DNA of 59,503 nucleotides from positions 1 through 59,503 of IMG/VR virus record IMGVR_UViG_3300009184_000049; one strand, 5' to 3'. Both the position numbers and the translations under genes were made by a program. This document shows positions 1 through 59,503 of the stretch, piece after piece. The notes beneath the pieces were generated by a model. That model was not told the DNA's origin. It did not search any database and was given only the letters and a program-made list of their open reading frames with translations. The number at the start of each line of letters is the position of its first letter. The stretch's first letter is position 1. Source of the DNA: a virus.

Positions 1-259
1 CAATCTGTCTAGACCATGCCGTTTGACCCAGTGTGGGTACCGTAGAGAGGTCGTTAACATCATCTGGTGTGGCAGATGAGATAGCAATAATAGGAACCTC
101 TTCGCCAATAGCCATTAGTTTAAGTTCTCTTGAAAGGTTCTTCATTCGTACCGTTTCATTATCTGACTTCTGATTAGGAGCCATTAACTGAAGGTAGTCA
201 ACGATTACAAAGTCTGGCTTATACTGATCAATCTTTCCACGAAGAACTGATGGGTTAAT
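1..259 (-). pseudogene. C-terminal part of DnaB-like helicase, beyond an in-frame amber codon
   Basis: This is the same reading frame as the helicase at 260-1060, continued past a TAG codon at 262-260. It encodes INPSVLRGKIDQYKPDF followed by the Walker B-type strand VIVDYLQLM, then sensor-like segments (PIIAISSA) typical of the RecA core of DnaB-family helicases. It runs off the window start. No start codon with a ribosome binding site precedes it, so separate translation looks unlikely. It is either the cut-off end of a broken gene, made by readthrough, or the product of a sequence error. Confidence 0.75.
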
Positions 260-1060
260 CTATCCACCACTATCATTTGATATGATGTGGAACTCTGGTT
301 TTCCTGCAAGATTCTTTGCATGCCACTCCTTTAGCATTTCAATCTCAATCTCACCATTACTAATTTTTCTGTGAGACCAACGACCTTCACCCATAATAGT
401 AAACACACGATTACGAACTTCAGTCTCAGACATTTCAAGAGAGATTACCATTGGGGACTTGCCTTGCTTCCATGCTTGAACAGCAAAGTAAAGTGCAAGC
501 CAAGACTTTCCAATTCCTGGATAAGCAAGAAATACTCCAAGTTGCCCTGGCATAATTCCAGCAGGTAAGTAATTATCAAACCCTGGAAGACCTGTCTTGA
601 TTCCAGACAAACCAAGTGCCTGCTGCTTCTTAACATTTTCAAAGTAAGCAACTGCTGACTCAAGATCTGTAACATCAATATCACGAATTGAAGCAGTATT
701 CTTTTTTAGTTCTGAGGTCTTTGTAATTAGGTCATTTAGTGCAACAACTCCTTGATTATTTTGAACATTAGTTGCTGCTGATCTAAGGATATCTTTTAGG
801 CTATCATTTAAATATTCTCCTTGAAGTTCTTCAAGATGATGCTTTGTTGCTCCCACATTTAAAACTGGTTCAAAATCTCTAAACTTTTCTGTAACTAATT
901 CTGAAGGTGGGAGAGTGGAATTGGCTTCAAAATATAAACGAATAAACTCCCAGATATCCCCGTGTGTTCTTAAAAGATTATCAACATTAGCCTGAAGAAG
1001 CACATGCATTTGTTTATCTTGAAGGACTGCCGTAATTAGTTTTGACTCTGTATTATTCAC
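260..1060 (-). CDS. DnaB-like replicative helicase, N-terminal part ending at an amber codon
   Basis: The 266-aa product has an N-terminal helical domain (about residues 1-110), a linker and the start of a RecA-type ATPase core. A Walker A motif (AYPGIGKS) lies near residue 180, followed by the segment VISLEMSE typical of DnaB-type helicases. Replicative DnaB hexamers unwind DNA ahead of the fork. The frame stops at TAG (262-260), yet the next codons carry the Walker B half in the same frame, so one codon separates the two halves of a normal helicase. As written the product lacks Walker B and should be inactive. The start is a GTG at 1060 overlapping the upstream stop by 8 nt (TAA at 1053-1055). 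TAG is an ordinary stop elsewhere here (for example 1584, 45661, 58188). Confidence 0.85.
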   Translation of the reverse strand: MNNTESKLITAVLQDKQMHVLLQANVDNLLRTHGDIWEFIRLYFEANSTLPPSELVTEKFRDFEPVLNVGATKHHLEELQGEYLNDSLKDILRSAATNVQNNQGVVALNDLITKTSELKKNTASIRDIDVTDLESAVAYFENVKKQQALGLSGIKTGLPGFDNYLPAGIMPGQLGVFLAYPGIGKSWLALYFAVQAWKQGKSPMVISLEMSETEVRNRVFTIMGEGRWSHRKISNGEIEIEMLKEWHAKNLAGKPEFHIISNDSGG

Positions 1061-1361
1061 TTAGCCACTCCTTAGCCATTTTCCTGCGCTCTTCTCTTTC
1101 TAAACTATCTTTTATTTTATCTTTTTTTGCTTGCAATATTTTTTCTGCATTATATGCAAAGTGATTCCAAGAGGGGCTTTCTGCAACTGAAAAGTAGTAC
1201 TCAAGTATATCGTAGCATACAGAGATTCCGTACGACTCTACAAGAGCGTCTGAGGCCCACTGCTCTACATTTAAATTAAGTGATGGCTTTTGCTCATACC
1301 TTGCAGTATGAAACTTGCTGTAGCGTGAAAGCAAAGCCATTCGGTCTTTGCGTTCGGCCAT
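1053..1361 (-). CDS. small protein of the replication module, unknown function
   Basis: A 102-aa, charged, mostly helical protein with a lysine/glutamate-rich C-terminus (residues about 75-102). It is joined to its neighbours at both ends: its ATG overlaps the upstream stop as TAATG at 1361, and its own stop overlaps the helicase GTG. Its place directly before a DnaB-like helicase would suit a helicase loader or accessory factor, but I recognise no loader motif. The function is open. Confidence 0.6.
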   Translation of the reverse strand: MAERKDRMALLSRYSKFHTARYEQKPSLNLNVEQWASDALVESYGISVCYDILEYYFSVAESPSWNHFAYNAEKILQAKKDKIKDSLEREERRKMAKEWLSE

Positions 1362-1570
1362 TATGCTTCAGCAGCCTCTTCTTGTGCCTCTTTTATCTTG
1401 TCTGTAAGTTTATCTTCAACAAACTTGTAGACACGCTCAAAAGCCTGATCAACAGTTTCGCCATTCTTACGAGAATCTGAGACACCTAAGTCAAGTCTAA
1501 GTGACTGAAAATTTCCTAGATTAAGTGTGTATCCTAATGTTACTGATACCTTGGTTGTTTCGTTTTCCAT
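1361..1570 (-). CDS. conserved small phage protein of actinophage type
   Basis: I chose the ATG at 1570 (69 aa) because GAAGGG sits about 6 nt upstream; a longer in-frame version would overlap the previous gene and lacks this signal. The sequence begins with a beta-strand segment (VSVTLGYTLNLGNF), then AFERVYKFVEDKL and an acidic, alanine-rich end. This pattern (GYTxNxGNFxSxRxDxG then AFxRVYxFVExKL) is familiar from small conserved proteins beside replication and recombination genes in actinobacterial phages. The biochemical role is unknown. It overlaps the next gene as TAATG. Confidence 0.7.
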   Translation of the reverse strand: MENETTKVSVTLGYTLNLGNFQSLRLDLGVSDSRKNGETVDQAFERVYKFVEDKLTDKIKEAQEEAAEA

Positions 1571-1583
1571 CTTATACCCTTCG

Positions 1584-2126
1584 CTAAATAGATTCATTCC
1601 AGATTGGAACAAACCGTCCATCTTCTGTTTTCCTATAAGTAAGTATACCATCGCCCATTCTGCGTGTCAACTCTTGCTTGCTGGGCGTAATATCGTTTGT
1701 TATTAATTTGTCTTTTCTTGGCCTACCAATATGGTATGAAGCAAGTATATCACGTATCTCTTTTACTTGCGATTCTGAGTAGTATGATCTTACTTGGAAC
1801 CCTCTTGCTCCACCTTTTTGAGATCCCGTTGGAAAAGGAATGACTCCTCGTTTCATTAATGATGGCATATATTTTTTATGACGATTAACTAAATCAGCAG
1901 TCTGACCAACAGTGTATGCTCGTTCTCTCTTATTTTTAAAATCACTAATTAAACAACTTTCAATTTGATCCTTTATAATATTATAAACAGACATTATTCC
2001 ATTAGAGTGATTGTAATGATGTATTCTAACTAGGCTTCCATTAAGAAACCAAACCTTTTTGTTACCTGGTATTACAGGTGACTCATTATATTTTTCGCTC
2101 TCGATTGTTCCTTTTTTAGTAACCAT
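1584..2126 (-). CDS. DNA-binding protein with MerR-like helix-turn-helix
   Basis: 180 aa. Residues about 68-120 look like a MerR-type winged helix: a YTVGQTADLVN helix, a turn to LMKRGVIPFPTG, and a basic wing ending RSYYSESQVKEIRDIL. The C-terminal third is basic (IGRPRKDK). The N-terminal 60 residues are not recognised. The start ATG at 2126 has a strong GGAGGGG Shine-Dalgarno inside the upstream gene, which it overlaps by 55 nt. It may regulate or organise the replication module. The stop codon is TAG. Confidence 0.6.
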   Translation of the reverse strand: MVTKKGTIESEKYNESPVIPGNKKVWFLNGSLVRIHHYNHSNGIMSVYNIIKDQIESCLISDFKNKRERAYTVGQTADLVNRHKKYMPSLMKRGVIPFPTGSQKGGARGFQVRSYYSESQVKEIRDILASYHIGRPRKDKLITNDITPSKQELTRRMGDGILTYRKTEDGRFVPIWNESI

Positions 2127-2263
2127 TGCCCCTCCATAGTGTGGCTAGGTGGATGAAAGAATACTCTAAATCCGCATTTCATGCAATATACTTCTAAGTG
2201 ATTAATTTCGGTATATTGTCTATCTATAAACATTCTACCTTTGCATTTTTTGCAAGACATCAT
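2072..2263 (-). CDS. small zinc-ribbon protein
   Basis: 63 aa with two CxxC knuckles (CKKC near residue 4 and CMKC near residue 28), the layout of a four-cysteine zinc ribbon, followed by a basic tail. The start overlaps the stop of the tail gene before it as TAATG, so translation is probably coupled. It lies at the border between tail genes and replication genes. The role is unknown; binding nucleic acid or a partner protein is plausible. Confidence 0.6.
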   Translation of the reverse strand: MMSCKKCKGRMFIDRQYTEINHLEVYCMKCGFRVFFHPPSHTMEGQWLLKKEQSRAKNIMSHL

Positions 2264-2706
2264 TAATTTGGTATTCCGACAATAAGAATATTAATTCCAA
2301 CAGTTGTATCTCCACCAGTATTAAATTTAACTATTCCATCTACTCTTGAAGTTGATATACTATTTATTGTTACTGTTACATCTCTTCCTGCATCTGTTCC
2401 TCCAACATTTACTGCAGTTGCTGTAACTACTGGAACAAATTTAAAGTCTGTTCCAAAAGAATGAGACCAAGGTTCTGTAGCCCCTGCAATTTTTGATTGT
2501 CCTGTTGTTACTTGCTTGTAAACACCAACAATTCTAGACTCTGAAATTTTTGCACTTTGTGGACCATTGGGAGGCGTATCTAATGTCACATATTTATTTG
2601 TTGAGGTTGAGACTTGAGAAGATAAATCATTAACAGCCTTAACAATCTGATAAATATATGTTACGTCTAAGGGTTGTCCACGCTCTGGTACGGGTAATAT
2701 TGCCAT
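2263..2706 (-). CDS. minor tail or tail-tip protein with H-type-lectin-like C-terminus
   Basis: 147 aa. The start resembles virion-protein N-termini (ILPVPERGQPLD), followed by a short helix (YIYQIVKAVNDLSSQ). The C-terminal ~75 residues (FGTDFKFVPVVTATAV, then alternating strands ending in VGINILIVG) have the strand pattern of H-type lectin-like domains found at fibre ends, so glycan binding is possible. This is a fold guess, not a motif match. An extended -10 box lies 6 nt before the ATG, which predicts a leaderless transcript. Confidence 0.55.
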   Translation of the reverse strand: MAILPVPERGQPLDVTYIYQIVKAVNDLSSQVSTSTNKYVTLDTPPNGPQSAKISESRIVGVYKQVTTGQSKIAGATEPWSHSFGTDFKFVPVVTATAVNVGGTDAGRDVTVTINSISTSRVDGIVKFNTGGDTTVGINILIVGIPN

Positions 2707-2712
2707 AATACA

Positions 2713-2721
2713 ATTATACCA
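2713..2721 (-). promoter_or_regulatory. extended -10 promoter giving a leaderless start at 2706
   Basis: TGGTATAAT ends 6 nt before the ATG at 2706, so transcription should begin at or next to the start codon. The upstream gene's TAA stop (2716-2714) lies inside the TATAAT box. Confidence 0.55.
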
Positions 2722-3166
2722 GACTCAGACCTGTGATTGCTGATCTTGATCCAGAATCAAAGATTTTAATAGATGTGCTAATTACTGGCTTTATTGATGC
2801 CAATTGAACTAAAACCTTTACTGATGTTGGGGTTCCAGTTTTTAAAAATGAAAAACTAGTTCCAGTTGTAGTGCCAACATGAACTGCACTTGCTGTATCG
2901 TATTGAGCAAAAATATCATATTTAATTTGCTCTGCAGGATTAGATCCATTAGACCAATTTACTAGAATTGTATTTCCAACTACAGATATATCTCCTGGCA
3001 AAACTTGAACTAATTCTCCATTTACAAAAAATATCTGTGACCAGGCAGACTTTCTATTCTTGTCCTCTGCAACTATTCTAAATCTTATAACTCTGCCATT
3101 TTCAGATGATACCTTGCCTAAAAATTCTTTTTTAACTAAAACATTTTTAATTCCACTGTCTGCCAC
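2714..3166 (-). CDS. minor tail protein with fibronectin-like beta domain
   Basis: 150 aa, rich in beta strands. Residues about 20-120 (FRIVAEDKNRKSAWS, VNWSNGS, YDIFAQYD) resemble a fibronectin type III or Ig-like sandwich of the kind decorating siphovirus tails. It starts with GTG at 3166, overlapping the preceding stop (TAGTG). It probably belongs to the same tail-tip assembly as its neighbours. Specific function unknown. Confidence 0.55.
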   Translation of the reverse strand: MADSGIKNVLVKKEFLGKVSSENGRVIRFRIVAEDKNRKSAWSQIFFVNGELVQVLPGDISVVGNTILVNWSNGSNPAEQIKYDIFAQYDTASAVHVGTTTGTSFSFLKTGTPTSVKVLVQLASIKPVISTSIKIFDSGSRSAITGLSLV

Positions 3167-3741
3167 TATAACACATCCAAACCAAATCTAAACTCAATAT
3201 AGTTTGTAGTATTTGCTGATTTAATGATTGGTCTTGCATCTGTGGTTTTTATAACAGAGTATCCAGTTAAACCATATACAGAGTTTGTTGATGTAACATT
3301 TTCAAGTCTAAGTCCATCTAAACAAACATAGAAATCTTCTGTTGGTTCTGCGCTTCCGCTTTTTATTACAGAGGCGTATATTCTTACAGTATTTATTTCT
3401 GACCAAGAGAAGTCTGAACTTTTTTGTAACTCTTGAAGTTGTTTTTTTATAACAAAATATCTATTGATTGAAAAATCATTACTTGTATTATTAACGACTG
3501 CTTCAAAAATTGCCCACTTGCCACTTTTAAAAGTTCCAGTAGAAGAAAATTCAACAATAATTTTGACTGATTCTGGTTGTGATACTGTGCTAGTTCCAAC
3601 TTTACCAATTTTATTCACAACAGAAAATGCAAGTCTCAACTCGTCTGTAGGAGAGTTTTTACTAAAATCAACTGCTGTATCGCTAACTGTATAAAGTTTG
3701 ATGGTATGGTTGTGGTTAGGTTTATTGCATCTAGATGTCCA
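3166..3741 (-). pseudogene. C-terminal part of tail protein, in the -1 frame relative to the gene upstream
   Basis: This frame is open from just after a TAA at 3744-3742 to a TAG at 3168-3166. It reads HNHTIKLYTVSD, then DFSKNSPTDELRLAF and about 150 more plausible virion-protein residues. Coding quality begins well before the first usable start (a TTG at 3639, with no ribosome binding site), so it is not an independent gene. It continues the protein encoded at 3636-4544 after a one-base backward shift of frame. Either a -1 ribosomal frameshift or an indel joins the two parts. Confidence 0.65.
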
Positions 3742-4544
3742 TTAGCATCTACAGATATTTTAGAATTATTTCCAGATATAGCAAATATGTTATTTAAAAA
3801 TCTGCATCTTTCATGTCTTTCAACTCTATCGGAGTTGGTAAAAATTTTGTTATCTGCATTTGTTTTAAAGACTGGATAGGCTTGACTAATGATGTTTGTC
3901 TCTACATCGTTAACTAAATATCCTGCTGAAACAAAAGTTGCTACTACGGCAGTTGAAGAAACAATTGTAAATGATGTTGAGTTTGGAACAGTTGCAATAT
4001 TTACCTTTGATAAATTAAACGCTGCTGGAGATATTCCAGAAATAGATATTTCAGTTCCTATAGAAAGACCGTGTGAGGCATCTGTTGTATATGTTAAAGT
4101 AGTTCCAGATGCTGTTGCTTTTATTATTTTAACAACACGATCATCTAGTGGTCCGTAAATTGATGGGATCTCGCTTGCTTGAGAAGAATACTTCCAGCCT
4201 TCTTCATCAGAAAAAGAATAAATAGTCTTACTATCTGTAGATCCTGCAACAGGGTTTGATGCTCCAGAAAATACACCAACCTCTGTGATCTCATATCTTT
4301 CTTGTGTTGGAAGTTCTGCGGTCAATACAATCTTTGAGACTCCAGACTCATCTACAAATCCTCTAGAAATAATTGGAACACGAAACATTTCAAAATCAAG
4401 GGACTGCTTGCTTGAGTAATCAACAGAAGCGCTATCCGAAAGCAAAGGTTTTGGTCCACATCCTACGGCAATATGAGATGCATAAGATGCAGTCTGTCCA
4501 ACAAGATATTTAGCAAGAATATTTTTTCCTGTATTAGTTATCAT
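3636..4544 (-). CDS. minor tail / fibre protein, N-terminal part ending at a frame break
   Basis: 302 aa as written. The first 120 residues resemble fibre-type N-domains (IAVGCGPKP, YEITEVGVFSG). A middle domain (about 145-210: ISISGISPAAFNLS, IATVPNSTSFTI) resembles a small beta-sandwich repeat seen in phage fibres. After about residue 270 the frame turns into low-quality sequence, while good coding continues in the -1 frame (3166-3741). The full protein would have about 460 residues. The start ATG at 4544 is directly next to the upstream stop. Confidence 0.65.
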   Translation of the reverse strand: MITNTGKNILAKYLVGQTASYASHIAVGCGPKPLLSDSASVDYSSKQSLDFEMFRVPIISRGFVDESGVSKIVLTAELPTQERYEITEVGVFSGASNPVAGSTDSKTIYSFSDEEGWKYSSQASEIPSIYGPLDDRVVKIIKATASGTTLTYTTDASHGLSIGTEISISGISPAAFNLSKVNIATVPNSTSFTIVSSTAVVATFVSAGYLVNDVETNIISQAYPVFKTNADNKIFTNSDRVERHERCRFLNNIFAISGNNSKISVDANGHLDAINLTTTIPSNFIQLAIQQLILVKTLLQTS

Positions 4545-5090
4545 TTAATTTCCTCCATTGTATATTGTAGCATCATAAACCTCTCCGCTTGTTAGCATTT
4601 GGACTTCTGCCTGCTCTCCCTCTTTAACATTGACAAGATTTATCACCAGGTCCCCGCTTATTGGGTCAATATATATTGACTTACAGTTTGGAACTTTTGT
4701 CCATTTTGTTTTATCTGTAATACCATCCTTTGGAATAAGGTCATACCCATTGCCACAAACTGGAAGATGATCCATTACTGAGATAGATAAAGACTTAAAG
4801 AATGAGTCTGATGACTGTAATCTTAAAATATTGTTTGGGTTATATTGTAAATATAGATCTGTTAGGTTTTTTATAGGATTGTAAACTACTTTTTGTCCAT
4901 TGACCAGATCATGTCTAGATATTGTTGCAAGTTCTTGACCACCGATGTCTTCAAATATGAGATCAGTCATTATCTCAATAGCCATGACCTCTTCCCCTTG
5001 AATTATTAAATCTGGGGTTGCAATCTTTATTGCATTACTATTTGATGAAGATTTTGGATCTGGAAGATTTGCAGTTGCACTTGTTGTCAT
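4545..5090 (-). CDS. tail-associated protein, unknown family
   Basis: 181 aa with a polar, serine/asparagine-rich N-terminus (residues 1-25) and a beta-rich remainder containing LRLQSSDSFFKSLSI and an acidic end. The ATG at 5090 overlaps the stop of the giant minor tail gene as TAATG. Its position between two tail-tip genes makes a structural or adsorption-complex role likely. No diagnostic motif seen. Confidence 0.55.
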   Translation of the reverse strand: MTTSATANLPDPKSSSNSNAIKIATPDLIIQGEEVMAIEIMTDLIFEDIGGQELATISRHDLVNGQKVVYNPIKNLTDLYLQYNPNNILRLQSSDSFFKSLSISVMDHLPVCGNGYDLIPKDGITDKTKWTKVPNCKSIYIDPISGDLVINLVNVKEGEQAEVQMLTSGEVYDATIYNGGN

Positions 5091-8000
5091 TACACGACCT
5101 CACTTAAAAATAATGTCATATCAGGTCCATCTGAAGTTTTTGAATAGTCTATGTTGTACACAACAAACCTACTTGATGGAGAAGATACCATATTAATACC
5201 ATTTTCCTCGTAGTCAAGAGTAACAATATCACCAAGTTGAATAGTTGGAATTGCAAATATCTTAACACCAACAGACTTTCTTGGTTTTGTTATTTTTTCA
5301 ACAAGCCATTTCATAAGACTATTTGCTTCATCATAAGACTGAATGTATGGGGTGTTGAGTGAAAAATCTTTTTTACCGTAAGTCATACGACTTAATTTTA
5401 TGTCTTGATAATCTTGTTTAAACTTATATGGATTTGAAATTAATTTGTCTGCAACAAAAAGCGGATTAGACTCTAATGAATTTTTATTAAAATAATCATC
5501 AAGACTTAATCTGTTATCCGATTGCTGTGTAAATGTTATACCTTGAACTCTTAGGTAATTACCACTTGTCTCATCTAAACTAATTGCAGTATCTGTTGAA
5601 TTAAAAATAATAAACTCTGCCCCGTAAGATCCTGCTCTAAATCCTGAAACAACATATCCCTTAATCTTATTAAATGTTGGGGATATCTTTGCAGTCAGTG
5701 CTGGGAAGGCTTTATCGTACTTAAAATTAAATGTTGCTGCCTCTCTCATAATGCTTCCAAACTCTTCAAAATATATATTATATTTTGGTGCTTCAGAAGT
5801 TCCTATGCCCGATAGGTATGTGCTTTGAATTAGTCCACTCAGAGCATACTTTCTAAATGATTCATTGGCATCTATGTCTGAATCTCCAAAGACAGAGTTA
5901 ACTGGTGCGCCAAGGGAAAAGGTTGTATTCTGTGAGTAGTTGTTACATAGTGCATATACGTTTTCAAACATTATTCTTGAGGATCCCCTTGAAAATAGCG
6001 CCATACCTGAATAGACTGGGATAGGATCTAGGTCGTCAACAGTTTTAATTAATTTTCCATTTAAGTATAAGTAAAATCTTCTTGTGCTTCCAATATCCTG
6101 ATACTCTGCTGCTAGATCATAGACTGTTGGATTTTCTTCTGCAACCATTCTTGCTTGACCCGTAAATTTTCCATCGTCTACAGTAATTTCTCCAAGGCCT
6201 TCCCAAAGTTTTACTGGTATAGCCGTTCCGTTTTGTGATTTAATTTTGTAAAAAAATACATTGCTAACGCTTTCTCTTTCATCTTTAGATAAATTCCCTA
6301 GGCCTAATGCTGCAATTTCAAAGTAATAGCCAACATTTGTTGTTGGGTTTACCATAAAAGAAAGTCCTCCAGAGCCACCAGAAATATTTATATTTTTATC
6401 TGGTGTGGTTCCATTAACAACATAATAGGTTGAAGATCCATTTGGTGTTTGTCCTATTTCTAAAGTATTCTCTATTTTACCAACAATTCTCATTCTAGTT
6501 CCAAAATGTTTATATTTGTTTGTTTCTAAAGACTTATAAACATATGAGATAAAGTCTCTTGACTTTTCTTTAGTCGTAAAGTTGGGCCCATTTAAACATA
6601 GTGCTGAAGCCTGAAGTGTTCCAGTTTGAACTGCAGTTGCTGTACTAATTTCTCCTATAAAAGAAGTTGACATAAAGTTTTTAATAATACCATTTCTAGA
6701 AGATGTTTTTGATAAAACATCGGATGATGTTCCAGAGGAAGTTAGTTTTCCAGCAGAGGCAACAGTTGTTGTAGGCAAAACTAAATCTTTTTGAAATAAA
6801 TATTCTGATGACATGTAGCATCCCTTAACATTATCATCTGATTTCCAATAGTCTGACACTCCAGCATTATGGGCTACAACCTGAGTCCCAAACTGTCCTC
6901 TTCCATGTTTATTAACTTCTCCATTTTTTAACTTTACAATTCCAGATACTTCTTCATACTTTGGCTCAGAATAAATTCTAACTAATCCTGTTGGATAAAT
7001 TTTTCCATTAAACGGTAGTTTTGCAAAATAGTTTTGATAGTCTTCTGTTGATGTTATCCAAACATTGCCAAACCCAGATACATTATATTGCACTGCATCG
7101 TATTTAATAATTTCTCCTTGAGAATAAAAGTAACCGTTATATCTAGTTATCCAATATACTGCCTCACCAAGACTAAAAGTATTATTAATTAAAATATTAT
7201 TTTTTACTTCTGGTACATCTATAGATAGGTTTGAGTTTAGTGGGATAGCACTAAGAACATAGGCAGACTGAGTTGCAACCTCATTGTTTACAGATTTTGT
7301 ATTCTGGCTTCCAGAGACTTCCCAAAGCAATGCTGGCTTATACGTGTAGTATCTTTCATTATCTACAAGGCTTGCCTGTCTAATTGACCCTACAGATCTT
7401 TGTATATACCTTGTACTATAGTTAATTGCACCATCATTATATACCGAATTTTCTTGAGTTGATACAGAAATAACATTTGCCAACTTTGGCTTATTTGTTT
7501 TATTTTTTATTTCTCTATTTTCTACAAAGTCTTTTGTTCCTATAAGCGCAAAGGTTGTTGGTCTTTCTGCTGCAGTTGGCATAATATAGTTTTTGCTCAT
7601 CATTACAAAGTTGTTATATTCATCAAAGAACATTGCTGTCTGAGTTGAAACAGCCAGATCTTGAAGAACCTGAGCCACACTATTATCTGGGCTAACAAAG
7701 AAATATGGGATTACTATTTCTTTTTCATTTGCCACTCTCTTAAAAGTATAGTTAGAAAACCCAATATGGTCTAACAGTAAAGATACTGCAGAACTAACAG
7801 AAACTTCTGTCATTAATATTTCAGGGGCGGTAATTGATTCAAAATACCAATACAAATCTCTTAGTGTCATAGATACACGCTTTGTCATTAAATCTTGTTT
7901 AGGAAATCCATCTGAATATAGTGTCTTAATTGGAACATAGTAGTCCCATCCTGCAACATCAACTATTACTTCATAAAATTTAAACTGAACATGTCTAGAA

Positions 8001-9382
8001 ATATAATTTGCGATAATGCTGTTAGCGTTGTTAGTGTTAAATGCCTGGTCATGATCAAAAAGAGTAATGTTTCCGTTTGAGGCTATAAGTTGCCCAACTG
8101 GTAATCCAGACAGTCCTAGGTCTGATGCGCTTTTATTAATGGAATAGTCAACAGTTTTATCTGAAACATTTAAAACAAGTCTTGGAGAAATCTCAATAAG
8201 ATCAAACGTTGAATCTTTTTTGTTCATTGTTTCTACAACAATTCTTATTCCACTGATATATTCAAACTCTCTAAACTGTTGTTTGCCGTCTAAGGTCTTA
8301 ATAAATACATCTGGAGATGTTGCATCTGTTACAAAGTTTGTTAGTCTATCAACTGTTTCATCTTGTATGTACCATCCGTACTTTGGTTTAAGTAATACGT
8401 ATTGTAGCCCATCCCAGATATGATAGACTCCAGGATCTGTACTATTTGGTTTAATCAAATATGCATAGCCAATAACTGACTGCTCTGGTAGCAAGGATAC
8501 GCTTGTATAAGTTTCTGCTAAAACAAAGTTTACTCTCCACTCTTCAGGAACAATTAATCCATAAGCAATTTCAACATAACCGTCACTTTTAATTATAGGA
8601 GAACCATCTCGTCTTGTAATTGCTGGATTAAAAGATATGGTATCTACCCAATTATTATCTTTTAAAAGTTGAATCTTCCACTTACTGGGAGTCTTTTGAT
8701 TTAATTCTCCATAAAAGGGATCTGCATAAGATCCTGTGGAAGAAGAAAACGGTCCTAAATTTTCTGTTCCTGTGTGAGTCTGCATCTTAACAACAACTCT
8801 GTTGGCTGGAATCTTTTCTTTATAAACAACAAAAGGAACTGCATCTTCTATTGAATATTGTGAGCCCGTAACCTTTGATGCAATGCCATATTCTTCTCCA
8901 GACTCTGTTCTATAAGATGTCCAGTATTTAAACTTATCATTTTTGTCTGGCATATAGTATCTAGGTCTATCTGCCATCACAAGGTTGGGGTGGTGTAGTT
9001 TTCCATTCTCAAAAAACATTGCTTTATTTATTCCAGACCTTGGTCTAAACTGTGCAAAACAATCTTCCAAAGAATATAGGGTTTTTAGTTTTTCTTTTTT
9101 AGTTAATAGTGTTGTTGGAATATCATCATTATCAAATGTGCCATCGACTACAACGTCTGCATCAGTTGCCCCTGTATAGAAATTTCCTATGTCATTAACA
9201 TCAAAACTGGTTGGCAATGAGGCATATACAACTGCTGGAACTTTTGTTGGTCTGTATCTATAGTTTCCTATTTGTTTTATGTTAGTTGGAATATTCATAT
9301 TCCACTCAGCAGTTATAATTGACTTATTTCTTATTGTAGGTGATGTCTCTAAGAAATTTTGTAAGTCTTTATCTTCAAACAT
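5090..9382 (-). CDS. large minor tail protein (tail-tip / baseplate hub type)
   Basis: 1430 aa from the ATG at 9382; this start overlaps the previous stop as TAATG, and the further upstream in-frame codons lie inside that gene. It begins DLQNFLETSPTIRNKS, like large minor tail proteins that follow the tape measure and Dit-like gene in actinophages. Around residues 960-1180 a concanavalin/LamG-like region is suggested (SFMVNPTTNVGYYFEIAALG and RFYLYLNGKLIKTVDDL). The C-terminus (VKIFAIPTIQLGDIVTLDYE) resembles hub-type tail proteins. It probably forms the tail tip and binds the host surface. Domain assignments are by eye. Confidence 0.75.
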   Translation of the reverse strand: MFEDKDLQNFLETSPTIRNKSIITAEWNMNIPTNIKQIGNYRYRPTKVPAVVYASLPTSFDVNDIGNFYTGATDADVVVDGTFDNDDIPTTLLTKKEKLKTLYSLEDCFAQFRPRSGINKAMFFENGKLHHPNLVMADRPRYYMPDKNDKFKYWTSYRTESGEEYGIASKVTGSQYSIEDAVPFVVYKEKIPANRVVVKMQTHTGTENLGPFSSSTGSYADPFYGELNQKTPSKWKIQLLKDNNWVDTISFNPAITRRDGSPIIKSDGYVEIAYGLIVPEEWRVNFVLAETYTSVSLLPEQSVIGYAYLIKPNSTDPGVYHIWDGLQYVLLKPKYGWYIQDETVDRLTNFVTDATSPDVFIKTLDGKQQFREFEYISGIRIVVETMNKKDSTFDLIEISPRLVLNVSDKTVDYSINKSASDLGLSGLPVGQLIASNGNITLFDHDQAFNTNNANSIIANYISRHVQFKFYEVIVDVAGWDYYVPIKTLYSDGFPKQDLMTKRVSMTLRDLYWYFESITAPEILMTEVSVSSAVSLLLDHIGFSNYTFKRVANEKEIVIPYFFVSPDNSVAQVLQDLAVSTQTAMFFDEYNNFVMMSKNYIMPTAAERPTTFALIGTKDFVENREIKNKTNKPKLANVISVSTQENSVYNDGAINYSTRYIQRSVGSIRQASLVDNERYYTYKPALLWEVSGSQNTKSVNNEVATQSAYVLSAIPLNSNLSIDVPEVKNNILINNTFSLGEAVYWITRYNGYFYSQGEIIKYDAVQYNVSGFGNVWITSTEDYQNYFAKLPFNGKIYPTGLVRIYSEPKYEEVSGIVKLKNGEVNKHGRGQFGTQVVAHNAGVSDYWKSDDNVKGCYMSSEYLFQKDLVLPTTTVASAGKLTSSGTSSDVLSKTSSRNGIIKNFMSTSFIGEISTATAVQTGTLQASALCLNGPNFTTKEKSRDFISYVYKSLETNKYKHFGTRMRIVGKIENTLEIGQTPNGSSTYYVVNGTTPDKNINISGGSGGLSFMVNPTTNVGYYFEIAALGLGNLSKDERESVSNVFFYKIKSQNGTAIPVKLWEGLGEITVDDGKFTGQARMVAEENPTVYDLAAEYQDIGSTRRFYLYLNGKLIKTVDDLDPIPVYSGMALFSRGSSRIMFENVYALCNNYSQNTTFSLGAPVNSVFGDSDIDANESFRKYALSGLIQSTYLSGIGTSEAPKYNIYFEEFGSIMREAATFNFKYDKAFPALTAKISPTFNKIKGYVVSGFRAGSYGAEFIIFNSTDTAISLDETSGNYLRVQGITFTQQSDNRLSLDDYFNKNSLESNPLFVADKLISNPYKFKQDYQDIKLSRMTYGKKDFSLNTPYIQSYDEANSLMKWLVEKITKPRKSVGVKIFAIPTIQLGDIVTLDYEENGINMVSSPSSRFVVYNIDYSKTSDGPDMTLFLSEVV

Positions 9383-10014
9383 TATACTTCTTCCAAGGAA
9401 ACAGAGACATTCCAATAATCAAAGTTAGTTCCTCTTTTTTCTACAGAGTATGAAAAACTTGATATAAACATTTCTACAAGTTGGTTATACTGCTGTAAAT
9501 GATCATATGGACTTTCTGTTCCTTTAAAAATTCCTTTTCTATCGTATGCAAGAAATACCCAGAAAGAACCTTTGTGACCGTCATACCATTCAAGCATATC
9601 TGCTGCTCCTGCTCCGCCATCTGTTGTATATGACTTGTAAGGAGATATTCCTGTTGTTGGATCAAATCCAGGGATGTTTGGATGCGACCTTGAAGGAAGC
9701 ATTGTCCAACTTGTACTAATCTTCATCTTATCTGCAGTATGGTATGACCTCATACGACCATTAATCATTCTTTCCCTTTTTTCAATACGCTCATCTGAAA
9801 AATCTAGGGGAGACCTATTGTCGTCTGTAAGCATTAAAAATTGATCTAACAGTTCTGGATCTGCATCATCAGCAGCATGGGTTCCTATTTCAAAACCATT
9901 TGGAACATACAAACCATTTATTAGGGTACCAGAGTTTTCAGACCAGAGCATCCCGCTAGGCCTATTGTATTTCTTTCGGCTCTGCATATAGGTGAATCTT
10001 CTATCATCTACCAT
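9382..10014 (-). CDS. distal-tail-like minor tail protein
   Basis: 210 aa, directly downstream of the tape measure gene and overlapping it by 11 nt, the usual place of a distal tail (Dit-like) protein that starts tail-tip assembly. It has an alpha/beta composition with segments such as ISTSWTMLPSRSHPN, WYDGHKGSFWVFLAYD and FSYSVEKRGTNFDYWNVSV. The function comes from gene order rather than a motif. Confidence 0.65.
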   Translation of the reverse strand: MVDDRRFTYMQSRKKYNRPSGMLWSENSGTLINGLYVPNGFEIGTHAADDADPELLDQFLMLTDDNRSPLDFSDERIEKRERMINGRMRSYHTADKMKISTSWTMLPSRSHPNIPGFDPTTGISPYKSYTTDGGAGAADMLEWYDGHKGSFWVFLAYDRKGIFKGTESPYDHLQQYNQLVEMFISSFSYSVEKRGTNFDYWNVSVSLEEV

Positions 10015-13000
10015 TTAATACAACCCCCCTAACTCTTCTATCGTCAACTTGTTTAATTGTTGACATTACTGCTTTTGCAATTTCATTTGGATTAGCATCT
10101 GTTTTTGCATTAACAGTTAGTGTGTATGTATTATTATACACTGCCCCGCCAGTTGGCTGTCCACTATTAATAGATTTCATAGTATCGATACCGTGAGCAT
10201 CTACGGCATATTTACTCATTATAAATTCTCCTGGAGTTAGCATTGCTGGTACAGTATCAGTTCCTCTTGCAAAACCTCCTGCTGCAAAATATTTAGGAAC
10301 TAGTCCTCCTGTAGCAAGACCACCAGTTCTTCTATCATAATAACTTCCGCCACTTGTACCTTGTTTAATTGCTGCTGCAGTTGAGGCTGCTTTTTCTATT
10401 GCTGCTTGCTGTGCAGCATATTGAATTGCTTGACCAGTGTATCTTGCAGATGAAGCAACCCCCGCTGCGCCACCCAAAGCAGCAAGCGCTGCTGGATTTT
10501 TCATTAATGTATCAGCCATTTGGTTTGCAATTTGACTTGGAGTAAATGCTGGAGCGCTTCCACTCTTAATTGAATCTAAAAGACTTGTTGTTTGATTATT
10601 AACAATTTGATTTACAGCATCAATATTTCCAACATTTCCTGTAGATGTCTTTGGTGTTGCTGCTGCTGACCTTGCTGCTGCTTCTGCTGCTGCTGCTGCT
10701 GCAAGTGCTGCAGCGGTTGCTGCATCTGCTGCTGCAATTATTGATGCATCGGTTGCAGGGTTTGTTTCTGGATTAGTTGCACCTTGAACAAATGCTCCTT
10801 GATTGTTAAATGCACCATTTTTGCCACCAGTTTCTGCTGCATATGCTGCAATTAACTTTGACTGAGTACTTATGGCAAGACCCATTGAGTCTACAAAGGA
10901 TGCACTCTTAATAAGTGCAAGATCTACCTGGTTTTTAATTGCTTCCCATGCATCCTTTGTTCTTCCAAGAACTGTAAGACCTGCTACATCTTTATCCAAC
11001 TGGATTTGTCTTAGCCTATTTAATTCTTCTGCTGGTTCAATTTTCTTTTCTTCTAAATCAAAGATCTCATCTTGTAGTTTTTTAATATCTGCTTCAAGTT
11101 CTTTTCTGGTTCTGTATGTTTTTGTAACAGGATCATAGGCTTGAACTCCAGCCAACTCATACTTTCTAGACTGCTCTACAGCATCTTTTTGTTTTGTAAG
11201 TGCATCTGCTGCTGCCTGGGATCTCATATCTTGAGCAGCCCTTGCTGCTGCTGCAATATCTCCAGATGTCAGGGCTTCTGCAAGTGTTAATTGTCCCTTT
11301 TGTTGACTAGATATTGCAGAGTTTGCTTTTTCTATTTCGTCTAAAGCGCTGATTCTTTCATCATACTTTTCATTAATCTTTTCTTCTTGATCTGCAATAG
11401 ACTTTAGTGCTGCTTCTTTGTCATCAACTTTGTACTGAATTGCTGCAATTTGATCTTGCGCTTCTCTAATGGTTTTATCATTTCCTTTAGTATCTAACTT
11501 AAATTGTATATTAAGCGCTGTTTCTTGTGTATCAAAAGATTGCATAGCATTACTATATCCTTTGTCAAACATATCTTGCATAAAGCCAATAGTATTTTTT
11601 AACTGGCTTAATCTTTCGTTAAAATCAGTTACTAGTGTATTTAGATCACCCTGTGCAGCATTAATTTGTGATCTAGTTGCACCCTTTTTAATTAGGCTAT
11701 CTACTTTTGCTTGAGCAGTGCTAATTGTATTTTCCATTAATTTAAGGTTATCATCAGAGGAAATAGCAAAAGCAGTTGTTGGATCATACTGACTTTTTAT
11801 TCTTGCTTCCTGAATTCTGTCTTTTTTGAATTGAGCAATGTCTGTTTTTACTCCCTGAATTGCTGCTGATTTTTCTTGTACTTCAGTCAAACCTTTATAT
11901 CTTTCAATTAAAGTTTTTAAAGTTTTGTCATTTACCCCGTTAGCAATTGCTTGTGCTATAGTTTTATTAGTTATTAAATCATATGCGTCTGCTACTGGTA
12001 CTCCTAAATTTGCTATTCTACTAAATGCATTACCCTGGTCAGCAAGGGCTTGAGACTCTGCTTCCATACTAGAGTTCCAATCACCCATAGCAATTGAGTT
12101 CATAGCCTCTTGAATATTCTTAGCATCATTTTTAAGAGAAATAATATTGCCTTTGTTATCAAATTTAAATAGCGAGTTTTTTCTCTTCTCATATTCCTTT
12201 GGATCCATGCCAACAATTAGTTCAATAAAATCCTGACTACCGCCTAACTTCCTAATATCGTTTTCTATACCGCTAAACACATCAATGGTCTTCTTGCCAC
12301 CAAAGAGTTTATCTAAAGCCTTACGAGAGGCACTCCAGCCCTCTGTGACCTTAATCTGGTTCATTCGTACATCTCTTAGTTTTTTTACTAGGTCATCTAG
12401 TGGAGATGCTTGCACTTTATTTCCTGTACTAGAAGCATCTGCTGTCACTGGAGCCTTTACCCCTACCGCTACTCCATCTGTAACAGCCTTATTTCCTTGG
12501 GCTTCTATATATTTTTGAACAATAAAAGATTTACTTCCAGTAACTCCTGCTCCACCCTTTGGACCAGTTTCTTTACGCCATGCTTTAAAATCTTCGCTTT
12601 CAATAATTTGTGGCTCTGGAACATTAATTAATGAAGAAATTGTTGTTGTATAAACTTTTTGCTGATCTTCTGTTAAAGTGTTAAAGTATGCTTCATCAAA
12701 TGCTGCTGTGCCTTTAATTTCTGGCATAATTTCATAAACAATTTTTGCAGTTAAATCTTTGCTTCCTTCAATAGTATCAAGAATTTTATTTAACTTTTCA
12801 TAAGCATCCTTATTTTTTGGATCTGTGTAATAACTTACCATGACATCTGATGGAATTACTGCATTAAGATTATTTAATTTAATTATGTTCTTTGCAAAAT
12901 CAAGAGCGTCTGAATCTTTTTCAAATGCCTCAACTCTTGTAACAAATTTTGTTTGAACTGTTTTATTAACTACTCCATTTGATCCAAGAATATTCTGTGC

Positions 13001-16000
13001 TGCAACTCCAATTGACTCTGATGTTGCACCACTAAACTTAGTAATAATGTTCATCATCTTTGGAGCAATATCTTTATTGTCTGTTGCCATCTGAAGAAGG
13101 CTTCTAAATACTGCAGGAGGAATATCTCCACTTGCCATTTTTGCTTGAATTAAAAACTCTTGACCACTATTAATTGCTCCAGATTTTCTTAAATCTCCTG
13201 CTTGCTGATTAACAACATCAACATAGGCTAATTGATTTGGATCATTTTTATATTTAGCGGTGGTTGCTTTCTTCATTCCATTCATCATTGATTCTTGAAG
13301 ACCTCCAGCAGAATTATATTGTGAAACAACATCTGCTTGAAGTAAACCCTGTGCGTCTGTTAAAGTATTTCTTTCTTTAATATACGTTGCTTGCATTTGT
13401 TCTGCTTCATTAATTTTTCCCTGAAGTCTTAACTGTTCAATTTTCTTTTGATAGAACATATCTAATGAATCAAGCATTTGCTTATTTTGTTCCATTGCAA
13501 TTTTTGCGTCTACCGCTGCTGCAGCGCCTAATACCGCTGCTTGTTTTACATACTTCTTTGATGTAAAGTAGCCAAATGCAGCACCAACTGCTGCACCTAT
13601 TCCTCCACCAATGGCTGCGCCAATTGGTCCACCAATAAATGTTCCTATACCTGCACCTGCTGCTGCGCCACCTAAAGCAGATGCACCAATGCCAGCAATT
13701 TGCATAGTTTTTTGTCCAGCAAGTTTTGTTATTGGGTTAGCATTATTAATATTTTTAATATTATTTTTCATATTTTTAGAATTTTCAGCAACCATTTCCA
13801 ATCGAACTTTTAAAGGTTCTTTGTCAAGCCTTTCTCCATTTGGTCCAAGCAGTGTTTCTAGTTGACCAATAACTTTAATACCTATAGACATATCTCCTGC
13901 TTGTCTAGCAGCATTCATAGCCAAACTTTTTGCCTGTGACATATCCATAGCGCCAGACATTATGGATGCTGATAATTGTCCAGTTAAATCTTTTGCTGCT
14001 TGTCCTCCCTGACCTTTAGCATTTTGTTCTGAAATTCTTGCTGTTAATGCTTTACCCTCTGCTGTTTGAGCATATGCTTCTCCATATGTTGTTTTTCCAG
14101 TTGCAGGACCAAGCATTGAAAAAGAATTTTTTCTTTTTAAATCCATCTGCTCTGATGCGGTTACTTTGCCACCAAACTTTGCAATTGAATTTATTGCAGA
14201 AGTGGTTCCTTTAAATTTTTCTGCTTGATCTAAAACTTCATTTGCTGCCTTATCAAATGCCATTCTTAGGGCAACAAAAGATCCTACAGTTGCTACAAGT
14301 CCAACTGCTAGTGCTGACATCGGGCTTTTCATCATTGGTAAAACCATTGATAGACCCATCAATGGCATCATTATTTTTTGTGAAATCTCTCCAACTTTTC
14401 CTGGTGCCATTGAGCCAATCATTGCAGCACCAGCGGCTACTCCAAGTGCTCCTGCTGCACCCATTCTTGGATTTTTTCCTGCTTCTATTCTTGCTTGTTT
14501 GTTTGTATTATATTTATCAACTTTAGCCCGAGCAAATGTTTTTAACCTTGCAGATGGTGTTCTTGCTGCTGCTTCTGCTGCTGCTTTTTCACTAATAATT
14601 GATTGTCGGTATGCAACTCTTTCTGCTAACTTGCTTCTTTTTTCTTGTGCTTCTCTTTGACGTCTAAAAGATTTTTCTTCAGCATCTATTACTTTTTGTC
14701 CATACAGGGCAGTTCTTGATGCTGCTGCTTTTGCCTGTGTTCTTGCTTCTGCTCTTTGACGTTTTTCCATTTGACGACGTAAAGATTTTGCATCTGCATC
14801 TATTGTTCCACCACCATACAGGGCAGTTCTTGATGCTGCTGCAGCCGATTGAGATGTTGTTGTAAGAGTTGTTGCATCTGGAGCGTTTGCTTTTCCAGGA
14901 ATTATAACTTTTCCAATACGCTTTGGTGCTTGAACAATACGCTTGCCTGCAGGCTCTTGTGTCATTCGTGTATCTTTTGAGCCAGCAGAAGATTTGACTC
15001 CACTTGGAAGTTTTGCTGTTTTTGGTTTTGTTATTTTACCAGTTTTAGTATCTTGCAAAACTTCATCTGGCTTTACTGCAATAGAACTGTGAAGTTTATG
15101 AAGTTGTCTCCAGTCAACCTTGGCCCCTTCTTTAAGCCTATCCAACATGGCTTGATAAACTTTTTTCTCTTTTGGATTTGTAATACCAAAACTTTCTATG
15201 ACTTTCTCTAATTTTGGAATTGATGTGTTTATTTCATTTATCATTGCTCTATGATATTCATCTGCTGTCATACTTCTTGCAATTTTTGCAGTTGCTTCAG
15301 AGAAGAACTTTTTACGACCTCCGCCAGGAAGCGGTGTATCTATTCCTAGATTAATTCTGGCTTGTTCTTCCATTGAAGGAAGATTGGCAACAAAATCTCT
15401 ACTTCCAGATGCTGTTCCAAAAACTCCTGCTGGACCAACATCGGCAAGAATATTTCCAGATAAATTTCCTTTTCCTAAATCTTTATCTGCTCTAAGTGCT
15501 GCTGCAACATTTTGTTTAATGTATTCTTCTTTTGTAAAAGTATTAGACATTTTTTCTGGATCAAATCTTGGATCAAATGGAGATTCAAGAACAACAATTC
15601 TTCTTTTTCCTTTTGTATCTGTTGGATCTAATATTGTTTTAATTGTTTGTTCTGGAGCATTAAGGCCATGGACATTTCTAGCAATAGTAGTTGCTCTCTG
15701 TTCTGCAAGGGCTTCTCTATAACTATTTGCAGGTTTTACAAAAACTCTTTTTCCATCTGCCATTTCATATACTCCACCCAAACCTTTTAGGGCAGTAAAA
15801 CTTCTTCCAGATGTTGGTGTTATCTGTTTACTATATGTCTCTGGCTTAGAACCTTTAAGTGGACTTGATTTAACATCTTTTTCTAACTGGTCTAATTGTT
15901 TATTTCTTTCACCAAATGCTGCTTCTCTAAACCCAGAAAAAATTGATGATGTAGTTCCTAGTCTATCTCCGCTTGGTCCTCTAAATGGAGAGGTCTTTAC

Positions 16001-18835
16001 TCCATCATGGTCTATAAGAACAATTCTTCTTTTATCTGGAGATTTGCCAGGCTCATATTCATAGTCTTTGATGATACCCAACCCTTTTGCTCTTTCTAAT
16101 ATTTTTCTTGTAGACTCTGGATCTTTACTACCAAAACCTTCTTGAACGCTAAAACTTGCTATATTAGAGTGTAGCGCTTGCATCAAACCAAAAGTACGGG
16201 AAGATGCAATTTTAGGATTATTTGCTGGAATAGTTTCAAAAAGTGTTTTTCTTACAAGTTCATCATTTACATGAGTTGGTTGTTTCTTTGGGTCAGTTCC
16301 ACGAATAGTTTCTAGGATTAGTGAATCAATTGTTTTTGCATCAAAGGCATTAATACCAGATGGTTTCCATTTTTCTGGGCCTCGTTTAATCCACTCTTCT
16401 TCCCATTGTTGAAATGAGATACCTGTATCCTTTGACATGGCTTGGTTGTATCCAGATTTAAAGTCATATAGTAGTCCATCTTGAACTAAAATCTTTGGAT
16501 CAATACCTTGCATTAGCAGTATTTCTTTGTAAAGTCTTAAAGTCTTAGCCTTTTGTTCTGACATTGGTGTTTTTAAAATATCATCAATGTGCATTTTGTT
16601 TTTTGCACCGACATGGAACTTTTGTGTTTCTCCAGCCATTCTTGTTGACTTTACTGGAACCTCTTGAGCATCTCCCGTTCCTTTGTTATACCCCTGCATT
16701 TTTTTGCCAGCAATCATTGCACTAATTACTGGTCTATTTGCTGGATCTTGTGCAGCCTGTGCTGGAATAACTGCTTCTCCAGGGGTAAGCATTGAAAATA
16801 CGGTGTCTTGATTTCCAGTTCCAGGAACTCTTGTTGTTCCTGTAGAATATTTAAGTTTAGGCATTCTCTTACCAGCAGGTGGTCCAGTAAATCCTGCCTG
16901 GGCTGCAATGGCTCTTCTGTATGCATTTGCCAACATATTAACTGCTGTTGTTTCAGATGTAAATGTTTGATTAAGTTTTACGTGAACTTGATCAAGTGAT
17001 GCTGCTACTGCTGAGGCTTCTAGTTGTTCTTTAGTTAGATAATTTGTTTGCTCTCCCAAAACCTTGCTTGCACTACCAGTTCTGTTGTACATAGATTTCA
17101 TTCCTGCAAACATTTTAATTATATTGGCAACAGCGTTTGCAATCAAACCAAAAGTCATAAGAAGAATTGGCCCAACTCCTGCAACTGCAACTGTAAATAT
17201 AGTTAAAAACTTTTTACTACCTTCACCAAGATTATTAAATTTATCAAGAATCTTTCCAACAAACTCAACAATAGGTGTCAGTGCTTTTAAGAACTGTTCT
17301 CCTACTGGAGCAATAGCCAACTTAAGATCTTCCATTGACTTTTTAAATTTATATGTTGTTGTGTTTTGGATCTTATCTAATTCTCGCTGTGACAAAATTG
17401 CAAGTTCTTCTGTGGTTGCCTGCGTTAGTTGAAGCACTCTATTTGCTTGTGTACCCTGTGCTGTTACGTTTTGAAATAGTGTAGATAGTCTTGAGAACTG
17501 GAACTTGCCAAATAGTTGCTCAATAGCACGAGCACGGTTAAGAGGATCAAGAGTGTCAAGTGCTTGTGCAAACCCAACTACTGTTGCTTTAATGTCTCCT
17601 TTGTTTGCTTCAACAATTCCTTTAATATTAACTCCAAGATTTCCAAGGAAATCGCTTGCTTTCTTAGATGGATTAATTAAAGATGCAAGACCAGATTTAA
17701 GTGCGTTAGCACCTTCTGATGCATTGATTCCGCCTTCTTTCATTGCTGTAAGGAAAAATGCTAAGTCTTCTACGGATCCACCAAGTTGTTTTACAACTGG
17801 CCCAGCCTTTGGAATTGCTGTTGTTAAATCTTCAATAGATACAACAGTTTGGTTTTCAACTGCGTTAAGAAAATCAATTTTTCCTGCTAATTGATCTGCA
17901 GCAACCCCAAATGCATTTGTTACTGAAATAGTTGTTTCTAGTGCTTGTGCTTGATCTACTCCGCCAAGCACTGCAAGTCTTGTTGCTTGTGAAATTTGAG
18001 CAAGTAGTTCTGCTCCTTGTTTACCCATCGCTGCGGCATCTGCAGCCATCTTCATTGTGTCTTCTATTGCAACCCCATACTTTGTATACTCTGTTGCAAG
18101 TTTTTGAACTTGTTTAACCATAGCATCTGTTTCTGCTTGTGTTGTAAACATTTCTCCATACACACGCTTAAATCTAATTGCCTGTTCTTCAAGTTTCATA
18201 AATGTTTTAGAGGCTTGAATTCCAAGCATTGCTAGTGGAACTGTAAATCCAACCATTAACTGGCGACCAGCCCACTGAGTATTCTTACCAAAGTTTAGAA
18301 GGTTAGTTGATCCTTGTTTTAATAACTGATTAAGAAGTTGCTGTCTTTGTGCAGCAATGGCTGTCTGGGTACCCAGATTTTTCATATCAAGCGTTAGCGG
18401 TCTTACTGCAATTGCTTGTAGGGCTCCATTGGCCCCTCTACCCATTTTAATATACTGGGTTTGTATATCTTTTACACGCTCTCGTGCAACCTTATTTAAT
18501 GTTTCAAACTCAGACTTAAACAATCTACCAAAAGTTTTTGTAGCAGCGCCAGTGTATCTAAAGTATTCTCTTGAACTTAACTTGTTTCTTTCTAATGCAT
18601 CAGTAAAAGACTCTGTACTTGATGTTACTGTTTGCATTGATGCTTGGAATTTTCCAGTAGCATTTATGCTGTTTATCAAGTTCTGTGCTTGATTTGCTGC
18701 CACTGCTGATGCTGCAGTGCCAGACTTGGCCATCTGTGTATGGAAGGCTGATATTTGACGTTGTAGAAGTTTTAGACTTGCTAAAGCATCAGACGTATCA
18801 ATATTTACATGAATATTGGATTCTACATCAGCCAT
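10004..18835 (-). CDS. tape measure protein with embedded cargo-like region
   Basis: 2943 aa, starting at the ATG at 18835 with AGAGGTG upstream. Parts in order: coiled coil (1-130); TP901-type tape-measure core (about 170-540); hydrophobic stretch (about 545-585); a VPG...LTPGEAVIP motif near 685; a non-repetitive region (about 735-1255) described under findings; duplicated SRTALYG segments with basic coiled coils (about 1310-1400); hydrophobic and glycine-zipper segments (about 1450-1520 and 1712-1760); long coiled coils (about 2200-2600); and a C-terminal AGGFARGTDTVPAMLTPGEF motif near 2865 shared with many tape measures. It sets tail length and enters the host during DNA delivery. At roughly 0.15 nm per residue it suggests a tail near 440 nm, less if the inserted region is not stretched. 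Confidence 0.93.
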   Translation of the reverse strand: MADVESNIHVNIDTSDALASLKLLQRQISAFHTQMAKSGTAASAVAANQAQNLINSINATGKFQASMQTVTSSTESFTDALERNKLSSREYFRYTGAATKTFGRLFKSEFETLNKVARERVKDIQTQYIKMGRGANGALQAIAVRPLTLDMKNLGTQTAIAAQRQQLLNQLLKQGSTNLLNFGKNTQWAGRQLMVGFTVPLAMLGIQASKTFMKLEEQAIRFKRVYGEMFTTQAETDAMVKQVQKLATEYTKYGVAIEDTMKMAADAAAMGKQGAELLAQISQATRLAVLGGVDQAQALETTISVTNAFGVAADQLAGKIDFLNAVENQTVVSIEDLTTAIPKAGPVVKQLGGSVEDLAFFLTAMKEGGINASEGANALKSGLASLINPSKKASDFLGNLGVNIKGIVEANKGDIKATVVGFAQALDTLDPLNRARAIEQLFGKFQFSRLSTLFQNVTAQGTQANRVLQLTQATTEELAILSQRELDKIQNTTTYKFKKSMEDLKLAIAPVGEQFLKALTPIVEFVGKILDKFNNLGEGSKKFLTIFTVAVAGVGPILLMTFGLIANAVANIIKMFAGMKSMYNRTGSASKVLGEQTNYLTKEQLEASAVAASLDQVHVKLNQTFTSETTAVNMLANAYRRAIAAQAGFTGPPAGKRMPKLKYSTGTTRVPGTGNQDTVFSMLTPGEAVIPAQAAQDPANRPVISAMIAGKKMQGYNKGTGDAQEVPVKSTRMAGETQKFHVGAKNKMHIDDILKTPMSEQKAKTLRLYKEILLMQGIDPKILVQDGLLYDFKSGYNQAMSKDTGISFQQWEEEWIKRGPEKWKPSGINAFDAKTIDSLILETIRGTDPKKQPTHVNDELVRKTLFETIPANNPKIASSRTFGLMQALHSNIASFSVQEGFGSKDPESTRKILERAKGLGIIKDYEYEPGKSPDKRRIVLIDHDGVKTSPFRGPSGDRLGTTSSIFSGFREAAFGERNKQLDQLEKDVKSSPLKGSKPETYSKQITPTSGRSFTALKGLGGVYEMADGKRVFVKPANSYREALAEQRATTIARNVHGLNAPEQTIKTILDPTDTKGKRRIVVLESPFDPRFDPEKMSNTFTKEEYIKQNVAAALRADKDLGKGNLSGNILADVGPAGVFGTASGSRDFVANLPSMEEQARINLGIDTPLPGGGRKKFFSEATAKIARSMTADEYHRAMINEINTSIPKLEKVIESFGITNPKEKKVYQAMLDRLKEGAKVDWRQLHKLHSSIAVKPDEVLQDTKTGKITKPKTAKLPSGVKSSAGSKDTRMTQEPAGKRIVQAPKRIGKVIIPGKANAPDATTLTTTSQSAAAASRTALYGGGTIDADAKSLRRQMEKRQRAEARTQAKAAASRTALYGQKVIDAEEKSFRRQREAQEKRSKLAERVAYRQSIISEKAAAEAAARTPSARLKTFARAKVDKYNTNKQARIEAGKNPRMGAAGALGVAAGAAMIGSMAPGKVGEISQKIMMPLMGLSMVLPMMKSPMSALAVGLVATVGSFVALRMAFDKAANEVLDQAEKFKGTTSAINSIAKFGGKVTASEQMDLKRKNSFSMLGPATGKTTYGEAYAQTAEGKALTARISEQNAKGQGGQAAKDLTGQLSASIMSGAMDMSQAKSLAMNAARQAGDMSIGIKVIGQLETLLGPNGERLDKEPLKVRLEMVAENSKNMKNNIKNINNANPITKLAGQKTMQIAGIGASALGGAAAGAGIGTFIGGPIGAAIGGGIGAAVGAAFGYFTSKKYVKQAAVLGAAAAVDAKIAMEQNKQMLDSLDMFYQKKIEQLRLQGKINEAEQMQATYIKERNTLTDAQGLLQADVVSQYNSAGGLQESMMNGMKKATTAKYKNDPNQLAYVDVVNQQAGDLRKSGAINSGQEFLIQAKMASGDIPPAVFRSLLQMATDNKDIAPKMMNIITKFSGATSESIGVAAQNILGSNGVVNKTVQTKFVTRVEAFEKDSDALDFAKNIIKLNNLNAVIPSDVMVSYYTDPKNKDAYEKLNKILDTIEGSKDLTAKIVYEIMPEIKGTAAFDEAYFNTLTEDQQKVYTTTISSLINVPEPQIIESEDFKAWRKETGPKGGAGVTGSKSFIVQKYIEAQGNKAVTDGVAVGVKAPVTADASSTGNKVQASPLDDLVKKLRDVRMNQIKVTEGWSASRKALDKLFGGKKTIDVFSGIENDIRKLGGSQDFIELIVGMDPKEYEKRKNSLFKFDNKGNIISLKNDAKNIQEAMNSIAMGDWNSSMEAESQALADQGNAFSRIANLGVPVADAYDLITNKTIAQAIANGVNDKTLKTLIERYKGLTEVQEKSAAIQGVKTDIAQFKKDRIQEARIKSQYDPTTAFAISSDDNLKLMENTISTAQAKVDSLIKKGATRSQINAAQGDLNTLVTDFNERLSQLKNTIGFMQDMFDKGYSNAMQSFDTQETALNIQFKLDTKGNDKTIREAQDQIAAIQYKVDDKEAALKSIADQEEKINEKYDERISALDEIEKANSAISSQQKGQLTLAEALTSGDIAAAARAAQDMRSQAAADALTKQKDAVEQSRKYELAGVQAYDPVTKTYRTRKELEADIKKLQDEIFDLEEKKIEPAEELNRLRQIQLDKDVAGLTVLGRTKDAWEAIKNQVDLALIKSASFVDSMGLAISTQSKLIAAYAAETGGKNGAFNNQGAFVQGATNPETNPATDASIIAAADAATAAALAAAAAAEAAARSAAATPKTSTGNVGNIDAVNQIVNNQTTSLLDSIKSGSAPAFTPSQIANQMADTLMKNPAALAALGGAAGVASSARYTGQAIQYAAQQAAIEKAASTAAAIKQGTSGGSYYDRRTGGLATGGLVPKYFAAGGFARGTDTVPAMLTPGEFIMSKYAVDAHGIDTMKSINSGQPTGGAVYNNTYTLTVNAKTDANPNEIAKAVMSTIKQVDDRRVRGVVLNGR

Positions 18836-18853
18836 CCATTAACACCTCTTTAT

Positions 18854-19180
18854 TTAATTATTTGCAAGGCTGCCGAGTAGTGATGCGTCAGAAAGTTTAA
18901 TTCCTGATGCCTCTTCGACAATCTTGTATACTGTTGGAAGATCTAGATTTTCTTCTAGGGCTTCCTTATCTTCTGCCAATTCTGGCTTGTATTGTTTCAT
19001 TGCAATTTGAACACAGTCCATTAGCAAATCCATGGACTTTTCATTGTCTTCTGCTACCTTTGCAATGTCCTCAAACTTCTTCATAAACGGACGAAGTAGA
19101 GAAATCTTAAGTGGTCTAACCTTGATCTTAGTACCATCAATTAGTGTTACTGTTTTTTCTTCTGTTGTGGCAGTTGCCAT
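18854..19180 (-). CDS. tail assembly chaperone, short G-type paralogue
   Basis: 108 aa, helical. It shares DNLDLPT/ENLDLPT-type and (A/E)(A/E)xGIK segments with the first ~100 residues of the next gene upstream, so the two are duplicates. G-type chaperones coat the tape measure before tail tube polymerisation, and the position just before the tape measure fits. It has its own signals: AAGGAGGA 5-6 nt before the ATG at 19180 and a promoter at 19207-19215. It ends 19 nt before the tape measure, leaving no room for a frameshifted T extension. Confidence 0.8.
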   Translation of the reverse strand: MATATTEEKTVTLIDGTKIKVRPLKISLLRPFMKKFEDIAKVAEDNEKSMDLLMDCVQIAMKQYKPELAEDKEALEENLDLPTVYKIVEEASGIKLSDASLLGSLANN

Positions 19181-19206
19181 TTAGTCCTCCTTATAAGGTT
19201 TAGTTA

Positions 19207-19215
19207 ATTATACCA
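19207..19215 (-). promoter_or_regulatory. extended -10 promoter for the short tail chaperone and tape measure
   Basis: TATGGTATAAT on the minus strand, followed about 20 nt later by AAGGAGGA and the ATG at 19180. Unlike many promoters here it gives a short leader with a strong Shine-Dalgarno sequence. Confidence 0.5.
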
Positions 19216-19235
19216 TAGCGCAGGCTTATTTTTTA

Positions 19236-19916
19236 CTAATCATATGTTTCATAATCAAGCCCCATGCCTATTCCAAAACCAGCCTTTTCAGCATTCATGC
19301 CCTGCAAAGCCAGAATATCATTGCCGTCAGTTACCGCGCCTTTACTAAAGACTCTGGCCTTAAGGTCTTCCCACTCATTACCGCTACCAGAATTTTTATC
19401 TAAATCTACACCTTGCATAGCAGCAGTAAATTTTTTATTAGTATAATCTAGTTCTCTTTTTATTTTTAATGTGGCTGTTAATTCTTGCATTGACATTGAT
19501 GACTCTAACTGTTCATAGTCTTTCCATATGCCAATTAAAAAAACCTCTGATTCTAATTTTGCTAAATCTAATGTTTCCCAAGAAGATCCACTATCTACCG
19601 CTTGATCTTTTACAGTGTCTTCTGATTTTTCATTAATTTTAATTCCTGCTGCAACATCAATTACTTCATAAATAGTTGGCAAATCAAGATTATCTTCTAG
19701 GTCTTCTATTGTTTTGATTGATGGGCAATACTGTTGCATTGCAATTAAAGCACACTGGACTAATACAGATATAGACTCATCATCTGTTTTTGCTTGTTTT
19801 ATTGTTTCAAAAGTTTCTAAAAATTCTCTTAAGTATTTAATTTTTAGTGGGGAGGCAATGACTACCCTATCATCCACTAATGATATTTTTTTAGTCTCAT
19901 ATATTTTTGTTGCCAT
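19236..19916 (-). CDS. tail assembly chaperone, long GT-type protein made without frameshifting
   Basis: 226 aa from the ATG at 19916. Residues about 1-105 match the short chaperone at 18854 (LEDNLDLPTIYEVIDVAAGI). The remainder (WETLDLAKLESEVFLIG, ELDYTNKKFTAAMQG) is a T-like domain that would contact the tail tube protein. Long-tailed phages usually make GT from G by a programmed -1 frameshift; here one continuous frame encodes it and a separate gene supplies G. An extended -10 box lies 6 nt before the ATG. An upstream in-frame TTG is rejected because it sits inside the terminator hairpin of the tail tube gene. Confidence 0.78.
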   Translation of the reverse strand: MATKIYETKKISLVDDRVVIASPLKIKYLREFLETFETIKQAKTDDESISVLVQCALIAMQQYCPSIKTIEDLEDNLDLPTIYEVIDVAAGIKINEKSEDTVKDQAVDSGSSWETLDLAKLESEVFLIGIWKDYEQLESSMSMQELTATLKIKRELDYTNKKFTAAMQGVDLDKNSGSGNEWEDLKARVFSKGAVTDGNDILALQGMNAEKAGFGIGMGLDYETYD

Positions 19917-19922
19917 TATATA

Positions 19923-19931
19923 AGTATACCA
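19923..19931 (-). promoter_or_regulatory. extended -10 promoter, leaderless start at 19916
   Basis: TGGTATACT ends 6 nt before the ATG at 19916. No Shine-Dalgarno sequence is present. It lies immediately after the T-run of the terminator at 19931-19963, so terminator and promoter are back to back. Confidence 0.55.
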
Positions 19932-19963
19932 AAAAGAAAGGCTCAACCCCGAAGGATTGAGCC
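19931..19963 (-). terminator. Rho-independent terminator after the major tail protein gene
   Basis: The inverted repeat GGCTCAA / TTGAGCC (19940-19963) has a short loop and is followed on the minus strand by TTTCTTTTT. It insulates the abundant tail tube transcript from the chaperone genes. Confidence 0.8.
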
Positions 19964-19980
19964 TCTCATATTAAGTTGTA

Positions 19981-20637
19981 TTACGCTAGTGAGCGATCTA
20001 CGATCTTACCATATGATGCATTATCATTTGGAAGTAGACGGAATGAAACTTCAAACATTGTTGCTTCATCACGCTTTGCAGATACTGTTACATTTTCAAT
20101 TGAAAGTGCACGATATGCTACGTAGATTCTTTCCTTTGGATCTAGAGAAGAACCAGAACCTGGTCCTACTGCTACAAGGCCACGCTCTAGGGGAACGTCG
20201 CCAATATCTCCTGCAGACATTCTCAAGGAGTGTAGTCCTGAAACTGCTGTTGGAAGATCGTCACTCTTTCCTGCAATGGCTACTAGAAGATTTTCTAGTG
20301 TTGCTTCTGCGAAAGATGTATTTAGATTAACTGTCATGCCTTGCTTGAATAAACGAGCAACGTCAAGAAGTTGATCTACTGCTACATCACCAAAATCTGG
20401 TTGGAATGCGAGTTCCAAACCATTTGATGTGTATCCGATATTTGTAAAGTCTCCATCATTTGATAGAGTATCTTTATAGGATGTTGCGGATGCTGTAAGT
20501 GCTGGAAGATCTACTGCTGCCTGAACATCAGTAATCTTTCCATCTTCATCGTATCCGATTGGGCCTGCATTATGTGTGAAAAGTGCTGCTGCACCCACGA
20601 TAATGTTACTACTTGAACCGCGACTATAATTAGCCAT
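19981..20637 (-). CDS. major tail tube protein
   Basis: 218 aa, beta-rich, with features usual for siphovirus tube proteins: NYSRGSSSNIIVGAAALF at the start, NDGDFTNIGYTSNGLELAFQ, and a C-terminal strand run EATMFEVSFRLLPND. It builds the tube through which DNA passes. It has its own promoter (-10 at 20687), a strong AGAGGTGA ribosome binding site and its own terminator, consistent with high expression, and it sits between the tail terminator-type gene and the tail chaperones. Confidence 0.85.
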   Translation of the reverse strand: MANYSRGSSSNIIVGAAALFTHNAGPIGYDEDGKITDVQAAVDLPALTASATSYKDTLSNDGDFTNIGYTSNGLELAFQPDFGDVAVDQLLDVARLFKQGMTVNLNTSFAEATLENLLVAIAGKSDDLPTAVSGLHSLRMSAGDIGDVPLERGLVAVGPGSGSSLDPKERIYVAYRALSIENVTVSAKRDEATMFEVSFRLLPNDNASYGKIVDRSLA

Positions 20638-20686
20638 ATTTTTTCACCTCTTTCATTTTATTAAAAGGGCTTGTTTCCTCGTGTTA

Positions 20687-20692
20687 ATTATA
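20687..20692 (-). promoter_or_regulatory. promoter of the major tail protein gene
   Basis: TATAAT preceded by CTG on the minus strand, about 50 nt before the ATG at 20637. The leader carries AGAGGTGA, so this transcript is not leaderless. Confidence 0.45.
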
Positions 20693-20703
20693 CAGCCTTT
20701 TTA

Positions 20704-21216
20704 TTATAGGTTTACTGGATGCCAGTCATAGTCTATTATGATTTTATTCCCCGCATAGGTACGGGCTGTGCCAAAGTCCACAATATCTCTGGTTTCTTCC
20801 AGTTGATAAATCTTAAAATTATGGAAAAATACTTGCTTAGACTCATTAGACCATGCGCCCTCGTTTGCTGCTGCCCACTCATTTAAGTCTTTTGCTGAGT
20901 CATCAGCATTGTCCAAAAGGTCGCTTATCTGCTGCTGGGTTACTACCATCTTTGCAGTTGCATTTTCTCCTACTGCATAAAAGTAGTAGAGAAGTTGTTC
21001 GCACTTAATGTATGGGAAAGGCACTCTTCTCATTTTAAACATTCTGTCATATACTGCAAATACCTCGTTACTCTGTGGAAATGTCGTAGTTAGATTTTCA
21101 ATATCTGTTGGTAGTGTTGGGAAAAAATATGTCGTCCCCTGAGCATTAAAACCAGGATCTATTTTTGCTGCCAAATACTTATTAATAATTGTTGGTGGAT
21201 GATGAATATTAGCCAT
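20704..21216 (-). CDS. tail terminator / tail completion protein (by position)
   Basis: 170 aa. It lies just before the major tail tube gene, after the connector genes, where siphoviruses keep the terminator that caps the tail tube. Segments YDRMFKMRRVPFPYIKCEQLLYYFY and a C-terminal strand run suit the compact alpha/beta fold of that family, but no signature motif is seen. The start is coupled to the upstream stop (TAATG). Confidence 0.6.
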   Translation of the reverse strand: MANIHHPPTIINKYLAAKIDPGFNAQGTTYFFPTLPTDIENLTTTFPQSNEVFAVYDRMFKMRRVPFPYIKCEQLLYYFYAVGENATAKMVVTQQQISDLLDNADDSAKDLNEWAAANEGAWSNESKQVFFHNFKIYQLEETRDIVDFGTARTYAGNKIIIDYDWHPVNL

Positions 21217-21890
21217 TATTTACCCATTCCAGCGTTAGCGATCCAGCGATATCCAGTTGAGAGGCCTTTTGCCTTGCCCATTCTTTTACCTGCTGGCATA
21301 TTTTTTTTGTATAGTTGTGGATTCTCAAGATACTTTGCAATACCGCTTGTTCTTAAAAATGCTTGGGAAAAATACTTATTAAAAAACATATCAAACACTT
21401 TTTCAAAACCACCCTCTGCTTGTGCTCCTCCAGGATTCATAACTTGTACTGGACCTCTAGTAAATATAGTTTCTCCGCCTTGCTCAAACGCTAAAACCTG
21501 TGCAACCTTTGGTCTAATTATGACTGGAATTCCTTCTTCCATAATTCTTGCTTTATCATAAAACGGTGTTCGTGATCCATTTTTAATAGATGTAGATTGA
21601 CTAAAAGATGATTTAAAAGATAATCCTAAATTGCTTACTGTATATGAAATATCGTAAAGTCTTGCATCTGGGCTTCCATTTTGATACCACTCATATATAT
21701 GATTAAGCATCTGGGGGTTAACTCGTGCATTTGAATCTATAAATTCTTTCATTACTTCTACTGTGTCTATTCCAAGATTTTTAAAAAATACTGTTTTTCC
21801 TTTTTGTACACCATCTAAAAATCCTATAGAATAGTTGACAATATTATTCATATCTTTTTTAAATTGATTTGAGTTAAAGGTTGTTATCAT
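21216..21890 (-). CDS. head-tail connector (neck) protein
   Basis: 224 aa with an N-terminal helix (NQFKKDMNNIVNYS) and a middle stretch (GSRTPFYDKARIMEEG, IIRPKVAQVLAFEQGGE) common in HK97 gp10-like neck proteins. The C-terminus is basic (PAGKRMGKAKG). It overlaps the stopper-type gene by ATGA. Assignment rests on order (adaptor, stopper, neck, terminator, tube) plus general resemblance. Confidence 0.65.
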   Translation of the reverse strand: MITTFNSNQFKKDMNNIVNYSIGFLDGVQKGKTVFFKNLGIDTVEVMKEFIDSNARVNPQMLNHIYEWYQNGSPDARLYDISYTVSNLGLSFKSSFSQSTSIKNGSRTPFYDKARIMEEGIPVIIRPKVAQVLAFEQGGETIFTRGPVQVMNPGGAQAEGGFEKVFDMFFNKYFSQAFLRTSGIAKYLENPQLYKKNMPAGKRMGKAKGLSTGYRWIANAGMGK

Positions 21891-22333
21891 AAATCACCTG
21901 CTTGATTTTCTGATCTTCTAATAACTAATTTGTAAGAATCAACAACACCAAATGGCCCAGTAAATGGCTCATAAGTTGCAATTTCAAATAATGTTCCTTT
22001 GCCAGATCTAGGACCTGAAGTCTCCATATAAATAAGGTTTCCTTCTTGATCTTTGATATCAGATATTAATATATTGGTTAAGGCGTTTTTGCTTTCTAAT
22101 AAAGAAATTCTTATATCAGATTTGGATCTTCCAATAAGAATTGAGTTTTGTGTTATATTTACATTTGGCTTTACTTCTTCTTTAAATGCTGTACCGCCTG
22201 AAGAAAAGTTACAGGCAAAAATTCTATCAAGAACCCAGTGTTTTTTTATTGCTCCAAAATCTCCTTGATTTACTATCGGATGATAGAGGGATGCTTGCAT
22301 TGGAAACATATAATCTGTTGATTCGCATATCAT
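21887..22333 (-). CDS. head-tail stopper-like connector protein
   Basis: 148 aa, beta-rich, with an N-terminal region mentioning a tyrosine/phenylalanine-rich patch (YMFPMQASLYHP) and strands near FEIATYEPFTGPFG. It lies second in the connector series between the adaptor-like gene and the neck gene, coupled by TAATG and ATGA. In other siphoviruses a stopper protein closes the capsid after packaging. Functional call from synteny. Confidence 0.6.
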   Translation of the reverse strand: MICESTDYMFPMQASLYHPIVNQGDFGAIKKHWVLDRIFACNFSSGGTAFKEEVKPNVNITQNSILIGRSKSDIRISLLESKNALTNILISDIKDQEGNLIYMETSGPRSGKGTLFEIATYEPFTGPFGVVDSYKLVIRRSENQAGDL

Positions 22334-23238
22334 TAAATTATCCCTGGTTTAAGAATAGTATTAGCATACTTATCTAAAATCTTATCAACTAAAAGGTTTC
22401 CAGTTCCCCCAAACATAGACTTATCAAACTGAATTTTAAACTGATCTGTATTATATGCTGTAACATATCTCTTATAGTAATCTAACTTACCACATTTAAT
22501 ATCTTCCATTAAGGTTTGTGTTGCATACTCTACATCTGAAGGAATTGTTAAATAGCCTGTGGATACTACGAATGTGTAATCATATCCCGCTGGAAATCCA
22601 ACTGATCTATATCCATAATAGCCAAGATCTCCTCTTGCTATAGGAACATTTGGTGGTGCTTGTTCTGATCTATTATATGGTTCTACAATTACCCTTTGTA
22701 TTGCAGAATTATCTAATGTTATTTTAAAGTCATAAATATTATTTTCTTGATCTTCAATATCATAAACTAAAACATTGTTTTCATAAACTTTTAATATTCC
22801 ATTTGCGTCATGCCATAAAGGAAAATAGTCTGTTCCTTGGCCAACTGCTTGAATAACTTTTTTATGATTATAAAATCCATTTGGAATTATTGTATCAATT
22901 ATTGATCTTGACACTAACTCAAGCATCCTGTATTCTGCAATCTCTGATGCAGTTGTACCAATTTTATTTGCATTTACATAAGGTCTAATAATATCTAGGT
23001 TATCACTTAAAATATCTTTACCTTGCAAATTAATTATTTTAAATAAAAACCTTCTATCAAATTCTAACTGTGAATGTGGTATTGTGTAGATTACTTGTGA
23101 GTCTGAATTAGATGTTGCTGGTGCAGTTTGGATTGAGTGATCCACCAAATCCTCGATATAAATAGTATAGTCAGTGTTCGCTGATGGAACATCCCATGTA
23201 GTTATAACTGGATAAGGTGGAACTCTCAAAACCTCCAT
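22333..23238 (-). CDS. head-tail adaptor protein with N-terminal beta domain
   Basis: 301 aa. Residues about 1-90 form an Ig/fibronectin-like extension (VITTWDVPSANTDYTIYI). From about 100 on, the sequence resembles gp6-type adaptors that bind the portal: YRMLELVSRSIIDTI, then beta strands, then ATQTLMEDIKCGKLDYYKRY. It sits where the adaptor is expected, first after the capsid genes. The start follows the previous stop by 6 nt with no clear Shine-Dalgarno sequence. Confidence 0.7.
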   Translation of the reverse strand: MEVLRVPPYPVITTWDVPSANTDYTIYIEDLVDHSIQTAPATSNSDSQVIYTIPHSQLEFDRRFLFKIINLQGKDILSDNLDIIRPYVNANKIGTTASEIAEYRMLELVSRSIIDTIIPNGFYNHKKVIQAVGQGTDYFPLWHDANGILKVYENNVLVYDIEDQENNIYDFKITLDNSAIQRVIVEPYNRSEQAPPNVPIARGDLGYYGYRSVGFPAGYDYTFVVSTGYLTIPSDVEYATQTLMEDIKCGKLDYYKRYVTAYNTDQFKIQFDKSMFGGTGNLLVDKILDKYANTILKPGII

Positions 23239-23244
23239 TGATTG

Positions 23245-23652
23245 TTACCCAAAAGCCTTTTTTACTTCTTCTGGTGTTGCAATTCGAACATGTGATCTTG
23301 TTAGCCATTGCTCGGAAGCATCTTTTGTAACAATATTGTAGCCCTTATAAACCTTACCAACACCTTCCCAATTAACATTGCTAGTTGAATAGATTGCTAT
23401 CTTTTCAACTGAGTCTTCATGGTGTTCTTGGTGTGATCGTTCTGGTCTTGGGACGGTTGTGCTTCCCATAACCCCATTTGCTACAGTAGCAAGGGCTGGT
23501 ACCTCTGGTGTTTCTTGTGCTGGTTCTTCTTCAACTACAGGCTCTGAATGTGTTTCCTCAACTGCTGGTGCCTCTACGACTGGCGCTTCTTCAACAACTG
23601 GTGATTCTACTACTGCCTCTTCTGCAATTGGATTTTCATTAATGTTTTCCAT
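23245..23652 (-). CDS. capsid-adjacent protein with acidic repeat N-terminus
   Basis: 135 aa. Residues 8-55 are an acidic, valine/proline/glutamate-rich low-complexity stretch (repeats of VVE and VEE). The C-terminal ~55 residues (IYSTSNVNWEGVGKVYKGYN, then TRSHVRIATPEEV) form a compact domain seen beside capsid genes of actinophages. A head decoration, spike or connector role is possible. AAGGAGG and a promoter precede the ATG at 23652. Confidence 0.6.
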   Translation of the reverse strand: MENINENPIAEEAVVESPVVEEAPVVEAPAVEETHSEPVVEEEPAQETPEVPALATVANGVMGSTTVPRPERSHQEHHEDSVEKIAIYSTSNVNWEGVGKVYKGYNIVTKDASEQWLTRSHVRIATPEEVKKAFG

Positions 23653-23669
23653 AATTCCTCCTTGTTAGT

Positions 23670-23678
23670 ATTATATCA
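23670..23678 (-). promoter_or_regulatory. extended -10 promoter after the capsid terminator
   Basis: TGATATAAT on the minus strand, with a second TATAAT just upstream, followed by AAGGAGG and the ATG at 23652. It restarts transcription right after the capsid terminator. Confidence 0.5.
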
Positions 23679-23683
23679 TTATA

Positions 23684-23722
23684 AGTAATAAAGGGGAGTA
23701 AGAGCGTTAACTCCTACTCCCC
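23684..23722 (-). terminator. terminator after the major capsid gene
   Basis: GGGGAGTA / TACTCCCC arms at 23693-23700 and 23715-23722 plus further inner pairs make a strong stem, followed on the minus strand by TTTATTA. The other strand also ends in a T-rich stretch, so it may act both ways. Confidence 0.7.
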
Positions 23723-23743
23723 CTAATTTTTACTGTTTACAGA

Positions 23744-24889
23744 TTATGCGTCTGCTGCAGCATCTGCCCATGCGATTGCATCCTGTTCTTCCCATTGAAT
23801 ACCAAAGCGAACGAAGACTGTATATTCTACAGTATCCTTCTTTGGCTTGTATTCACGGTTTACAGTGATGTCACGCTGGAATCCCCATACACGGTTCTGT
23901 GGGAATGTCAAGTCGACATATCCTGCAGGGTAGTAAGGAACTTCCTGAACATCGACACCTAGGACACGAGTTGTACGTGCTCCACCGAATGTCTGTGCTG
24001 TACCATCAAGGTATGCTTGACGGTTTGCAGGTGTACCTGCTGGAGTACCAGCAAATGCTTCTGCGATTGCATCTGCAAGAGTACCATTATTCTTAATGAT
24101 TCCCTGGAATGCATCTGTACCTGCGTAGAACTTCAAGTTAGACTTGATTGCACGGTACTTGCGTGGCATTGCAAGAATGATCTTCTGCATTGCATCAGTT
24201 GTCCAGTTGTTATTAGCAACTGTGACTACTGCTTCATGTGCATCTCCATCAGTCTTTACACGGTGTACGAAACCGTTCATGATTGATGTAAATGAATCTC
24301 CTGCGCCTGTTCCATTGATTGCAAGGTCTTCGATATCATTACCGAAAGCATTTGTCATCAAACGAACAATGTGATCTTCTAGTGCTGCACCTTCGATATT
24401 ATCTTCTAGTGATTCTGAAGATACTTCCCAGTCAAGACGAATCTTCTTTGTAGTCAATTCAACCTTTGAGAATGTTGCACCTGCGTTTGTGTAATCGCCA
24501 ACTGCTTGCGCTGCTGCACGAATAACACGCTCTCCGACGTTTACCTTTTCGAGTTCCATTGTGTTGGCTCTCATAGTAACGCGACGGCCATCTTGGGCGA
24601 GAATGGTTGCATCCCACACGTAATCAATAAAACGACGTGCTTGCTCTGGGCGTAGGATACCTGATCCAGCCTCACCTGAAGGATTTACTGCGTTTGGACC
24701 TGATGTAACTCCGTTAAGTGATGTTGGGATATTACCCAATACACCACCGTCAGTGTAGTTACCTGGTACGTTAACTCCTGCATCTGAACCTGATGCAAAT
24801 GCGCCCTGACCCTGATAGAGTCCTGGTGCTGTTCCGCCAATGTTACCTGAAGTACCTGGCTGGTTCTTTTCTATATTTTGTTCCGACAT
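23744..24889 (-). CDS. major capsid protein, HK97 fold
   Basis: 381 aa. A flexible glycine-rich N-terminus (about 1-75) is followed by the HK97-type body: RFIDYVWDATILAQDG, then TTKKIRLDWEVSSESLEDNI (near the E-loop/spine region), IEDLAINGTGAGD, and a C-terminal TVFVRFGIQWEEQDA. It forms the icosahedral shell. A textbook AGGAGGTGA lies 5 nt before the ATG, and a strong terminator follows the stop, as expected for one of the most abundant virion proteins. It lies directly after the protease-scaffold gene. Confidence 0.92.
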   Translation of the reverse strand: MSEQNIEKNQPGTSGNIGGTAPGLYQGQGAFASGSDAGVNVPGNYTDGGVLGNIPTSLNGVTSGPNAVNPSGEAGSGILRPEQARRFIDYVWDATILAQDGRRVTMRANTMELEKVNVGERVIRAAAQAVGDYTNAGATFSKVELTTKKIRLDWEVSSESLEDNIEGAALEDHIVRLMTNAFGNDIEDLAINGTGAGDSFTSIMNGFVHRVKTDGDAHEAVVTVANNNWTTDAMQKIILAMPRKYRAIKSNLKFYAGTDAFQGIIKNNGTLADAIAEAFAGTPAGTPANRQAYLDGTAQTFGGARTTRVLGVDVQEVPYYPAGYVDLTFPQNRVWGFQRDITVNREYKPKKDTVEYTVFVRFGIQWEEQDAIAWADAAADA

Positions 24890-24912
24890 ATTGTCACCTC
24901 CTGTGATTTTTT

Positions 24913-25557
24913 CTAACTGAATAGATCGGCTGTTTTGAGGAAACTACCGCCCCATAGGGATTTTTCAACCGTTTCAGGTTGATTCTGTACTATCTCGCCG
25001 AGATCGCCAGACTTTCGGAAAGCAGTGTCTTGCTCTACAAGTTCCACACGCTTACCAAATTCATTAAATACATTTGTTGCTGATGCAATATCTTTTGCAA
25101 CTGCTTCAAATGATGTTTGTGCCACTTCAATGTCAACCTTGGTAGACTTTAAAAGTTCTACTTCTGATTGCAATGACTTGACTATTTCTACTAGATCGCT
25201 AAAGGCTTTTTCAAGACCGTCATTAGTTTCGGCAACTGCTTCTGCAATTACTTCATCTGACTTAGGAGCCATTGGCTTCTTCTTGTCTTCTTCTGATTCA
25301 ACTGATGTTGATTCAGTTCCTTCATGAGCAGCAGACTCTTCAGCATCAGTTGGCTTTACAGCCTTTTCTGTTGAATCATCTTCAGTTGCATCTGACTTTG
25401 AACCGCATTCACATGCATCCATAGCCTTTCCGCAATCTGGACATGTTGAAGCCTTTGTAACTTCATCTTCTGCTACTGGAGCGACCTTCTCTGTTTCAAC
25501 TGCAATATCAGATTTCTCAACGATTTCTTCAACTGTGTTTTTTGTTGATTTTGCCAT
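24913..25557 (-). CDS. nested in-frame scaffold protein (internal start)
   Basis: Inside the protease gene an AAGGAGG sits 8 nt before an in-frame ATG at 25557, giving a 214-aa product with only the acidic, coiled-coil C-terminal part (helices near VEIVKSLQSEVELLK). This mirrors lambda C/Nu3, where a scaffold is made from an internal start in the protease gene. The ribosome binding site is stronger than the one at the outer start, which appears leaderless, so the nested product may be the major one. Confidence 0.55.
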   Translation of the reverse strand: MAKSTKNTVEEIVEKSDIAVETEKVAPVAEDEVTKASTCPDCGKAMDACECGSKSDATEDDSTEKAVKPTDAEESAAHEGTESTSVESEEDKKKPMAPKSDEVIAEAVAETNDGLEKAFSDLVEIVKSLQSEVELLKSTKVDIEVAQTSFEAVAKDIASATNVFNEFGKRVELVEQDTAFRKSGDLGEIVQNQPETVEKSLWGGSFLKTADLFS

Positions 25558-26316
25558 AAGGTTTTCCTCCTTGTTAATCTTAGAAGTATTAATGCCTTTA
25601 GCACTATCAACTAAGAATTTTATCATTTCTGTTTTTTCATTATCCGTTTTTTCAACGAAACCTATATTTGCCATTTGCTCACCAGTAGTTGGACTTAACT
25701 CTGACTCATTTTCTGAAACCATAACAATGCCTGATTCCTTATCATAAAATACATTTTCTAATACTGTCTCATCAGCCTTGATAACATCTACGCCATCAAC
25801 CTTTTCGACAGAAACAATATTTGCAAACTGATTTGCTGGGGAATCCACAAGACTCAACTCAACTAAATCGTATTGTTTAATAATTCTAATTGCCTTATCT
25901 GACTTTTCATCATAACCATCATCCCACTTGTTCATACGTCCACCAATAGAAAAACCAGTTAGTGTTCCATCTAGAACCTTTTCCCAAGTATCTTGTGCAC
26001 CCTTTGAAACATATGCAGAGACAAATACACCATTATAAAACTTCTTTGACTCTGGATCAAAATACTTATCTGCTTTAAATGAAACCATCTTGCCTACTGC
26101 TAGTGGTTGATGCATTTCTCTGATGTTCCCTCGAAATTTTGCAAACGCATCCATTGATGCTTCTGCTGTTACAATGTCATCTTGCTTGTCTAAATTATCT
26201 AAAGATGCAAAACCAGAAACGACTCTTCGTTCCTTGTCTACCTTAGTAAGAGGCATCGAAAGACGCAAATTGTTGCCATTGGTATTCCAATGTGCTTTAG
26301 ATATATTGATCACCAT
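24913..26316 (-). CDS. prohead protease (XkdF-like) fused to scaffold
   Basis: 467 aa. Residues about 15-165 are an XkdF-type serine protease: VVSGFASLDNLDKQDDIV, candidate catalytic His69 in REMHQP and Ser123 in LTGFSIGG. The rest is acidic scaffold-like sequence with a small cysteine cluster (CPDCGKAMDACEC, around residue 290) that could bind zinc, then coiled coils. It would shape and mature the procapsid. The start is an ATG at 26316 or the GTG directly after it; TATAAT-like boxes end 5-6 nt before either, suggesting a leaderless message. Confidence 0.82.
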   Translation of the reverse strand: MVINISKAHWNTNGNNLRLSMPLTKVDKERRVVSGFASLDNLDKQDDIVTAEASMDAFAKFRGNIREMHQPLAVGKMVSFKADKYFDPESKKFYNGVFVSAYVSKGAQDTWEKVLDGTLTGFSIGGRMNKWDDGYDEKSDKAIRIIKQYDLVELSLVDSPANQFANIVSVEKVDGVDVIKADETVLENVFYDKESGIVMVSENESELSPTTGEQMANIGFVEKTDNEKTEMIKFLVDSAKGINTSKINKEENLMAKSTKNTVEEIVEKSDIAVETEKVAPVAEDEVTKASTCPDCGKAMDACECGSKSDATEDDSTEKAVKPTDAEESAAHEGTESTSVESEEDKKKPMAPKSDEVIAEAVAETNDGLEKAFSDLVEIVKSLQSEVELLKSTKVDIEVAQTSFEAVAKDIASATNVFNEFGKRVELVEQDTAFRKSGDLGEIVQNQPETVEKSLWGGSFLKTADLFS

Positions 26317-26319
26317 TAT

Positions 26320-26325
26320 ATTATA
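26320..26325 (-). promoter_or_regulatory. promoter at the protease gene start, probably leaderless
   Basis: Overlapping TATATA/TATAAT boxes directly before the ATG at 26316. The TATAAT at 26325-26320 is 6 nt from the GTG at 26313; a TATATA further up is 5 nt from the ATG. Confidence 0.4.
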
Positions 26326-26374
26326 TACCCTTTTTTATCATATCTTAGATATTGAGATGGCCAAATCTTTAGAA

Positions 26375-26959
26375 TTAATAAGTTTTTGCCCAAGACGGGC
26401 TCATTGCTTCTAAAAATGAGTTAAGTGTGCTTTCTTTCATGCTATGAAACTGCTTAGATATCCTATAATACTCACTATCCTTTTTGGCTAAATGAACAAA
26501 TAGTAGCAGGAGGTAGTCTTCTTCATTGCTAGATGGAAAATCTGGCCTCCAGTGCAAGTCTTCTTCACCCTTGATAAAAGATACAGAGTTTGTTTGATTG
26601 CTAAAGTTTTCACCTTCAATGACCAGTGGCCAATCAATTGTGGCATCAATGACTATATCCATAACCCACTCACCAGTGACAATATCCTTGTGTTTTCTGA
26701 GTTCTGGGACTTCTCCATCTTTAATTTGATACTTAACTATTTGAGTATAAATAACCTCTAGAGAGTCGTCTCCAATCTCTTTTCTTGCCTTATCTAAAAG
26801 CATGTCTTGAATTTCCTTTGGCAAAAAAACTACTTTATAATATCTTTTAAATTCTTTACCGTAAGAAAGTCCTATGTCTTTTATTTTTTTAAATACACAA
26901 TTTTTTATTTTATCAAAACTTGCAATATCAAAAAAATCAGCCTTGTATATAGATATCAT
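26375..26959 (-). CDS. 2OG-Fe(II) oxygenase-like protein in the capsid operon
   Basis: 194 aa. It has the iron-site pattern His90-x-Asp92 (RKHKDI) and a distal His136 within GEEDLHWRPDFP, followed by Arg138. The same residues at the same numbers occur in the oxygenase at 46659 (KHKDD and HWREEFP), so the two are paralogues. Such enzymes use 2-oxoglutarate and O2 to hydroxylate side chains. It lies between portal and protease genes, so a head protein could be the substrate; that is inference. The start ATG is 2 nt after the portal stop. Confidence 0.65.
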   Translation of the reverse strand: MISIYKADFFDIASFDKIKNCVFKKIKDIGLSYGKEFKRYYKVVFLPKEIQDMLLDKARKEIGDDSLEVIYTQIVKYQIKDGEVPELRKHKDIVTGEWVMDIVIDATIDWPLVIEGENFSNQTNSVSFIKGEEDLHWRPDFPSSNEEDYLLLLFVHLAKKDSEYYRISKQFHSMKESTLNSFLEAMSPSWAKTY

Positions 26960-26961
26960 TA

Positions 26962-28548
26962 TTAAACAGAACGTCCCTCACCTTTTGGATTACGACCTGC
27001 TACAGTTGATGGACTATCTGAATTATTATTTGTTCGTTCTGCATCTCGTGCTCTACTTGTTGTTGCATCTGCCACCTGTTCTGGTTTAAGTTGAAGTGGC
27101 TCGTCCCCTCCTGGGCGCTGTGGCATTCCTAGTTGCTCTCTTGCTTCATTAGGAACAATAATCTGATTCTTAACATAGCGCTCAAGAATTTGAGATTGAG
27201 TAATCTCATCTGTAAGTGTAAGTTCATTAAATTTAAATTCAAGGATATCTGTTTTTTCACGAATTATTTTATTTATATGCTTTTCAAGTTGTCTTTGAGA
27301 AGGTCTTGCTACTTGCTCCTTAAATGTTCTATCTTGTGATAATGCTGAAGCGATTGATCCAGAATCTCCTCCACCAAGTTTTGAAAGTGGAACCTGATGT
27401 GCTACCAAGATATCATCACGGTTTTGCTTACGATACTCTTTAAAAGATCCTTCTTGTATACCGTTTTCAATTGGCTCCATTTTAAACTCAACCTTATTTG
27501 TATCTGAGTCTGGTGGAAGAGGTATGTAAAGAGTTCTATGGTTTTGACCTTTAAGTCCAGTCTGCAAGAATCTAAACATCTTATCCTCTGCTTCTGCAGA
27601 TAACTTTGCACCCTTTAGAGTTACAACATATCTAGGAACAGCCTTGTTGCTAAAGAAATCAATATTATATTGTGAGGCAAGAGAATCACCATACAAAGAA
27701 TTAATTGCAGAAATAATGTCTGGAACTCCATAAAAAGTATTTAAAGGAGAGTATTGCTTAAAGTGAATAATCTCATTAGGTCTAGGATCTGTTCCAAGTG
27801 GGTTTGCGTTAGATGCCCCAAAGTTACGGAAGTAAACAACCTTGTTTCCAATAACTTGGACAAACCCATCGCGTAATCTTCTTACACGAACAGTTGTTGC
27901 TGGTATATGACCAACATATCCTATATCGCCTTTTACTGTTCTTCCAATCTCTAAGTATGCATTTCCAGTTGCCTGCAAATCAGTATAAACTTTTTCCATT
28001 GAAGAAGTAAAAGAATCATCGTTATTTAAACTTTCTAACCAATCACGCATCTCGATCTTTGCTCTTTCAATTCTTTTACGAGCACGATCTGTAGCCCCAG
28101 AATCAGTTGATGACTCAATCTTCAGCATTGTTCGTGCAGAAATTTCAAAGTCATAGCCTAGCCCCACAATATTTTCTACCTTTGCATCGATTGCAGCATG
28201 ATTTGCAAAAGATGTATCATAGTAGTTTGCTAACTCATAAAGGTTCCATGGAGGGGTGATAACATCAAACAATCCATAACCGTTTCTATAGATTAGGCCT
28301 GGATTAATTTCTTTTGATGCTGCGCCATTAATACCTGTGCTAATGGCCATTGCGCTGTCCATATATGCAGGAGTTGCGTCGGCTTTTGATACCCTCTGTG
28401 CACGACGCTTAAAATTATTATCTAATCCACTAAGATTTTTTAAATTATCCCAGTCTTTGTTAAATGGATCTTGCTTTATAAAAGTATCATCTGATTTTGG
28501 AAGTTCGTCAATTCTTGCGCCAATTCTATAATCCATCTCGTCACTCAT
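26962..28548 (-). CDS. portal protein
   Basis: 528 aa with typical portal features: GLFDVITPPWNLYELANYYD, LGYDFEI, an IEIGR-like strand (YLEIGRTVKGDIGYVGHIPA), DIISAINSLYGDSLASQYN, and a C-terminal helix-rich clip and crown region ending in a polar tail. It forms the dodecameric DNA gate at one capsid vertex. It is TAATG-coupled to the small gene before it and followed by the head oxygenase and protease genes. No terminase gene precedes it in this window, which is unusual. Confidence 0.9.
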   Translation of the reverse strand: MSDEMDYRIGARIDELPKSDDTFIKQDPFNKDWDNLKNLSGLDNNFKRRAQRVSKADATPAYMDSAMAISTGINGAASKEINPGLIYRNGYGLFDVITPPWNLYELANYYDTSFANHAAIDAKVENIVGLGYDFEISARTMLKIESSTDSGATDRARKRIERAKIEMRDWLESLNNDDSFTSSMEKVYTDLQATGNAYLEIGRTVKGDIGYVGHIPATTVRVRRLRDGFVQVIGNKVVYFRNFGASNANPLGTDPRPNEIIHFKQYSPLNTFYGVPDIISAINSLYGDSLASQYNIDFFSNKAVPRYVVTLKGAKLSAEAEDKMFRFLQTGLKGQNHRTLYIPLPPDSDTNKVEFKMEPIENGIQEGSFKEYRKQNRDDILVAHQVPLSKLGGGDSGSIASALSQDRTFKEQVARPSQRQLEKHINKIIREKTDILEFKFNELTLTDEITQSQILERYVKNQIIVPNEAREQLGMPQRPGGDEPLQLKPEQVADATTSRARDAERTNNNSDSPSTVAGRNPKGEGRSV

Positions 28549-28952
28549 TACTCATCACTTCCATACTTATTAAATGTATCTTGTGCTGCTTTCCATGCAC
28601 CAAGATCGTTCATAGAAGGAATTAGTCCTTCTGCCATTCTTTCTTTTTGCTCTGAATATTCTTCTTCTGAAATTCTTGTTAGCCCTGGAACAAAAATACA
28701 ATCGCCATTGCCTTCATCTCCGTAATATTTTGCTGCATCTCTAAGTTTTGCAATCTGAGCAATGTCGCCTTTCATTGACTCAATGTTTAATACAGAGCCA
28801 GTTCCATCAGTAAACCATTTTCCATCAGCCTTTTTATAAACGTAAAGACCCCAATCGTAATGCTTTTCAATAATTTTTGCACGGGACTCTCCCACTTGGC
28901 CCTTCATCTTAGGCAGGGTTTTACTCTTTTTCTTTGGATTTTCAATATTCAT
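28548..28952 (-). CDS. portal-adjacent hypothetical protein
   Basis: 134 aa from the ATG at 28952, chosen because an extended -10 box ends 7 nt upstream, fitting a leaderless start; a GTG two codons earlier would start within the spacer. The N-terminus is basic (NPKKKSKTLPKMKG), followed by an alpha/beta domain (YDWGLYVYKKADGKWFTDG) and an acidic end. It is linked to the portal by TAATG. Function unknown. Confidence 0.6.
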   Translation of the reverse strand: MNIENPKKKSKTLPKMKGQVGESRAKIIEKHYDWGLYVYKKADGKWFTDGTGSVLNIESMKGDIAQIAKLRDAAKYYGDEGNGDCIFVPGLTRISEEEYSEQKERMAEGLIPSMNDLGAWKAAQDTFNKYGSDE

Positions 28953-28959
28953 AACCACA

Positions 28960-28968
28960 AGTATACCA
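28960..28968 (-). promoter_or_regulatory. extended -10 promoter, leaderless start at 28952
   Basis: TGGTATACT ends 7 nt before the ATG at 28952, with the upstream gene's TAG stop (28973-28971) immediately before it. It likely drives the portal operon. Confidence 0.55.
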
Positions 28969-28970
28969 TA

Positions 28971-31900
28971 CTAGGCAGGGTCAATGACTAGTTGGTTCCA
29001 GTTAACATCCGCATATGCCGTGTATTTATAGTTCCCAAAGCGTAAAACACTGCTGTCTTCTACAACTATCTTGTTTGTTCCAGTATAACTTTTGTAAACT
29101 TCTGATGGATTAACTCCATAATAACTTGTTTCTGACAAAACCAAGACTTTGTTCCAATTAAATGATCCAATATTCCAAAACTTCCAGTCTAATTCTCTAG
29201 AATTAAGGACCTTAACTCTAAACCAAGGCCTTTCGGAAACATTCTGAACCTCCTGTAGGTTTGTTGACTGATAGAAAGATATGTTATTAAATAATAATGG
29301 CCCAGTAAGTCTAATAGCCCCCTCAAAATATGAAAAATCTAAACTGTTTGAAAAACTAATGCCAAGGAATCCCCAGTCTTGCAAAGTTATAACTGGCTCT
29401 TTTACAATTCTTCCATTCCAGTAAAATCCAATTCCATTTTGAACTAATCCAGTTTTTGTATCAATTGAATAAATTTTTGCTCTTCTTCCACTTGGATCAC
29501 ATGCAACCATATAAAACTTTATATAAGAACCTTTGCTTTCTACTTCAAAAATTTCTGTTGGTGCATATGGAAAATATTCTCCATCAAACCTAACTGCAAG
29601 TTGCATAGCAATAACCTTAAAGCCATCTGCCCTATTTGTATTAATAGGAATCATAAGCCCCCTATTTACAAGTGGATCATAGGTTCCTTTTAATTGAATA
29701 CCGCTTGTTTTTGTCAAATACAAATATGGAGATGATGCATTATATATTGAAAAAGGATTATTCTTTTTAAAATTATAATAAATTCCAGACTTTGTATAAG
29801 GGTAAATAGGAGTTCCAAATCTTGTTCCAATAGGGCTTGCGTCCGCTTCATTTAGCGCTTGAGAAGCGTAAGACATATTTTTTATACTAACATTGTTAAC
29901 TGATGAATTTTTTACGTTAATGTCTATATGAGTAACTATTGACAAATCATTAAAGTCAACACCTGAAGGTGGATAGATTATCATGTTGTCTACTACCTCA
30001 TACTTTGTTGTCATCCAATCAGATCCTGGAATCAAGACACCATTTCTTTCTGGCTTTTCTATCTTATCAAAATACTCAAAAGTTGCATTTGCTCCAAGTT
30101 TAGTATACTGAAATGTAACATATGTTTTTACTAGTGCTCCTTCTGTATCATACTTATAACTTTTTGCTATTTTGTTTTTTAAATCTTCATAATCATTATA
30201 TCCAGTAAATAAATAATTATCTAACGAATCATAGTTTCTTTGAACTGGAATGCTGTAATCATTAGCAAGTTCTGCGTATGTCCATTCAACTGGATCTGTC
30301 TCTATTGCAAGAGTTTTTGAAGGTATTGGATAATTAAAATTAAACTGTATAAAATCAAGATCAAAGTATTGATCACCTCTTTTATCAAAAACAGATTCTG
30401 CAAAATAGGTAAGTGGTAAATTATCCTCCCAATATCCATTTGAAGATACTGCAAGTGTATATTTTTCAAATAAAATATCTGGCACTAAAGTATAACTGGC
30501 TGTGTGCTCAATTAAATAATCTTCTTCCATTAATACAACTTTTCCACCATCAAGTGCTCCAGGAGAAACGTCCGTAAGGCCTCCGTATGGGCTTAGAGAT
30601 ACAGTATCAATCCCACCATCAACATCTACTATTTCATCACTTTGATAAACATCAAACAAATTTTCATTAAGTTTTGGAATGCCAAGTTCGTTGAACAAAT
30701 TTTTTATTTTTTGAAAATTATACTTTGTTGCAAATCCAACTTTATAAATTTTTCCTGTAAATGTTGATGTATTTATTAATTTGTTGTTTTTATCTCCTCC
30801 AACATATAACCTTAGATCTGATAACGATCCAAAAAAACTAGAGACAGGATTCCCAAATATTTCTATAAACCTAGGAATATTTACACCCACTTCAATAAAT
30901 TCGTTTGGGTTTAAATTCTGAGAACTATAGATAACCTCTGTTTTACCATTTGCGTAAATACTGTAAACTATTTTCTTATTAGAAATTTCTATTTTAAAAT
31001 AGTCTAGGGTGTTTTCTTTTTCAATTTTAAAAAGTATTTGTGGCGTTGTTGCATTACCTTTTATTTTAAAACATCCATAGAATGCTGATATTGGAGTATT
31101 TAAAATATCAAAGTTTTCAAAAAATAAATATCCCCTAACACTGTCCCATGATGATGAGGGCATAAATGTAAAATAATCTTTTTGATCATATAAAAAGTTT
31201 TCTGTATTTGATACTAGGTTGGCAGTTTTGTTTTCATTAAATAAATCAGACTCTGTCTTTGATGATAAAACTATTTTTGGAAGTGGGTGAGATATTACAG
31301 AAAGTGCTTTATTTGTAGTAGATAAATTATCATTAAATCCTTGATTCCAAGACCCAGTTTTAGGATAAGAATAGTTGGCTTTATAGTTTGCAAAAGAATA
31401 GTCAACTGTAACAGAAGTTCCGCTATATGATGTATTGATATTTTCTGGTATTTCAACACCCTGACCAAAAACAAATCTTCTTTTTGCAACATCGCTTGGG
31501 ACCAGGTATGGGTAAATTCCAACGCAGTCTATATCTATTGGGGAAATATCATCATATGCATAGAACCCTATCCAATCTTGGTTTTTGCCTGCTACAAACT
31601 CTAAAGGGAAGGCAGCCAAGTCTTGATCATGTTGAATTGAGACAACCTCTGTTCCATTAATTAACAAAGATGCAATATTTTTTCCAACCTTGAGATGCAC
31701 AAGCATTGGCCTTGTCCACTCTCCAATATAATTTGTTTTATATTCATTACCAATTTTTAATCCAATTGATGGTCCATCTACGTATATTCCATCGGTTGAT
31801 GCAATAGGGCCAATAATTCTTTTTCTGTCAGTGGTATAAGAATTTATCCTAAGCCAAGTTTCAAGTGTATATTGTTTAAATTGACCTGATTTGTTTAGCA

Positions 31901-32720
31901 TTCCAACACCAGGAACTATTAATGAGGGATTAGTCCCATTTGAAAAAAGAGTTGTGTGCCCAGCAGTTCCATAAACAAGAGGAATGCCAGAATTTTTTGC
32001 TTTTAACATATTGTCAGATACAAGATAGTAGGCATCCAGTTCTTGAAGTCCATAACACTTAGCAACAACACCTTTTTGTGGTGCTATAGAAATTGTTGAG
32101 GGGATATCTATTACAGTTGTTCCAAGTGAAGTTGATGCAAACTCTTCTGACCACTGTCCTAAAGTTATTCCGTTAACTCTAAATACATGTTTTGCTGCAT
32201 TATCTCCTACAAAATTAATTTTAAAAACAATTCTAATTGCCACATCTTCAGGTGGTGTGTCAAATGTTTCTGATATAAAGATCCACCCGTTATTAATTAC
32301 TGTATCAAAATCTTTAAGATGTCTTATATCACTACCGCTGTTTTCATCTCTATATTCATAACCAATTGAGAATCCTGATATATAAGAACTTTCAGAATAA
32401 AAATACCCACCTACTGAAAAAGTTCTAAGATATGTATTTAAACTGCTCAAGTTAATAATTTCAGGACTAACGGCAGTTATGGACGCTTGCTTATCTGGTA
32501 CAGAACTTGCAAGAATTTTATAAACAGAACTATTTTGAAAAGGCTCTCCAACTGATTTTGGATATGCTGATGGAGTACCGCCACTTACCTTCCAATTTAA
32601 TAAATTTCTTTGTGACTCTGAAATTAAAGAAATATAGTCTGCATTATCATCAAGAGCCCATAGCCCAGTCGGATGCTCAGCAAATACTTTTTCTGCGTAT
32701 AGGTTTGATGAAGTAGACAT
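28971..32720 (-). CDS. large virion protein with LamG/concanavalin-like domains
   Basis: 1249 aa, mostly beta. Around residues 280-400 a LamG-like domain is clear (YTLETWLRINSYTTDRKRII, then LVHLKVGKNIASLLINGTEV); a second ConA-like stretch lies near 530-680 and a third near 1050-1220. Proteins of this kind sit on tails and bind surface glycans. Its place before the portal gene, far from the other tail genes, is odd. It starts with an extended -10 box 9 nt before the ATG. Confidence 0.7.
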   Translation of the reverse strand: MSTSSNLYAEKVFAEHPTGLWALDDNADYISLISESQRNLLNWKVSGGTPSAYPKSVGEPFQNSSVYKILASSVPDKQASITAVSPEIINLSSLNTYLRTFSVGGYFYSESSYISGFSIGYEYRDENSGSDIRHLKDFDTVINNGWIFISETFDTPPEDVAIRIVFKINFVGDNAAKHVFRVNGITLGQWSEEFASTSLGTTVIDIPSTISIAPQKGVVAKCYGLQELDAYYLVSDNMLKAKNSGIPLVYGTAGHTTLFSNGTNPSLIVPGVGMLNKSGQFKQYTLETWLRINSYTTDRKRIIGPIASTDGIYVDGPSIGLKIGNEYKTNYIGEWTRPMLVHLKVGKNIASLLINGTEVVSIQHDQDLAAFPLEFVAGKNQDWIGFYAYDDISPIDIDCVGIYPYLVPSDVAKRRFVFGQGVEIPENINTSYSGTSVTVDYSFANYKANYSYPKTGSWNQGFNDNLSTTNKALSVISHPLPKIVLSSKTESDLFNENKTANLVSNTENFLYDQKDYFTFMPSSSWDSVRGYLFFENFDILNTPISAFYGCFKIKGNATTPQILFKIEKENTLDYFKIEISNKKIVYSIYANGKTEVIYSSQNLNPNEFIEVGVNIPRFIEIFGNPVSSFFGSLSDLRLYVGGDKNNKLINTSTFTGKIYKVGFATKYNFQKIKNLFNELGIPKLNENLFDVYQSDEIVDVDGGIDTVSLSPYGGLTDVSPGALDGGKVVLMEEDYLIEHTASYTLVPDILFEKYTLAVSSNGYWEDNLPLTYFAESVFDKRGDQYFDLDFIQFNFNYPIPSKTLAIETDPVEWTYAELANDYSIPVQRNYDSLDNYLFTGYNDYEDLKNKIAKSYKYDTEGALVKTYVTFQYTKLGANATFEYFDKIEKPERNGVLIPGSDWMTTKYEVVDNMIIYPPSGVDFNDLSIVTHIDINVKNSSVNNVSIKNMSYASQALNEADASPIGTRFGTPIYPYTKSGIYYNFKKNNPFSIYNASSPYLYLTKTSGIQLKGTYDPLVNRGLMIPINTNRADGFKVIAMQLAVRFDGEYFPYAPTEIFEVESKGSYIKFYMVACDPSGRRAKIYSIDTKTGLVQNGIGFYWNGRIVKEPVITLQDWGFLGISFSNSLDFSYFEGAIRLTGPLLFNNISFYQSTNLQEVQNVSERPWFRVKVLNSRELDWKFWNIGSFNWNKVLVLSETSYYGVNPSEVYKSYTGTNKIVVEDSSVLRFGNYKYTAYADVNWNQLVIDPA

Positions 32721-32729
32721 TATAGGTCT

Positions 32730-32738
32730 ATTTTACCA
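32730..32738 (-). promoter_or_regulatory. extended -10 promoter with near-leaderless start at 32720
   Basis: TGGTAAAAT ends 9 nt before the ATG at 32720, predicting a leader of only about 3 nt and no Shine-Dalgarno sequence. Confidence 0.45.
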
Positions 32739-32745
32739 CAGAAGA

Positions 32746-34779
32746 CTACTTGTTTATTTTAATTTCACAGTAATCAGTAGTGCAGTACGCTTCACCTTGA
32801 GCCTCAAGATTATCTACACCATCGTAAATTGCAGCAAAATCAATGTGCTTTAATTTACCGATATAAGACTCATATTGCTCTTCAGTAATTTCTGTGTATG
32901 GCTGCTGTGGATAAACTGTATTTCCCATTGGTAGGAATGAAACAGCCTTTAATTGTCCCTCGTACATATTAAGTGCTGGAACAATGTGCTTTGACTCTGT
33001 TTCCTTATCAAATGATAATGTTACAGAAACTCCATTGTCAGACCAATACTTCTGAGCAGTTGCAGCAAGTGCAATCTTTTCAAATAATGTTACATCCTTT
33101 TCAGATCTTGGATGACCTGATTTTATTGGGAAGTAGATTACTGATGTATTTGCTGATACTACGTCGTCTTCAATTGTGTACCCTGCTGCTTTGAACAAAT
33201 GCATCATTGGATCTGTGTTTCCAAATCGAACTGCACGAAGAAAGAACTCTCCTCCAGGACCCCAGTGAACTCCAGGAGTTGCACCAGAAAGAATTGAAAC
33301 AGAACCTGATGGCTTAACAGTTGTTACACGAATTGATTCACGAACACATAGCCATTCTGAATACTGGTGATCGTAATGGCGAATCTTGTTATATCCTTCA
33401 TCCATCCACTCACGAACAATTGGTAAACCCTTTTGATCTGCAAATGATGCAATGCCAGTAAGAGATGTACCGATACGACGATTTCGTTGCATGATACCGT
33501 TTGTTTGTGGCCAGTGTGTTGGAACAAGTGTTACGGTCTTTCCATATAGGTATGCAAACTTCAGGGTACGCAAGAAGTCTTCCTTAGATTCATGACGATT
33601 CAAGTGCACTTCTACAAGTGTACACAATTCGTATGATTCTAATGGCTGCTCCGCACAGGGATTAAAGCCCATCACACGATAGTCTTTTCCGTCTGGCGCA
33701 TCCTTTAGTCTGCCATAATTACGAGCAACATCAAGCCAGATAAAACCTGGTTCTCCGTTTTCCGTAATTAAATCTACATAATCTTCGTATTTTGTTCCTA
33801 CTTCTGCTGAAATAGAATTATTAGACATCCAGGCCCATCCTGGATTTTCTGGATCAAACGAGTTACGCTCTGGGAATAGTTCTGAATTCTTTAGATTCAT
33901 AAATGTTTCATCCCCTGCATTACCCAAAGCAAGGGTTGCTGAGCGACGGACATTACCTGATACCACGCAGGTACCAATAAGGTTTACAAGGTCTACGATA
34001 GCACGAGAGTCTAGTGTTTCACCTGCTCTGGAGCCGATTACACGGTCTATATGGTCATGCAACTTGATAAGAGGTGCAGGGCCTGATGCAACGCCTCCAA
34101 AGCCCTTTATAGGGGCTCCAAGAGGTCTGATTAAATCATAGTTAAACTTCTGAATACTCTGGTTTGCTCTAAGGTAAGAATTGATTAGAAGTCTAACTGA
34201 CTCTACCCATCCTTCACGAGTGTCTGGAATTTCAAAGATCTCTTCTGGCTCTGTTGGGGCATAGATTGAGAAATGCTTATCCTGTCCCACTGTATCAAAC
34301 CCTACACCGATTCCAAGCATAAGAGCATCCATAACCCAAGCAAACAGGGCTCCTGGATCGTTCTTATCAAGGTCTTTTGTAGAAACCATTGCACAATTTT
34401 GTAGTGCTGCTGAGTTCTTCTTCTCCATAGTCATAGGAGTTCCGAATGCCCACATACCTCGTCCTGGGGGTGTCCACTTTAATTCAAACATTCTTTGGAA
34501 TGCTTCTTGTGCAGATTTTTGTGCCTTGTAGTCATTCCAAGGCAAACGGTTTTCTTTAGCATGATTCTTTTGAACTGAATACATACCCTCGATTACACGA
34601 CGACAAACCTCATGCCATCTTTCTTTAGTTCCATCTTCCTTCATTCGAGAATATGTACGAATAAAAGTAATTTCTCCAAGTGAATTTTCTGCTGCATCCT
34701 TAAACCCAAATGGGTTTTCTTGGCTTTTGAACTTTTCTACAAAGTCCTCTGGAAGTTTAAAACTAAAAAAATCTGACAT
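32746..34779 (-). CDS. adenosylcobalamin-dependent (class II) ribonucleotide reductase
   Basis: 677 aa, close in length to monomeric class II reductases of the RTPR type. Visible signatures: Cys129 in AALQNCAMVS (redox pair), the NPCAEQPLESYELC block near residues 370-385 with the two cysteines 11 apart, TVKPSGSVSILSGATPGVHW, and a C-terminal Cys666-x4-Cys671 pair for re-reduction. It turns ribonucleotides into deoxyribonucleotides for phage DNA synthesis and needs B12 from the host. GAAAGGA precedes the ATG and a TGCTATACT promoter lies upstream. It sits alone among structural genes. Confidence 0.9.
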   Translation of the reverse strand: MSDFFSFKLPEDFVEKFKSQENPFGFKDAAENSLGEITFIRTYSRMKEDGTKERWHEVCRRVIEGMYSVQKNHAKENRLPWNDYKAQKSAQEAFQRMFELKWTPPGRGMWAFGTPMTMEKKNSAALQNCAMVSTKDLDKNDPGALFAWVMDALMLGIGVGFDTVGQDKHFSIYAPTEPEEIFEIPDTREGWVESVRLLINSYLRANQSIQKFNYDLIRPLGAPIKGFGGVASGPAPLIKLHDHIDRVIGSRAGETLDSRAIVDLVNLIGTCVVSGNVRRSATLALGNAGDETFMNLKNSELFPERNSFDPENPGWAWMSNNSISAEVGTKYEDYVDLITENGEPGFIWLDVARNYGRLKDAPDGKDYRVMGFNPCAEQPLESYELCTLVEVHLNRHESKEDFLRTLKFAYLYGKTVTLVPTHWPQTNGIMQRNRRIGTSLTGIASFADQKGLPIVREWMDEGYNKIRHYDHQYSEWLCVRESIRVTTVKPSGSVSILSGATPGVHWGPGGEFFLRAVRFGNTDPMMHLFKAAGYTIEDDVVSANTSVIYFPIKSGHPRSEKDVTLFEKIALAATAQKYWSDNGVSVTLSFDKETESKHIVPALNMYEGQLKAVSFLPMGNTVYPQQPYTEITEEQYESYIGKLKHIDFAAIYDGVDNLEAQGEAYCTTDYCEIKINK

Positions 34780-34813
34780 GTGTATCGTCCTTTCAAAAAC
34801 GGATTAAGTCCTA

Positions 34814-34822
34814 AGTATAGCA
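34814..34822 (-). promoter_or_regulatory. extended -10 promoter of the ribonucleotide reductase gene
   Basis: TGCTATACT, about 35 nt before the ATG at 34779, gives a normal leader with GAAAGGA. It touches the inverted repeat at 34822-34846. Confidence 0.5.
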
Positions 34823-34871
34823 GAGTTTTATGAAAAGCAAAACTCTACCTAAATCTATTGTTGAGAGTTTT
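34822..34871 (-). repeat. three alternating 8-nt arms upstream of the reductase promoter
   Basis: On the plus strand AGAGTTTT occurs at 34822-34829, its complement AAAACTCT at 34839-34846, and AGAGTTTT again at 34864-34871. The middle arm can pair with either neighbour, so two exclusive hairpins are possible. It may be an operator over the -35 region or a folded 3' end of the upstream message. No T-run follows, so it is not a standard terminator. Confidence 0.4.
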
Positions 34872-35583
34872 ACTTAAAGTTTTTCTTTTGCCAAAACTTT
34901 AATCTATAACCATTTTGGAAAGTAGATCTAGTTTTACTTCTTTGCTCTTCTACTTTTTTTGCTGAAAAGTTTTTGTCTAATTCCATTGTCCAATCTTCTC
35001 TCTTAAAAGGAAAAACCTGAAACATTGGAGTTCCTTGTTTAATAGTTCCTTTAAAATTCTTTTTTACTAAAAATGATAAATGACCATCAGTAAAATAGTT
35101 ATCAGTATCAACTACAGCATCGATAGCCTTTAGGGGTGATGAAGGTTGATGGATTGGGTTTGTAAAAAATGTACTATATCCTTTATCAGTTTGAACCATC
35201 CAAGTAGGATGAATTCTTAAAATTTGACTACAATAAATATCTTTATCAATAGGTAGATGAGATACTTGTTCTGGAAGATGTTCGGCTATCAGTGCTGAAT
35301 AATGCTTACTCATTCCAGCAGGTAATTGAAGATTAATTTTTCCATCAGTTGTATCTATATATATATCGCATGGAACTTTTAAAAGGTATCCCATAGACAT
35401 TGCATCAAAAAAAGGTTGACATTTTTTTACAGTTAAATGAAGTATACCTCTATCAGGTATATCAGTTCCAGAAATGGCTGGTTGTTCTTTGTACCAGGAG
35501 GGAATATTTTTTGTTGCTAATTCTGGTTCTGGAACAATATTTAATAGTTGCGGATACATCTGTAAAAATCTAATAGTATTCAT
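34870..35583 (-). CDS. conserved phage protein of unknown function (DUF6065-like)
   Basis: 237 aa. Segments such as HPTWMVQTDKGYSTFFTNP, DAVVDTDNYF and KQGTPMFQVFPFKREDW resemble a family widespread in marine and freshwater phages and annotated only as hypothetical; I think it is DUF6065 but cannot confirm. The composition suggests a compact beta-rich fold. AAAGGG precedes the ATG at 35583 and a TGATATAAT box lies upstream. Confidence 0.6.
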   Translation of the reverse strand: MNTIRFLQMYPQLLNIVPEPELATKNIPSWYKEQPAISGTDIPDRGILHLTVKKCQPFFDAMSMGYLLKVPCDIYIDTTDGKINLQLPAGMSKHYSALIAEHLPEQVSHLPIDKDIYCSQILRIHPTWMVQTDKGYSTFFTNPIHQPSSPLKAIDAVVDTDNYFTDGHLSFLVKKNFKGTIKQGTPMFQVFPFKREDWTMELDKNFSAKKVEEQRSKTRSTFQNGYRLKFWQKKNFK

Positions 35584-35603
35584 ATAGCCCTTTCGATATT
35601 TTA

Positions 35604-35612
35604 ATTATATCA
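35604..35612 (-). promoter_or_regulatory. extended -10 promoter before the gene at 35583
   Basis: TGATATAAT on the minus strand, right after the upstream gene's TAA (35617-35615); leader of about 15 nt with AAAGGG. Confidence 0.45.
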
Positions 35613-35614
35613 TA

Positions 35615-36031
35615 TTAAAGTGTTTGCCATGTTTTTGGATCTTGCATTTCAAGCAAAGAACTTGGTGCAACATAAAAATGTAACAATTCTTCATCACATT
35701 CTAGGACTGTTGAATTATCTGTTCCTCCAGATATAATTAAAATATTGTTAATTTCTGGTTCAATTTTAATTAAATCATTATCTAAATAAATTGTTTCAAT
35801 AATTTTATTTTTTTTATTTAAATATATTTTTCCATAAAAACATAAATATTTTTTTGAACCTGAAGTAAATTTAACATCATTATTTTTAAAATATATTTTT
35901 TCATTAGAAAACAAAATTTTATATTTTTGCTTGTTATAATTTATGTTATTTATTTTGCAAATGTCTTGTATTAAAATATTGATTGATTTATGAGCATCAT
36001 CTTTTACTGTTGATAAAGTATAATATGTCAT
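35615..36031 (-). CDS. small cupin-like protein, unknown function
   Basis: 138 aa, very rich in lysine, asparagine and isoleucine, more AT-rich than its neighbours. The second half (IEPEINNILIISGGTDNST then LHFYVAPSSL) has the strand rhythm of a cupin or the C-terminal half of a 2OG oxygenase, but no HxD metal site is seen. The start overlaps the GNAT stop by ATGA, so the two are probably co-translated. Low certainty on function. Confidence 0.5.
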   Translation of the reverse strand: MTYYTLSTVKDDAHKSINILIQDICKINNINYNKQKYKILFSNEKIYFKNNDVKFTSGSKKYLCFYGKIYLNKKNKIIETIYLDNDLIKIEPEINNILIISGGTDNSTVLECDEELLHFYVAPSSLLEMQDPKTWQTL

Positions 36032-36525
36032 GAAGAAACTCTTTTTCCAAAAAAAACATAAGGGTATATTGGTTGATCAAAAAAATGTTCTCTAAGATCA
36101 ATTGCTTCTTCTAATTTAGTATCCTCAATTGGTTCAACATTAAATGCAGAAGAATATAATTTATTTCCAATTTCAGAACCATAGTTATGATGAATTTTTT
36201 TATTTAAATAGTGTTCTACTACCTTTGTTCCATAAATTGTTGATGCTTTTCCAATGCCCCTATTTCTAAGATTAGGAGATACAAATGCTCTGTCAACAAT
36301 AAAATTTTTAGAATCATTATCTATTTTCCATGTTCCATAACTATCTGGATAGTCATTAAATATTTGATCTGAAATATAAATATTACCGCTAGGATATTTA
36401 TCATTAAAATAAAAACATCCTATTCCATTTAAACTTGGATGATTTTTAAATAATGTAAAGCAGGCCCAAGATCCAAATAATTCTTTGGGATATGAAAGTT
36501 CTGAAGTGTCTAAAAGTTTAAACAC
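36028..36525 (-). CDS. GNAT-type N-acetyltransferase
   Basis: 165 aa. It shows the acetyl-CoA binding motif A of the GNAT fold: VDRAFVSPNLRNRGIGKAST with RNRGIG at residues 87-92, preceded by a beta strand and followed by a helix (YGTKVVEHYL). The acceptor is unknown; modification of a small molecule, a host protein or a phage structural protein are all possible. It starts with GTG at 36525, 7 nt after the Hint-protein stop, with a weak ribosome site. Confidence 0.65.
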   Translation of the reverse strand: MFKLLDTSELSYPKELFGSWACFTLFKNHPSLNGIGCFYFNDKYPSGNIYISDQIFNDYPDSYGTWKIDNDSKNFIVDRAFVSPNLRNRGIGKASTIYGTKVVEHYLNKKIHHNYGSEIGNKLYSSAFNVEPIEDTKLEEAIDLREHFFDQPIYPYVFFGKRVSS

Positions 36526-36531
36526 TAAAAA

Positions 36532-37860
36532 TTATTCTTCTGTTTGGTAACCGTCAAAGACTAAGAAATGCTCTGTATAGAACATATCATAAGGTTCACA
36601 GTTAATAGAAACAACTTGATGAGGGATATATGAAACTATTAATTCAGTTATAGGTATCCAAGTGTTTGTATCTGTAGACCATAATTCGTCTGTATCTAAA
36701 AGATTAATAGATGCAATCATTTTAGCAACATTGTCTCTTTTTACAAGCAAGAAGTGAGATCCTGAATAAAATTCACCATTTATTGATACAGATTCTTCTG
36801 CTTCTGTAGTTCCTATATTCATAATTGTTGTTTCTTTATTAGGCAAAAGATTTAATGTTTCTGGATTACCTGTCCAGTTTTCCATTTGTTCTTTTGTAAA
36901 GTTTGCTCCTAGTTCAGGAATTTCTGTAGATACAAGAATATCTCCTGCTTTAAGATTTTGTGCTTGTGTATATCCATCTGTTGTTAATACTAATGTTTCT
37001 ACACTTACAGATTTTCCACGATAACCACCAAAACCAAAGTCATATGCTCCGAATGCACCGAATGCTCCGAAGGCACCAAAAGCACCGAAGGCACCGAATG
37101 CACCAAAAGCACCAAAAGCACCAAAAGCACCAAAAGCACCGAAGGCACCGAATGCGCCAAAAGCACCGAATGCACCGAATGCACCGAAGGCACCGAAGGC
37201 ACCGAAGGCACCGAAGGCACCAAAGGCACCAAATGCTCCGAAGGGTGCAAATGAGAATGTTGTGGTGACAGATCCTGATTGAGAAGATGTTCCTGAGTTA
37301 CCATTTGCATTTGTAGCATAAACATTATATGTCTGAGCAGTTCCTTGTTCTTGTCCAACGCTTACAGATGTTCCTGATGTATCTCCAGATTTTCCATCAT
37401 CAGATGTCCAATGATAATTAGTAATTGCTGAGCCACCATTTGCTGGTGCTGTCCATGAAACCGAATCTGTTCCTGCTGATGGAGAAGATGCAGATGGGGC
37501 ACTAGGTGTTGCTGGAACAGTGGTTACTGTTACTGAGTTAGATGCAGCAGATGCTTCACCTGTTCCTTCTGCGTTAGTTCCTACTACTGTAATAGTTGTA
37601 ACAGCACCTGATCCAAATCCAGTAATCGTTATTGGAGAAGATGAACCTGTTGCTGAGTGTGTTGCATTATGTACGTTGCAATATCCTGATGCTGTATAAG
37701 ATGTAGCAGCATTTGGACCTGTGGGAGTAAATGTTACAGTAACTGCACCATTGTTATATGGCCGTCCTGTTCCAACATCTGTTGCTGTTCCAATAGTTGG
37801 TGCATATGGTTTCAAGAAGTCATTTGCTCCTTGACTCATTCTACCTGCTTGCTTTGACAT
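36532..37860 (-). CDS. virion protein: Ig-like domains, 22 FGA repeats and a C-terminal Hint domain
   Basis: 442 aa. Residues about 20-205 hold two Ig/fibronectin-like domains (ITITGFGSGAVTTITVVGTN; ITNYHWTSDDGKSGD). About 207-272 is an uninterrupted run of 22 FGA triplets. From about 283 a Hint (hedgehog/intein) fold follows: SVSVETLVLTTDGY at its start, NLKAGDILVS, a block-B-like SGSHFLLV, and FYTEHFLVFDG at its end. The first residue is Ser where inteins have Cys, and the end lacks the usual His-Asn, so full protein splicing is not expected; N-terminal self-cleavage or ester transfer remains possible. AGGGAGA lies before the ATG. Confidence 0.72.
   Translation of the reverse strand: MSKQAGRMSQGANDFLKPYAPTIGTATDVGTGRPYNNGAVTVTFTPTGPNAATSYTASGYCNVHNATHSATGSSSPITITGFGSGAVTTITVVGTNAEGTGEASAASNSVTVTTVPATPSAPSASSPSAGTDSVSWTAPANGGSAITNYHWTSDDGKSGDTSGTSVSVGQEQGTAQTYNVYATNANGNSGTSSQSGSVTTTFSFAPFGAFGAFGAFGAFGAFGAFGAFGAFGAFGAFGAFGAFGAFGAFGAFGAFGAFGAFGAFGAFGAFGAYDFGFGGYRGKSVSVETLVLTTDGYTQAQNLKAGDILVSTEIPELGANFTKEQMENWTGNPETLNLLPNKETTIMNIGTTEAEESVSINGEFYSGSHFLLVKRDNVAKMIASINLLDTDELWSTDTNTWIPITELIVSYIPHQVVSINCEPYDMFYTEHFLVFDGYQTEE
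37045..37242 (-). repeat. coding array of 22 nine-base units (Phe-Gly-Ala)
   Basis: 198 nt of 9-nt units with varying third codon positions, so the repeat is kept at protein level rather than being a recent DNA expansion. It forms a very regular FGA tripeptide run between the Ig-like and Hint parts. Confidence 0.9.
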
Positions 37861-37891
37861 ATTTAATCTCCCTTATTCTTTTAATTTTTTG

Positions 37892-39445
37892 TTATGCTGA
37901 CAAGTCGCCGAAGACTAGCCATCCGCTTGCTGTTTTCATTGCTGTTGCAACTGAGTATGTTGTTCTGAACTTAAGTCCTGGGGTTCCAACGACTGAGTTA
38001 GTACTAGCAAAGTATGCTCCAGTTCCTGATTCCTGGAAGAAATCAATTGACTGACCAGTTGAGTATCCTGTTGCTGGAAGAGTAATTACTACTGCTCCAG
38101 TTAGCGGAATAAACTGATCTGCCCGTGATGCTGCGATTGTCTGTGCTCCTGCTGCAAGTGCAGTTGGGATATTAGTAATCGAAGGAACGCCAGCCTTTGT
38201 CTGTGTACCGTCTGTAAATGCTACACCTGAAGCAGAGGCTGTAATTAATCCTGTTGCTGTAATTGCTGGTGCTGTTACTGTTCCAGTAAATGTTGGATCT
38301 GCCTTTGGTGCTTTTAGACCAAGGTTAGTTGTAAGTGTTGTAGAGAAGTTAGCATCATTTCCAAGAGCAGTTGCTAATTCATTAAGTGTATCAAGTGCTG
38401 CTGGTGCTGAGGCTACAAGGTTTGAAACTGCTGTTCCTACGAATGCTGTAGTTGCAACTTGTGTAGTTGACGTTCCTGCTGCTGCTGTTGGAGCAGTTGG
38501 TGTACCAGTAAGTGCTGGTGAAGCAAGTGGTGCCTTTAGATCAAGTGCTGTCTGTGTAGCAGTTGAGATTGGCTTTGCTGAGTCTGCTGTATTGTCAACA
38601 GATCCTAAACCAACCATTGACTTTGTGATACCTGATACTGTTCCAGTAAATGTAGGTCCTGCAAGGTTAGCCTTAAGTGCCAATCCTGAGTTAACAGTTG
38701 CAGTTAATGCAAGTGCTGATGTATCTGCAATACCATGAACATTTGTAGTATCAACATCATGTGCTGAAATCTTTGTGTCTGCTGCAGATGCTGCTGCTGC
38801 AATTGCTTCAGATTTTGCTGTTGCAATTGCTGCTGCTTGAGCAGTAGAAACTGGTTTATTTGCATCTTCTACATTGTCTACTACCCCAAGACCAATTGAA
38901 GCCTTTGTGACGGATGCAACCTTTGTAGTTGCATCTGCTGCTGCTGTTGAAATTGCAGCATTTGCCTTTGTAGTTGCATCTGTTGCTGCTGTTGAAATTG
39001 CAGCATTTGCCTTTGTAGTTGCATCTGTTGCTGCTGCTGCGATTGCGGCTGCTTGTGCAGCATTTGCCTTTGTAGTTGCATCTGTTGCTGCTGTTGAAAT
39101 TGCAGCATTTGCCTTTGTAGTTGCATCTGTTGCTGCTGTTGAAATTGCAGCATTTACGTGTGAAAGGTATGCAAGAGATGAAGTATCTGAAATTCCATGA
39201 ACACCTGTTGTTGCTGAATTATGTGTAGAAAGTATTGATGCTGCACCTAAAGTTAAAGTGTTTGTGGTTGATGTTAAATCTGCTGAAGTAGTATAGTAAA
39301 CTAATGAGTTCCAAGCAGTTTGGCCATCACCAATTTTAGACTTGCCAGTGTTTGTTTCGAGGCCAATCTCTCCTGCTGCTAAAGTAGGATTTGCTGCAGT
39401 CCATTGTGTAGAAGTTCCTCTACGCTGTTGCATTCTTGTTGTCAT
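37892..39445 (-). CDS. tail fibre protein with alanine-rich coiled-coil repeats
   Basis: 517 aa. It opens with a short fibre-attachment module (QQRRGTSTQWTAANPTLAAG then GLETNTGKSKIGDG) shared by the next fibre gene. About 90-190 is a set of near-identical AATDATTKANAAIST repeats predicted to form a trimeric coiled coil. HGI(S/A)DT and KSMVGLGSVDNTAD modules and a beta-rich tip (SIDFFQESGTGAYF) follow. AAGGAG lies before the ATG at 39445. Confidence 0.75.
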   Translation of the reverse strand: MTTRMQQRRGTSTQWTAANPTLAAGEIGLETNTGKSKIGDGQTAWNSLVYYTTSADLTSTTNTLTLGAASILSTHNSATTGVHGISDTSSLAYLSHVNAAISTAATDATTKANAAISTAATDATTKANAAQAAAIAAAATDATTKANAAISTAATDATTKANAAISTAAADATTKVASVTKASIGLGVVDNVEDANKPVSTAQAAAIATAKSEAIAAAASAADTKISAHDVDTTNVHGIADTSALALTATVNSGLALKANLAGPTFTGTVSGITKSMVGLGSVDNTADSAKPISTATQTALDLKAPLASPALTGTPTAPTAAAGTSTTQVATTAFVGTAVSNLVASAPAALDTLNELATALGNDANFSTTLTTNLGLKAPKADPTFTGTVTAPAITATGLITASASGVAFTDGTQTKAGVPSITNIPTALAAGAQTIAASRADQFIPLTGAVVITLPATGYSTGQSIDFFQESGTGAYFASTNSVVGTPGLKFRTTYSVATAMKTASGWLVFGDLSA

Positions 39446-39501
39446 TTAGTTTCTCCTTCTGTACGGTTTGCGTACACTTTCTTATTTTTTTTAATAGTCA
39501 T
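39442..39501 (-). CDS. 19-aa mini-ORF between two fibre genes
   Basis: It reads MTIKKNKKVYANRTEGETK: the ATG at 39501 is 2 nt after the upstream stop, and its TGA overlaps the next start as ATGA. The next gene's Shine-Dalgarno lies inside it. It is basic and short, possibly a coupling peptide that carries ribosomes to the fibre gene, or a chance frame. Confidence 0.35.
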   Translation of the reverse strand: MTIKKNKKVYANRTEGETK

Positions 39502-39503
39502 TT

Positions 39504-40805
39504 TTATTCTACTCCCCCACCATCAAGCACAAGGTTTAGAGATGAAATATCTTGTATTGCTGCTTTAACAAACGCTGTTGTAGCAACTCTTGTTGAGTCG
39601 TTACCAAGTGTTTGTGTTGGTGCCGTTGGATTTCCAGTAAGTGCTGGAGATGATAGAGGTGCTTTTGCTGATAAAGCAGTTGTAATTGTTGATGCGTAGT
39701 TAGCATCATCTCCAAGTGCTGCAGCAAGTTCATCCAAAGTATCTAGTGCTGCTGGGGCTGATGCAATTACTGCATTTACAGCATTTGTTGCTGCAGTGAT
39801 TGCTTCTGACTTAGCAGTTGCAATATCAGTTGTAATTGCTGTTCGCAATGTTGTATCTGCTGCTGTAGCAAAGGCTTTTGCTGCGTCAGCCTTTGTAGTA
39901 GCATCTGTTGCTGCTGCTGAGATAGCCTCTGACTTGGCAGTTGCTGCCTTTGTAGTAGCATCAGTTGCTGCTGCTGAAGTTGCTGCAGATTGTGCTGCGT
40001 TGGCTTTGCTTGTTGCATCAGTTGCTGCTGCAGACTGTGCAGCATTAGCCTTTGAACTAGCGTCTGCTGAAGCAGTTGCTTCTGCTGCAGCCTGTGCTGC
40101 GTCTACATAAGTCTCTGTTGCCACTGTTGAATCAATGTCAAATGCTTCTGTTGTAGGGTTCCAATCAATTCCAACACCAGCAAGTGCTGACTGATCTACT
40201 GTCGCACCAGCAAGAGCGCTTGAGAGGTCTGATTGAGTGACTAGAAGTGCAGTATTTGCAATTCCGTGAATATTTGTTGTATCTGATTCATGTGAAGCAA
40301 GGGCAGTTGCTGCTGTTGTTTCTGCACCTGACTTGGCATTATTAGCCTTAGTAGTTGCATCAGATGAAGCAGTTGAAATTGCTTCAGACTTAGCAGTTGC
40401 AATTGCTGTAGCCTGTGCTGTAGATACTGGCTTGGCTGTATCTGCTGTATTATCTACTGACCCTAAGCCAACCATTGACTTTGTTACGCCAGAGACTGTT
40501 CCTGTAAATGTTGGGGAAGCAATTGGGGCTTTTGAAGACATAGATGAAGCAATTGTTGTAAAGAATGCTGGATCATCGTTAATTGCTGCTGCAATCTCGT
40601 CAAGAGAATTTAGGAGTCCTGGGGCGCCAGCAATCATTGTATCAAGATCAACAAAATAACTTAGAGTTGACCAGCGATTGGTTCCATCACCAATCTTAAA
40701 TTTATTTGTATCTGTTTCATAGCCAATCTCGGCTGCTGAAAGAATTGGGTTTGCTGATGTCCACTGTGCTGCGGTACCTCTGCGTTGCTGTTGTCTAACT
40801 GCCAT
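39504..40805 (-). CDS. tail fibre protein, paralogue of the fibre at 37892
   Basis: 433 aa with the same N-terminal module (QQRRGTAAQWTSANPILSAA, IGDG), the KSMVGLGSVDNTADTAKP module, a HESDTTNIHGIANT module and many A(T/S)DA(T/S)(S/T)KA coiled-coil repeats. It ends near LNLVLDGGG without an extended tip domain, so it may be a stalk that pairs with another fibre. A strong TAGGAGGA and a promoter precede it. Confidence 0.72.
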   Translation of the reverse strand: MAVRQQQRRGTAAQWTSANPILSAAEIGYETDTNKFKIGDGTNRWSTLSYFVDLDTMIAGAPGLLNSLDEIAAAINDDPAFFTTIASSMSSKAPIASPTFTGTVSGVTKSMVGLGSVDNTADTAKPVSTAQATAIATAKSEAISTASSDATTKANNAKSGAETTAATALASHESDTTNIHGIANTALLVTQSDLSSALAGATVDQSALAGVGIDWNPTTEAFDIDSTVATETYVDAAQAAAEATASADASSKANAAQSAAATDATSKANAAQSAATSAAATDATTKAATAKSEAISAAATDATTKADAAKAFATAADTTLRTAITTDIATAKSEAITAATNAVNAVIASAPAALDTLDELAAALGDDANYASTITTALSAKAPLSSPALTGNPTAPTQTLGNDSTRVATTAFVKAAIQDISSLNLVLDGGGVE

Positions 40806-40842
40806 TTACTTCCTCCTAATGGGGGCTGCCCATATCTATCTT

Positions 40843-40851
40843 ATTATAACA
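40843..40851 (-). promoter_or_regulatory. extended -10 promoter for the two fibre genes
   Basis: TGTTATAAT on the minus strand, about 37 nt before the ATG at 40805. The leader contains a small ATGGG/CCCAT hairpin and TAGGAGGA. Confidence 0.45.
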
Positions 40852-40859
40852 TCAATTTT

Positions 40860-41309
40860 TTAATTGAAGTTATCTATTGCTACTCCACCATCGTTGGTAG
40901 AGGTAAAGTCTGTGTCCAATGCATTACCAGAGTCTGTGCTGGCTGTCATTGGACTATCAAAAAACCCAGAATCAACAAACTGACTTACAATAAGGCCTGT
41001 GCCATCAATTGCTGTATCGTGAATGTGATCTGGAATATTAATTGTATCTTCTATTGTTGCCTGTGTATACCAAGAACCATTGTAGTGAAAATTAATTCTA
41101 TTTGTTGATGTATCTAACCATTGTGTTCCATTAATTGGTGAAGAGGGAGCAGTATTGCCAACAGCCATTGATCGATTATCAACATACTCCTTAGTTGCTG
41201 CATGGGCATTAAGAGTTGGGGCTCCTACTGTTACTGCACCTCCAAATGTACCGCCGTTTGCTACGGACAGACCATTCTTTACTTTGAAGTCTTTATCGAC
41301 TGTTGTCAT
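40860..41309 (-). CDS. small fibre/adhesin protein
   Basis: 149 aa. The N-terminus (DKDFKVKNGLSVANGG, HAATKEYVDNR) matches the start of the 668-aa fibre next to it, a common fibre-base motif. A short C-terminal beta region holds WLDTSTNRINFHYNGSWY, typical of fibre segments. GGGAG lies before the ATG. Probably part of the same fibre complex. Confidence 0.6.
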   Translation of the reverse strand: MTTVDKDFKVKNGLSVANGGTFGGAVTVGAPTLNAHAATKEYVDNRSMAVGNTAPSSPINGTQWLDTSTNRINFHYNGSWYTQATIEDTINIPDHIHDTAIDGTGLIVSQFVDSGFFDSPMTASTDSGNALDTDFTSTNDGGVAIDNFN

Positions 41310-41344
41310 TTACTACTCCCTCTTCCAACTATTTTTATTTTTTA

Positions 41345-43351
41345 TTACTTAAGCAATGTTCCAACAACAGTAACTGTTGAGTTATTGTTGGCAGTTGTTA
41401 CCTGAAGTTGTACAGTATCTCCTGAGACACCTGCTGAAATTGATGATGCTGAACCATTGGTTCCAACAATACCATATTCAGTAATTGCAATGTTATCTGA
41501 AGTATCAAGTGTTAAAAGAACCTTTGAAATTTCAGTGTGGTTTCCGTAGGCAACCTTTACAAGGTATTCTGCTGAACGCCAATCTGCTTTTAAGAAGCCA
41601 TGGGCTACTTGAATTCCTGCTGTAGGTGCTGAAGTTGTTGCTGCAACCTGTAGAGCAACTGAGTTTAACTCAACTGATGTAAAGTTTGGAACAACTGCTT
41701 CAAGAGCATCTACTGCTCTTTGTGCTGTAAAGTACTTGTTTGTTGTACCCTCTGCAAGGTCATCAGTATCAGAATCTGCTACACCGTTTTCTGCGGTAAT
41801 AGTAAGTCCTGCACCTGTTCCTGTGATTGTAATATTTGTAAGTGATGCACCAGTCAAAAGATCTGCTGCTGAAGTTTTAGCACGAGCATCTGTAAAGTAA
41901 AGGTTTGAACCCTCTTCAATATCATTAGTTGACAGTGCATTTACTGCTGAAGTAATAGCATTATTACGATTTGTAACTTCTGTTGAAATTGCAGTTGTAA
42001 TTGCATTATTACGGTTTCCAACTTCTGTGCCAATTGCTCCATCTGTATAACCGTTTGCTGCTGTACCTACTCCATCGGCGTATGAATTAGCAGAAGAAAT
42101 TGCCTCGCCTTTAGCAGTTGAGATTGCATCGTTACGGTTTGTAATTTCAGTTGAAATTGCATAACCAATAGCATCATTTCTATCTGAAACTTCTGTGTTA
42201 ATTGCTGAATCTGTGTATCCATTAGCAGCAGTTTCTGCTGCATCTGCATAACCTTGTGCTGCGGAACCTGCAGATGTAATTTCTCCATCTACATAGCCCT
42301 TAGTTGCTGCGTGTAGATTTAATGTTGGTGCACCTGACAATGTCAAGGCTCCAGTCATTGTATCTCCAGCCTTTGCTACTCTTCCAGCAACTGCGTTAGC
42401 AGCGTCTGTTGCGTAGTTTGGATTATCTGCAATTGCTGCAGCCAATTCATTAAGTGTGTCAAGAAGTGCTGGTGCTGAATCTACAAGGGCAGATACTTCT
42501 GAATCTGTGTAAGCGTTAGCGTCTGCAATTGCTTGACCCTTAGCAGTTGCAATAGCAGAGTTACGGTTTGTAACCTCTGTACCAATTGCATTTGAAATTG
42601 CTGTGTTACGATTTGTAACTTCTGTGCTAATTGATGAATCTGTATAGTCATTAGCATTTCCTTCTGCAGTATCTGCATATCCTTGTGCTGTTGTAAGAGC
42701 AGTTGTAATTGCTGTATTACGATTTGTAACTTCTGTTGAAATTTCACCGTCTACATAATTTTCTGTTGCAAGAACATCTGAACCCCACTTAACAGAAGAA
42801 CCTGCTGCTGGAGTAAGAACAATATGAGAATCAGAATTGATTGTCATTGCTCCTGCGCCAGTGAAGTTAAGTGTATCTCCAATGGTCTTATTTGTTAATG
42901 TTTGTGTGTCAGTTGTTCCAACTACATTACCAGTTACACCGTGTGCTGATGTATCTGACATGTGATCTGAAAGATCTGATGCTACATAACCTGCTTCTGT
43001 TGCTGCAGTTCCTGCTGCATCGTATGCTGCTGATGTTGCATTAAGTGCTCTTTGGTTTGTGAAGTAAAGGTTTGTACCTTCTTCAAGATCTCCAGTATCA
43101 TGGTTTGAAAGACTTGATACTGTACCAGTTACATTTGCTGTAATTGTTCCTGCAGCAAAGTTGCCTGAAGCATCACGCTTTACAACTGTATTTGCTGTGT
43201 TAGCAGAAGTTGCTGTACCACCAATAAGACCAACAATATAATCTTGGTCTCCTTGCTTCTTTGTAAGAACGTCATAACCGTTAACTGTCGCTGTTGTACC
43301 TTCAACAATCAGACCACTCTTAATTTTAAAATCTTTATTTACTGTTGCCAT
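41345..43351 (-). CDS. long tail fibre protein
   Basis: 668 aa. The base module (NKDFKIKSGLIVEG) is followed by repeated coiled-coil segments built on (I/E)xTEVTNRN(N/T/D)AI and GYADxAExxAN..YTDS (about 190-490), DLEEGTNLYFTNQRA modules, and a C-terminal knob (about 585-668: HGFLKADWRSAEYLVKVAYG) related to the separate 148-aa protein at 43369. Such fibres carry host recognition. AAGGAGA precedes the ATG. Confidence 0.75.
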   Translation of the reverse strand: MATVNKDFKIKSGLIVEGTTATVNGYDVLTKKQGDQDYIVGLIGGTATSANTANTVVKRDASGNFAAGTITANVTGTVSSLSNHDTGDLEEGTNLYFTNQRALNATSAAYDAAGTAATEAGYVASDLSDHMSDTSAHGVTGNVVGTTDTQTLTNKTIGDTLNFTGAGAMTINSDSHIVLTPAAGSSVKWGSDVLATENYVDGEISTEVTNRNTAITTALTTAQGYADTAEGNANDYTDSSISTEVTNRNTAISNAIGTEVTNRNSAIATAKGQAIADANAYTDSEVSALVDSAPALLDTLNELAAAIADNPNYATDAANAVAGRVAKAGDTMTGALTLSGAPTLNLHAATKGYVDGEITSAGSAAQGYADAAETAANGYTDSAINTEVSDRNDAIGYAISTEITNRNDAISTAKGEAISSANSYADGVGTAANGYTDGAIGTEVGNRNNAITTAISTEVTNRNNAITSAVNALSTNDIEEGSNLYFTDARAKTSAADLLTGASLTNITITGTGAGLTITAENGVADSDTDDLAEGTTNKYFTAQRAVDALEAVVPNFTSVELNSVALQVAATTSAPTAGIQVAHGFLKADWRSAEYLVKVAYGNHTEISKVLLTLDTSDNIAITEYGIVGTNGSASSISAGVSGDTVQLQVTTANNNSTVTVVGTLLK

Positions 43352-43368
43352 TTTTTATATCTCCTTAG

Positions 43369-43815
43369 TTATGCCTTAAGTCCCATACGTGCGTAACGTA
43401 CAGTGACTGGCTTGATCGCAGGATCTGGAGTGACTGTTAAAGCCACGGTATTTCCAGTGCGAGAGACATTAATGGTGCCAATATTCCCATCATTGTCGAT
43501 AGTGCCGTACTCGCTGACTGATACATTTGTACCGTCAACAAGAATTGTTAATTCAGTTGCATAGAACTTATTGTCCCCTGCAGAGGTCTTTGATATTGAA
43601 ACAATATATTTGACCATGCGCCATACAGTGGCATCAAAGTTATCAATAACAGTTACGTTCTCAATACCGTTGACTGTGTTTTCATTGTTACCATATGTGC
43701 CCAAGTCTGTTGCTTGAGCAGAAGCGGTATCGATTAAATCTTCATAGTTTTCTTGAGTAGGTCTATCTCCAGTTTGGAATAAACTCTTAACTGCTGGAAT
43801 TGATATTTTAGCCAT
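43369..43815 (-). CDS. virion protein with fibre-knob-like domain
   Basis: 148 aa. N-terminal ~50 residues resemble a short adaptor (PAVKSLFQTGDRPTQENYED). The remainder (WRMVKYIVSISKTSAGDN, ELTILVDGT, GTINVSRTGNTVAL) matches the knob at the end of the 668-aa fibre. An extended -10 box 6 nt before the ATG predicts a leaderless mRNA. Likely an accessory fibre tip. Confidence 0.6.
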   Translation of the reverse strand: MAKISIPAVKSLFQTGDRPTQENYEDLIDTASAQATDLGTYGNNENTVNGIENVTVIDNFDATVWRMVKYIVSISKTSAGDNKFYATELTILVDGTNVSVSEYGTIDNDGNIGTINVSRTGNTVALTVTPDPAIKPVTVRYARMGLKA

Positions 43816-43821
43816 GTGGTA

Positions 43822-43830
43822 ATTATATCA
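43822..43830 (-). promoter_or_regulatory. extended -10 promoter, leaderless start at 43815
   Basis: TGATATAAT ends 6 nt before the ATG at 43815, with no Shine-Dalgarno sequence between. Confidence 0.55.
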
Positions 43831-43847
43831 CCCTTTTAATTATCTAA

Positions 43848-44045
43848 TTAAAGAATATAGTTGCTATATCCAATAACTTGAAGAGGAATTCCTGGGGTAT
43901 TTCCCAAACCAATAGCCACAATTTGAATGGCTGAAAATTTAACTCTAAAAGGAAGAATGTCTGTTATTGTTGAAAGAGGATACTCTACTAAGAATATTTC
44001 TTCTGTTTTATTTTGCAGATCATCAAGTATTACTGATGTTGCCAT
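43848..44045 (-). CDS. small virion-associated protein, unknown
   Basis: 65 aa, beta-rich and hydrophobic in its second half (IQIVAIGLGNTPGIPLQVIG), with no membrane segment long enough to be sure of. Its start overlaps or abuts the stop of the gene before it at 44045. The gene order within the fibre block suggests a structural role. Confidence 0.45.
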   Translation of the reverse strand: MATSVILDDLQNKTEEIFLVEYPLSTITDILPFRVKFSAIQIVAIGLGNTPGIPLQVIGYSNYIL

Positions 44046-44455
44046 TAGTCTGTTACATCTTCAAGAATTTTAAATGAACCCTGAGCAACCGTCCAAACTC
44101 TTGTAGGGTCTGAAACCTGAATGTCAAAGATGTCTCCTGTTTGAAGTTGTACTGACTGTGCTGCCGTAAGCCAAACTGTAAACTCTCCAACCAAGTCGTC
44201 TTCATCTGCAACTGGAGTTAATGACATAACTGTTGTAGCGTTATCTGTAATAATTCCAGGAGTTGAAGTAGGTCTTTTAATCTTCATAGCAATATCCCAT
44301 TCAGATCCAGCACCCTTTAAAATTAGTGGGACTTTTGCATCGTCTGTTACATAAACCTTAAATCCAGAAGTATCTCCACGAACCACAGTCCAAATAACTG
44401 TAGGTGGAGCATTACCAATATCGTATGATGTTTTGGATCCTCTTAAAGTTGCCAT
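44045..44455 (-). CDS. baseplate/fibre-attachment protein with BppU-like N-domain
   Basis: 136 aa. It contains IWTVVRGDTSGFKVYV, a pattern (RGDT then FxVxxxDD) shared with the proteins at 51993 (YYKGDTFEFRIY) and 53265 (WQIVRGDTSPLRVEF). All three have a single beta-sandwich like N-domains of baseplate upper proteins that hold fibres. The start is leaderless-type: TGATATAAT ends 5 nt before the ATG. Confidence 0.55.
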   Translation of the reverse strand: MATLRGSKTSYDIGNAPPTVIWTVVRGDTSGFKVYVTDDAKVPLILKGAGSEWDIAMKIKRPTSTPGIITDNATTVMSLTPVADEDDLVGEFTVWLTAAQSVQLQTGDIFDIQVSDPTRVWTVAQGSFKILEDVTD

Positions 44456-44460
44456 AGTTT

Positions 44461-44469
44461 ATTATATCA
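44461..44469 (-). promoter_or_regulatory. extended -10 promoter, leaderless start at 44455
   Basis: TGATATAAT ends 5 nt before the ATG at 44455. The TG element is also the TGA stop of the upstream gene (44469-44467). Confidence 0.5.
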
Positions 44470-45003
44470 CGACAGGCCGTCTTTAAGAGCGCCCCAAGTG
44501 CCATTTCCTTTTGTTTGAACAATTATTAAACCTGTTGCTCCCTGAACTGCAACAACTGCAACATATCTTGCTGGGCCAGTGGATGGTCGACCTTCAACAA
44601 GGGCTCCATTTGAATCTATATAAACCTTTGTTCCAGAAACACCAAGAGAGGATGTGTTCATCTCCAAGACTCCAGAAACAACAACAACTCCATTTTCATT
44701 ATTTGCAATAGTTGATTGAACTAGTCCGAGTATTGGAACATCTGGATTATGACCTACACTAGATGGATTATATTTTGCTACCGTTGGAACTCCAGAAACA
44801 CTTCCATTAATAAATACGGGAGTTCCAGTAGGAAGTGAAACTCCTGATATATTTCTAACTGCTGAAGATACTCCAGTCATTCCGAGTGGTGGTAATATAT
44901 TATTTAAAGCATCAACCAATACTTTAAAGTCTCCGTGTACATTCACGGGATCTGAAGCAATAGGATACTTCATAGTAGGATAATTAGATGATGATACAGG
45001 CAT
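44467..45003 (-). CDS. fibre-associated beta-rich virion protein
   Basis: 178 aa. Helical start, then repeated strands: SGVSLPTGTPVFINGSVSG, PILGLVQSTIANNENGVVVV, GVSGTKVYIDSNGALVEG and YVAVVAVQGATGLIIVQ. This pattern of valine-rich strands with GTxV/YID turns is common in tail-associated structural proteins of aquatic phages. A TATAAT box 7 nt before the ATG predicts a leaderless message. It is the first minus-strand gene after the plus-strand lysozyme. Confidence 0.55.
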   Translation of the reverse strand: MPVSSSNYPTMKYPIASDPVNVHGDFKVLVDALNNILPPLGMTGVSSAVRNISGVSLPTGTPVFINGSVSGVPTVAKYNPSSVGHNPDVPILGLVQSTIANNENGVVVVSGVLEMNTSSLGVSGTKVYIDSNGALVEGRPSTGPARYVAVVAVQGATGLIIVQTKGNGTWGALKDGLS

Positions 45004-45010
45004 AATGTTT

Positions 45011-45016
45011 ATTATA
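45011..45016 (-). promoter_or_regulatory. -10 promoter, leaderless start at 45003
   Basis: GTGTATAAT with TATAAT ending 7 nt before the ATG at 45003. It diverges from the plus-strand lysozyme promoter at 45026-45055. Confidence 0.5.
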
Positions 45017-45025
45017 CACCCAGAT

Positions 45026-45055
45026 TTGACTTTTAGCCAAAAATTATGTTATACT
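45026..45055 (+). promoter_or_regulatory. promoter of the lysozyme-like gene
   Basis: TTGACT (45026-45031), 18-bp spacer and TATACT (45050-45055) with a TGT extension, the best -35/-10 pair in the late region. The transcript would start near 45062, at the base of the hairpin. Confidence 0.65.
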
Positions 45056-45061
45056 TAGTAG

Positions 45062-45092
45062 TAACACCTACCAAGGTGTTATTGTTTTCTAA
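45062..45092 (+). promoter_or_regulatory. 5'-end hairpin with T-rich tail before the lysozyme-like gene
   Basis: TAACACCT and AGGTGTTA form an 8-bp stem with an ACCA loop at the very 5' end of the predicted mRNA, followed by TTGTTTTCT. It could stabilise the mRNA, act as an attenuator or be an operator. A related inverted repeat lies at 53671-53711. Confidence 0.45.
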
Positions 45093-45102
45093 GGAGGAAA
45101 CT

Positions 45103-45663
45103 ATGATTAAATTTATCGAAAGAAACAAAGAGATCATTAGCACACTCAGTATCGTAGCACTAATAGCGGTTACTTCTAACGCTAGTGCTTCTTCAGATCT
45201 TGATACTAAAAACAATCTTAGCCTGGAACAGGCTCAGACATTGGAAACCGCCTCGAAAGAGGTTTTTTTGGTTTCTAAAGCAAAAAAACTAGAGAGTTTT
45301 GAGAATAAGGTTTCTCTGACTGATTTAGAACTAAAGGAACTGCTTTCACTAGTAGGCTTCAGGGGTAGAGACCTTGTTGTGGCTTGGGCAGTTGCTAAGA
45401 AAGAGTCTAATGGGCGACCATTGGCTTTTAATGGCAATCATAAGACTGGTGACTCGTCTTATGGTATGTTTCAAATCAATATGATTGACGACCTTGGTCC
45501 TGATCGTAGAGATAAGTTTGACATTAATTCTAATGCCGAATTATTTAATCCCGTCAAGAATGCAGAAATCGCCTACTACATGACAAATGGTGGAAGCGAT
45601 TGGTCTTCTTGGAAAGGCATTACGCCTAAGACCAGGGAATGGATGAGTAAATTTCCTAAGTAG
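45103..45663 (+). CDS. secreted lysozyme-like (transglycosylase-fold) protein
   Basis: 186 aa from the ATG at 45103, chosen for its AAGGAGG. Residues 1-30 are a signal peptide (ERNK, then IISTLSIVALIAV, and an ASA-type cleavage site). The C-terminal ~100 residues are lysozyme-like: candidate catalytic Glu101 in AVAKKESNG, then SSYGMFQINM near 119-127. It would cut peptidoglycan outside the membrane, for lysis or entry. It is the only plus-strand gene between 1 and 54.2 kb, with its own promoter and terminator, suggesting separate timing. The stop is TAG. Confidence 0.8.
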   Translation: MIKFIERNKEIISTLSIVALIAVTSNASASSDLDTKNNLSLEQAQTLETASKEVFLVSKAKKLESFENKVSLTDLELKELLSLVGFRGRDLVVAWAVAKKESNGRPLAFNGNHKTGDSSYGMFQINMIDDLGPDRRDKFDINSNAELFNPVKNAEIAYYMTNGGSDWSSWKGITPKTREWMSKFPK

Positions 45664-45679
45664 TCTATAAAAATAAATT

Positions 45680-45712
45680 ACCCCCTAGAGAAATCTGGGG
45701 GGTTTTTATTTA
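45680..45712. terminator. bidirectional terminator between convergent genes
   Basis: A 10-bp stem (ACCCCC...GGGGGT plus AGA/TCT) closed by a GAAA tetraloop, with TTTTTATTT after it on the plus strand and an A/T-rich tail on the minus strand. It ends both the lysozyme and the glycosyltransferase transcripts. Confidence 0.85.
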
Positions 45713-46662
45713 TCTTGTCTTGGAGGCAAGCCAAGCGGTCTGGGCTCTACAATTATATGAGAGACATAGTCTGGAATAAACTCTGTATATTTTGTACTTA
45801 TTCCAGACTCTTTAAAAAAATTGTAACTTTTTTCTTTTGAAACATCTAGGCTGCCAGACATTAGGCTAGAAAGCCTATTTGTTGCTTCCTCTACATGCTT
45901 CCAATAGAATTCTTTTCTTCCATCTGCCCACGGTCTTAAGGTTTCTCTTGTTATGGAACCATTTGCCTGGCGATGAGACTGGTTGTGAAACACATCTCTT
46001 GTTCCAATAGAATATATCTTCCAGTCTTTTGCATATGTTCTTAGCGACAAAGCAAACTCTTCTGTGTTAAAAGATTCTTTGCCACTTATTCCAACTTCAT
46101 CAACCCATTGCTTGGGTGCAAAAAGATAACAGCATGTTGCCCAGTATGAACGCACAATTTTATCTATTTCTAAAACACTATATCCTGGAAATTTAAATCC
46201 TGGAACTAGTTCAGAAAAGTAAGAACCATACATTGATACCTTAGATGCTGCATTAAAATTAATTGATCCATCTGACCTTATTTCGTAATCTGCTGGAGCA
46301 TAAGCAATAATAAATTTTTCATTATTAGTATTTAACTTTTCATATCTTTTAATAGCAAGAATATCCCACCATAAAGATGCCTGTGTATGAGAGTCAAACT
46401 GTATAAAATAATCATAATCTACATCAACTTGTGTTGCTAAGTTTCTAGCCCAACATACTCCACCCCTATACTCTGATAAATCAAAATGTCTGTAAAGTAA
46501 TTGCTCTTTTGGTATAAATGATAGATCATATTCTTTTTTGTCTTCTGAAACGATAGAAAAATATAAACTATCTTTATTTTTTGCTTGATCCCATAATGAA
46601 AATACTGTAGAATAAAATTCTGGATCGCAATAGTTTGCAATACTAACCAATATCTTTTTCAT
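45706..46662 (-). CDS. glycosyltransferase of the Skp1-type GlcNAc-transferase family
   Basis: 318 aa. It starts like this family (KILVSIANYCDPEFYSTV), has YRGGVCWARN, then the DxD-like FDSH motif (89-92) in YFIQFDSHTQASLWWD, YWATCCYLFAP, the acidic TEEF (200-203) and a late HNQSHR (226-231). The eukaryotic members add GlcNAc from UDP-GlcNAc to hydroxyproline of Skp1; others make surface glycans. It overlaps the oxygenase gene upstream by ATGA, so hydroxylase and transferase are co-translated. The acceptor here is not known. Confidence 0.78.
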   Translation of the reverse strand: MKKILVSIANYCDPEFYSTVFSLWDQAKNKDSLYFSIVSEDKKEYDLSFIPKEQLLYRHFDLSEYRGGVCWARNLATQVDVDYDYFIQFDSHTQASLWWDILAIKRYEKLNTNNEKFIIAYAPADYEIRSDGSINFNAASKVSMYGSYFSELVPGFKFPGYSVLEIDKIVRSYWATCCYLFAPKQWVDEVGISGKESFNTEEFALSLRTYAKDWKIYSIGTRDVFHNQSHRQANGSITRETLRPWADGRKEFYWKHVEEATNRLSSLMSGSLDVSKEKSYNFFKESGISTKYTEFIPDYVSHIIVEPRPLGLPPRQDK

Positions 46663-47198
46663 TTTGATTTTCTAATATGAGTGTGGAGATATTGTGGTCC
46701 TTCTTTAAACCACCAATGATCTGGTTCTGCAAAGTGAAAAAATACCATAGCAACATGATTGTTTTCTGGATTGGGAAACTCTTCACGCCAATGCATTTGA
46801 TCATTTCCATAATATGCTAAGGCTTGATTAGGATAAAGACAATAATTTTTGTCTTCTACCCATAAATCCCAGGGCTCATTTTGATAAACACACATATCAA
46901 GAGTATATGTACATGCGTTGTCGTCTTTGTGTTTGTATAAACTTGGTGAAGGGTCTTGTCCTTCATAGTGTGCAAACAATGTATATGTTGGAAGCAAAGT
47001 TTTGCTATCAAATGTTTCTCTTGCAGTTCTTATTAATTTGTCTGCTAATTCTGCTAAGATTGGAAGTTCACCATCTCCAACTGAGTACCTGCTAAACCCA
47101 GGATCAAAACCAAAACTTTTAGGTTTGTCTAAATATGTTAGGAGCCTTGCATAATCTTCAGGACTTAGTAAATCATTTACAACTACTGGGTCCTTCAT
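46659..47198 (-). CDS. 2OG-Fe(II) oxygenase-like protein
   Basis: 179 aa from the ATG at 47198, which overlaps the previous stop as ATGA; a TTG three codons earlier is rejected. It has His90-x-Asp92 (LYKHKDD) and His136 in GNDQMHWREEFP with Arg138, an iron and 2-oxoglutarate site matching its paralogue at 26375. It sits between the P4H-like oxygenase and the GlcNAc-transferase in one overlapping unit. Likely a hydroxylase; the substrate is unknown. Confidence 0.7.
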   Translation of the reverse strand: MKDPVVVNDLLSPEDYARLLTYLDKPKSFGFDPGFSRYSVGDGELPILAELADKLIRTARETFDSKTLLPTYTLFAHYEGQDPSPSLYKHKDDNACTYTLDMCVYQNEPWDLWVEDKNYCLYPNQALAYYGNDQMHWREEFPNPENNHVAMVFFHFAEPDHWWFKEGPQYLHTHIRKSK

Positions 47199-47791
47199 CG
47201 CATCCAACTAACTACGGCATACCTTTCGCCCTCAATGACTGGCAATACTGAGTGGTTATAAACATATGTTGATGGAAATACTATCATCTGGTTTGCTTTT
47301 GGTTTAAAAGTAATATTAAATCTAGGGAATAGTATTTCACCACCCAAATAATTATCATTTATGTAGTAAGTTGTAGAAATTCTTCTGTGATAGTCTTGGT
47401 GATCGTCAATATGGTTTGTAAATTTTTGACCAACTCCATATTTTAATACTGCGTAGGCGTCATGCCACGGTGCTGCTACGCCATAATGATTTTTATAATC
47501 TTTTTCAACTACATCAAAATTTTCAAAGAATAAATTACCCAATGTTGAATTAAAAGAAGATTGAAAACTAGTAAAGTCTTCAGATATTGCTCCATAATAA
47601 GGAACACCAAAAGTATTTGTGTCTCTTGAATTTGTATTTACACCAGGTTTCTCACTATCTTTTACTTCTGCTGGAACCCATGGAATTTTTGCAGAGACAA
47701 GTCCCTCTTCAATGTCTTCACATAGGGTTTCGCTATTAGGGATTACATTACTATAAACTATTATTCCTGGTGCTATTTCTTCTTTTATCAT
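47195..47791 (-). CDS. prolyl-4-hydroxylase-like 2OG-Fe(II) oxygenase
   Basis: 198 aa with the canonical order of the P4H/2OG-Fe(II) family: His127-x-Asp129 in KFTNHIDD, GGEILFPRFN, the distal His180 in VYNHSVLPV and the 2OG-binding Arg190 in GERYAVVSW. The family hydroxylates proline or other side chains using O2 and 2-oxoglutarate. It is followed with ATGA overlap by a second oxygenase and then a GlcNAc-transferase. Similar genes are frequent in aquatic phages, usually without known targets. Confidence 0.82.
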   Translation of the reverse strand: MIKEEIAPGIIVYSNVIPNSETLCEDIEEGLVSAKIPWVPAEVKDSEKPGVNTNSRDTNTFGVPYYGAISEDFTSFQSSFNSTLGNLFFENFDVVEKDYKNHYGVAAPWHDAYAVLKYGVGQKFTNHIDDHQDYHRRISTTYYINDNYLGGEILFPRFNITFKPKANQMIVFPSTYVYNHSVLPVIEGERYAVVSWMR

Positions 47792-47792
47792 T

Positions 47793-48035
47793 TTACCATT
47801 TTTCTAAAGGACAGGTTGCTAGTTCTAGTTTTGTTTTTACTGCCATAAAGCAACCGCATTTTTTACATTGTTTGGTTAGTTTAATTAGTTCTGGACAAGA
47901 CTGACAAATGCTATATCTTTCTTTTGCTTTTTCTTCATCTGCCCACTCTGTATTAGGATTTACAAGATCCCAAGGTCTTGTTTCTCCAAGCATTCTCTTG
48001 TATTTTTCTATAGGACTTTCTTTTTTATCGGACAC
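47793..48035 (-). CDS. small cysteine-rich protein that accompanies 2OG oxygenases
   Basis: 80 aa: ETRPWDLVNPNTEWA, then CQSCPELIKLTKQCKKCGCF and a final CPLEKW, six cysteines that could bind zinc. This pattern is common in aquatic phages next to oxygenase genes; the function is unknown. The GTG start follows AAAGG and the TAG stop of the sulfotransferase gene. Confidence 0.65.
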   Translation of the reverse strand: MSDKKESPIEKYKRMLGETRPWDLVNPNTEWADEEKAKERYSICQSCPELIKLTKQCKKCGCFMAVKTKLELATCPLEKW

Positions 48036-48036
48036 G

Positions 48037-48831
48037 CTACTGCCTTTCTAGATTGTAAACATACTCGTAAAGTTCAAAGTCAATACTATTTAAATCTAAA
48101 AACTTTTCTATATCTTTGTCTGATAAAGATAATTTAAGTGTATCAGTTGTATAAACTTTATTTTCAAATTTAACAGATGAATCGTTAATATTAAATATTT
48201 CAGTATTTATAGATTTTGTTTCTAGTTCTGGATAATTAACATTATACCAATCAACTAACCTATTTATAAAAAGTGAAACATTTAAAGTTGTATTAACTAT
48301 AGTAAATTCATCAATATATGATTTAACCAGTTCTGGCGTAATCTCAACATCTTTTAAATACCATTGCTTTGATCTAGTTATATAGTCTGACTCTCCATCA
48401 ATAGGTAAATCTTTAAACATATTTTTTTCTGGCTCAGAACATATAAACTTTGATTGTATATTTCTGTGAGAAGTATAAAATGGATCTTCAAATAGATAAT
48501 ACTTTAAACCTGACTCTATTGTTTTTAACGATAGGTACTCTTCTCTATGGCCAAGAACTTTCTCATAAATGTATAAAAAATTACTAATGGCTCGATCTAA
48601 AGGGTCCCTAACAAGTGTTGCTACCGAAAGATTTTCAATTTTTGAAATTGGATATCTTCCTAGATGGCCTTGAATAAAAGCATAATCGGACGAAACATCT
48701 CCGTGTGGTGGTGGTGATGGTGGATACTTAGATAAGTTATTTTCTTTTAAAAATTGTGCAAAATTAACACCTACTGTCATTCCAGCAGTTTTTGGTATAT
48801 GTAAAAAATACAAAGTTTTATTTATTGTCAT
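48037..48831 (-). CDS. sulfotransferase
   Basis: 264 aa. The 5'-phosphosulfate loop HIPKTAG lies at residues 11-17 in LYFLHIPKTAGMTVG, and the 3'-phosphate element at 75-83 (LVRDPLDRAIS), with a downstream helix (NFLYIYEKV). These are hallmarks of PAPS-dependent carbohydrate sulfotransferases. It would transfer sulfate from PAPS to a sugar or tyrosine hydroxyl. It is the first gene of the modification unit, with its own promoter and AGGAGAT ribosome site, directly after the proline-rich fibre gene. Confidence 0.8.
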   Translation of the reverse strand: MTINKTLYFLHIPKTAGMTVGVNFAQFLKENNLSKYPPSPPPHGDVSSDYAFIQGHLGRYPISKIENLSVATLVRDPLDRAISNFLYIYEKVLGHREEYLSLKTIESGLKYYLFEDPFYTSHRNIQSKFICSEPEKNMFKDLPIDGESDYITRSKQWYLKDVEITPELVKSYIDEFTIVNTTLNVSLFINRLVDWYNVNYPELETKSINTEIFNINDSSVKFENKVYTTDTLKLSLSDKDIEKFLDLNSIDFELYEYVYNLERQ

Positions 48832-48849
48832 TTTATCTCCTATCTATTA

Positions 48850-48858
48850 AGTATATCA
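48850..48858 (-). promoter_or_regulatory. extended -10 promoter of the modification gene block
   Basis: TGATATACT, about 19 nt before the ATG at 48831 with AGGAGAT between. Its TGA is also the stop codon of the fibre gene (48858-48856). Confidence 0.5.
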
Positions 48859-51366
48859 TGTTGAGGTATATCCTGAGAAACCGCCACAGCCATCATAAAC
48901 ACAATTATTATATCCGCATGGAACGATGCTTATTGGACACCAGTAACAGTTTGTTGCACAAGTATTTCCTGCGGGTGCGGGTGCGACAGGTGCTGGAGCA
49001 ACTGGAGCAACTGGGGCGGGTGCAACAGGTGCTGGTGCATGGTCTCCATCACATCTATTTGGACAGCCATTAGGGGTCCAACATAAAGTTCCATTTCCGT
49101 ATGGTCCACAAGCACCTCCAGATAGTGCTGGATCGCAAGGGCTGCAATCTAATGCTACAGGTGTAGGTGCTGTTGGTGTAGGTGCAACAGGTGTAGGTGC
49201 AACTGGGGTAGGTGCATTTGGATTTGTACAAGATGAACCAGATGCTCCATTTTCTACACAGTTAACTCCTGTACCGCTACCGTTAGATGGGCAAGGGCTT
49301 GATGGATTTGGAGCATCTCCTGATGCACAATAATGCCATCCAGAAAGAAGTGAAGGATAAGAAGCAGTTGGTGTAGGAGCAACTGGTGTAGGGGCAACTG
49401 GTGTAGGTGCGGGGGTACATAGTGGTCCTGATGCAGTTCCATCTTTACAGTCACCATTAATTACATTTGCTTGAGTACATGGGCTTGCTGGGTTAGGAAC
49501 GTCACCATTTGTACAATAACGTAGTCCAGAAAGTAATGTTGGATAAGAAGCAGTTGGTGTAGGAGCAACTGGTGTAGGACATGCTGCTTGAGCATTAGCC
49601 ACAGCATTTTGATAGTTTGTAGTTGCTCCTGATTCTTGGCATCCTGCTATACTTCTATAATCTGATCTAGCAGTATTATTGTTAGGTCCATCAACAACTA
49701 ATGCTTCACCGCTACAGCATCCATAAGCGTAGTAGGTTGTGGCTGTTGGTGTAGGAGCAACAGGTGTAGGCGCTGTTGGTGTAGGAGCAACAGGTGTAGG
49801 CGCTGTTGGTGTAGGTGTTGATATTGGTCTACATTCTTCAAATCTATCTGAATAAACATATCCATCTGGACATGTTGGTGTAGGAGCAACAGGTGTAGGC
49901 GCTGTTGGTGTAGGTGTTGTCACACAACTTGATGGAGCAACTCTTGCAGAACTTGTTGAGCAGTCAATACTTGTTGCACCTATGTTGTTAAGAAGAGTGT
50001 TATAGACTGAGCATGCTTCATTAATGTTTGTAGTTAGAACGCTATCTGCATTTATAGAGAAACTTTCAACAACTGGTGCGCCCTGGTAGCAATATGAAAG
50101 ATAAACTGTTCCAGGGTTTACTACTTGCACTGTTGGACAACCAGAACCATAGCCAAGTTGTGAAACTATCTGTTCACTACTTAATCCTTGAGTGCTTGTT
50201 GTTCCAGTGTTTACAGTTGAACTTGATGGCTGTGTTCCATATGCTCCACCTCTCATAGCAGGAAATACTGGATCACAATAAGTATAAATGTCATATGTTG
50301 TTTGAGCAACTGGCGTTGGTGTTGGGGTATAGGGAACTCCATCACTATTGCAACATATTGTTGGATCAAAGCCACATGGATCTGAGAAACTTCCGCTAGT
50401 GTCTCCTGGTGGTGGACACACTAATGTAGGCGTTGGTGTTGGCGCAACTGGTGTTGGCGCAACTGGTGTTGGCGCAACTGGTGTTGGCGCAACTGGTGTG
50501 GGTGCTACTGGTGTTGGTGCAACTGGTGTTGGTGCTACAGGAGTAGGGGCAACAGGTGTAGGCGCTACAGGTGTTGGAGCAACAGGTGTTGGAGCAACAG
50601 GTGTAGGGGCAACAGGTGTAACTGGAGTTACTACGTTAAGTAAGTTTCCAAAAAAAAACCATGTATTGGTGTCTATTTTAACTAATGTGCCTTTTGAATA
50701 CTGTCCATCTAAAGACCGTATGTTAGATTTGCTATTAACTGATACTGCATTAGTTTCTGGATTAACAGTTACTGATCCCGCTCCTGTTTGAATTATATCA
50801 ATTGAATACCCTACTGGAATTTCTACTGAAGCATTTAATGGAAGTGTTACAGTCATTGGATTAGAAGAATACAAAATAGCAGTTTTGCCAACATCACTTG
50901 CAGATAAAATAAAATTTTCTGTTTTTGTTATAATTGTTCCAGCATTTGCAAGTCTTGGCTCAACATCAAATCTTTCGTCAACAGAGTTCCAATCAATAGC
51001 AGTTCCAGCAAGATTTGAATATTCTCCTGTAACACCGCTTACTGCTGATGAAATTGCTGTATTTACATATGTTTGTGTTGCAAGGTTTGCTGTGTTTGCT
51101 ATTCCGTGAATATTTGTTGTATCTGCTTCGTGAGCAGCAAGGGCTGCTGTAGCAGCAGTATCTGCATCTTTAAGGTTTTGAAGGTGTTTTGCTATTGAAG
51201 GTGTTACAAGATTTGCGGTATTTGTATTAGAACCATCATAAGTATAAGACCCATAGTGATAAAGTTTGAGGGCTGCTTGAATATCTGCTGCATCTGAAAG
51301 ACCAGGAACTTTTGCAGGGAAAAGACCAGTACCATTAACGGTATTATCAATGTTTTCTGCTGCCAT
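48856..51366 (-). CDS. proline-rich and cysteine-rich tail fibre protein
   Basis: 836 aa. Residues 1-130 are fibre base with a HEADTTNIHGIANT module shared with other fibres; 140-240 a beta domain (VTVTLPLNASVEIPVG-like); about 245-310 holds 12 VAPTP pentapeptides. Further PTPVAP/APTPTAP linkers then separate cysteine-rich units, including two copies of a ~45-residue unit (YPTLLSGLRYCTNGD and YPSLLSGWHYCASGD). The last ~90 residues are cysteine- and glycine-rich (CWTPNGCPNRC; CGYNNCVYDGCGG). Ala-Pro-Thr-Pro runs resemble hydroxyproline glycosylation modules of plant proteins. The modification genes follow directly. Confidence 0.75.
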   Translation of the reverse strand: MAAENIDNTVNGTGLFPAKVPGLSDAADIQAALKLYHYGSYTYDGSNTNTANLVTPSIAKHLQNLKDADTAATAALAAHEADTTNIHGIANTANLATQTYVNTAISSAVSGVTGEYSNLAGTAIDWNSVDERFDVEPRLANAGTIITKTENFILSASDVGKTAILYSSNPMTVTLPLNASVEIPVGYSIDIIQTGAGSVTVNPETNAVSVNSKSNIRSLDGQYSKGTLVKIDTNTWFFFGNLLNVVTPVTPVAPTPVAPTPVAPTPVAPTPVAPTPVAPTPVAPTPVAPTPVAPTPVAPTPVAPTPVAPTPTPTLVCPPPGDTSGSFSDPCGFDPTICCNSDGVPYTPTPTPVAQTTYDIYTYCDPVFPAMRGGAYGTQPSSSTVNTGTTSTQGLSSEQIVSQLGYGSGCPTVQVVNPGTVYLSYCYQGAPVVESFSINADSVLTTNINEACSVYNTLLNNIGATSIDCSTSSARVAPSSCVTTPTPTAPTPVAPTPTCPDGYVYSDRFEECRPISTPTPTAPTPVAPTPTAPTPVAPTPTATTYYAYGCCSGEALVVDGPNNNTARSDYRSIAGCQESGATTNYQNAVANAQAACPTPVAPTPTASYPTLLSGLRYCTNGDVPNPASPCTQANVINGDCKDGTASGPLCTPAPTPVAPTPVAPTPTASYPSLLSGWHYCASGDAPNPSSPCPSNGSGTGVNCVENGASGSSCTNPNAPTPVAPTPVAPTPTAPTPVALDCSPCDPALSGGACGPYGNGTLCWTPNGCPNRCDGDHAPAPVAPAPVAPVAPAPVAPAPAGNTCATNCYWCPISIVPCGYNNCVYDGCGGFSGYTST
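50434..50632 (-). repeat. 15-bp tandem repeat coding for VAPTP
   Basis: About 12 units of 15 nt with varying third codon positions, encoding repeated Val-Ala-Pro-Thr-Pro. More scattered copies lie at 49160-49400 and 49740-49910 between cysteine-rich modules. Confidence 0.85.
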
Positions 51367-51384
51367 TATAGATCACCCTGTTTC

Positions 51385-51393
51385 ATTATACCA
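51385..51393 (-). promoter_or_regulatory. extended -10 promoter of the proline-rich fibre gene
   Basis: TGGTATAAT, 18 nt before the ATG at 51366 with AGGGTGATC between. The upstream gene's TAA (51388-51386) lies within the box. Confidence 0.5.
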
Positions 51394-51991
51394 CCGTAAT
51401 AAAAAGATGAACCATCTTCTCACCAGACATGGGTGCCCAGTTACCGTTCAAGAATTCTACTCCTTGTATTTCAAGTGGTAAGGCTAAAAAGCCTTGAGTA
51501 GTGATTAATTCTTTAATTATAAGGTTTGTTGCTAAAGGACCAGACGCTGATGATGATGATATTGAATACTGAATATTAAACCTAGAAGAACTTACGGTTC
51601 CCTCTCCTACATCATATATATCTGTAACATTGATTGGTGGAATTGTTATTTTACCACTTACTGGTGTTAGTGGTCCTTTTACTTCTGAATAAAAATTTGT
51701 TTTTAGGCTAAGTAATGGAGTCCATTGTGTTCCAGTTGGTCCTGCAATTCTTTGAAATACTGTTTTATATGTTGAAGAAGATGGATTGTAATCAATTGCA
51801 ATATCTAATGCTTGAATTCCTTCTGGAATATTTAATATTTCAGCATGAACGCTTGCATCTTGTGGGTTTCCATTCGATCCTACAATAATACTTCCACGAT
51901 CACCTTGTGGTCCAAAATCCAAATCAAGGTTTACTGTTTCTGGACCGCCAAAAACTGTAAGGTCATCGTTTGATAACAGTATGTCTGCCAA
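51386..51991 (-). CDS. fibre-associated virion protein
   Basis: 201 aa, beta-rich. It includes LDFGPQGDRGSIIVGSNGNP, a short collagen-like turn seen in aquatic phage structural proteins, and a C-terminal domain ending GNWAPMSGEKMVHLFITV. It starts with TTG at 51991, supported by GGAG 7 nt upstream; no ATG fits. Probably a fibre or baseplate component. Confidence 0.55.
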   Translation of the reverse strand: MADILLSNDDLTVFGGPETVNLDLDFGPQGDRGSIIVGSNGNPQDASVHAEILNIPEGIQALDIAIDYNPSSSTYKTVFQRIAGPTGTQWTPLLSLKTNFYSEVKGPLTPVSGKITIPPINVTDIYDVGEGTVSSSRFNIQYSISSSSASGPLATNLIIKELITTQGFLALPLEIQGVEFLNGNWAPMSGEKMVHLFITVV

Positions 51992-51992
51992 T

Positions 51993-52424
51993 TTATGCTC
52001 CAGTAACTTGATCAGTTATTGTTATTTTACCTGTAAGTAATGTGTGAACAAGTGAATATTGTCCAGTTCCTGCAGCACCTGCTGGCTTAGTAACTTCTAC
52101 ATCGTATACATATTCTGTTCCAGCAATAAGTGTTGTTGAGTCTTCTGGCCTAATTGCACATTGAACAAAAGTATTATCATCTGATATTCTTGCAAAGCAA
52201 TTAACTTTAACTCCAGCAGATCCTCTAATATTTGCAATTGTAAACCTTGCACTGTCATATGGGGCAACCGTATCAGTAACATCGTCTATTGCTGTAGTAT
52301 TATTTGATGCAATCTGATATGCTGAAAGATTAAAAACGGTTCCATCGTTCTTTTTTGGGTAGATACGAAACTCAAAAGTATCACCCTTATAGTAGTTAAA
52401 GTCATAGGTCGCTGGAAATGCCAT
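51993..52424 (-). CDS. baseplate/fibre-attachment protein with BppU-like N-domain
   Basis: 143 aa. FNYYKGDTFEFRIYPKKNDG is followed by beta strands (FARISDDNTFVQCAI, EYVYDVEVTKPAG) and KITITDQV at the end. Paralogue of the proteins at 44045 and 53265. A TGGTATAAT box 6 nt upstream predicts a leaderless mRNA. Likely anchors a fibre to the tail. Confidence 0.55.
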   Translation of the reverse strand: MAFPATYDFNYYKGDTFEFRIYPKKNDGTVFNLSAYQIASNNTTAIDDVTDTVAPYDSARFTIANIRGSAGVKVNCFARISDDNTFVQCAIRPEDSTTLIAGTEYVYDVEVTKPAGAAGTGQYSLVHTLLTGKITITDQVTGA

Positions 52425-52430
52425 GGTTTT

Positions 52431-52439
52431 ATTATACCA
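52431..52439 (-). promoter_or_regulatory. extended -10 promoter, leaderless start at 52424
   Basis: TGGTATAAT ends 6 nt before the ATG at 52424. The TAA stop of the collagen-like gene (52434-52432) is inside TATAAT. Confidence 0.6.
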
Positions 52440-53160
52440 CGCTGACGTATATAGATTTGATAATTACTGATGCATCATAATCTGTACGTATTTGAGGGAT
52501 TGCCCCATTACCCCAAATTTTTTGATTTTCAATAAATACATGTTGAGTTACAGTAATTGGATATGTGTGCTGATATTTGAGGGAACCAATAAATTGAGCA
52601 ATATCTAACTGGCTATTAGCAGAATAAGTTCTAACCCATACCTCTGTATTACTGCTATGGGTTGTTAGTTCAAAACTGTAGGTTATAAAAACTTGAGAGC
52701 CTTCTTTTAACCCTTTAAAATTAAAAGATCTAGAGTGATCATTCCACAAAGATGTACAACCTTTTGGAATATATTTTTCATTTGAAAGTCCTTCAGAATT
52801 TAAGAATACTGTTACCCATCCATCATCTCCTTCTGAAATTCCAAGTTTTATTGGTTTTTCAATTTTGTTAGTATAAGAAGCCCACCCTGCTTGTTGACCT
52901 GAAGAGGATAGACTGCTAAGTCCATCTGCCCCTTTTGGTCCCTTTTCACCTTTTGGTCCAATGTTTCCCGTGAAACCTTGTTCTCCTTTTTCTCCATCTT
53001 TCCCATCTCTACCTGCTGGTCCTTGAGGACCTTGGGGTCCAGGAACTGGAAGAAATGATAGTGTGTTTTCTTGATAAGGAGATGCTTGTGTTTGTTCAAC
53101 TTGTGCAGCATAAGAAGATTTTTTTGAACCAGGAAAATCCATAGATTTGGAAGCAGTCAT
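52432..53160 (-). CDS. collagen-like fibre protein
   Basis: 242 aa. Residues about 41-82 contain 14 consecutive Gly-X-Y triplets starting GPQGPQGPAGRDGKDGEK, a short collagen triple helix typical of phage fibres. The C-terminal ~140 residues form a beta tip (DDGWVTVFLNSEG, VFITYSFELTTHSSNTEVWV). Prolines occur at both X and Y positions, so a prolyl hydroxylase substrate is conceivable. A TGAGATAAT box 6 nt upstream predicts a leaderless start. Confidence 0.75.
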   Translation of the reverse strand: MTASKSMDFPGSKKSSYAAQVEQTQASPYQENTLSFLPVPGPQGPQGPAGRDGKDGEKGEQGFTGNIGPKGEKGPKGADGLSSLSSSGQQAGWASYTNKIEKPIKLGISEGDDGWVTVFLNSEGLSNEKYIPKGCTSLWNDHSRSFNFKGLKEGSQVFITYSFELTTHSSNTEVWVRTYSANSQLDIAQFIGSLKYQHTYPITVTQHVFIENQKIWGNGAIPQIRTDYDASVIIKSIYVSVV

Positions 53161-53166
53161 AAAGAT

Positions 53167-53175
53167 ATTATCTCA
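53167..53175 (-). promoter_or_regulatory. extended -10-like promoter, leaderless start at 53160
   Basis: TGAGATAAT ends 6 nt before the ATG at 53160. It is a weaker box than its neighbours. Confidence 0.4.
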
Positions 53176-53178
53176 TGA

Positions 53179-53265
53179 CTATTTATTTACTTTAAAGGTT
53201 TTATCTTTAATTTTAATTATTGCTGGTAACTCAGGTCTAGGGGTTGTAATTTTTACAACTGACAT
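53179..53265 (-). CDS. 28-aa protein coupled to the baseplate-type gene
   Basis: It begins MSVVKITTPRPELPAI and has a basic end (KDKTFKVNK), stopping at TAG. The ATG overlaps the stop of the 126-aa gene upstream as TAATG, the coupling used throughout this genome, and the frame fills the gap before the collagen-like gene. Proline in the middle, no membrane segment. Function unknown. Confidence 0.55.
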   Translation of the reverse strand: MSVVKITTPRPELPAIIKIKDKTFKVNK

Positions 53266-53645
53266 TATAGGCTACCTGTAATATCTCCAAGTACAGAGAT
53301 AGTTCCAATCAATGGTGTCCAAATTGTTTCTCCATCAATAGTTACTTGAAGGTCAAAAGTTAATTCTGTTACAACTGATTTATAACCAGTACCCCAAAGT
53401 GCAGTAATAGATGCTGGAGCCAAAATATCTACATATCCATTTCCTGCTGTAATTTCAAGGGAATCGAGAGCATCAGACTGAGGATCATAAGAAGTAGCCT
53501 CATAGGTCCAATCGGAAGTATCAAAATATGTAACTTCGTCATCTTGCAAAAATTCAACACGAAGCGGAGAAGTATCTCCTCTAACGATTTGCCATTTAAT
53601 TCTGGCTGGATCTGCTCCAAAAACTTCTGGTCCATGCATAGTCAT
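53265..53645 (-). CDS. baseplate/fibre-attachment protein with BppU-like N-domain
   Basis: 126 aa, paralogue of 44045 and 51993: KWQIVRGDTSPLRVEFLQDD, then strands near FDTSDWTYEA and a final LIGTISVLGDI. It is the first gene of the late fibre block. Leaderless start: TGGTATAAT ends 6 nt before the ATG at 53645. A terminator-like hairpin and a second promoter lie upstream. Confidence 0.58.
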   Translation of the reverse strand: MTMHGPEVFGADPARIKWQIVRGDTSPLRVEFLQDDEVTYFDTSDWTYEATSYDPQSDALDSLEITAGNGYVDILAPASITALWGTGYKSVVTELTFDLQVTIDGETIWTPLIGTISVLGDITGSL

Positions 53646-53651
53646 AATGTG

Positions 53652-53660
53652 ATTATACCA
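53652..53660 (-). promoter_or_regulatory. extended -10 promoter, leaderless start at 53645
   Basis: TATGGTATAAT on the minus strand, ending 6 nt before the ATG at 53645. It is the proximal promoter of a tandem pair. Confidence 0.58.
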
Positions 53661-53663
53661 TAA

Positions 53664-53711
53664 AAAAGACTAACACCTTGATTGGTGGGTATAGGACAAA
53701 CCAAGGTATTA
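53664..53711 (-). terminator. terminator-like hairpin between tandem late promoters
   Basis: Arms TAATACCTTG and CAAGGTGTTA (53702-53711 and 53671-53680) pair over 10 bp with one G-T pair and are followed on the minus strand by GTCTTTTTT. It lies downstream of the distal promoter and upstream of the proximal one, so it may attenuate the distal transcript. Confidence 0.5.
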
Positions 53712-53723
53712 GCCAGTATTAAA

Positions 53724-53732
53724 ATTATACCA
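53724..53732 (-). promoter_or_regulatory. distal extended -10 promoter of the fibre block
   Basis: A second TATGGTATAAT on the minus strand, about 72 nt upstream of the proximal copy. A transcript from here would run through the hairpin at 53664-53711. Confidence 0.5.
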
Positions 53733-53921
53733 TAATAGACAAAATGAACTATAAAGTAAAGGTTTTATAAAAGTTATACAATTGTTATAATAGGAAATGT
53801 CCATATTGTTACTATAAGTCTATTTTAGCCATAGGTTTGATAGTGTATACTTAAAAGATATAAGAAATAAGAACTATCTTTATAGTTTTAAAAACTATCT
53901 TTATATATAGTATATAGCAAA
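53733..53921. other. AT-rich non-coding region
   Basis: No credible gene. It holds a duplicated ACTATCTTTA element (near 53872 and 53895) able to form weak hairpins after the holin-like gene, and a plus-strand TGTATACT box near 53844 with no gene directly downstream, possibly driving a short RNA or the gene at 54221. Confidence 0.4.
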
Positions 53922-54191
53922 TTACCGTTTATTAACTTTTGCAATATGGTCAATTAAAATTTGATACATTTCATCAAGTTTCTTTTCTTGGCGATCTCTA
54001 GATTTAATAGAATCAATTCTTTGTTCGTCTAAAGCGGTTTCTAATCTTGAAATTTGATCTTTCATCGATGACCCAGAATTTGGCTTAAGTTCGCTTAGAT
54101 AATGTTTTACCATCCACTTGATTGCAAAGGCGATTGATGATACAATTGTAAGTATCGCTACGATTAAGGAAGCCCAGTCTTGCACAGTCAT
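53922..54191 (-). CDS. holin-like small membrane protein
   Basis: 89 aa. One membrane helix (about residues 7-28: WASLIVAILTIVSSIAFAI), then a basic patch and a coiled coil (SRLETALDEQRIDSIKSRDR) ending VNKR. This layout is common for phage holin or spanin-like membrane proteins, but one helix is not proof. Position next to the late block fits lysis timing. TATAAT ends 6 nt before the ATG, predicting a leaderless start. Confidence 0.55.
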   Translation of the reverse strand: MTVQDWASLIVAILTIVSSIAFAIKWMVKHYLSELKPNSGSSMKDQISRLETALDEQRIDSIKSRDRQEKKLDEMYQILIDHIAKVNKR

Positions 54192-54197
54192 AACATT

Positions 54198-54203
54198 ATT
54201 ATA
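54198..54203 (-). promoter_or_regulatory. -10 promoter, leaderless start at 54191
   Basis: TATAAT ends 6 nt before the ATG at 54191. It lies in the 29-nt gap separating divergent genes. Confidence 0.5.
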
Positions 54204-54220
54204 AGGGACGTTTATCTAAA

Positions 54221-54991
54221 ATGAAAACTAGTATACTTAATACATTGGAGTATTCTAAGAATTTAATTATATCTCCTGACATGGATGGTTTTATGTCCGC
54301 AAAATTACTAGAGCGTTTTAACGGTTCGAAAATAGTGGGTTCATATGATAAAAATATTTTATGTTTGGCCGACGGAATAGATCCAGAGAAATGTTTGTTT
54401 GTTGACTGTGACATGAATAGACAAGAGTTTGTATCTCTTGGAAATCATATGCGACTAATAGAAGACGGTATGTCAGTTGAGTCGTTTAATCCAAATGTTC
54501 ACTTTGGCGTGACGACATATAGCGACAAGTTTCCTTACGCAACCGCCTTTTTGATAAGTTTCGCAATAGAGGCTAACCTTTCCGAACAAGACCTTATACG
54601 CATGGCTTTCGCTGACTCAACTCTCAAGAACATGGAGAAATACAGCGATAACATGCGAAACTGGTCTAAACGGATGGATCATGATGCAGTTCGTTATATA
54701 ATAGACAATTCGGACATTGCAAAAAAGAATGATGCACAGGCAAGGTTTGATTATGTAGACCAAGCCTTTGTATCTAAAAGATACGGCAAGCAACGATATC
54801 TGGATACCCTTAATAACGCCCTACAAAGCCAGGAGATGAAGTTTGAGCCACTAGTCCAGGGTATGAAGTATGTATGTGACAAAGTTGGCATAGAAACCCT
54901 TATAAGGTATAATAGAGATATCATCTCTTATGCAGAGATATTTACAGGAGAATATTCTGTTACATACGACCAAGAAAAGGAATGGACATGA
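54221..54991 (+). CDS. DHH-phosphoesterase-like protein
   Basis: 256 aa. The N-terminal part has a DHH-type metal site pattern: SPDMDG at residues 18-23, DCD at 62-64 in LFVDCDMNRQEF, and GNH at 74-76. Members cleave nucleotides such as short RNA fragments or cyclic dinucleotides. The rest is helical without a recognisable DHHA1 domain. It could act in nucleotide scavenging or on signalling nucleotides; that is inference. AAGGGA lies before the ATG. The next gene overlaps by ATGA. Confidence 0.5.
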   Translation: MKTSILNTLEYSKNLIISPDMDGFMSAKLLERFNGSKIVGSYDKNILCLADGIDPEKCLFVDCDMNRQEFVSLGNHMRLIEDGMSVESFNPNVHFGVTTYSDKFPYATAFLISFAIEANLSEQDLIRMAFADSTLKNMEKYSDNMRNWSKRMDHDAVRYIIDNSDIAKKNDAQARFDYVDQAFVSKRYGKQRYLDTLNNALQSQEMKFEPLVQGMKYVCDKVGIETLIRYNRDIISYAEIFTGEYSVTYDQEKEWT

Positions 54992-55173
54992 GCCGACAAG
55001 AAGTAATTGAAATAATGATAGAGACAGTAAATAATTATAATAAAAATTTAATGGCGCAATCTAAAATGAACCAAGAAGATATTACAAAAAATATTGATTC
55101 GCAATATCCAGCATTGCAGTATATGATGGGTTTGATCTATGATGATCTAGAAGTTAAAGATGTCTTTAAGTAA
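54988..55173 (+). CDS. small helical protein, unknown
   Basis: 61 aa from the ATG at 54988 that overlaps the previous stop (ATGA). Helical, with MIETVNNYNKNLMAQSKMNQ and an acidic C-terminus. Coupled to the DHH-like gene, so perhaps its partner. No motif recognised. Confidence 0.5.
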   Translation: MSRQEVIEIMIETVNNYNKNLMAQSKMNQEDITKNIDSQYPALQYMMGLIYDDLEVKDVFK

Positions 55174-55211
55174 AATCTGAAAATTTATATACCGTCGAAG
55201 TTTGACAAACC

Positions 55212-55394
55212 TTATTTGCCACAAGAACAGCCAGAGCAAGAACAAGAGGTTTGAGCAAGTAGGTTTGTATCATCTGGTCTGCCTAAGTCTTCCCAAAACT
55301 TTTCTCTGCCCATAGAGTCTTTTTCTACTATTTGCTTTGACTCAAAAAGGAAGTCTTCATCCCAGGCGTTTTCTAGATTGTCTAATACTCCCAT
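55212..55394 (-). CDS. small acidic protein with cysteine-cluster tail
   Basis: 60 aa from the ATG at 55394, chosen because TATAAT ends 7 nt upstream; an earlier ATG overlaps that box. Acidic helix (LDNLENAWDEDFLFE), a WEDLGRPDDTN stretch, and a terminal SCSCSGCSCGK with four alternating cysteines that may bind metal. Convergent with the gene ending at 55173. Function unknown. Confidence 0.5.
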   Translation of the reverse strand: MGVLDNLENAWDEDFLFESKQIVEKDSMGREKFWEDLGRPDDTNLLAQTSCSCSGCSCGK

Positions 55395-55401
55395 ACCGTT
55401 C

Positions 55402-55407
55402 ATTATA
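55402..55407 (-). promoter_or_regulatory. -10 promoter, leaderless start at 55394
   Basis: TATAAT after GCTG, ending 7 nt before the ATG at 55394. Confidence 0.45.
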
Positions 55408-55500
55408 CAGCAATTCTGAAAAATTTTATAAAACCCAAATAGCCTAAAATCTGAATATTTTGTCCAGATGTATGATACACACAATAAAAAATAAATACAC

Positions 55501-55529
55501 AAAAAATAGTGTGCCCATTGCAGACACAC
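55501..55529 (-). terminator. terminator of the small minus-strand gene cluster
   Basis: A 7-bp stem GTGTGTC / GGCACAC (one G-T pair) at 55509-55529, followed on the minus strand by TATTTTTT. It ends the transcript of the genes at 55547-56071. Confidence 0.65.
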
Positions 55530-55546
55530 CATTGATCTTGCAAACC

Positions 55547-55732
55547 CTATACCTTGGGTGCGCTACCTCTTATCCACCCACTATGGATGCCTACTAGTGG
55601 AGCATCTATACACACCGACTGCCCTTGGTGTAGTGTAGCCTTGTATAGTTCGATGAACTCTAGGACATGCGCCTTAGTATCGAAATTCATTTGTTTAGTA
55701 GCACCTGATGTGCTTGTTAATGTTACTATCAT
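55547..55732 (-). CDS. small beta-rich protein, paralogue of 57859
   Basis: 61 aa. LTSTSGATKQMNF, HVLEFIELYKATL, GQSVCIDAP, then GWIRGSAPKV line up along the whole length with the plus-strand protein at 57859 (FSGSTKKIAM, AVAQFISTYPTQL, GVSVKMSCD, GVLRGTAKL). Third of three small genes in one minus-strand unit; its ATG directly follows the 40-aa gene's stop (TAAATG). Function unknown. Confidence 0.6.
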   Translation of the reverse strand: MIVTLTSTSGATKQMNFDTKAHVLEFIELYKATLHQGQSVCIDAPLVGIHSGWIRGSAPKV

Positions 55733-55855
55733 TTATTTACCCCCGAATATAAAGCATAGCCCTAATGCTATTGCTACACCGATGAATGCACCTATTGGCG
55801 CACCTACATCAGCATTCTCATCAAGCCAATCAATCATATATGTAAAAGGATTCAT
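55733..55855 (-). CDS. 40-aa single-pass membrane protein
   Basis: It begins MNPFTYMIDWLDENADVG and contains the hydrophobic helix IGAFIGVAIALGLCFIF, ending GGK. Start and stop abut neighbouring genes exactly, which supports it. N-terminus acidic and probably cytoplasmic. Possibly a small anti-host or lysis-related membrane peptide; unproven. Confidence 0.6.
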   Translation of the reverse strand: MNPFTYMIDWLDENADVGAPIGAFIGVAIALGLCFIFGGK

Positions 55856-56071
55856 TTACTTACCTACCTTGTTAGCAAATACCCATTTGCTCTCGTTAGG
55901 GGATAGGTATTTGTGAGAGATAAGGTTCTCACTTGCTACCATGTAGACATAAGCCATACGGCTAATGTAATTGCCATTTGATAGGCGAAAGATATTGTTA
56001 TTCTTAGTATTGCTACTAGACATAGGGTGAGTAGGCTCGGCTACTACTGTTATTGTATTTAGTGTATTCAT
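55856..56071 (-). CDS. small early-type protein, unknown
   Basis: 71 aa, first of a minus-strand three-gene unit. GAAAGGTG precedes the ATG. Segments IFRLSNGNYISRMAYVYMVA and a C-terminal PNESKWVFANKVGK give an alpha/beta look without a known motif. It is driven by the promoter at 56230-56258. Confidence 0.55.
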   Translation of the reverse strand: MNTLNTITVVAEPTHPMSSSNTKNNNIFRLSNGNYISRMAYVYMVASENLISHKYLSPNESKWVFANKVGK

Positions 56072-56138
56072 TTGATGAACACCTTTCGTTTATTCGATAA
56101 CCTTGTGTTATCTTTTCCTTGACCTAGGTTATTTGCTC

Positions 56139-56185
56139 TTATTTGCTACGCTCATACTATTTCTAGTCTTATTTGGTAGGCTCAG
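56139..56185 (-). repeat. two copies of the TGAGC...AAATAA motif in the minus-strand leader
   Basis: On the minus strand ATGAGCGTAGCAAATAA (56155-56139) and CTGAGCCTACCAAATAA (56185-56169), in the leader of the gene at 56071. Two more copies lie on the plus strand at 57741 and 57776. A shared protein or RNA-binding site is possible. Confidence 0.55.
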
Positions 56186-56229
56186 AGGCTCACTAGGATT
56201 TTTCCTTATTTAATTTTTCTTATACTAGA

Positions 56230-56258
56230 AGTATAGCATAGAAATGTCAAAAAGTCAA
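56230..56258 (-). promoter_or_regulatory. strong minus-strand early promoter
   Basis: TTGACT (56258-56253), 17-bp spacer and TGC-TATACT (56235-56230). The core is nearly the same as the plus-strand promoter at 57458. Predicted start near 56223; the CRP-type site at 56290 is centred about 74 bp upstream. Confidence 0.7.
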
Positions 56259-56289
56259 GTTTAGACACGGACAAATCGGACATTTTCTA

Positions 56290-56305
56290 TGTGATATACA
56301 CCACA
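56290..56305. promoter_or_regulatory. CRP/GlxR-type operator 1
   Basis: TGTGA-TATACA-CCACA, one mismatch to TGTGA-N6-TCACA, with the central TA of GlxR sites. Placed about 74 bp upstream of the minus-strand promoter start. Confidence 0.5.
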
Positions 56306-56386
56306 TTGATCGCACGTGCCATTTGTCAAGTCGACACACCGATACTAGTAGTATTGTTACCTAATTGTTATAATTCCCCTGGAAAA

Positions 56387-56402
56387 TGTGATGTACCTCA
56401 CA
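56387..56402. promoter_or_regulatory. CRP/GlxR-type operator 2
   Basis: TGTGA-TGTACC-TCACA, a perfect TGTGANNTANNTCACA match, directly next to operator 3 (next site starts at 56403). Centre about 86 bp from the plus-strand start near 56480. Confidence 0.65.
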
Positions 56403-56418
56403 TGTGACCTACCTCACA
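56403..56418. promoter_or_regulatory. CRP/GlxR-type operator 3
   Basis: TGTGA-CCTACC-TCACA, a perfect TGTGANNTANNTCACA match, centred about 70 bp upstream of the predicted start of the promoter at 56465. Confidence 0.65.
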
Positions 56419-56464
56419 ATGTCCGTTTTACCCTATTTATACCCCTCTAAATGTCAGACCCCCC

Positions 56465-56473
56465 TGCTATACT
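56465..56473 (+). promoter_or_regulatory. extended -10 early promoter
   Basis: TGCTATACT with no clear -35, preceded by TGTCAGACCCC as in the promoter at 58920. It drives the early genes from 56530. The missing -35 would suit an activated promoter. Confidence 0.6.
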
Positions 56474-56529
56474 TACAGTATAAAGAAAAACAAGAGGTAA
56501 AGAAATCCTCTAAAGAAAGGTGGTCTAAA

Positions 56530-56709
56530 ATGACTACACTAGAAATAACAAAGTGCGTAGAGCACACTCCTAATAAATCTGCTATCTCAGAATACGCAGA
56601 TACACAATTCACATTCTGTGAGTCTTGTGAAAATAACATTGAGCGTTGGTATAACGATACCGACCCAGAGCGTCTACCTATGTGGACAGAATGGAAGGTG
56701 TCTAAATGA
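56530..56709 (+). CDS. small cysteine-containing early protein
   Basis: 59 aa from the ATG at 56530, with AAAGGTGG upstream; earlier in-frame starts lie before the promoter. TKCVEHTPN and a FCESCENN pair suggest a small zinc site, followed by an acidic RWYNDTDPERLP stretch. First gene of a run of overlapping early genes. Function unknown. Confidence 0.6.
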   Translation: MTTLEITKCVEHTPNKSAISEYADTQFTFCESCENNIERWYNDTDPERLPMWTEWKVSK

Positions 56710-56873
56710 GTATTTGGACTAAGTTCGCTACTGTAAGCGACTACCCTAAAGGGCTAATGAATTTATGCCCTTGCGGTCAAGTGGTATTAGCACCCGCTAT
56801 GTATCACGAAGGTTTCCCTTGGTGGGAAAACCCTAATAAATGTAAAGAACTATTTGAGGGAGTAACTAAATGA
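56706..56873 (+). CDS. small early protein with CPCG motif
   Basis: 55 aa. The ATG overlaps the previous stop (ATGA) and the stop overlaps the next start (ATGA). It contains LMNLCPCGQVVLAP and a tryptophan pair in GFPWWENP plus another cysteine (NKCKEL), perhaps a zinc knuckle. Unknown function. Confidence 0.6.
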   Translation: MSIWTKFATVSDYPKGLMNLCPCGQVVLAPAMYHEGFPWWENPNKCKELFEGVTK

Positions 56874-57034
56874 GTACCTATGTACCTATCAAGTCAGTAT
56901 GTGGTGCGGTTAGCACTACCATTGACATCTATGACTATGACCTAAACCCTAATGGGGTTGTGTGTTGTGATAATTGCGAAAGCATACTGTTGTGCCGTAA
57001 GGCTTGGGATTTCTTGTATAAGGTAGGTAAATAA
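56870..57034 (+). CDS. small cysteine-rich early protein
   Basis: 54 aa with cysteines at VCGAV, VVCCDNCES and LLCRKA, five in all, likely metal-binding. ATGA and TAATG overlaps on either side mark it as part of the run. Unknown function. Confidence 0.6.
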   Translation: MSTYVPIKSVCGAVSTTIDIYDYDLNPNGVVCCDNCESILLCRKAWDFLYKVGK

Positions 57035-57177
57035 TGCCAGTATTTGAGTTCACTACATTCATTGACATTGTTGCTGATAACTATGATGAAGCAATAAACG
57101 AATTTGATTTTAAATTAAAATACGGTGACATAGATAGAAGCACTGTCTATGTCGCAGACATTGAGGAGAAAGAATGA
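57034..57177 (+). CDS. small acidic early protein
   Basis: 47 aa, acidic: FEFTTFIDIVADNYDEAINE, then KYGDIDRSTVYVADIEEKE. The YDEA(I/L) segment after a strand resembles small domains common in actinophage early regions. Coupled on both sides. Unknown function. Confidence 0.55.
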   Translation: MPVFEFTTFIDIVADNYDEAINEFDFKLKYGDIDRSTVYVADIEEKE

Positions 57178-57266
57178 AAACACTTCAAGAAAAATTAGAT
57201 TTAGTTTCTAAAGAATTAGAACCAATACTTTGGGAATTACTAAATGAAATTGAGGAAAATAAATAA
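57174..57266 (+). CDS. 30-aa helical early peptide
   Basis: MKTLQEKLDLVSKELEPI and then LWELLNEIEENK, one amphipathic, acidic helix. ATGA overlap before and TAATG after. Possibly an inhibitory peptide that binds a host protein; no direct evidence. Confidence 0.5.
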   Translation: MKTLQEKLDLVSKELEPILWELLNEIEENK

Positions 57267-57370
57267 TGAATAACTTTTATCAAACTTTTTTTGTAAGCGG
57301 TAATGCATTGTTTTGGTTTTCTTTTATTTGTTTATTTGCTGGATCTTATTTATTCGTGAAAAGCGAATAA
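57266..57370 (+). CDS. 34-aa membrane peptide
   Basis: It has a phenylalanine-rich hydrophobic helix (ALFWFSFICLFAGSYLF) with a short polar N-terminus and a VKSE end. Start coupled by TAATG. Last gene of this run. A small early membrane peptide. Confidence 0.5.
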   Translation: MNNFYQTFFVSGNALFWFSFICLFAGSYLFVKSE

Positions 57371-57385
57371 ATTTGCACGTCCCGT

Positions 57386-57394
57386 TTATCCACA
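57386..57394 (+). promoter_or_regulatory. DnaA box
   Basis: TTATCCACA, a perfect DnaA box, in the non-coding gap after the gene run. Two more occur at 58745 and 58757. Confidence 0.55.
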
Positions 57395-57410
57395 GGGTGT
57401 GTATAACTAA

Positions 57411-57426
57411 TGTGATAAGAAACACA
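57411..57426. promoter_or_regulatory. CRP-type operator 4 (imperfect)
   Basis: TGTGA-TAAGAA-ACACA, one mismatch in the right arm, centred about 74 bp before the predicted start of the promoter at 57458. Confidence 0.4.
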
Positions 57427-57457
57427 CAATTATTTCCCTGATTTACGGCGTGTCGCC

Positions 57458-57486
57458 TTGACTTTTGGGCTTATCTATGCTATACT
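57458..57486 (+). promoter_or_regulatory. strong early promoter
   Basis: TTGACT, 17-bp spacer ending TGC, and TATACT (57481-57486). It is preceded by CGGCGTGTCGCC, repeated before the promoter at 57673. Confidence 0.75.
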
Positions 57487-57535
57487 TCTCGTATAAAGAA
57501 AATTGAGAAAGGTTCTCAAATTGAAAGGAGTCCAA

Positions 57536-57640
57536 ATGGACTATAACGAATACTATGATGAAATTTATCTAGAAATCTATGAGGAGTTTGGCGCTGAAAG
57601 CGTATCAGACCCAGCATACGCTGAATCTCTAAAAAAGTGA
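57536..57640 (+). CDS. 34-aa acidic early protein
   Basis: MDYNEYYDEIYLEIYEEFG then ESVSDPAYAESLKK: strongly acidic and tyrosine-rich. GAAAGGAG lies before the ATG. The acidic surface could mimic DNA or bind a basic host protein; speculative. Its stop lies within CRP-type operator 5. Confidence 0.55.
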   Translation: MDYNEYYDEIYLEIYEEFGAESVSDPAYAESLKK

Positions 57641-57651
57641 TGTAAATCACA
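57636..57651. promoter_or_regulatory. CRP/GlxR-type operator 5
   Basis: AGTGA-TGTAAA-TCACA, one mismatch, central TA kept; centred about 64 bp before the predicted start of the promoter at 57673. Confidence 0.5.
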
Positions 57652-57672
57652 CAACGCCTACGGCGTGTCGCC

Positions 57673-57701
57673 TTGACTTTTCAGGGTATGTGTGATAGTC
57701 T
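57673..57701 (+). promoter_or_regulatory. early promoter
   Basis: TTGACT, 17 bp, TGA-TAGTCT (57696-57701). The upstream CGGCGTGTCGCC and downstream ATAAGAAAAA match the other early promoters. It may feed the gene at 57859 with a 150-nt leader. Confidence 0.6.
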
Positions 57702-57740
57702 TACTACATAAGAAAAACTAAATAAAGGACAAATCGGCTA

Positions 57741-57793
57741 ATGAGCCTAAGCAAATAAATGTGACCAGTATCACAATGAGCCTTAGCAAATAA
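57741..57793 (+). repeat. two copies of ATGAGCCTNAGCAAATAA flanking a CRP-type operator
   Basis: 57741-57758 and 57776-57793, one mismatch apart, with operator 6 between them. Same motif as at 56139-56185 on the other strand. Location in leaders or between tandem promoters suggests regulation. Confidence 0.6.
57760..57775. promoter_or_regulatory. CRP-type operator 6
   Basis: TGTGA-CCAGTA-TCACA, perfect arms, centred about 70 bp before the predicted start of the promoter at 57803-57830. Confidence 0.6.
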
Positions 57794-57802
57794 GTAGCCA
57801 AA

Positions 57803-57830
57803 ATGTCAGCCCCTAATGGTAAGATAGTCT
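57803..57830 (+). promoter_or_regulatory. early promoter of the TGTCAG family
   Basis: ATGTCA, 16-bp spacer, TAGTCT, then TTATCAACAAAA. The same TGTCAG-CCCC-GGTA-GATA-TTATCAACAAAA outline recurs at 58920. Confidence 0.55.
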
Positions 57831-57858
57831 TATCAACAAAACGAAAGGAAGTCTAAAA

Positions 57859-58044
57859 ATGACTTACACTATAACACTAGAAACCTTTTCAGGTTCTACA
57901 AAAAAAATCGCTATGCCCTCAAAAGGTGCGGTTGCTCAATTCATCTCAACTTACCCAACTCAATTACCTGTTGGCGTATCTGTAAAAATGTCGTGTGACG
58001 CTTTAGGCGTTAGCGGTGTTCTAAGAGGAACGGCAAAACTCTAA
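57859..58044 (+). CDS. small beta-rich early protein, paralogue of 55547
   Basis: 61 aa: TFSGSTKKIAMPSKGAVAQF, GVSVKMSCD, GVLRGTAKL. The same layout is found on the opposite strand at 55547. GAAAGGAAG precedes the ATG, and the stop is coupled to the next gene by TAATG. Unknown function; two diverged copies suggest a useful one. Confidence 0.65.
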   Translation: MTYTITLETFSGSTKKIAMPSKGAVAQFISTYPTQLPVGVSVKMSCDALGVSGVLRGTAKL

Positions 58045-58190
58045 TGATAAATTCAGTAATGACTTTTCCTTGTGATGAGTGCGATGGTTCAGGTCTTGTC
58101 TTTTGGGGTAATGACCTTGACTATGATGTTGAACCTTGCGACTGCGCTCTAACTCCAAACTATAACCACTTCAACCAAACTAACGAATAG
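58044..58190 (+). CDS. small DnaJ-type zinc-finger-like protein
   Basis: 48 aa with FPCDECDGSGLVFWG, one CxxCxGxG repeat as in DnaJ zinc fingers, and a second pair in EPCDCAL. It likely binds zinc. TAATG start, TAG stop. Unknown partner. Confidence 0.6.
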   Translation: MINSVMTFPCDECDGSGLVFWGNDLDYDVEPCDCALTPNYNHFNQTNE

Positions 58191-58201
58191 GAAATAAATA
58201 A

Positions 58202-58363
58202 ATGAAAACTTGCTCAGTAATGAATTGCGAAAATACTAACCTTGTCTATAGTGGCGTAGATGCCTTTATGCTAGGTGGTATCCCTACAGAAAAGTATTGC
58301 TACACTTGTGCAACCGCTTACCTACAGATTTCTCATAGCGTAGAAAGTTCGGTGTCCCTCTAA
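58202..58363 (+). CDS. small cysteine-containing early protein
   Basis: 53 aa: KTCSVMNCENTNLVYSG, then EKYCYTCATAYL, a CxxxxC...CxxC arrangement that may bind zinc. AGGAAATAAATA before the ATG gives a modest ribosome site. Coupled to the next gene by TAATG. Confidence 0.58.
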   Translation: MKTCSVMNCENTNLVYSGVDAFMLGGIPTEKYCYTCATAYLQISHSVESSVSL

Positions 58364-58545
58364 TGATGACCCGTAAAGACTATGTAAAGGTTGCAGAAAT
58401 TCTTTCATCTTTCAAAGATTTGATAGGTGATGAATTTACTTACCACGATTTGGTTGATGAGTTTGCTGCAATGTTTGAAGCAGATAACGAACGATTTGAC
58501 TCTAACCGATTTTTTGACGCTTGCACTAAGGAGTTAGCAAAATGA
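58363..58545 (+). CDS. small helical early protein
   Basis: 60 aa: KDYVKVAEILSSFKDLIG then FTYHDLVDEFAAMFEADN and RFDSNRFFDACTKEL. The helices resemble a small conserved early protein family of actinophages (DYVxxAxxL...FDxxRFxxA). Coupled at both ends. Function unknown. Confidence 0.62.
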   Translation: MMTRKDYVKVAEILSSFKDLIGDEFTYHDLVDEFAAMFEADNERFDSNRFFDACTKELAK

Positions 58546-58694
58546 TTTTAGATACTGGAACACTAATCGCAATTGTAATTGCACTTGCTGGATCATCAAT
58601 AATGATGTTAGTATTTTGGAAACAAAATATAGAACAACAAAAAGAAATTCGCAGACTGCAAATTGCTTTGCGAAATGAACGACTTAAAAAATAA
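58542..58694 (+). CDS. 50-aa membrane protein with coiled-coil tail
   Basis: The membrane helix LIAIVIALAGSSIMMLVF is followed by a basic, glutamine-rich helix (QNIEQQKEIRRLQIALRNER). ATGA start coupling. A single-pass protein with a cytoplasmic coil, holin- or spanin-like in layout, or an early membrane effector. Confidence 0.55.
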   Translation: MILDTGTLIAIVIALAGSSIMMLVFWKQNIEQQKEIRRLQIALRNERLKK

Positions 58695-58744
58695 AATAAA
58701 TTCCTGAGCAAGAATAAAAACTGCTCACATTTTGGACGTGGGAC

Positions 58745-58765
58745 TTATCCACAGGGTTATCCACA
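58745..58765 (+). promoter_or_regulatory. two tandem DnaA boxes
   Basis: TTATCCACA at 58745-58753 and 58757-58765, only 3 nt apart, in a 281-nt gene-free gap. A candidate origin or DnaA-binding control site. Confidence 0.6.
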
Positions 58766-58802
58766 GGTGTTTAAGAGGTTGTGTACGACACGCCCGAAAT
58801 TT

Positions 58803-58818
58803 TGTGAGATTTATCACA
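58803..58818. promoter_or_regulatory. CRP-type operator 7
   Basis: TGTGA-GATTTA-TCACA, perfect arms, about 85 bp before the predicted start of the promoter at 58861. Confidence 0.55.
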
Positions 58819-58860
58819 CGACTTGAGCGTCTCAATATTTGGACTTACTGGCTAGTAGGT

Positions 58861-58889
58861 TGATAATTTGTGTCTAATAGGCTAGACTT
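58861..58889 (+). promoter_or_regulatory. early promoter
   Basis: TTGATA, 17 bp, TAGACT, then the ATAGTAAGAAAAAATAAATAAG leader start that parallels the promoter at 57673 (shown here as one 20-base-class motif, shared core TAAGAAAAA). Confidence 0.5.
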
Positions 58890-58919
58890 ACATAGTAAGA
58901 AAAAATAAATAAGCAAGGC

Positions 58920-58947
58920 TTGTCAGACCCCTATGGTAGGATAAAGT
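58920..58947 (+). promoter_or_regulatory. early promoter of the TGTCAG family
   Basis: TTGTCA, 16-bp spacer, TAAAGT, then TATCAACAAAA, matching the promoter at 57803. It lies about 30 nt before the gene at 58976. Confidence 0.5.
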
Positions 58948-58975
58948 TATCAACAAAAAAGAAAGAGGTTGCCCA

Positions 58976-59188
58976 ATGGCTACTAAACTATACACAATAC
59001 CAGACCTACTAATTGGTAAAAACTATCGCTCACGCACTCGCCACTTTGAGGGCGAAATTGTATCAGCCCGACCTGCTCACCCAGCAATTTGGTATGGAGA
59101 AAATACCGAAGCATACCTAATTGAGATAAACTATAAAGGTTCTATCCGAAATAAGTTTGCGACAGTAGCCGTAAAGGTTGGTGAATAA
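58976..59188 (+). CDS. small early protein, unknown
   Basis: 70 aa, beta-rich and basic: DLLIGKNYRSRTRHFEGEIV, IWYGENTEAYLIEINY, then NKFATVAVKVGE. The fold could be a small barrel. AGAGGTTG before the ATG at 58976. Unknown function. Confidence 0.58.
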   Translation: MATKLYTIPDLLIGKNYRSRTRHFEGEIVSARPAHPAIWYGENTEAYLIEINYKGSIRNKFATVAVKVGE

Positions 59189-59190
59189 TA

Positions 59191-59334
59191 ATGGGATACA
59201 TAGAAATTTTTAGAATGAACGAAAGCGGTGCGGGTTGGGTTGATTTCTCAGACGCAACACCCGATGAACTATTTACTTTGGAAGTGGGCTTACTAAATGA
59301 AGGCGCACTATTTACAACGAAAGAGGCAGACTAA
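59191..59334 (+). CDS. small acidic early protein
   Basis: 47 aa: YIEIFRMNESGAGWVDFSD, TPDELFTLEVGLLNEGALF. Starts 2 nt after the previous stop and is coupled to the next gene by TAATG. Unknown function. Confidence 0.55.
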   Translation: MGYIEIFRMNESGAGWVDFSDATPDELFTLEVGLLNEGALFTTKEAD

Positions 59335-59503
59335 TGGAATACCTATACGCAGTAACAGTATCGTATGATAGCAAGCCCGTTCATTGGACAGGGCGTTATT
59401 CAGACGCACTATCAGCAGTTAATACTTTTAACAGTTTTGAGGATTGGGGATTTGCTGATGAATATGCTACAGTTAATCTTTCTGAACCTAGTGGCAAAAT
59501 GCA
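59334..59503 (+). CDS. early protein, cut by the window end
   Basis: At least 56 aa: MEYLYAVTVSYDSKPVHWTG, then YSDALSAVNTFNSFEDWGF. Coupled by TAATG to the gene before it. The frame is open to the window end. Family not recognised. Confidence 0.5.
   Translation, partial: MEYLYAVTVSYDSKPVHWTGRYSDALSAVNTFNSFEDWGFADEYATVNLSEPSGKM

Follow-up and report, generated by a model that had tools for sequence, protein, structure and literature searches.

Locus and gene architecture

The window, the whole stretch of 59,503 nucleotides analysed here (IMG/VR virus record IMGVR_UViG_3300009184_000049), carries a gene with an ATG start for a protein of composite architecture (Table 1). From a short N-terminus (MSKQAGRMSQGANDFL), the protein runs through two Fn3-like domains, 22 FGA triplets and the Gly/aromatic linker YDFGFGGYRGK into a Hint domain that extends to the C-terminus.

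Table 1. Features at the Hint gene and its neighbours (positions in the window)
Feature	Position	Strand	Basis
Second upstream tail-fibre gene (Mtd_N)	39504..40805	-	
Upstream tail-fibre gene (Mtd_N)	37892..39445	-	
Whole gene, Fn3-like + FGA array + Hint protein, 442 aa	36532..37860	-	
Fn3-like domain 1, residues ~21-116	37513..37800	-	AF2; relatives named fibronectin type III
Fn3-like domain 2, residues ~117-200	37261..37512	-	AF2
22 perfect FGA triplets, residues 207-272, predicted disordered	37045..37242	-	Sequence; AF2
Hint domain, residues 284-442 (core Ser284-Asp436 and tail GYQTEE)	36535..37011	-	Profile search, AF2, Foldseek
Ser284, position 1 (nucleophile position); predicted scissile bond Lys283-Ser284	37009..37011	-	Alignment
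Block B Ser366-Gly-Ser-His369 (SxxH; TxxH in Cys/Asn relatives)	36754..36765	-	Alignment
Phe435-Asp436 in place of terminal His-Asn (G:6-G:7)	36553..36558	-	Alignment
Partner gene, 165 aa, weakly GNAT-like, start 6 bases past the Hint stop codon	36028..36525	-	

Ahead of the array, AF2 models two beta-sandwich domains (residues ~21-200, pLDDT mostly > 90). An earlier note on this sequence had called them Ig-like; their number held up in the model, and the name Fn3-like fits better since relatives are called fibronectin type III. Pfam gave no direct match for the two domains of the window protein.

The count of 22 perfect FGA triplets, given in the same note, was exact. These consecutive units comprise eight distinct 9-mers. 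Compared with the majority codon, the array deviates 26 times at the third position and never at the first or second, although these are not independent counts because the copies arose by duplication. Against a near relative (L001), 31 of 63 codons differ silently and none by amino acid. Among the arrays of nine relatives, third-position changes far outnumber those at the first and second positions, which are absent from five of the nine; the L065 array has eight of them, from FSA/FAA units. As the variation within the window array is silent only, the proposal of selection on the repeat at the protein level holds on these codon comparisons. The FGA rod itself fared less well: full-length AF2 gave no ordered structure for the array (pLDDT ~26), with the Fn3-like and Hint parts well folded. 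Thus, the array is a flexible Phe-Gly linker in the model, and "rod" is an unproven label.

The source is a freshwater-type phage. Its major capsid protein is nearest to those of large Streptomyces phages (~44% identity), which suggests an actinobacterial host. A fibre gene similar to those upstream of the window Hint gene was found in the same place in 53 of 95 loci, and from this context and the annotated relatives we infer that the protein is located in the virion. Tandem repeats of 45 bp and 102 bp lie at 38920-39155, within the first upstream tail-fibre gene. Elsewhere, a small structural-looking protein with a short collagen-like stretch (GPQGPQGPAGRDGKDGEKGEQG) is encoded at 52432-53160(-), and what we take to be a ribonucleotide-reductase-like gene lies inside the structural gene block at 32746-34779(-).

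Fold of the C-terminal domain

The terminal Hint fold, already proposed from the letters of the sequence, is supported by three predictive routes. A 34-sequence Hint profile matched the bacterial intein-like domain 2LWY in PDB with E=1.8e-6, and the gp41-1 intein at ~0.01. AF2 modelled the domain with a pLDDT of 91 and a pTM of 0.86. Foldseek with this model also gave 2LWY as the best match (E=1.3e-7), together with the BUBL BIL2 domain, inteins and Drosophila hedgehog 1AT0; there were 44 PDB matches at E<=0.001 and, among the matches listed, all were Hint, BIL, intein or hedgehog. The model also resembles proteins of uncultured Caudovirales that are already labelled Hint, PASTA or Fibronectin type III. 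Searches of Pfam, PHROGs and NCBIfam with the window protein alone did not find the Hint domain and returned only repeat-driven, collagen-like matches.

In the alignment, Ser284 falls on C1 (the catalytic Cys1 position), His369 of block B on the catalytic His and Asp436 on the terminal Asn. The earlier reading of a Ser for Cys at the start of the domain, an SGSH histidine and a missing final His-Asn was therefore right in all three places, with Phe435-Asp436 standing in the last.

Hint domains across phages

In IMG/VR, we confirmed at least 219 relatives of profile A1 and at least 152 of profile A2, two sets that overlap. The viral search patterns included the INCEPYD region and the residues immediately ahead of the final one. 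Ascertainment thus explains part of the conservation of these motifs; position 1, block B and G:7 lay outside the patterns. In two scans of GTDB genomes, no cellular relative could be confirmed, and a host-gene origin of the domain is thus left without support.

No relative of the window Hint, or of the L059 Hint, was found among 50,697 phage records. The divergent member L098 matches the C-terminal Hints of cultured Erwinia, Dickeya and Yersinia jumbo phages, and the Cys-type member L096 matches a Hint in Phage NCTB. These jumbo-phage domains end collagen-like proteins that carry virion structural or tail annotations (phrog_38766), and L059 matches the Hint part of that family with E=6.4e-5. 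Aligning the Ser/Asp domains against the phage Hints with Cys1, TxxH and His-Asn by hhalign (99%, E=8e-18) placed S1 on C1, H on H and D on N. Our search of the open-access literature turned up no paper that describes a Hint domain on a phage fibre; in the CBB and phiCbK papers, the term Hint is used only in connection with inteins.

When 42 records were searched whole, 40 had one Hint copy and two (G031 and G037) had two copies; thus, a rule of exactly one Hint per genome was rejected. The domain follows very different N-termini and rods: Fn3-like with FGA, PASTA with NPGF or Phe-His-Tyr repeats, proline-rich, Cys-rich and TPV-repeat fibres. The Hint tree requires at least six N-terminal and at least nine rod changes, approximate numbers since the classes were assigned by text patterns. 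Such joining to several partners is as expected of a processing module. Moreover, the domain lies at the C-terminus in every case, followed by few residues (mostly 4-16), so it is the chemistry on its N-side that could matter.

The Ser/Asp signature

We counted signature residues in 108 distinct phage C-terminal Hint domains. Ser1 was found in 83, all with Asp at G:7, and Cys1 in 25, all with Asn at G:7. Since the Ser/Asp set is a single clade (support 95), the 83 domains count as a single past change that all of them have retained, not as separate events. Identity within the clade goes down to ~30%, yet none of its domains departs from Ser1, SxxH and the terminal Asp. Among its 161 columns, 16 do not vary, including positions 1, B:7, B:10 and G:7, the four that drive the intein reaction. 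Judged by dN/dS (0.03-0.23 in nearly all pairs; 0.55 in one very close pair), the clade is under purifying selection.

A second difference concerns the acid. Asp at F:4 together with Asn at G:7 was found in 20 of the 25 Cys domains, and all 83 Ser domains have Asp at G:7 and no acid at F:4. From these residues, the active-site acid appears to have moved from F:4 to G:7 between the Cys/Asn and Ser/Asp forms. In inteins, Asp at F:4 was reported to activate Cys1 and can hydrogen-bond Asn at G:7, and inteins ending in Asp exist and can cyclise it (PMC4031507). In hedgehog, the general base is an Asp next to Cys1, to which it is coupled, and it also activates the second nucleophile (PMC9163320).

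At the C-terminal junction, 45 relatives present His-Asp followed by Ser; in the window, Asp436 follows Phe435 and precedes a Gly at +1, the first residue of the six-residue tail. Position F:4 is Ser in the window and Cys in three of the 83 Ser/Asp relatives, all with Ser1. Block F of L097:954-1847 and L098:772-1698 reads CINVEPYD, with Cys at F:4 (the class 3 intein nucleophile site) and with Ser1 and Asp kept.

The partner gene

The gene that follows the Hint gene belongs to a family found at 62 of the 83 Ser/Asp loci and at none of the 25 Cys/Asn loci, and it accompanies FGA, NPGF, proline-rich, FFPP and Cys-rich Hint types. At the other 21 Ser/Asp loci, including the L020/L065/L071 and Phe-His-Tyr groups, it is absent from the available sequence. 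A search for the family by itself retrieved 47 loci, 44 with an adjoining Hint and three that begin at a contig edge; the pattern was built from Hint-linked members and could miss distant Hint-free ones.

Pfam gave no clear match for the partner protein (best E ~0.035). The recurring weak matches were to GNAT, with sub-threshold Acetyltransf_1/_7 and acetyltransferase PDB hits at the motif R-x-Y/F-V-x-P-x-x-R-x-x-G. The partner could be an acyltransferase or a fibre chaperone. Another conserved neighbour, at 34870-35583(-) in the window (phrog_7084, weak DUF6065), is the next gene downstream of the Hint gene at loci without the GNAT-like gene (L020, L065, L071 type).

Comparison with known Hint domains

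The window domain belongs to the Hint superfamily, with its beta fold, Ser284 at a position held by Cys or Ser, and S366-G-S-H369 as the T/SxxH motif of block B. It also belongs to the phage C-terminal Hint group, as a homologue of phrog_38766-type domains at the C-terminus of a phage tail or virion protein. With the jumbo-phage members (Erwinia phage pEa_SNUABM_33, Dickeya phage AD1, Yersinia phage fHe-Yen9-02 and Phage NCTB) it shares the extreme C-terminal site on a repeat-bearing protein, the short tail, the EPYD motif and profile homology. They differ from it in Cys1, TxxH, mostly Asp at F:4, His-Asn, collagen-like rods and no GNAT-like neighbour.

By the residues that define these groups, the window domain is not an intein, a BIL or a Hog domain. 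Class 1 inteins end in His-Asn (Gln, Glu or Asp in some) before a +1 Cys, Ser or Thr, whereas here Phe-Asp precedes Gly in a six-residue tail and no host protein is interrupted. Class 3 inteins have Cys at F:4 (WCT motif) and no nucleophile at position 1; the window has Ser at both positions. BIL domains such as 2LWY of C. thermocellum are the best fold and profile match, and their variable +1 agrees with the absent +1 nucleophile of the window. To our knowledge, the BILs described so far carry Cys1 and usually His-Asn, whereas the window combines Ser1 with Phe-Asp in a phage fibre.

The hedgehog Hog/Hint domain (1AT0) shares the C-terminal site, N-side-only chemistry, a TxxH-like motif and a carboxylate as possible general base (PMC9163320). 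However, the window has Ser for Cys, the acid at G:7 rather than at position 46 and no sterol-recognition region, the protein ending six residues past the Hint core, and transfer to a second molecule is hypothetical here. If active, the domain would work like a BIL or hedgehog domain. In function only, S74/endosialidase-type C-terminal intramolecular chaperones are an analogy, as self-removing domains on low-complexity phage fibres (PMC7824862) with another fold and other catalytic residues (Ser-Lys).

Proposed mechanism and alternatives

Three observations go beyond the earlier reading: Asp is the fixed partner of Ser1, the module is common to many different fibres, and the downstream gene travels with it. 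The evidence tips us, with modest confidence, towards reading the protein as the precursor of a phage fibre or adhesin with a self-processing Hint at its C-terminus. The module occurs on more than 200 phage contigs, on very different fibres and in most cases next to a single small gene of its own; trimming or attachment of the fibre is thus its probable role. The reaction would most likely take place at Lys283-Ser284 and free the rod or transfer it to another molecule.

In the proposed sequence of events, the Hint domain would fold as predicted, and Ser284, aided by Ser366 and His369 of block B, would attack the Lys283 carbonyl in an N-to-O acyl shift. Going by conservation and known Hint chemistry, this would leave the Fn3-FGA part on an ester. 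Asp436, in place of the splicing Asn, may take over the role of the carboxylate kept at F:4 in Cys/Asn relatives and act as general base. Water would then resolve the ester and free the mature fibre from the Hint, or an external nucleophile would attach the fibre covalently; we slightly prefer release. The GNAT-like protein would be the partner of the module, as chaperone or modifying enzyme.

The conserved residues could also reflect structure, not catalysis, and the penultimate Phe/Tyr of the window sub-clade is unlike active inteins. Tfa/gp38-type proteins form fibre-chaperone pairs, and on this model a non-reacting Hint would be a folded cap for fibre folding, oligomerisation or attachment, with the downstream gene as dedicated assembly chaperone. 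The loss of the terminal Asn, and of the penultimate His in the window clade, fits this, as do the site at the C-terminus, the position of the gene directly after tail-fibre genes, and a Hint and neighbour that travel together across different rods like fibre tip and chaperone cassettes. However, these catalytic residues (Ser1, SxxH, terminal Asp) would be expected to decay in a dead cap, and their invariance in the 83 domains makes a processing role more likely; we regard the cap as a credible but minority explanation.

Covalent transfer is rather doubtful as a specific outcome. Here, an amine or hydroxyl of another molecule would attack the Ser1 ester and join the fibre to a second virion protein, glycan or lipid, the GNAT-like protein supplying or preparing the acceptor. 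Hedgehog offers a precedent with an Asp general base (PMC9163320), Asp is fixed at G:7, and an enzyme-like partner gene is tied to the Hint and not to the rod. Nevertheless, any acceptor is hypothetical, no region resembles the sterol-recognition one in a protein that stops so soon after Asp436, the GNAT assignment is weak, and some Ser/Asp Hints have no such neighbour; the last two points also count against self-processing as such. It is equally speculative that transesterification or aminolysis by the Ser/Asp Hint and its partner is a viral counterpart of hedgehog chemistry, reached by relocating the carboxylate from F:4 to G:7.

Ligation of the short tail to the fibre by a splicing-type reaction with Asp cyclisation is very improbable in the window, where Gly follows Asp436, Phe replaces the penultimate His and ligating six residues has no obvious use, even if Asp-ending inteins exist (PMC4031507) and 45 relatives present the His-Asp-Ser junction. 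C-terminal cleavage by Asp cyclisation may occur; in the window clade, it would free only this tail. The idea of an intramolecular Lys-Asp isopeptide was discarded, since position -1 is not always Lys.

If self-processing is right, phages would have in this domain, which recurs at the end of many unrelated fibres, a general means of maturing or attaching virion proteins that can be compared to the S74 chaperone-protease. The strict Ser1-Asp and Cys1-Asn pairing is a natural experiment in retuning Hint chemistry, the module could yield a cysteine-free tool for protein release or ligation, and the dedicated neighbour gene makes a testable two-component system.

Other Hint-bearing fibres and related genes

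A second fibre of the window, at 48856-51366(-), has APTPV repeats and Cys-rich inserts and no Hint. Its relatives in L025 and L066 end in a Hint, and G031 has the domain on both fibres; thus, the module moves between two fibre genes.

The second Hint of G037 and relatives (L096:315-1958 and L099-L104) has Cys1 and a terminal Tyr-Asn-Gly-Cys after FFAPP repeats. Its block B His is replaced (Glu in the alignment), and by these residues it is possibly an altered or inactive catalyst.

Finally, Phage NCTB has a gene for a Hint-like protein that stands alone (153 aa; L106:4486-4947), with a degenerate block A and an end near His-Asn. This gene directly follows that of the Hint-bearing collagen-like tail protein of the same phage.
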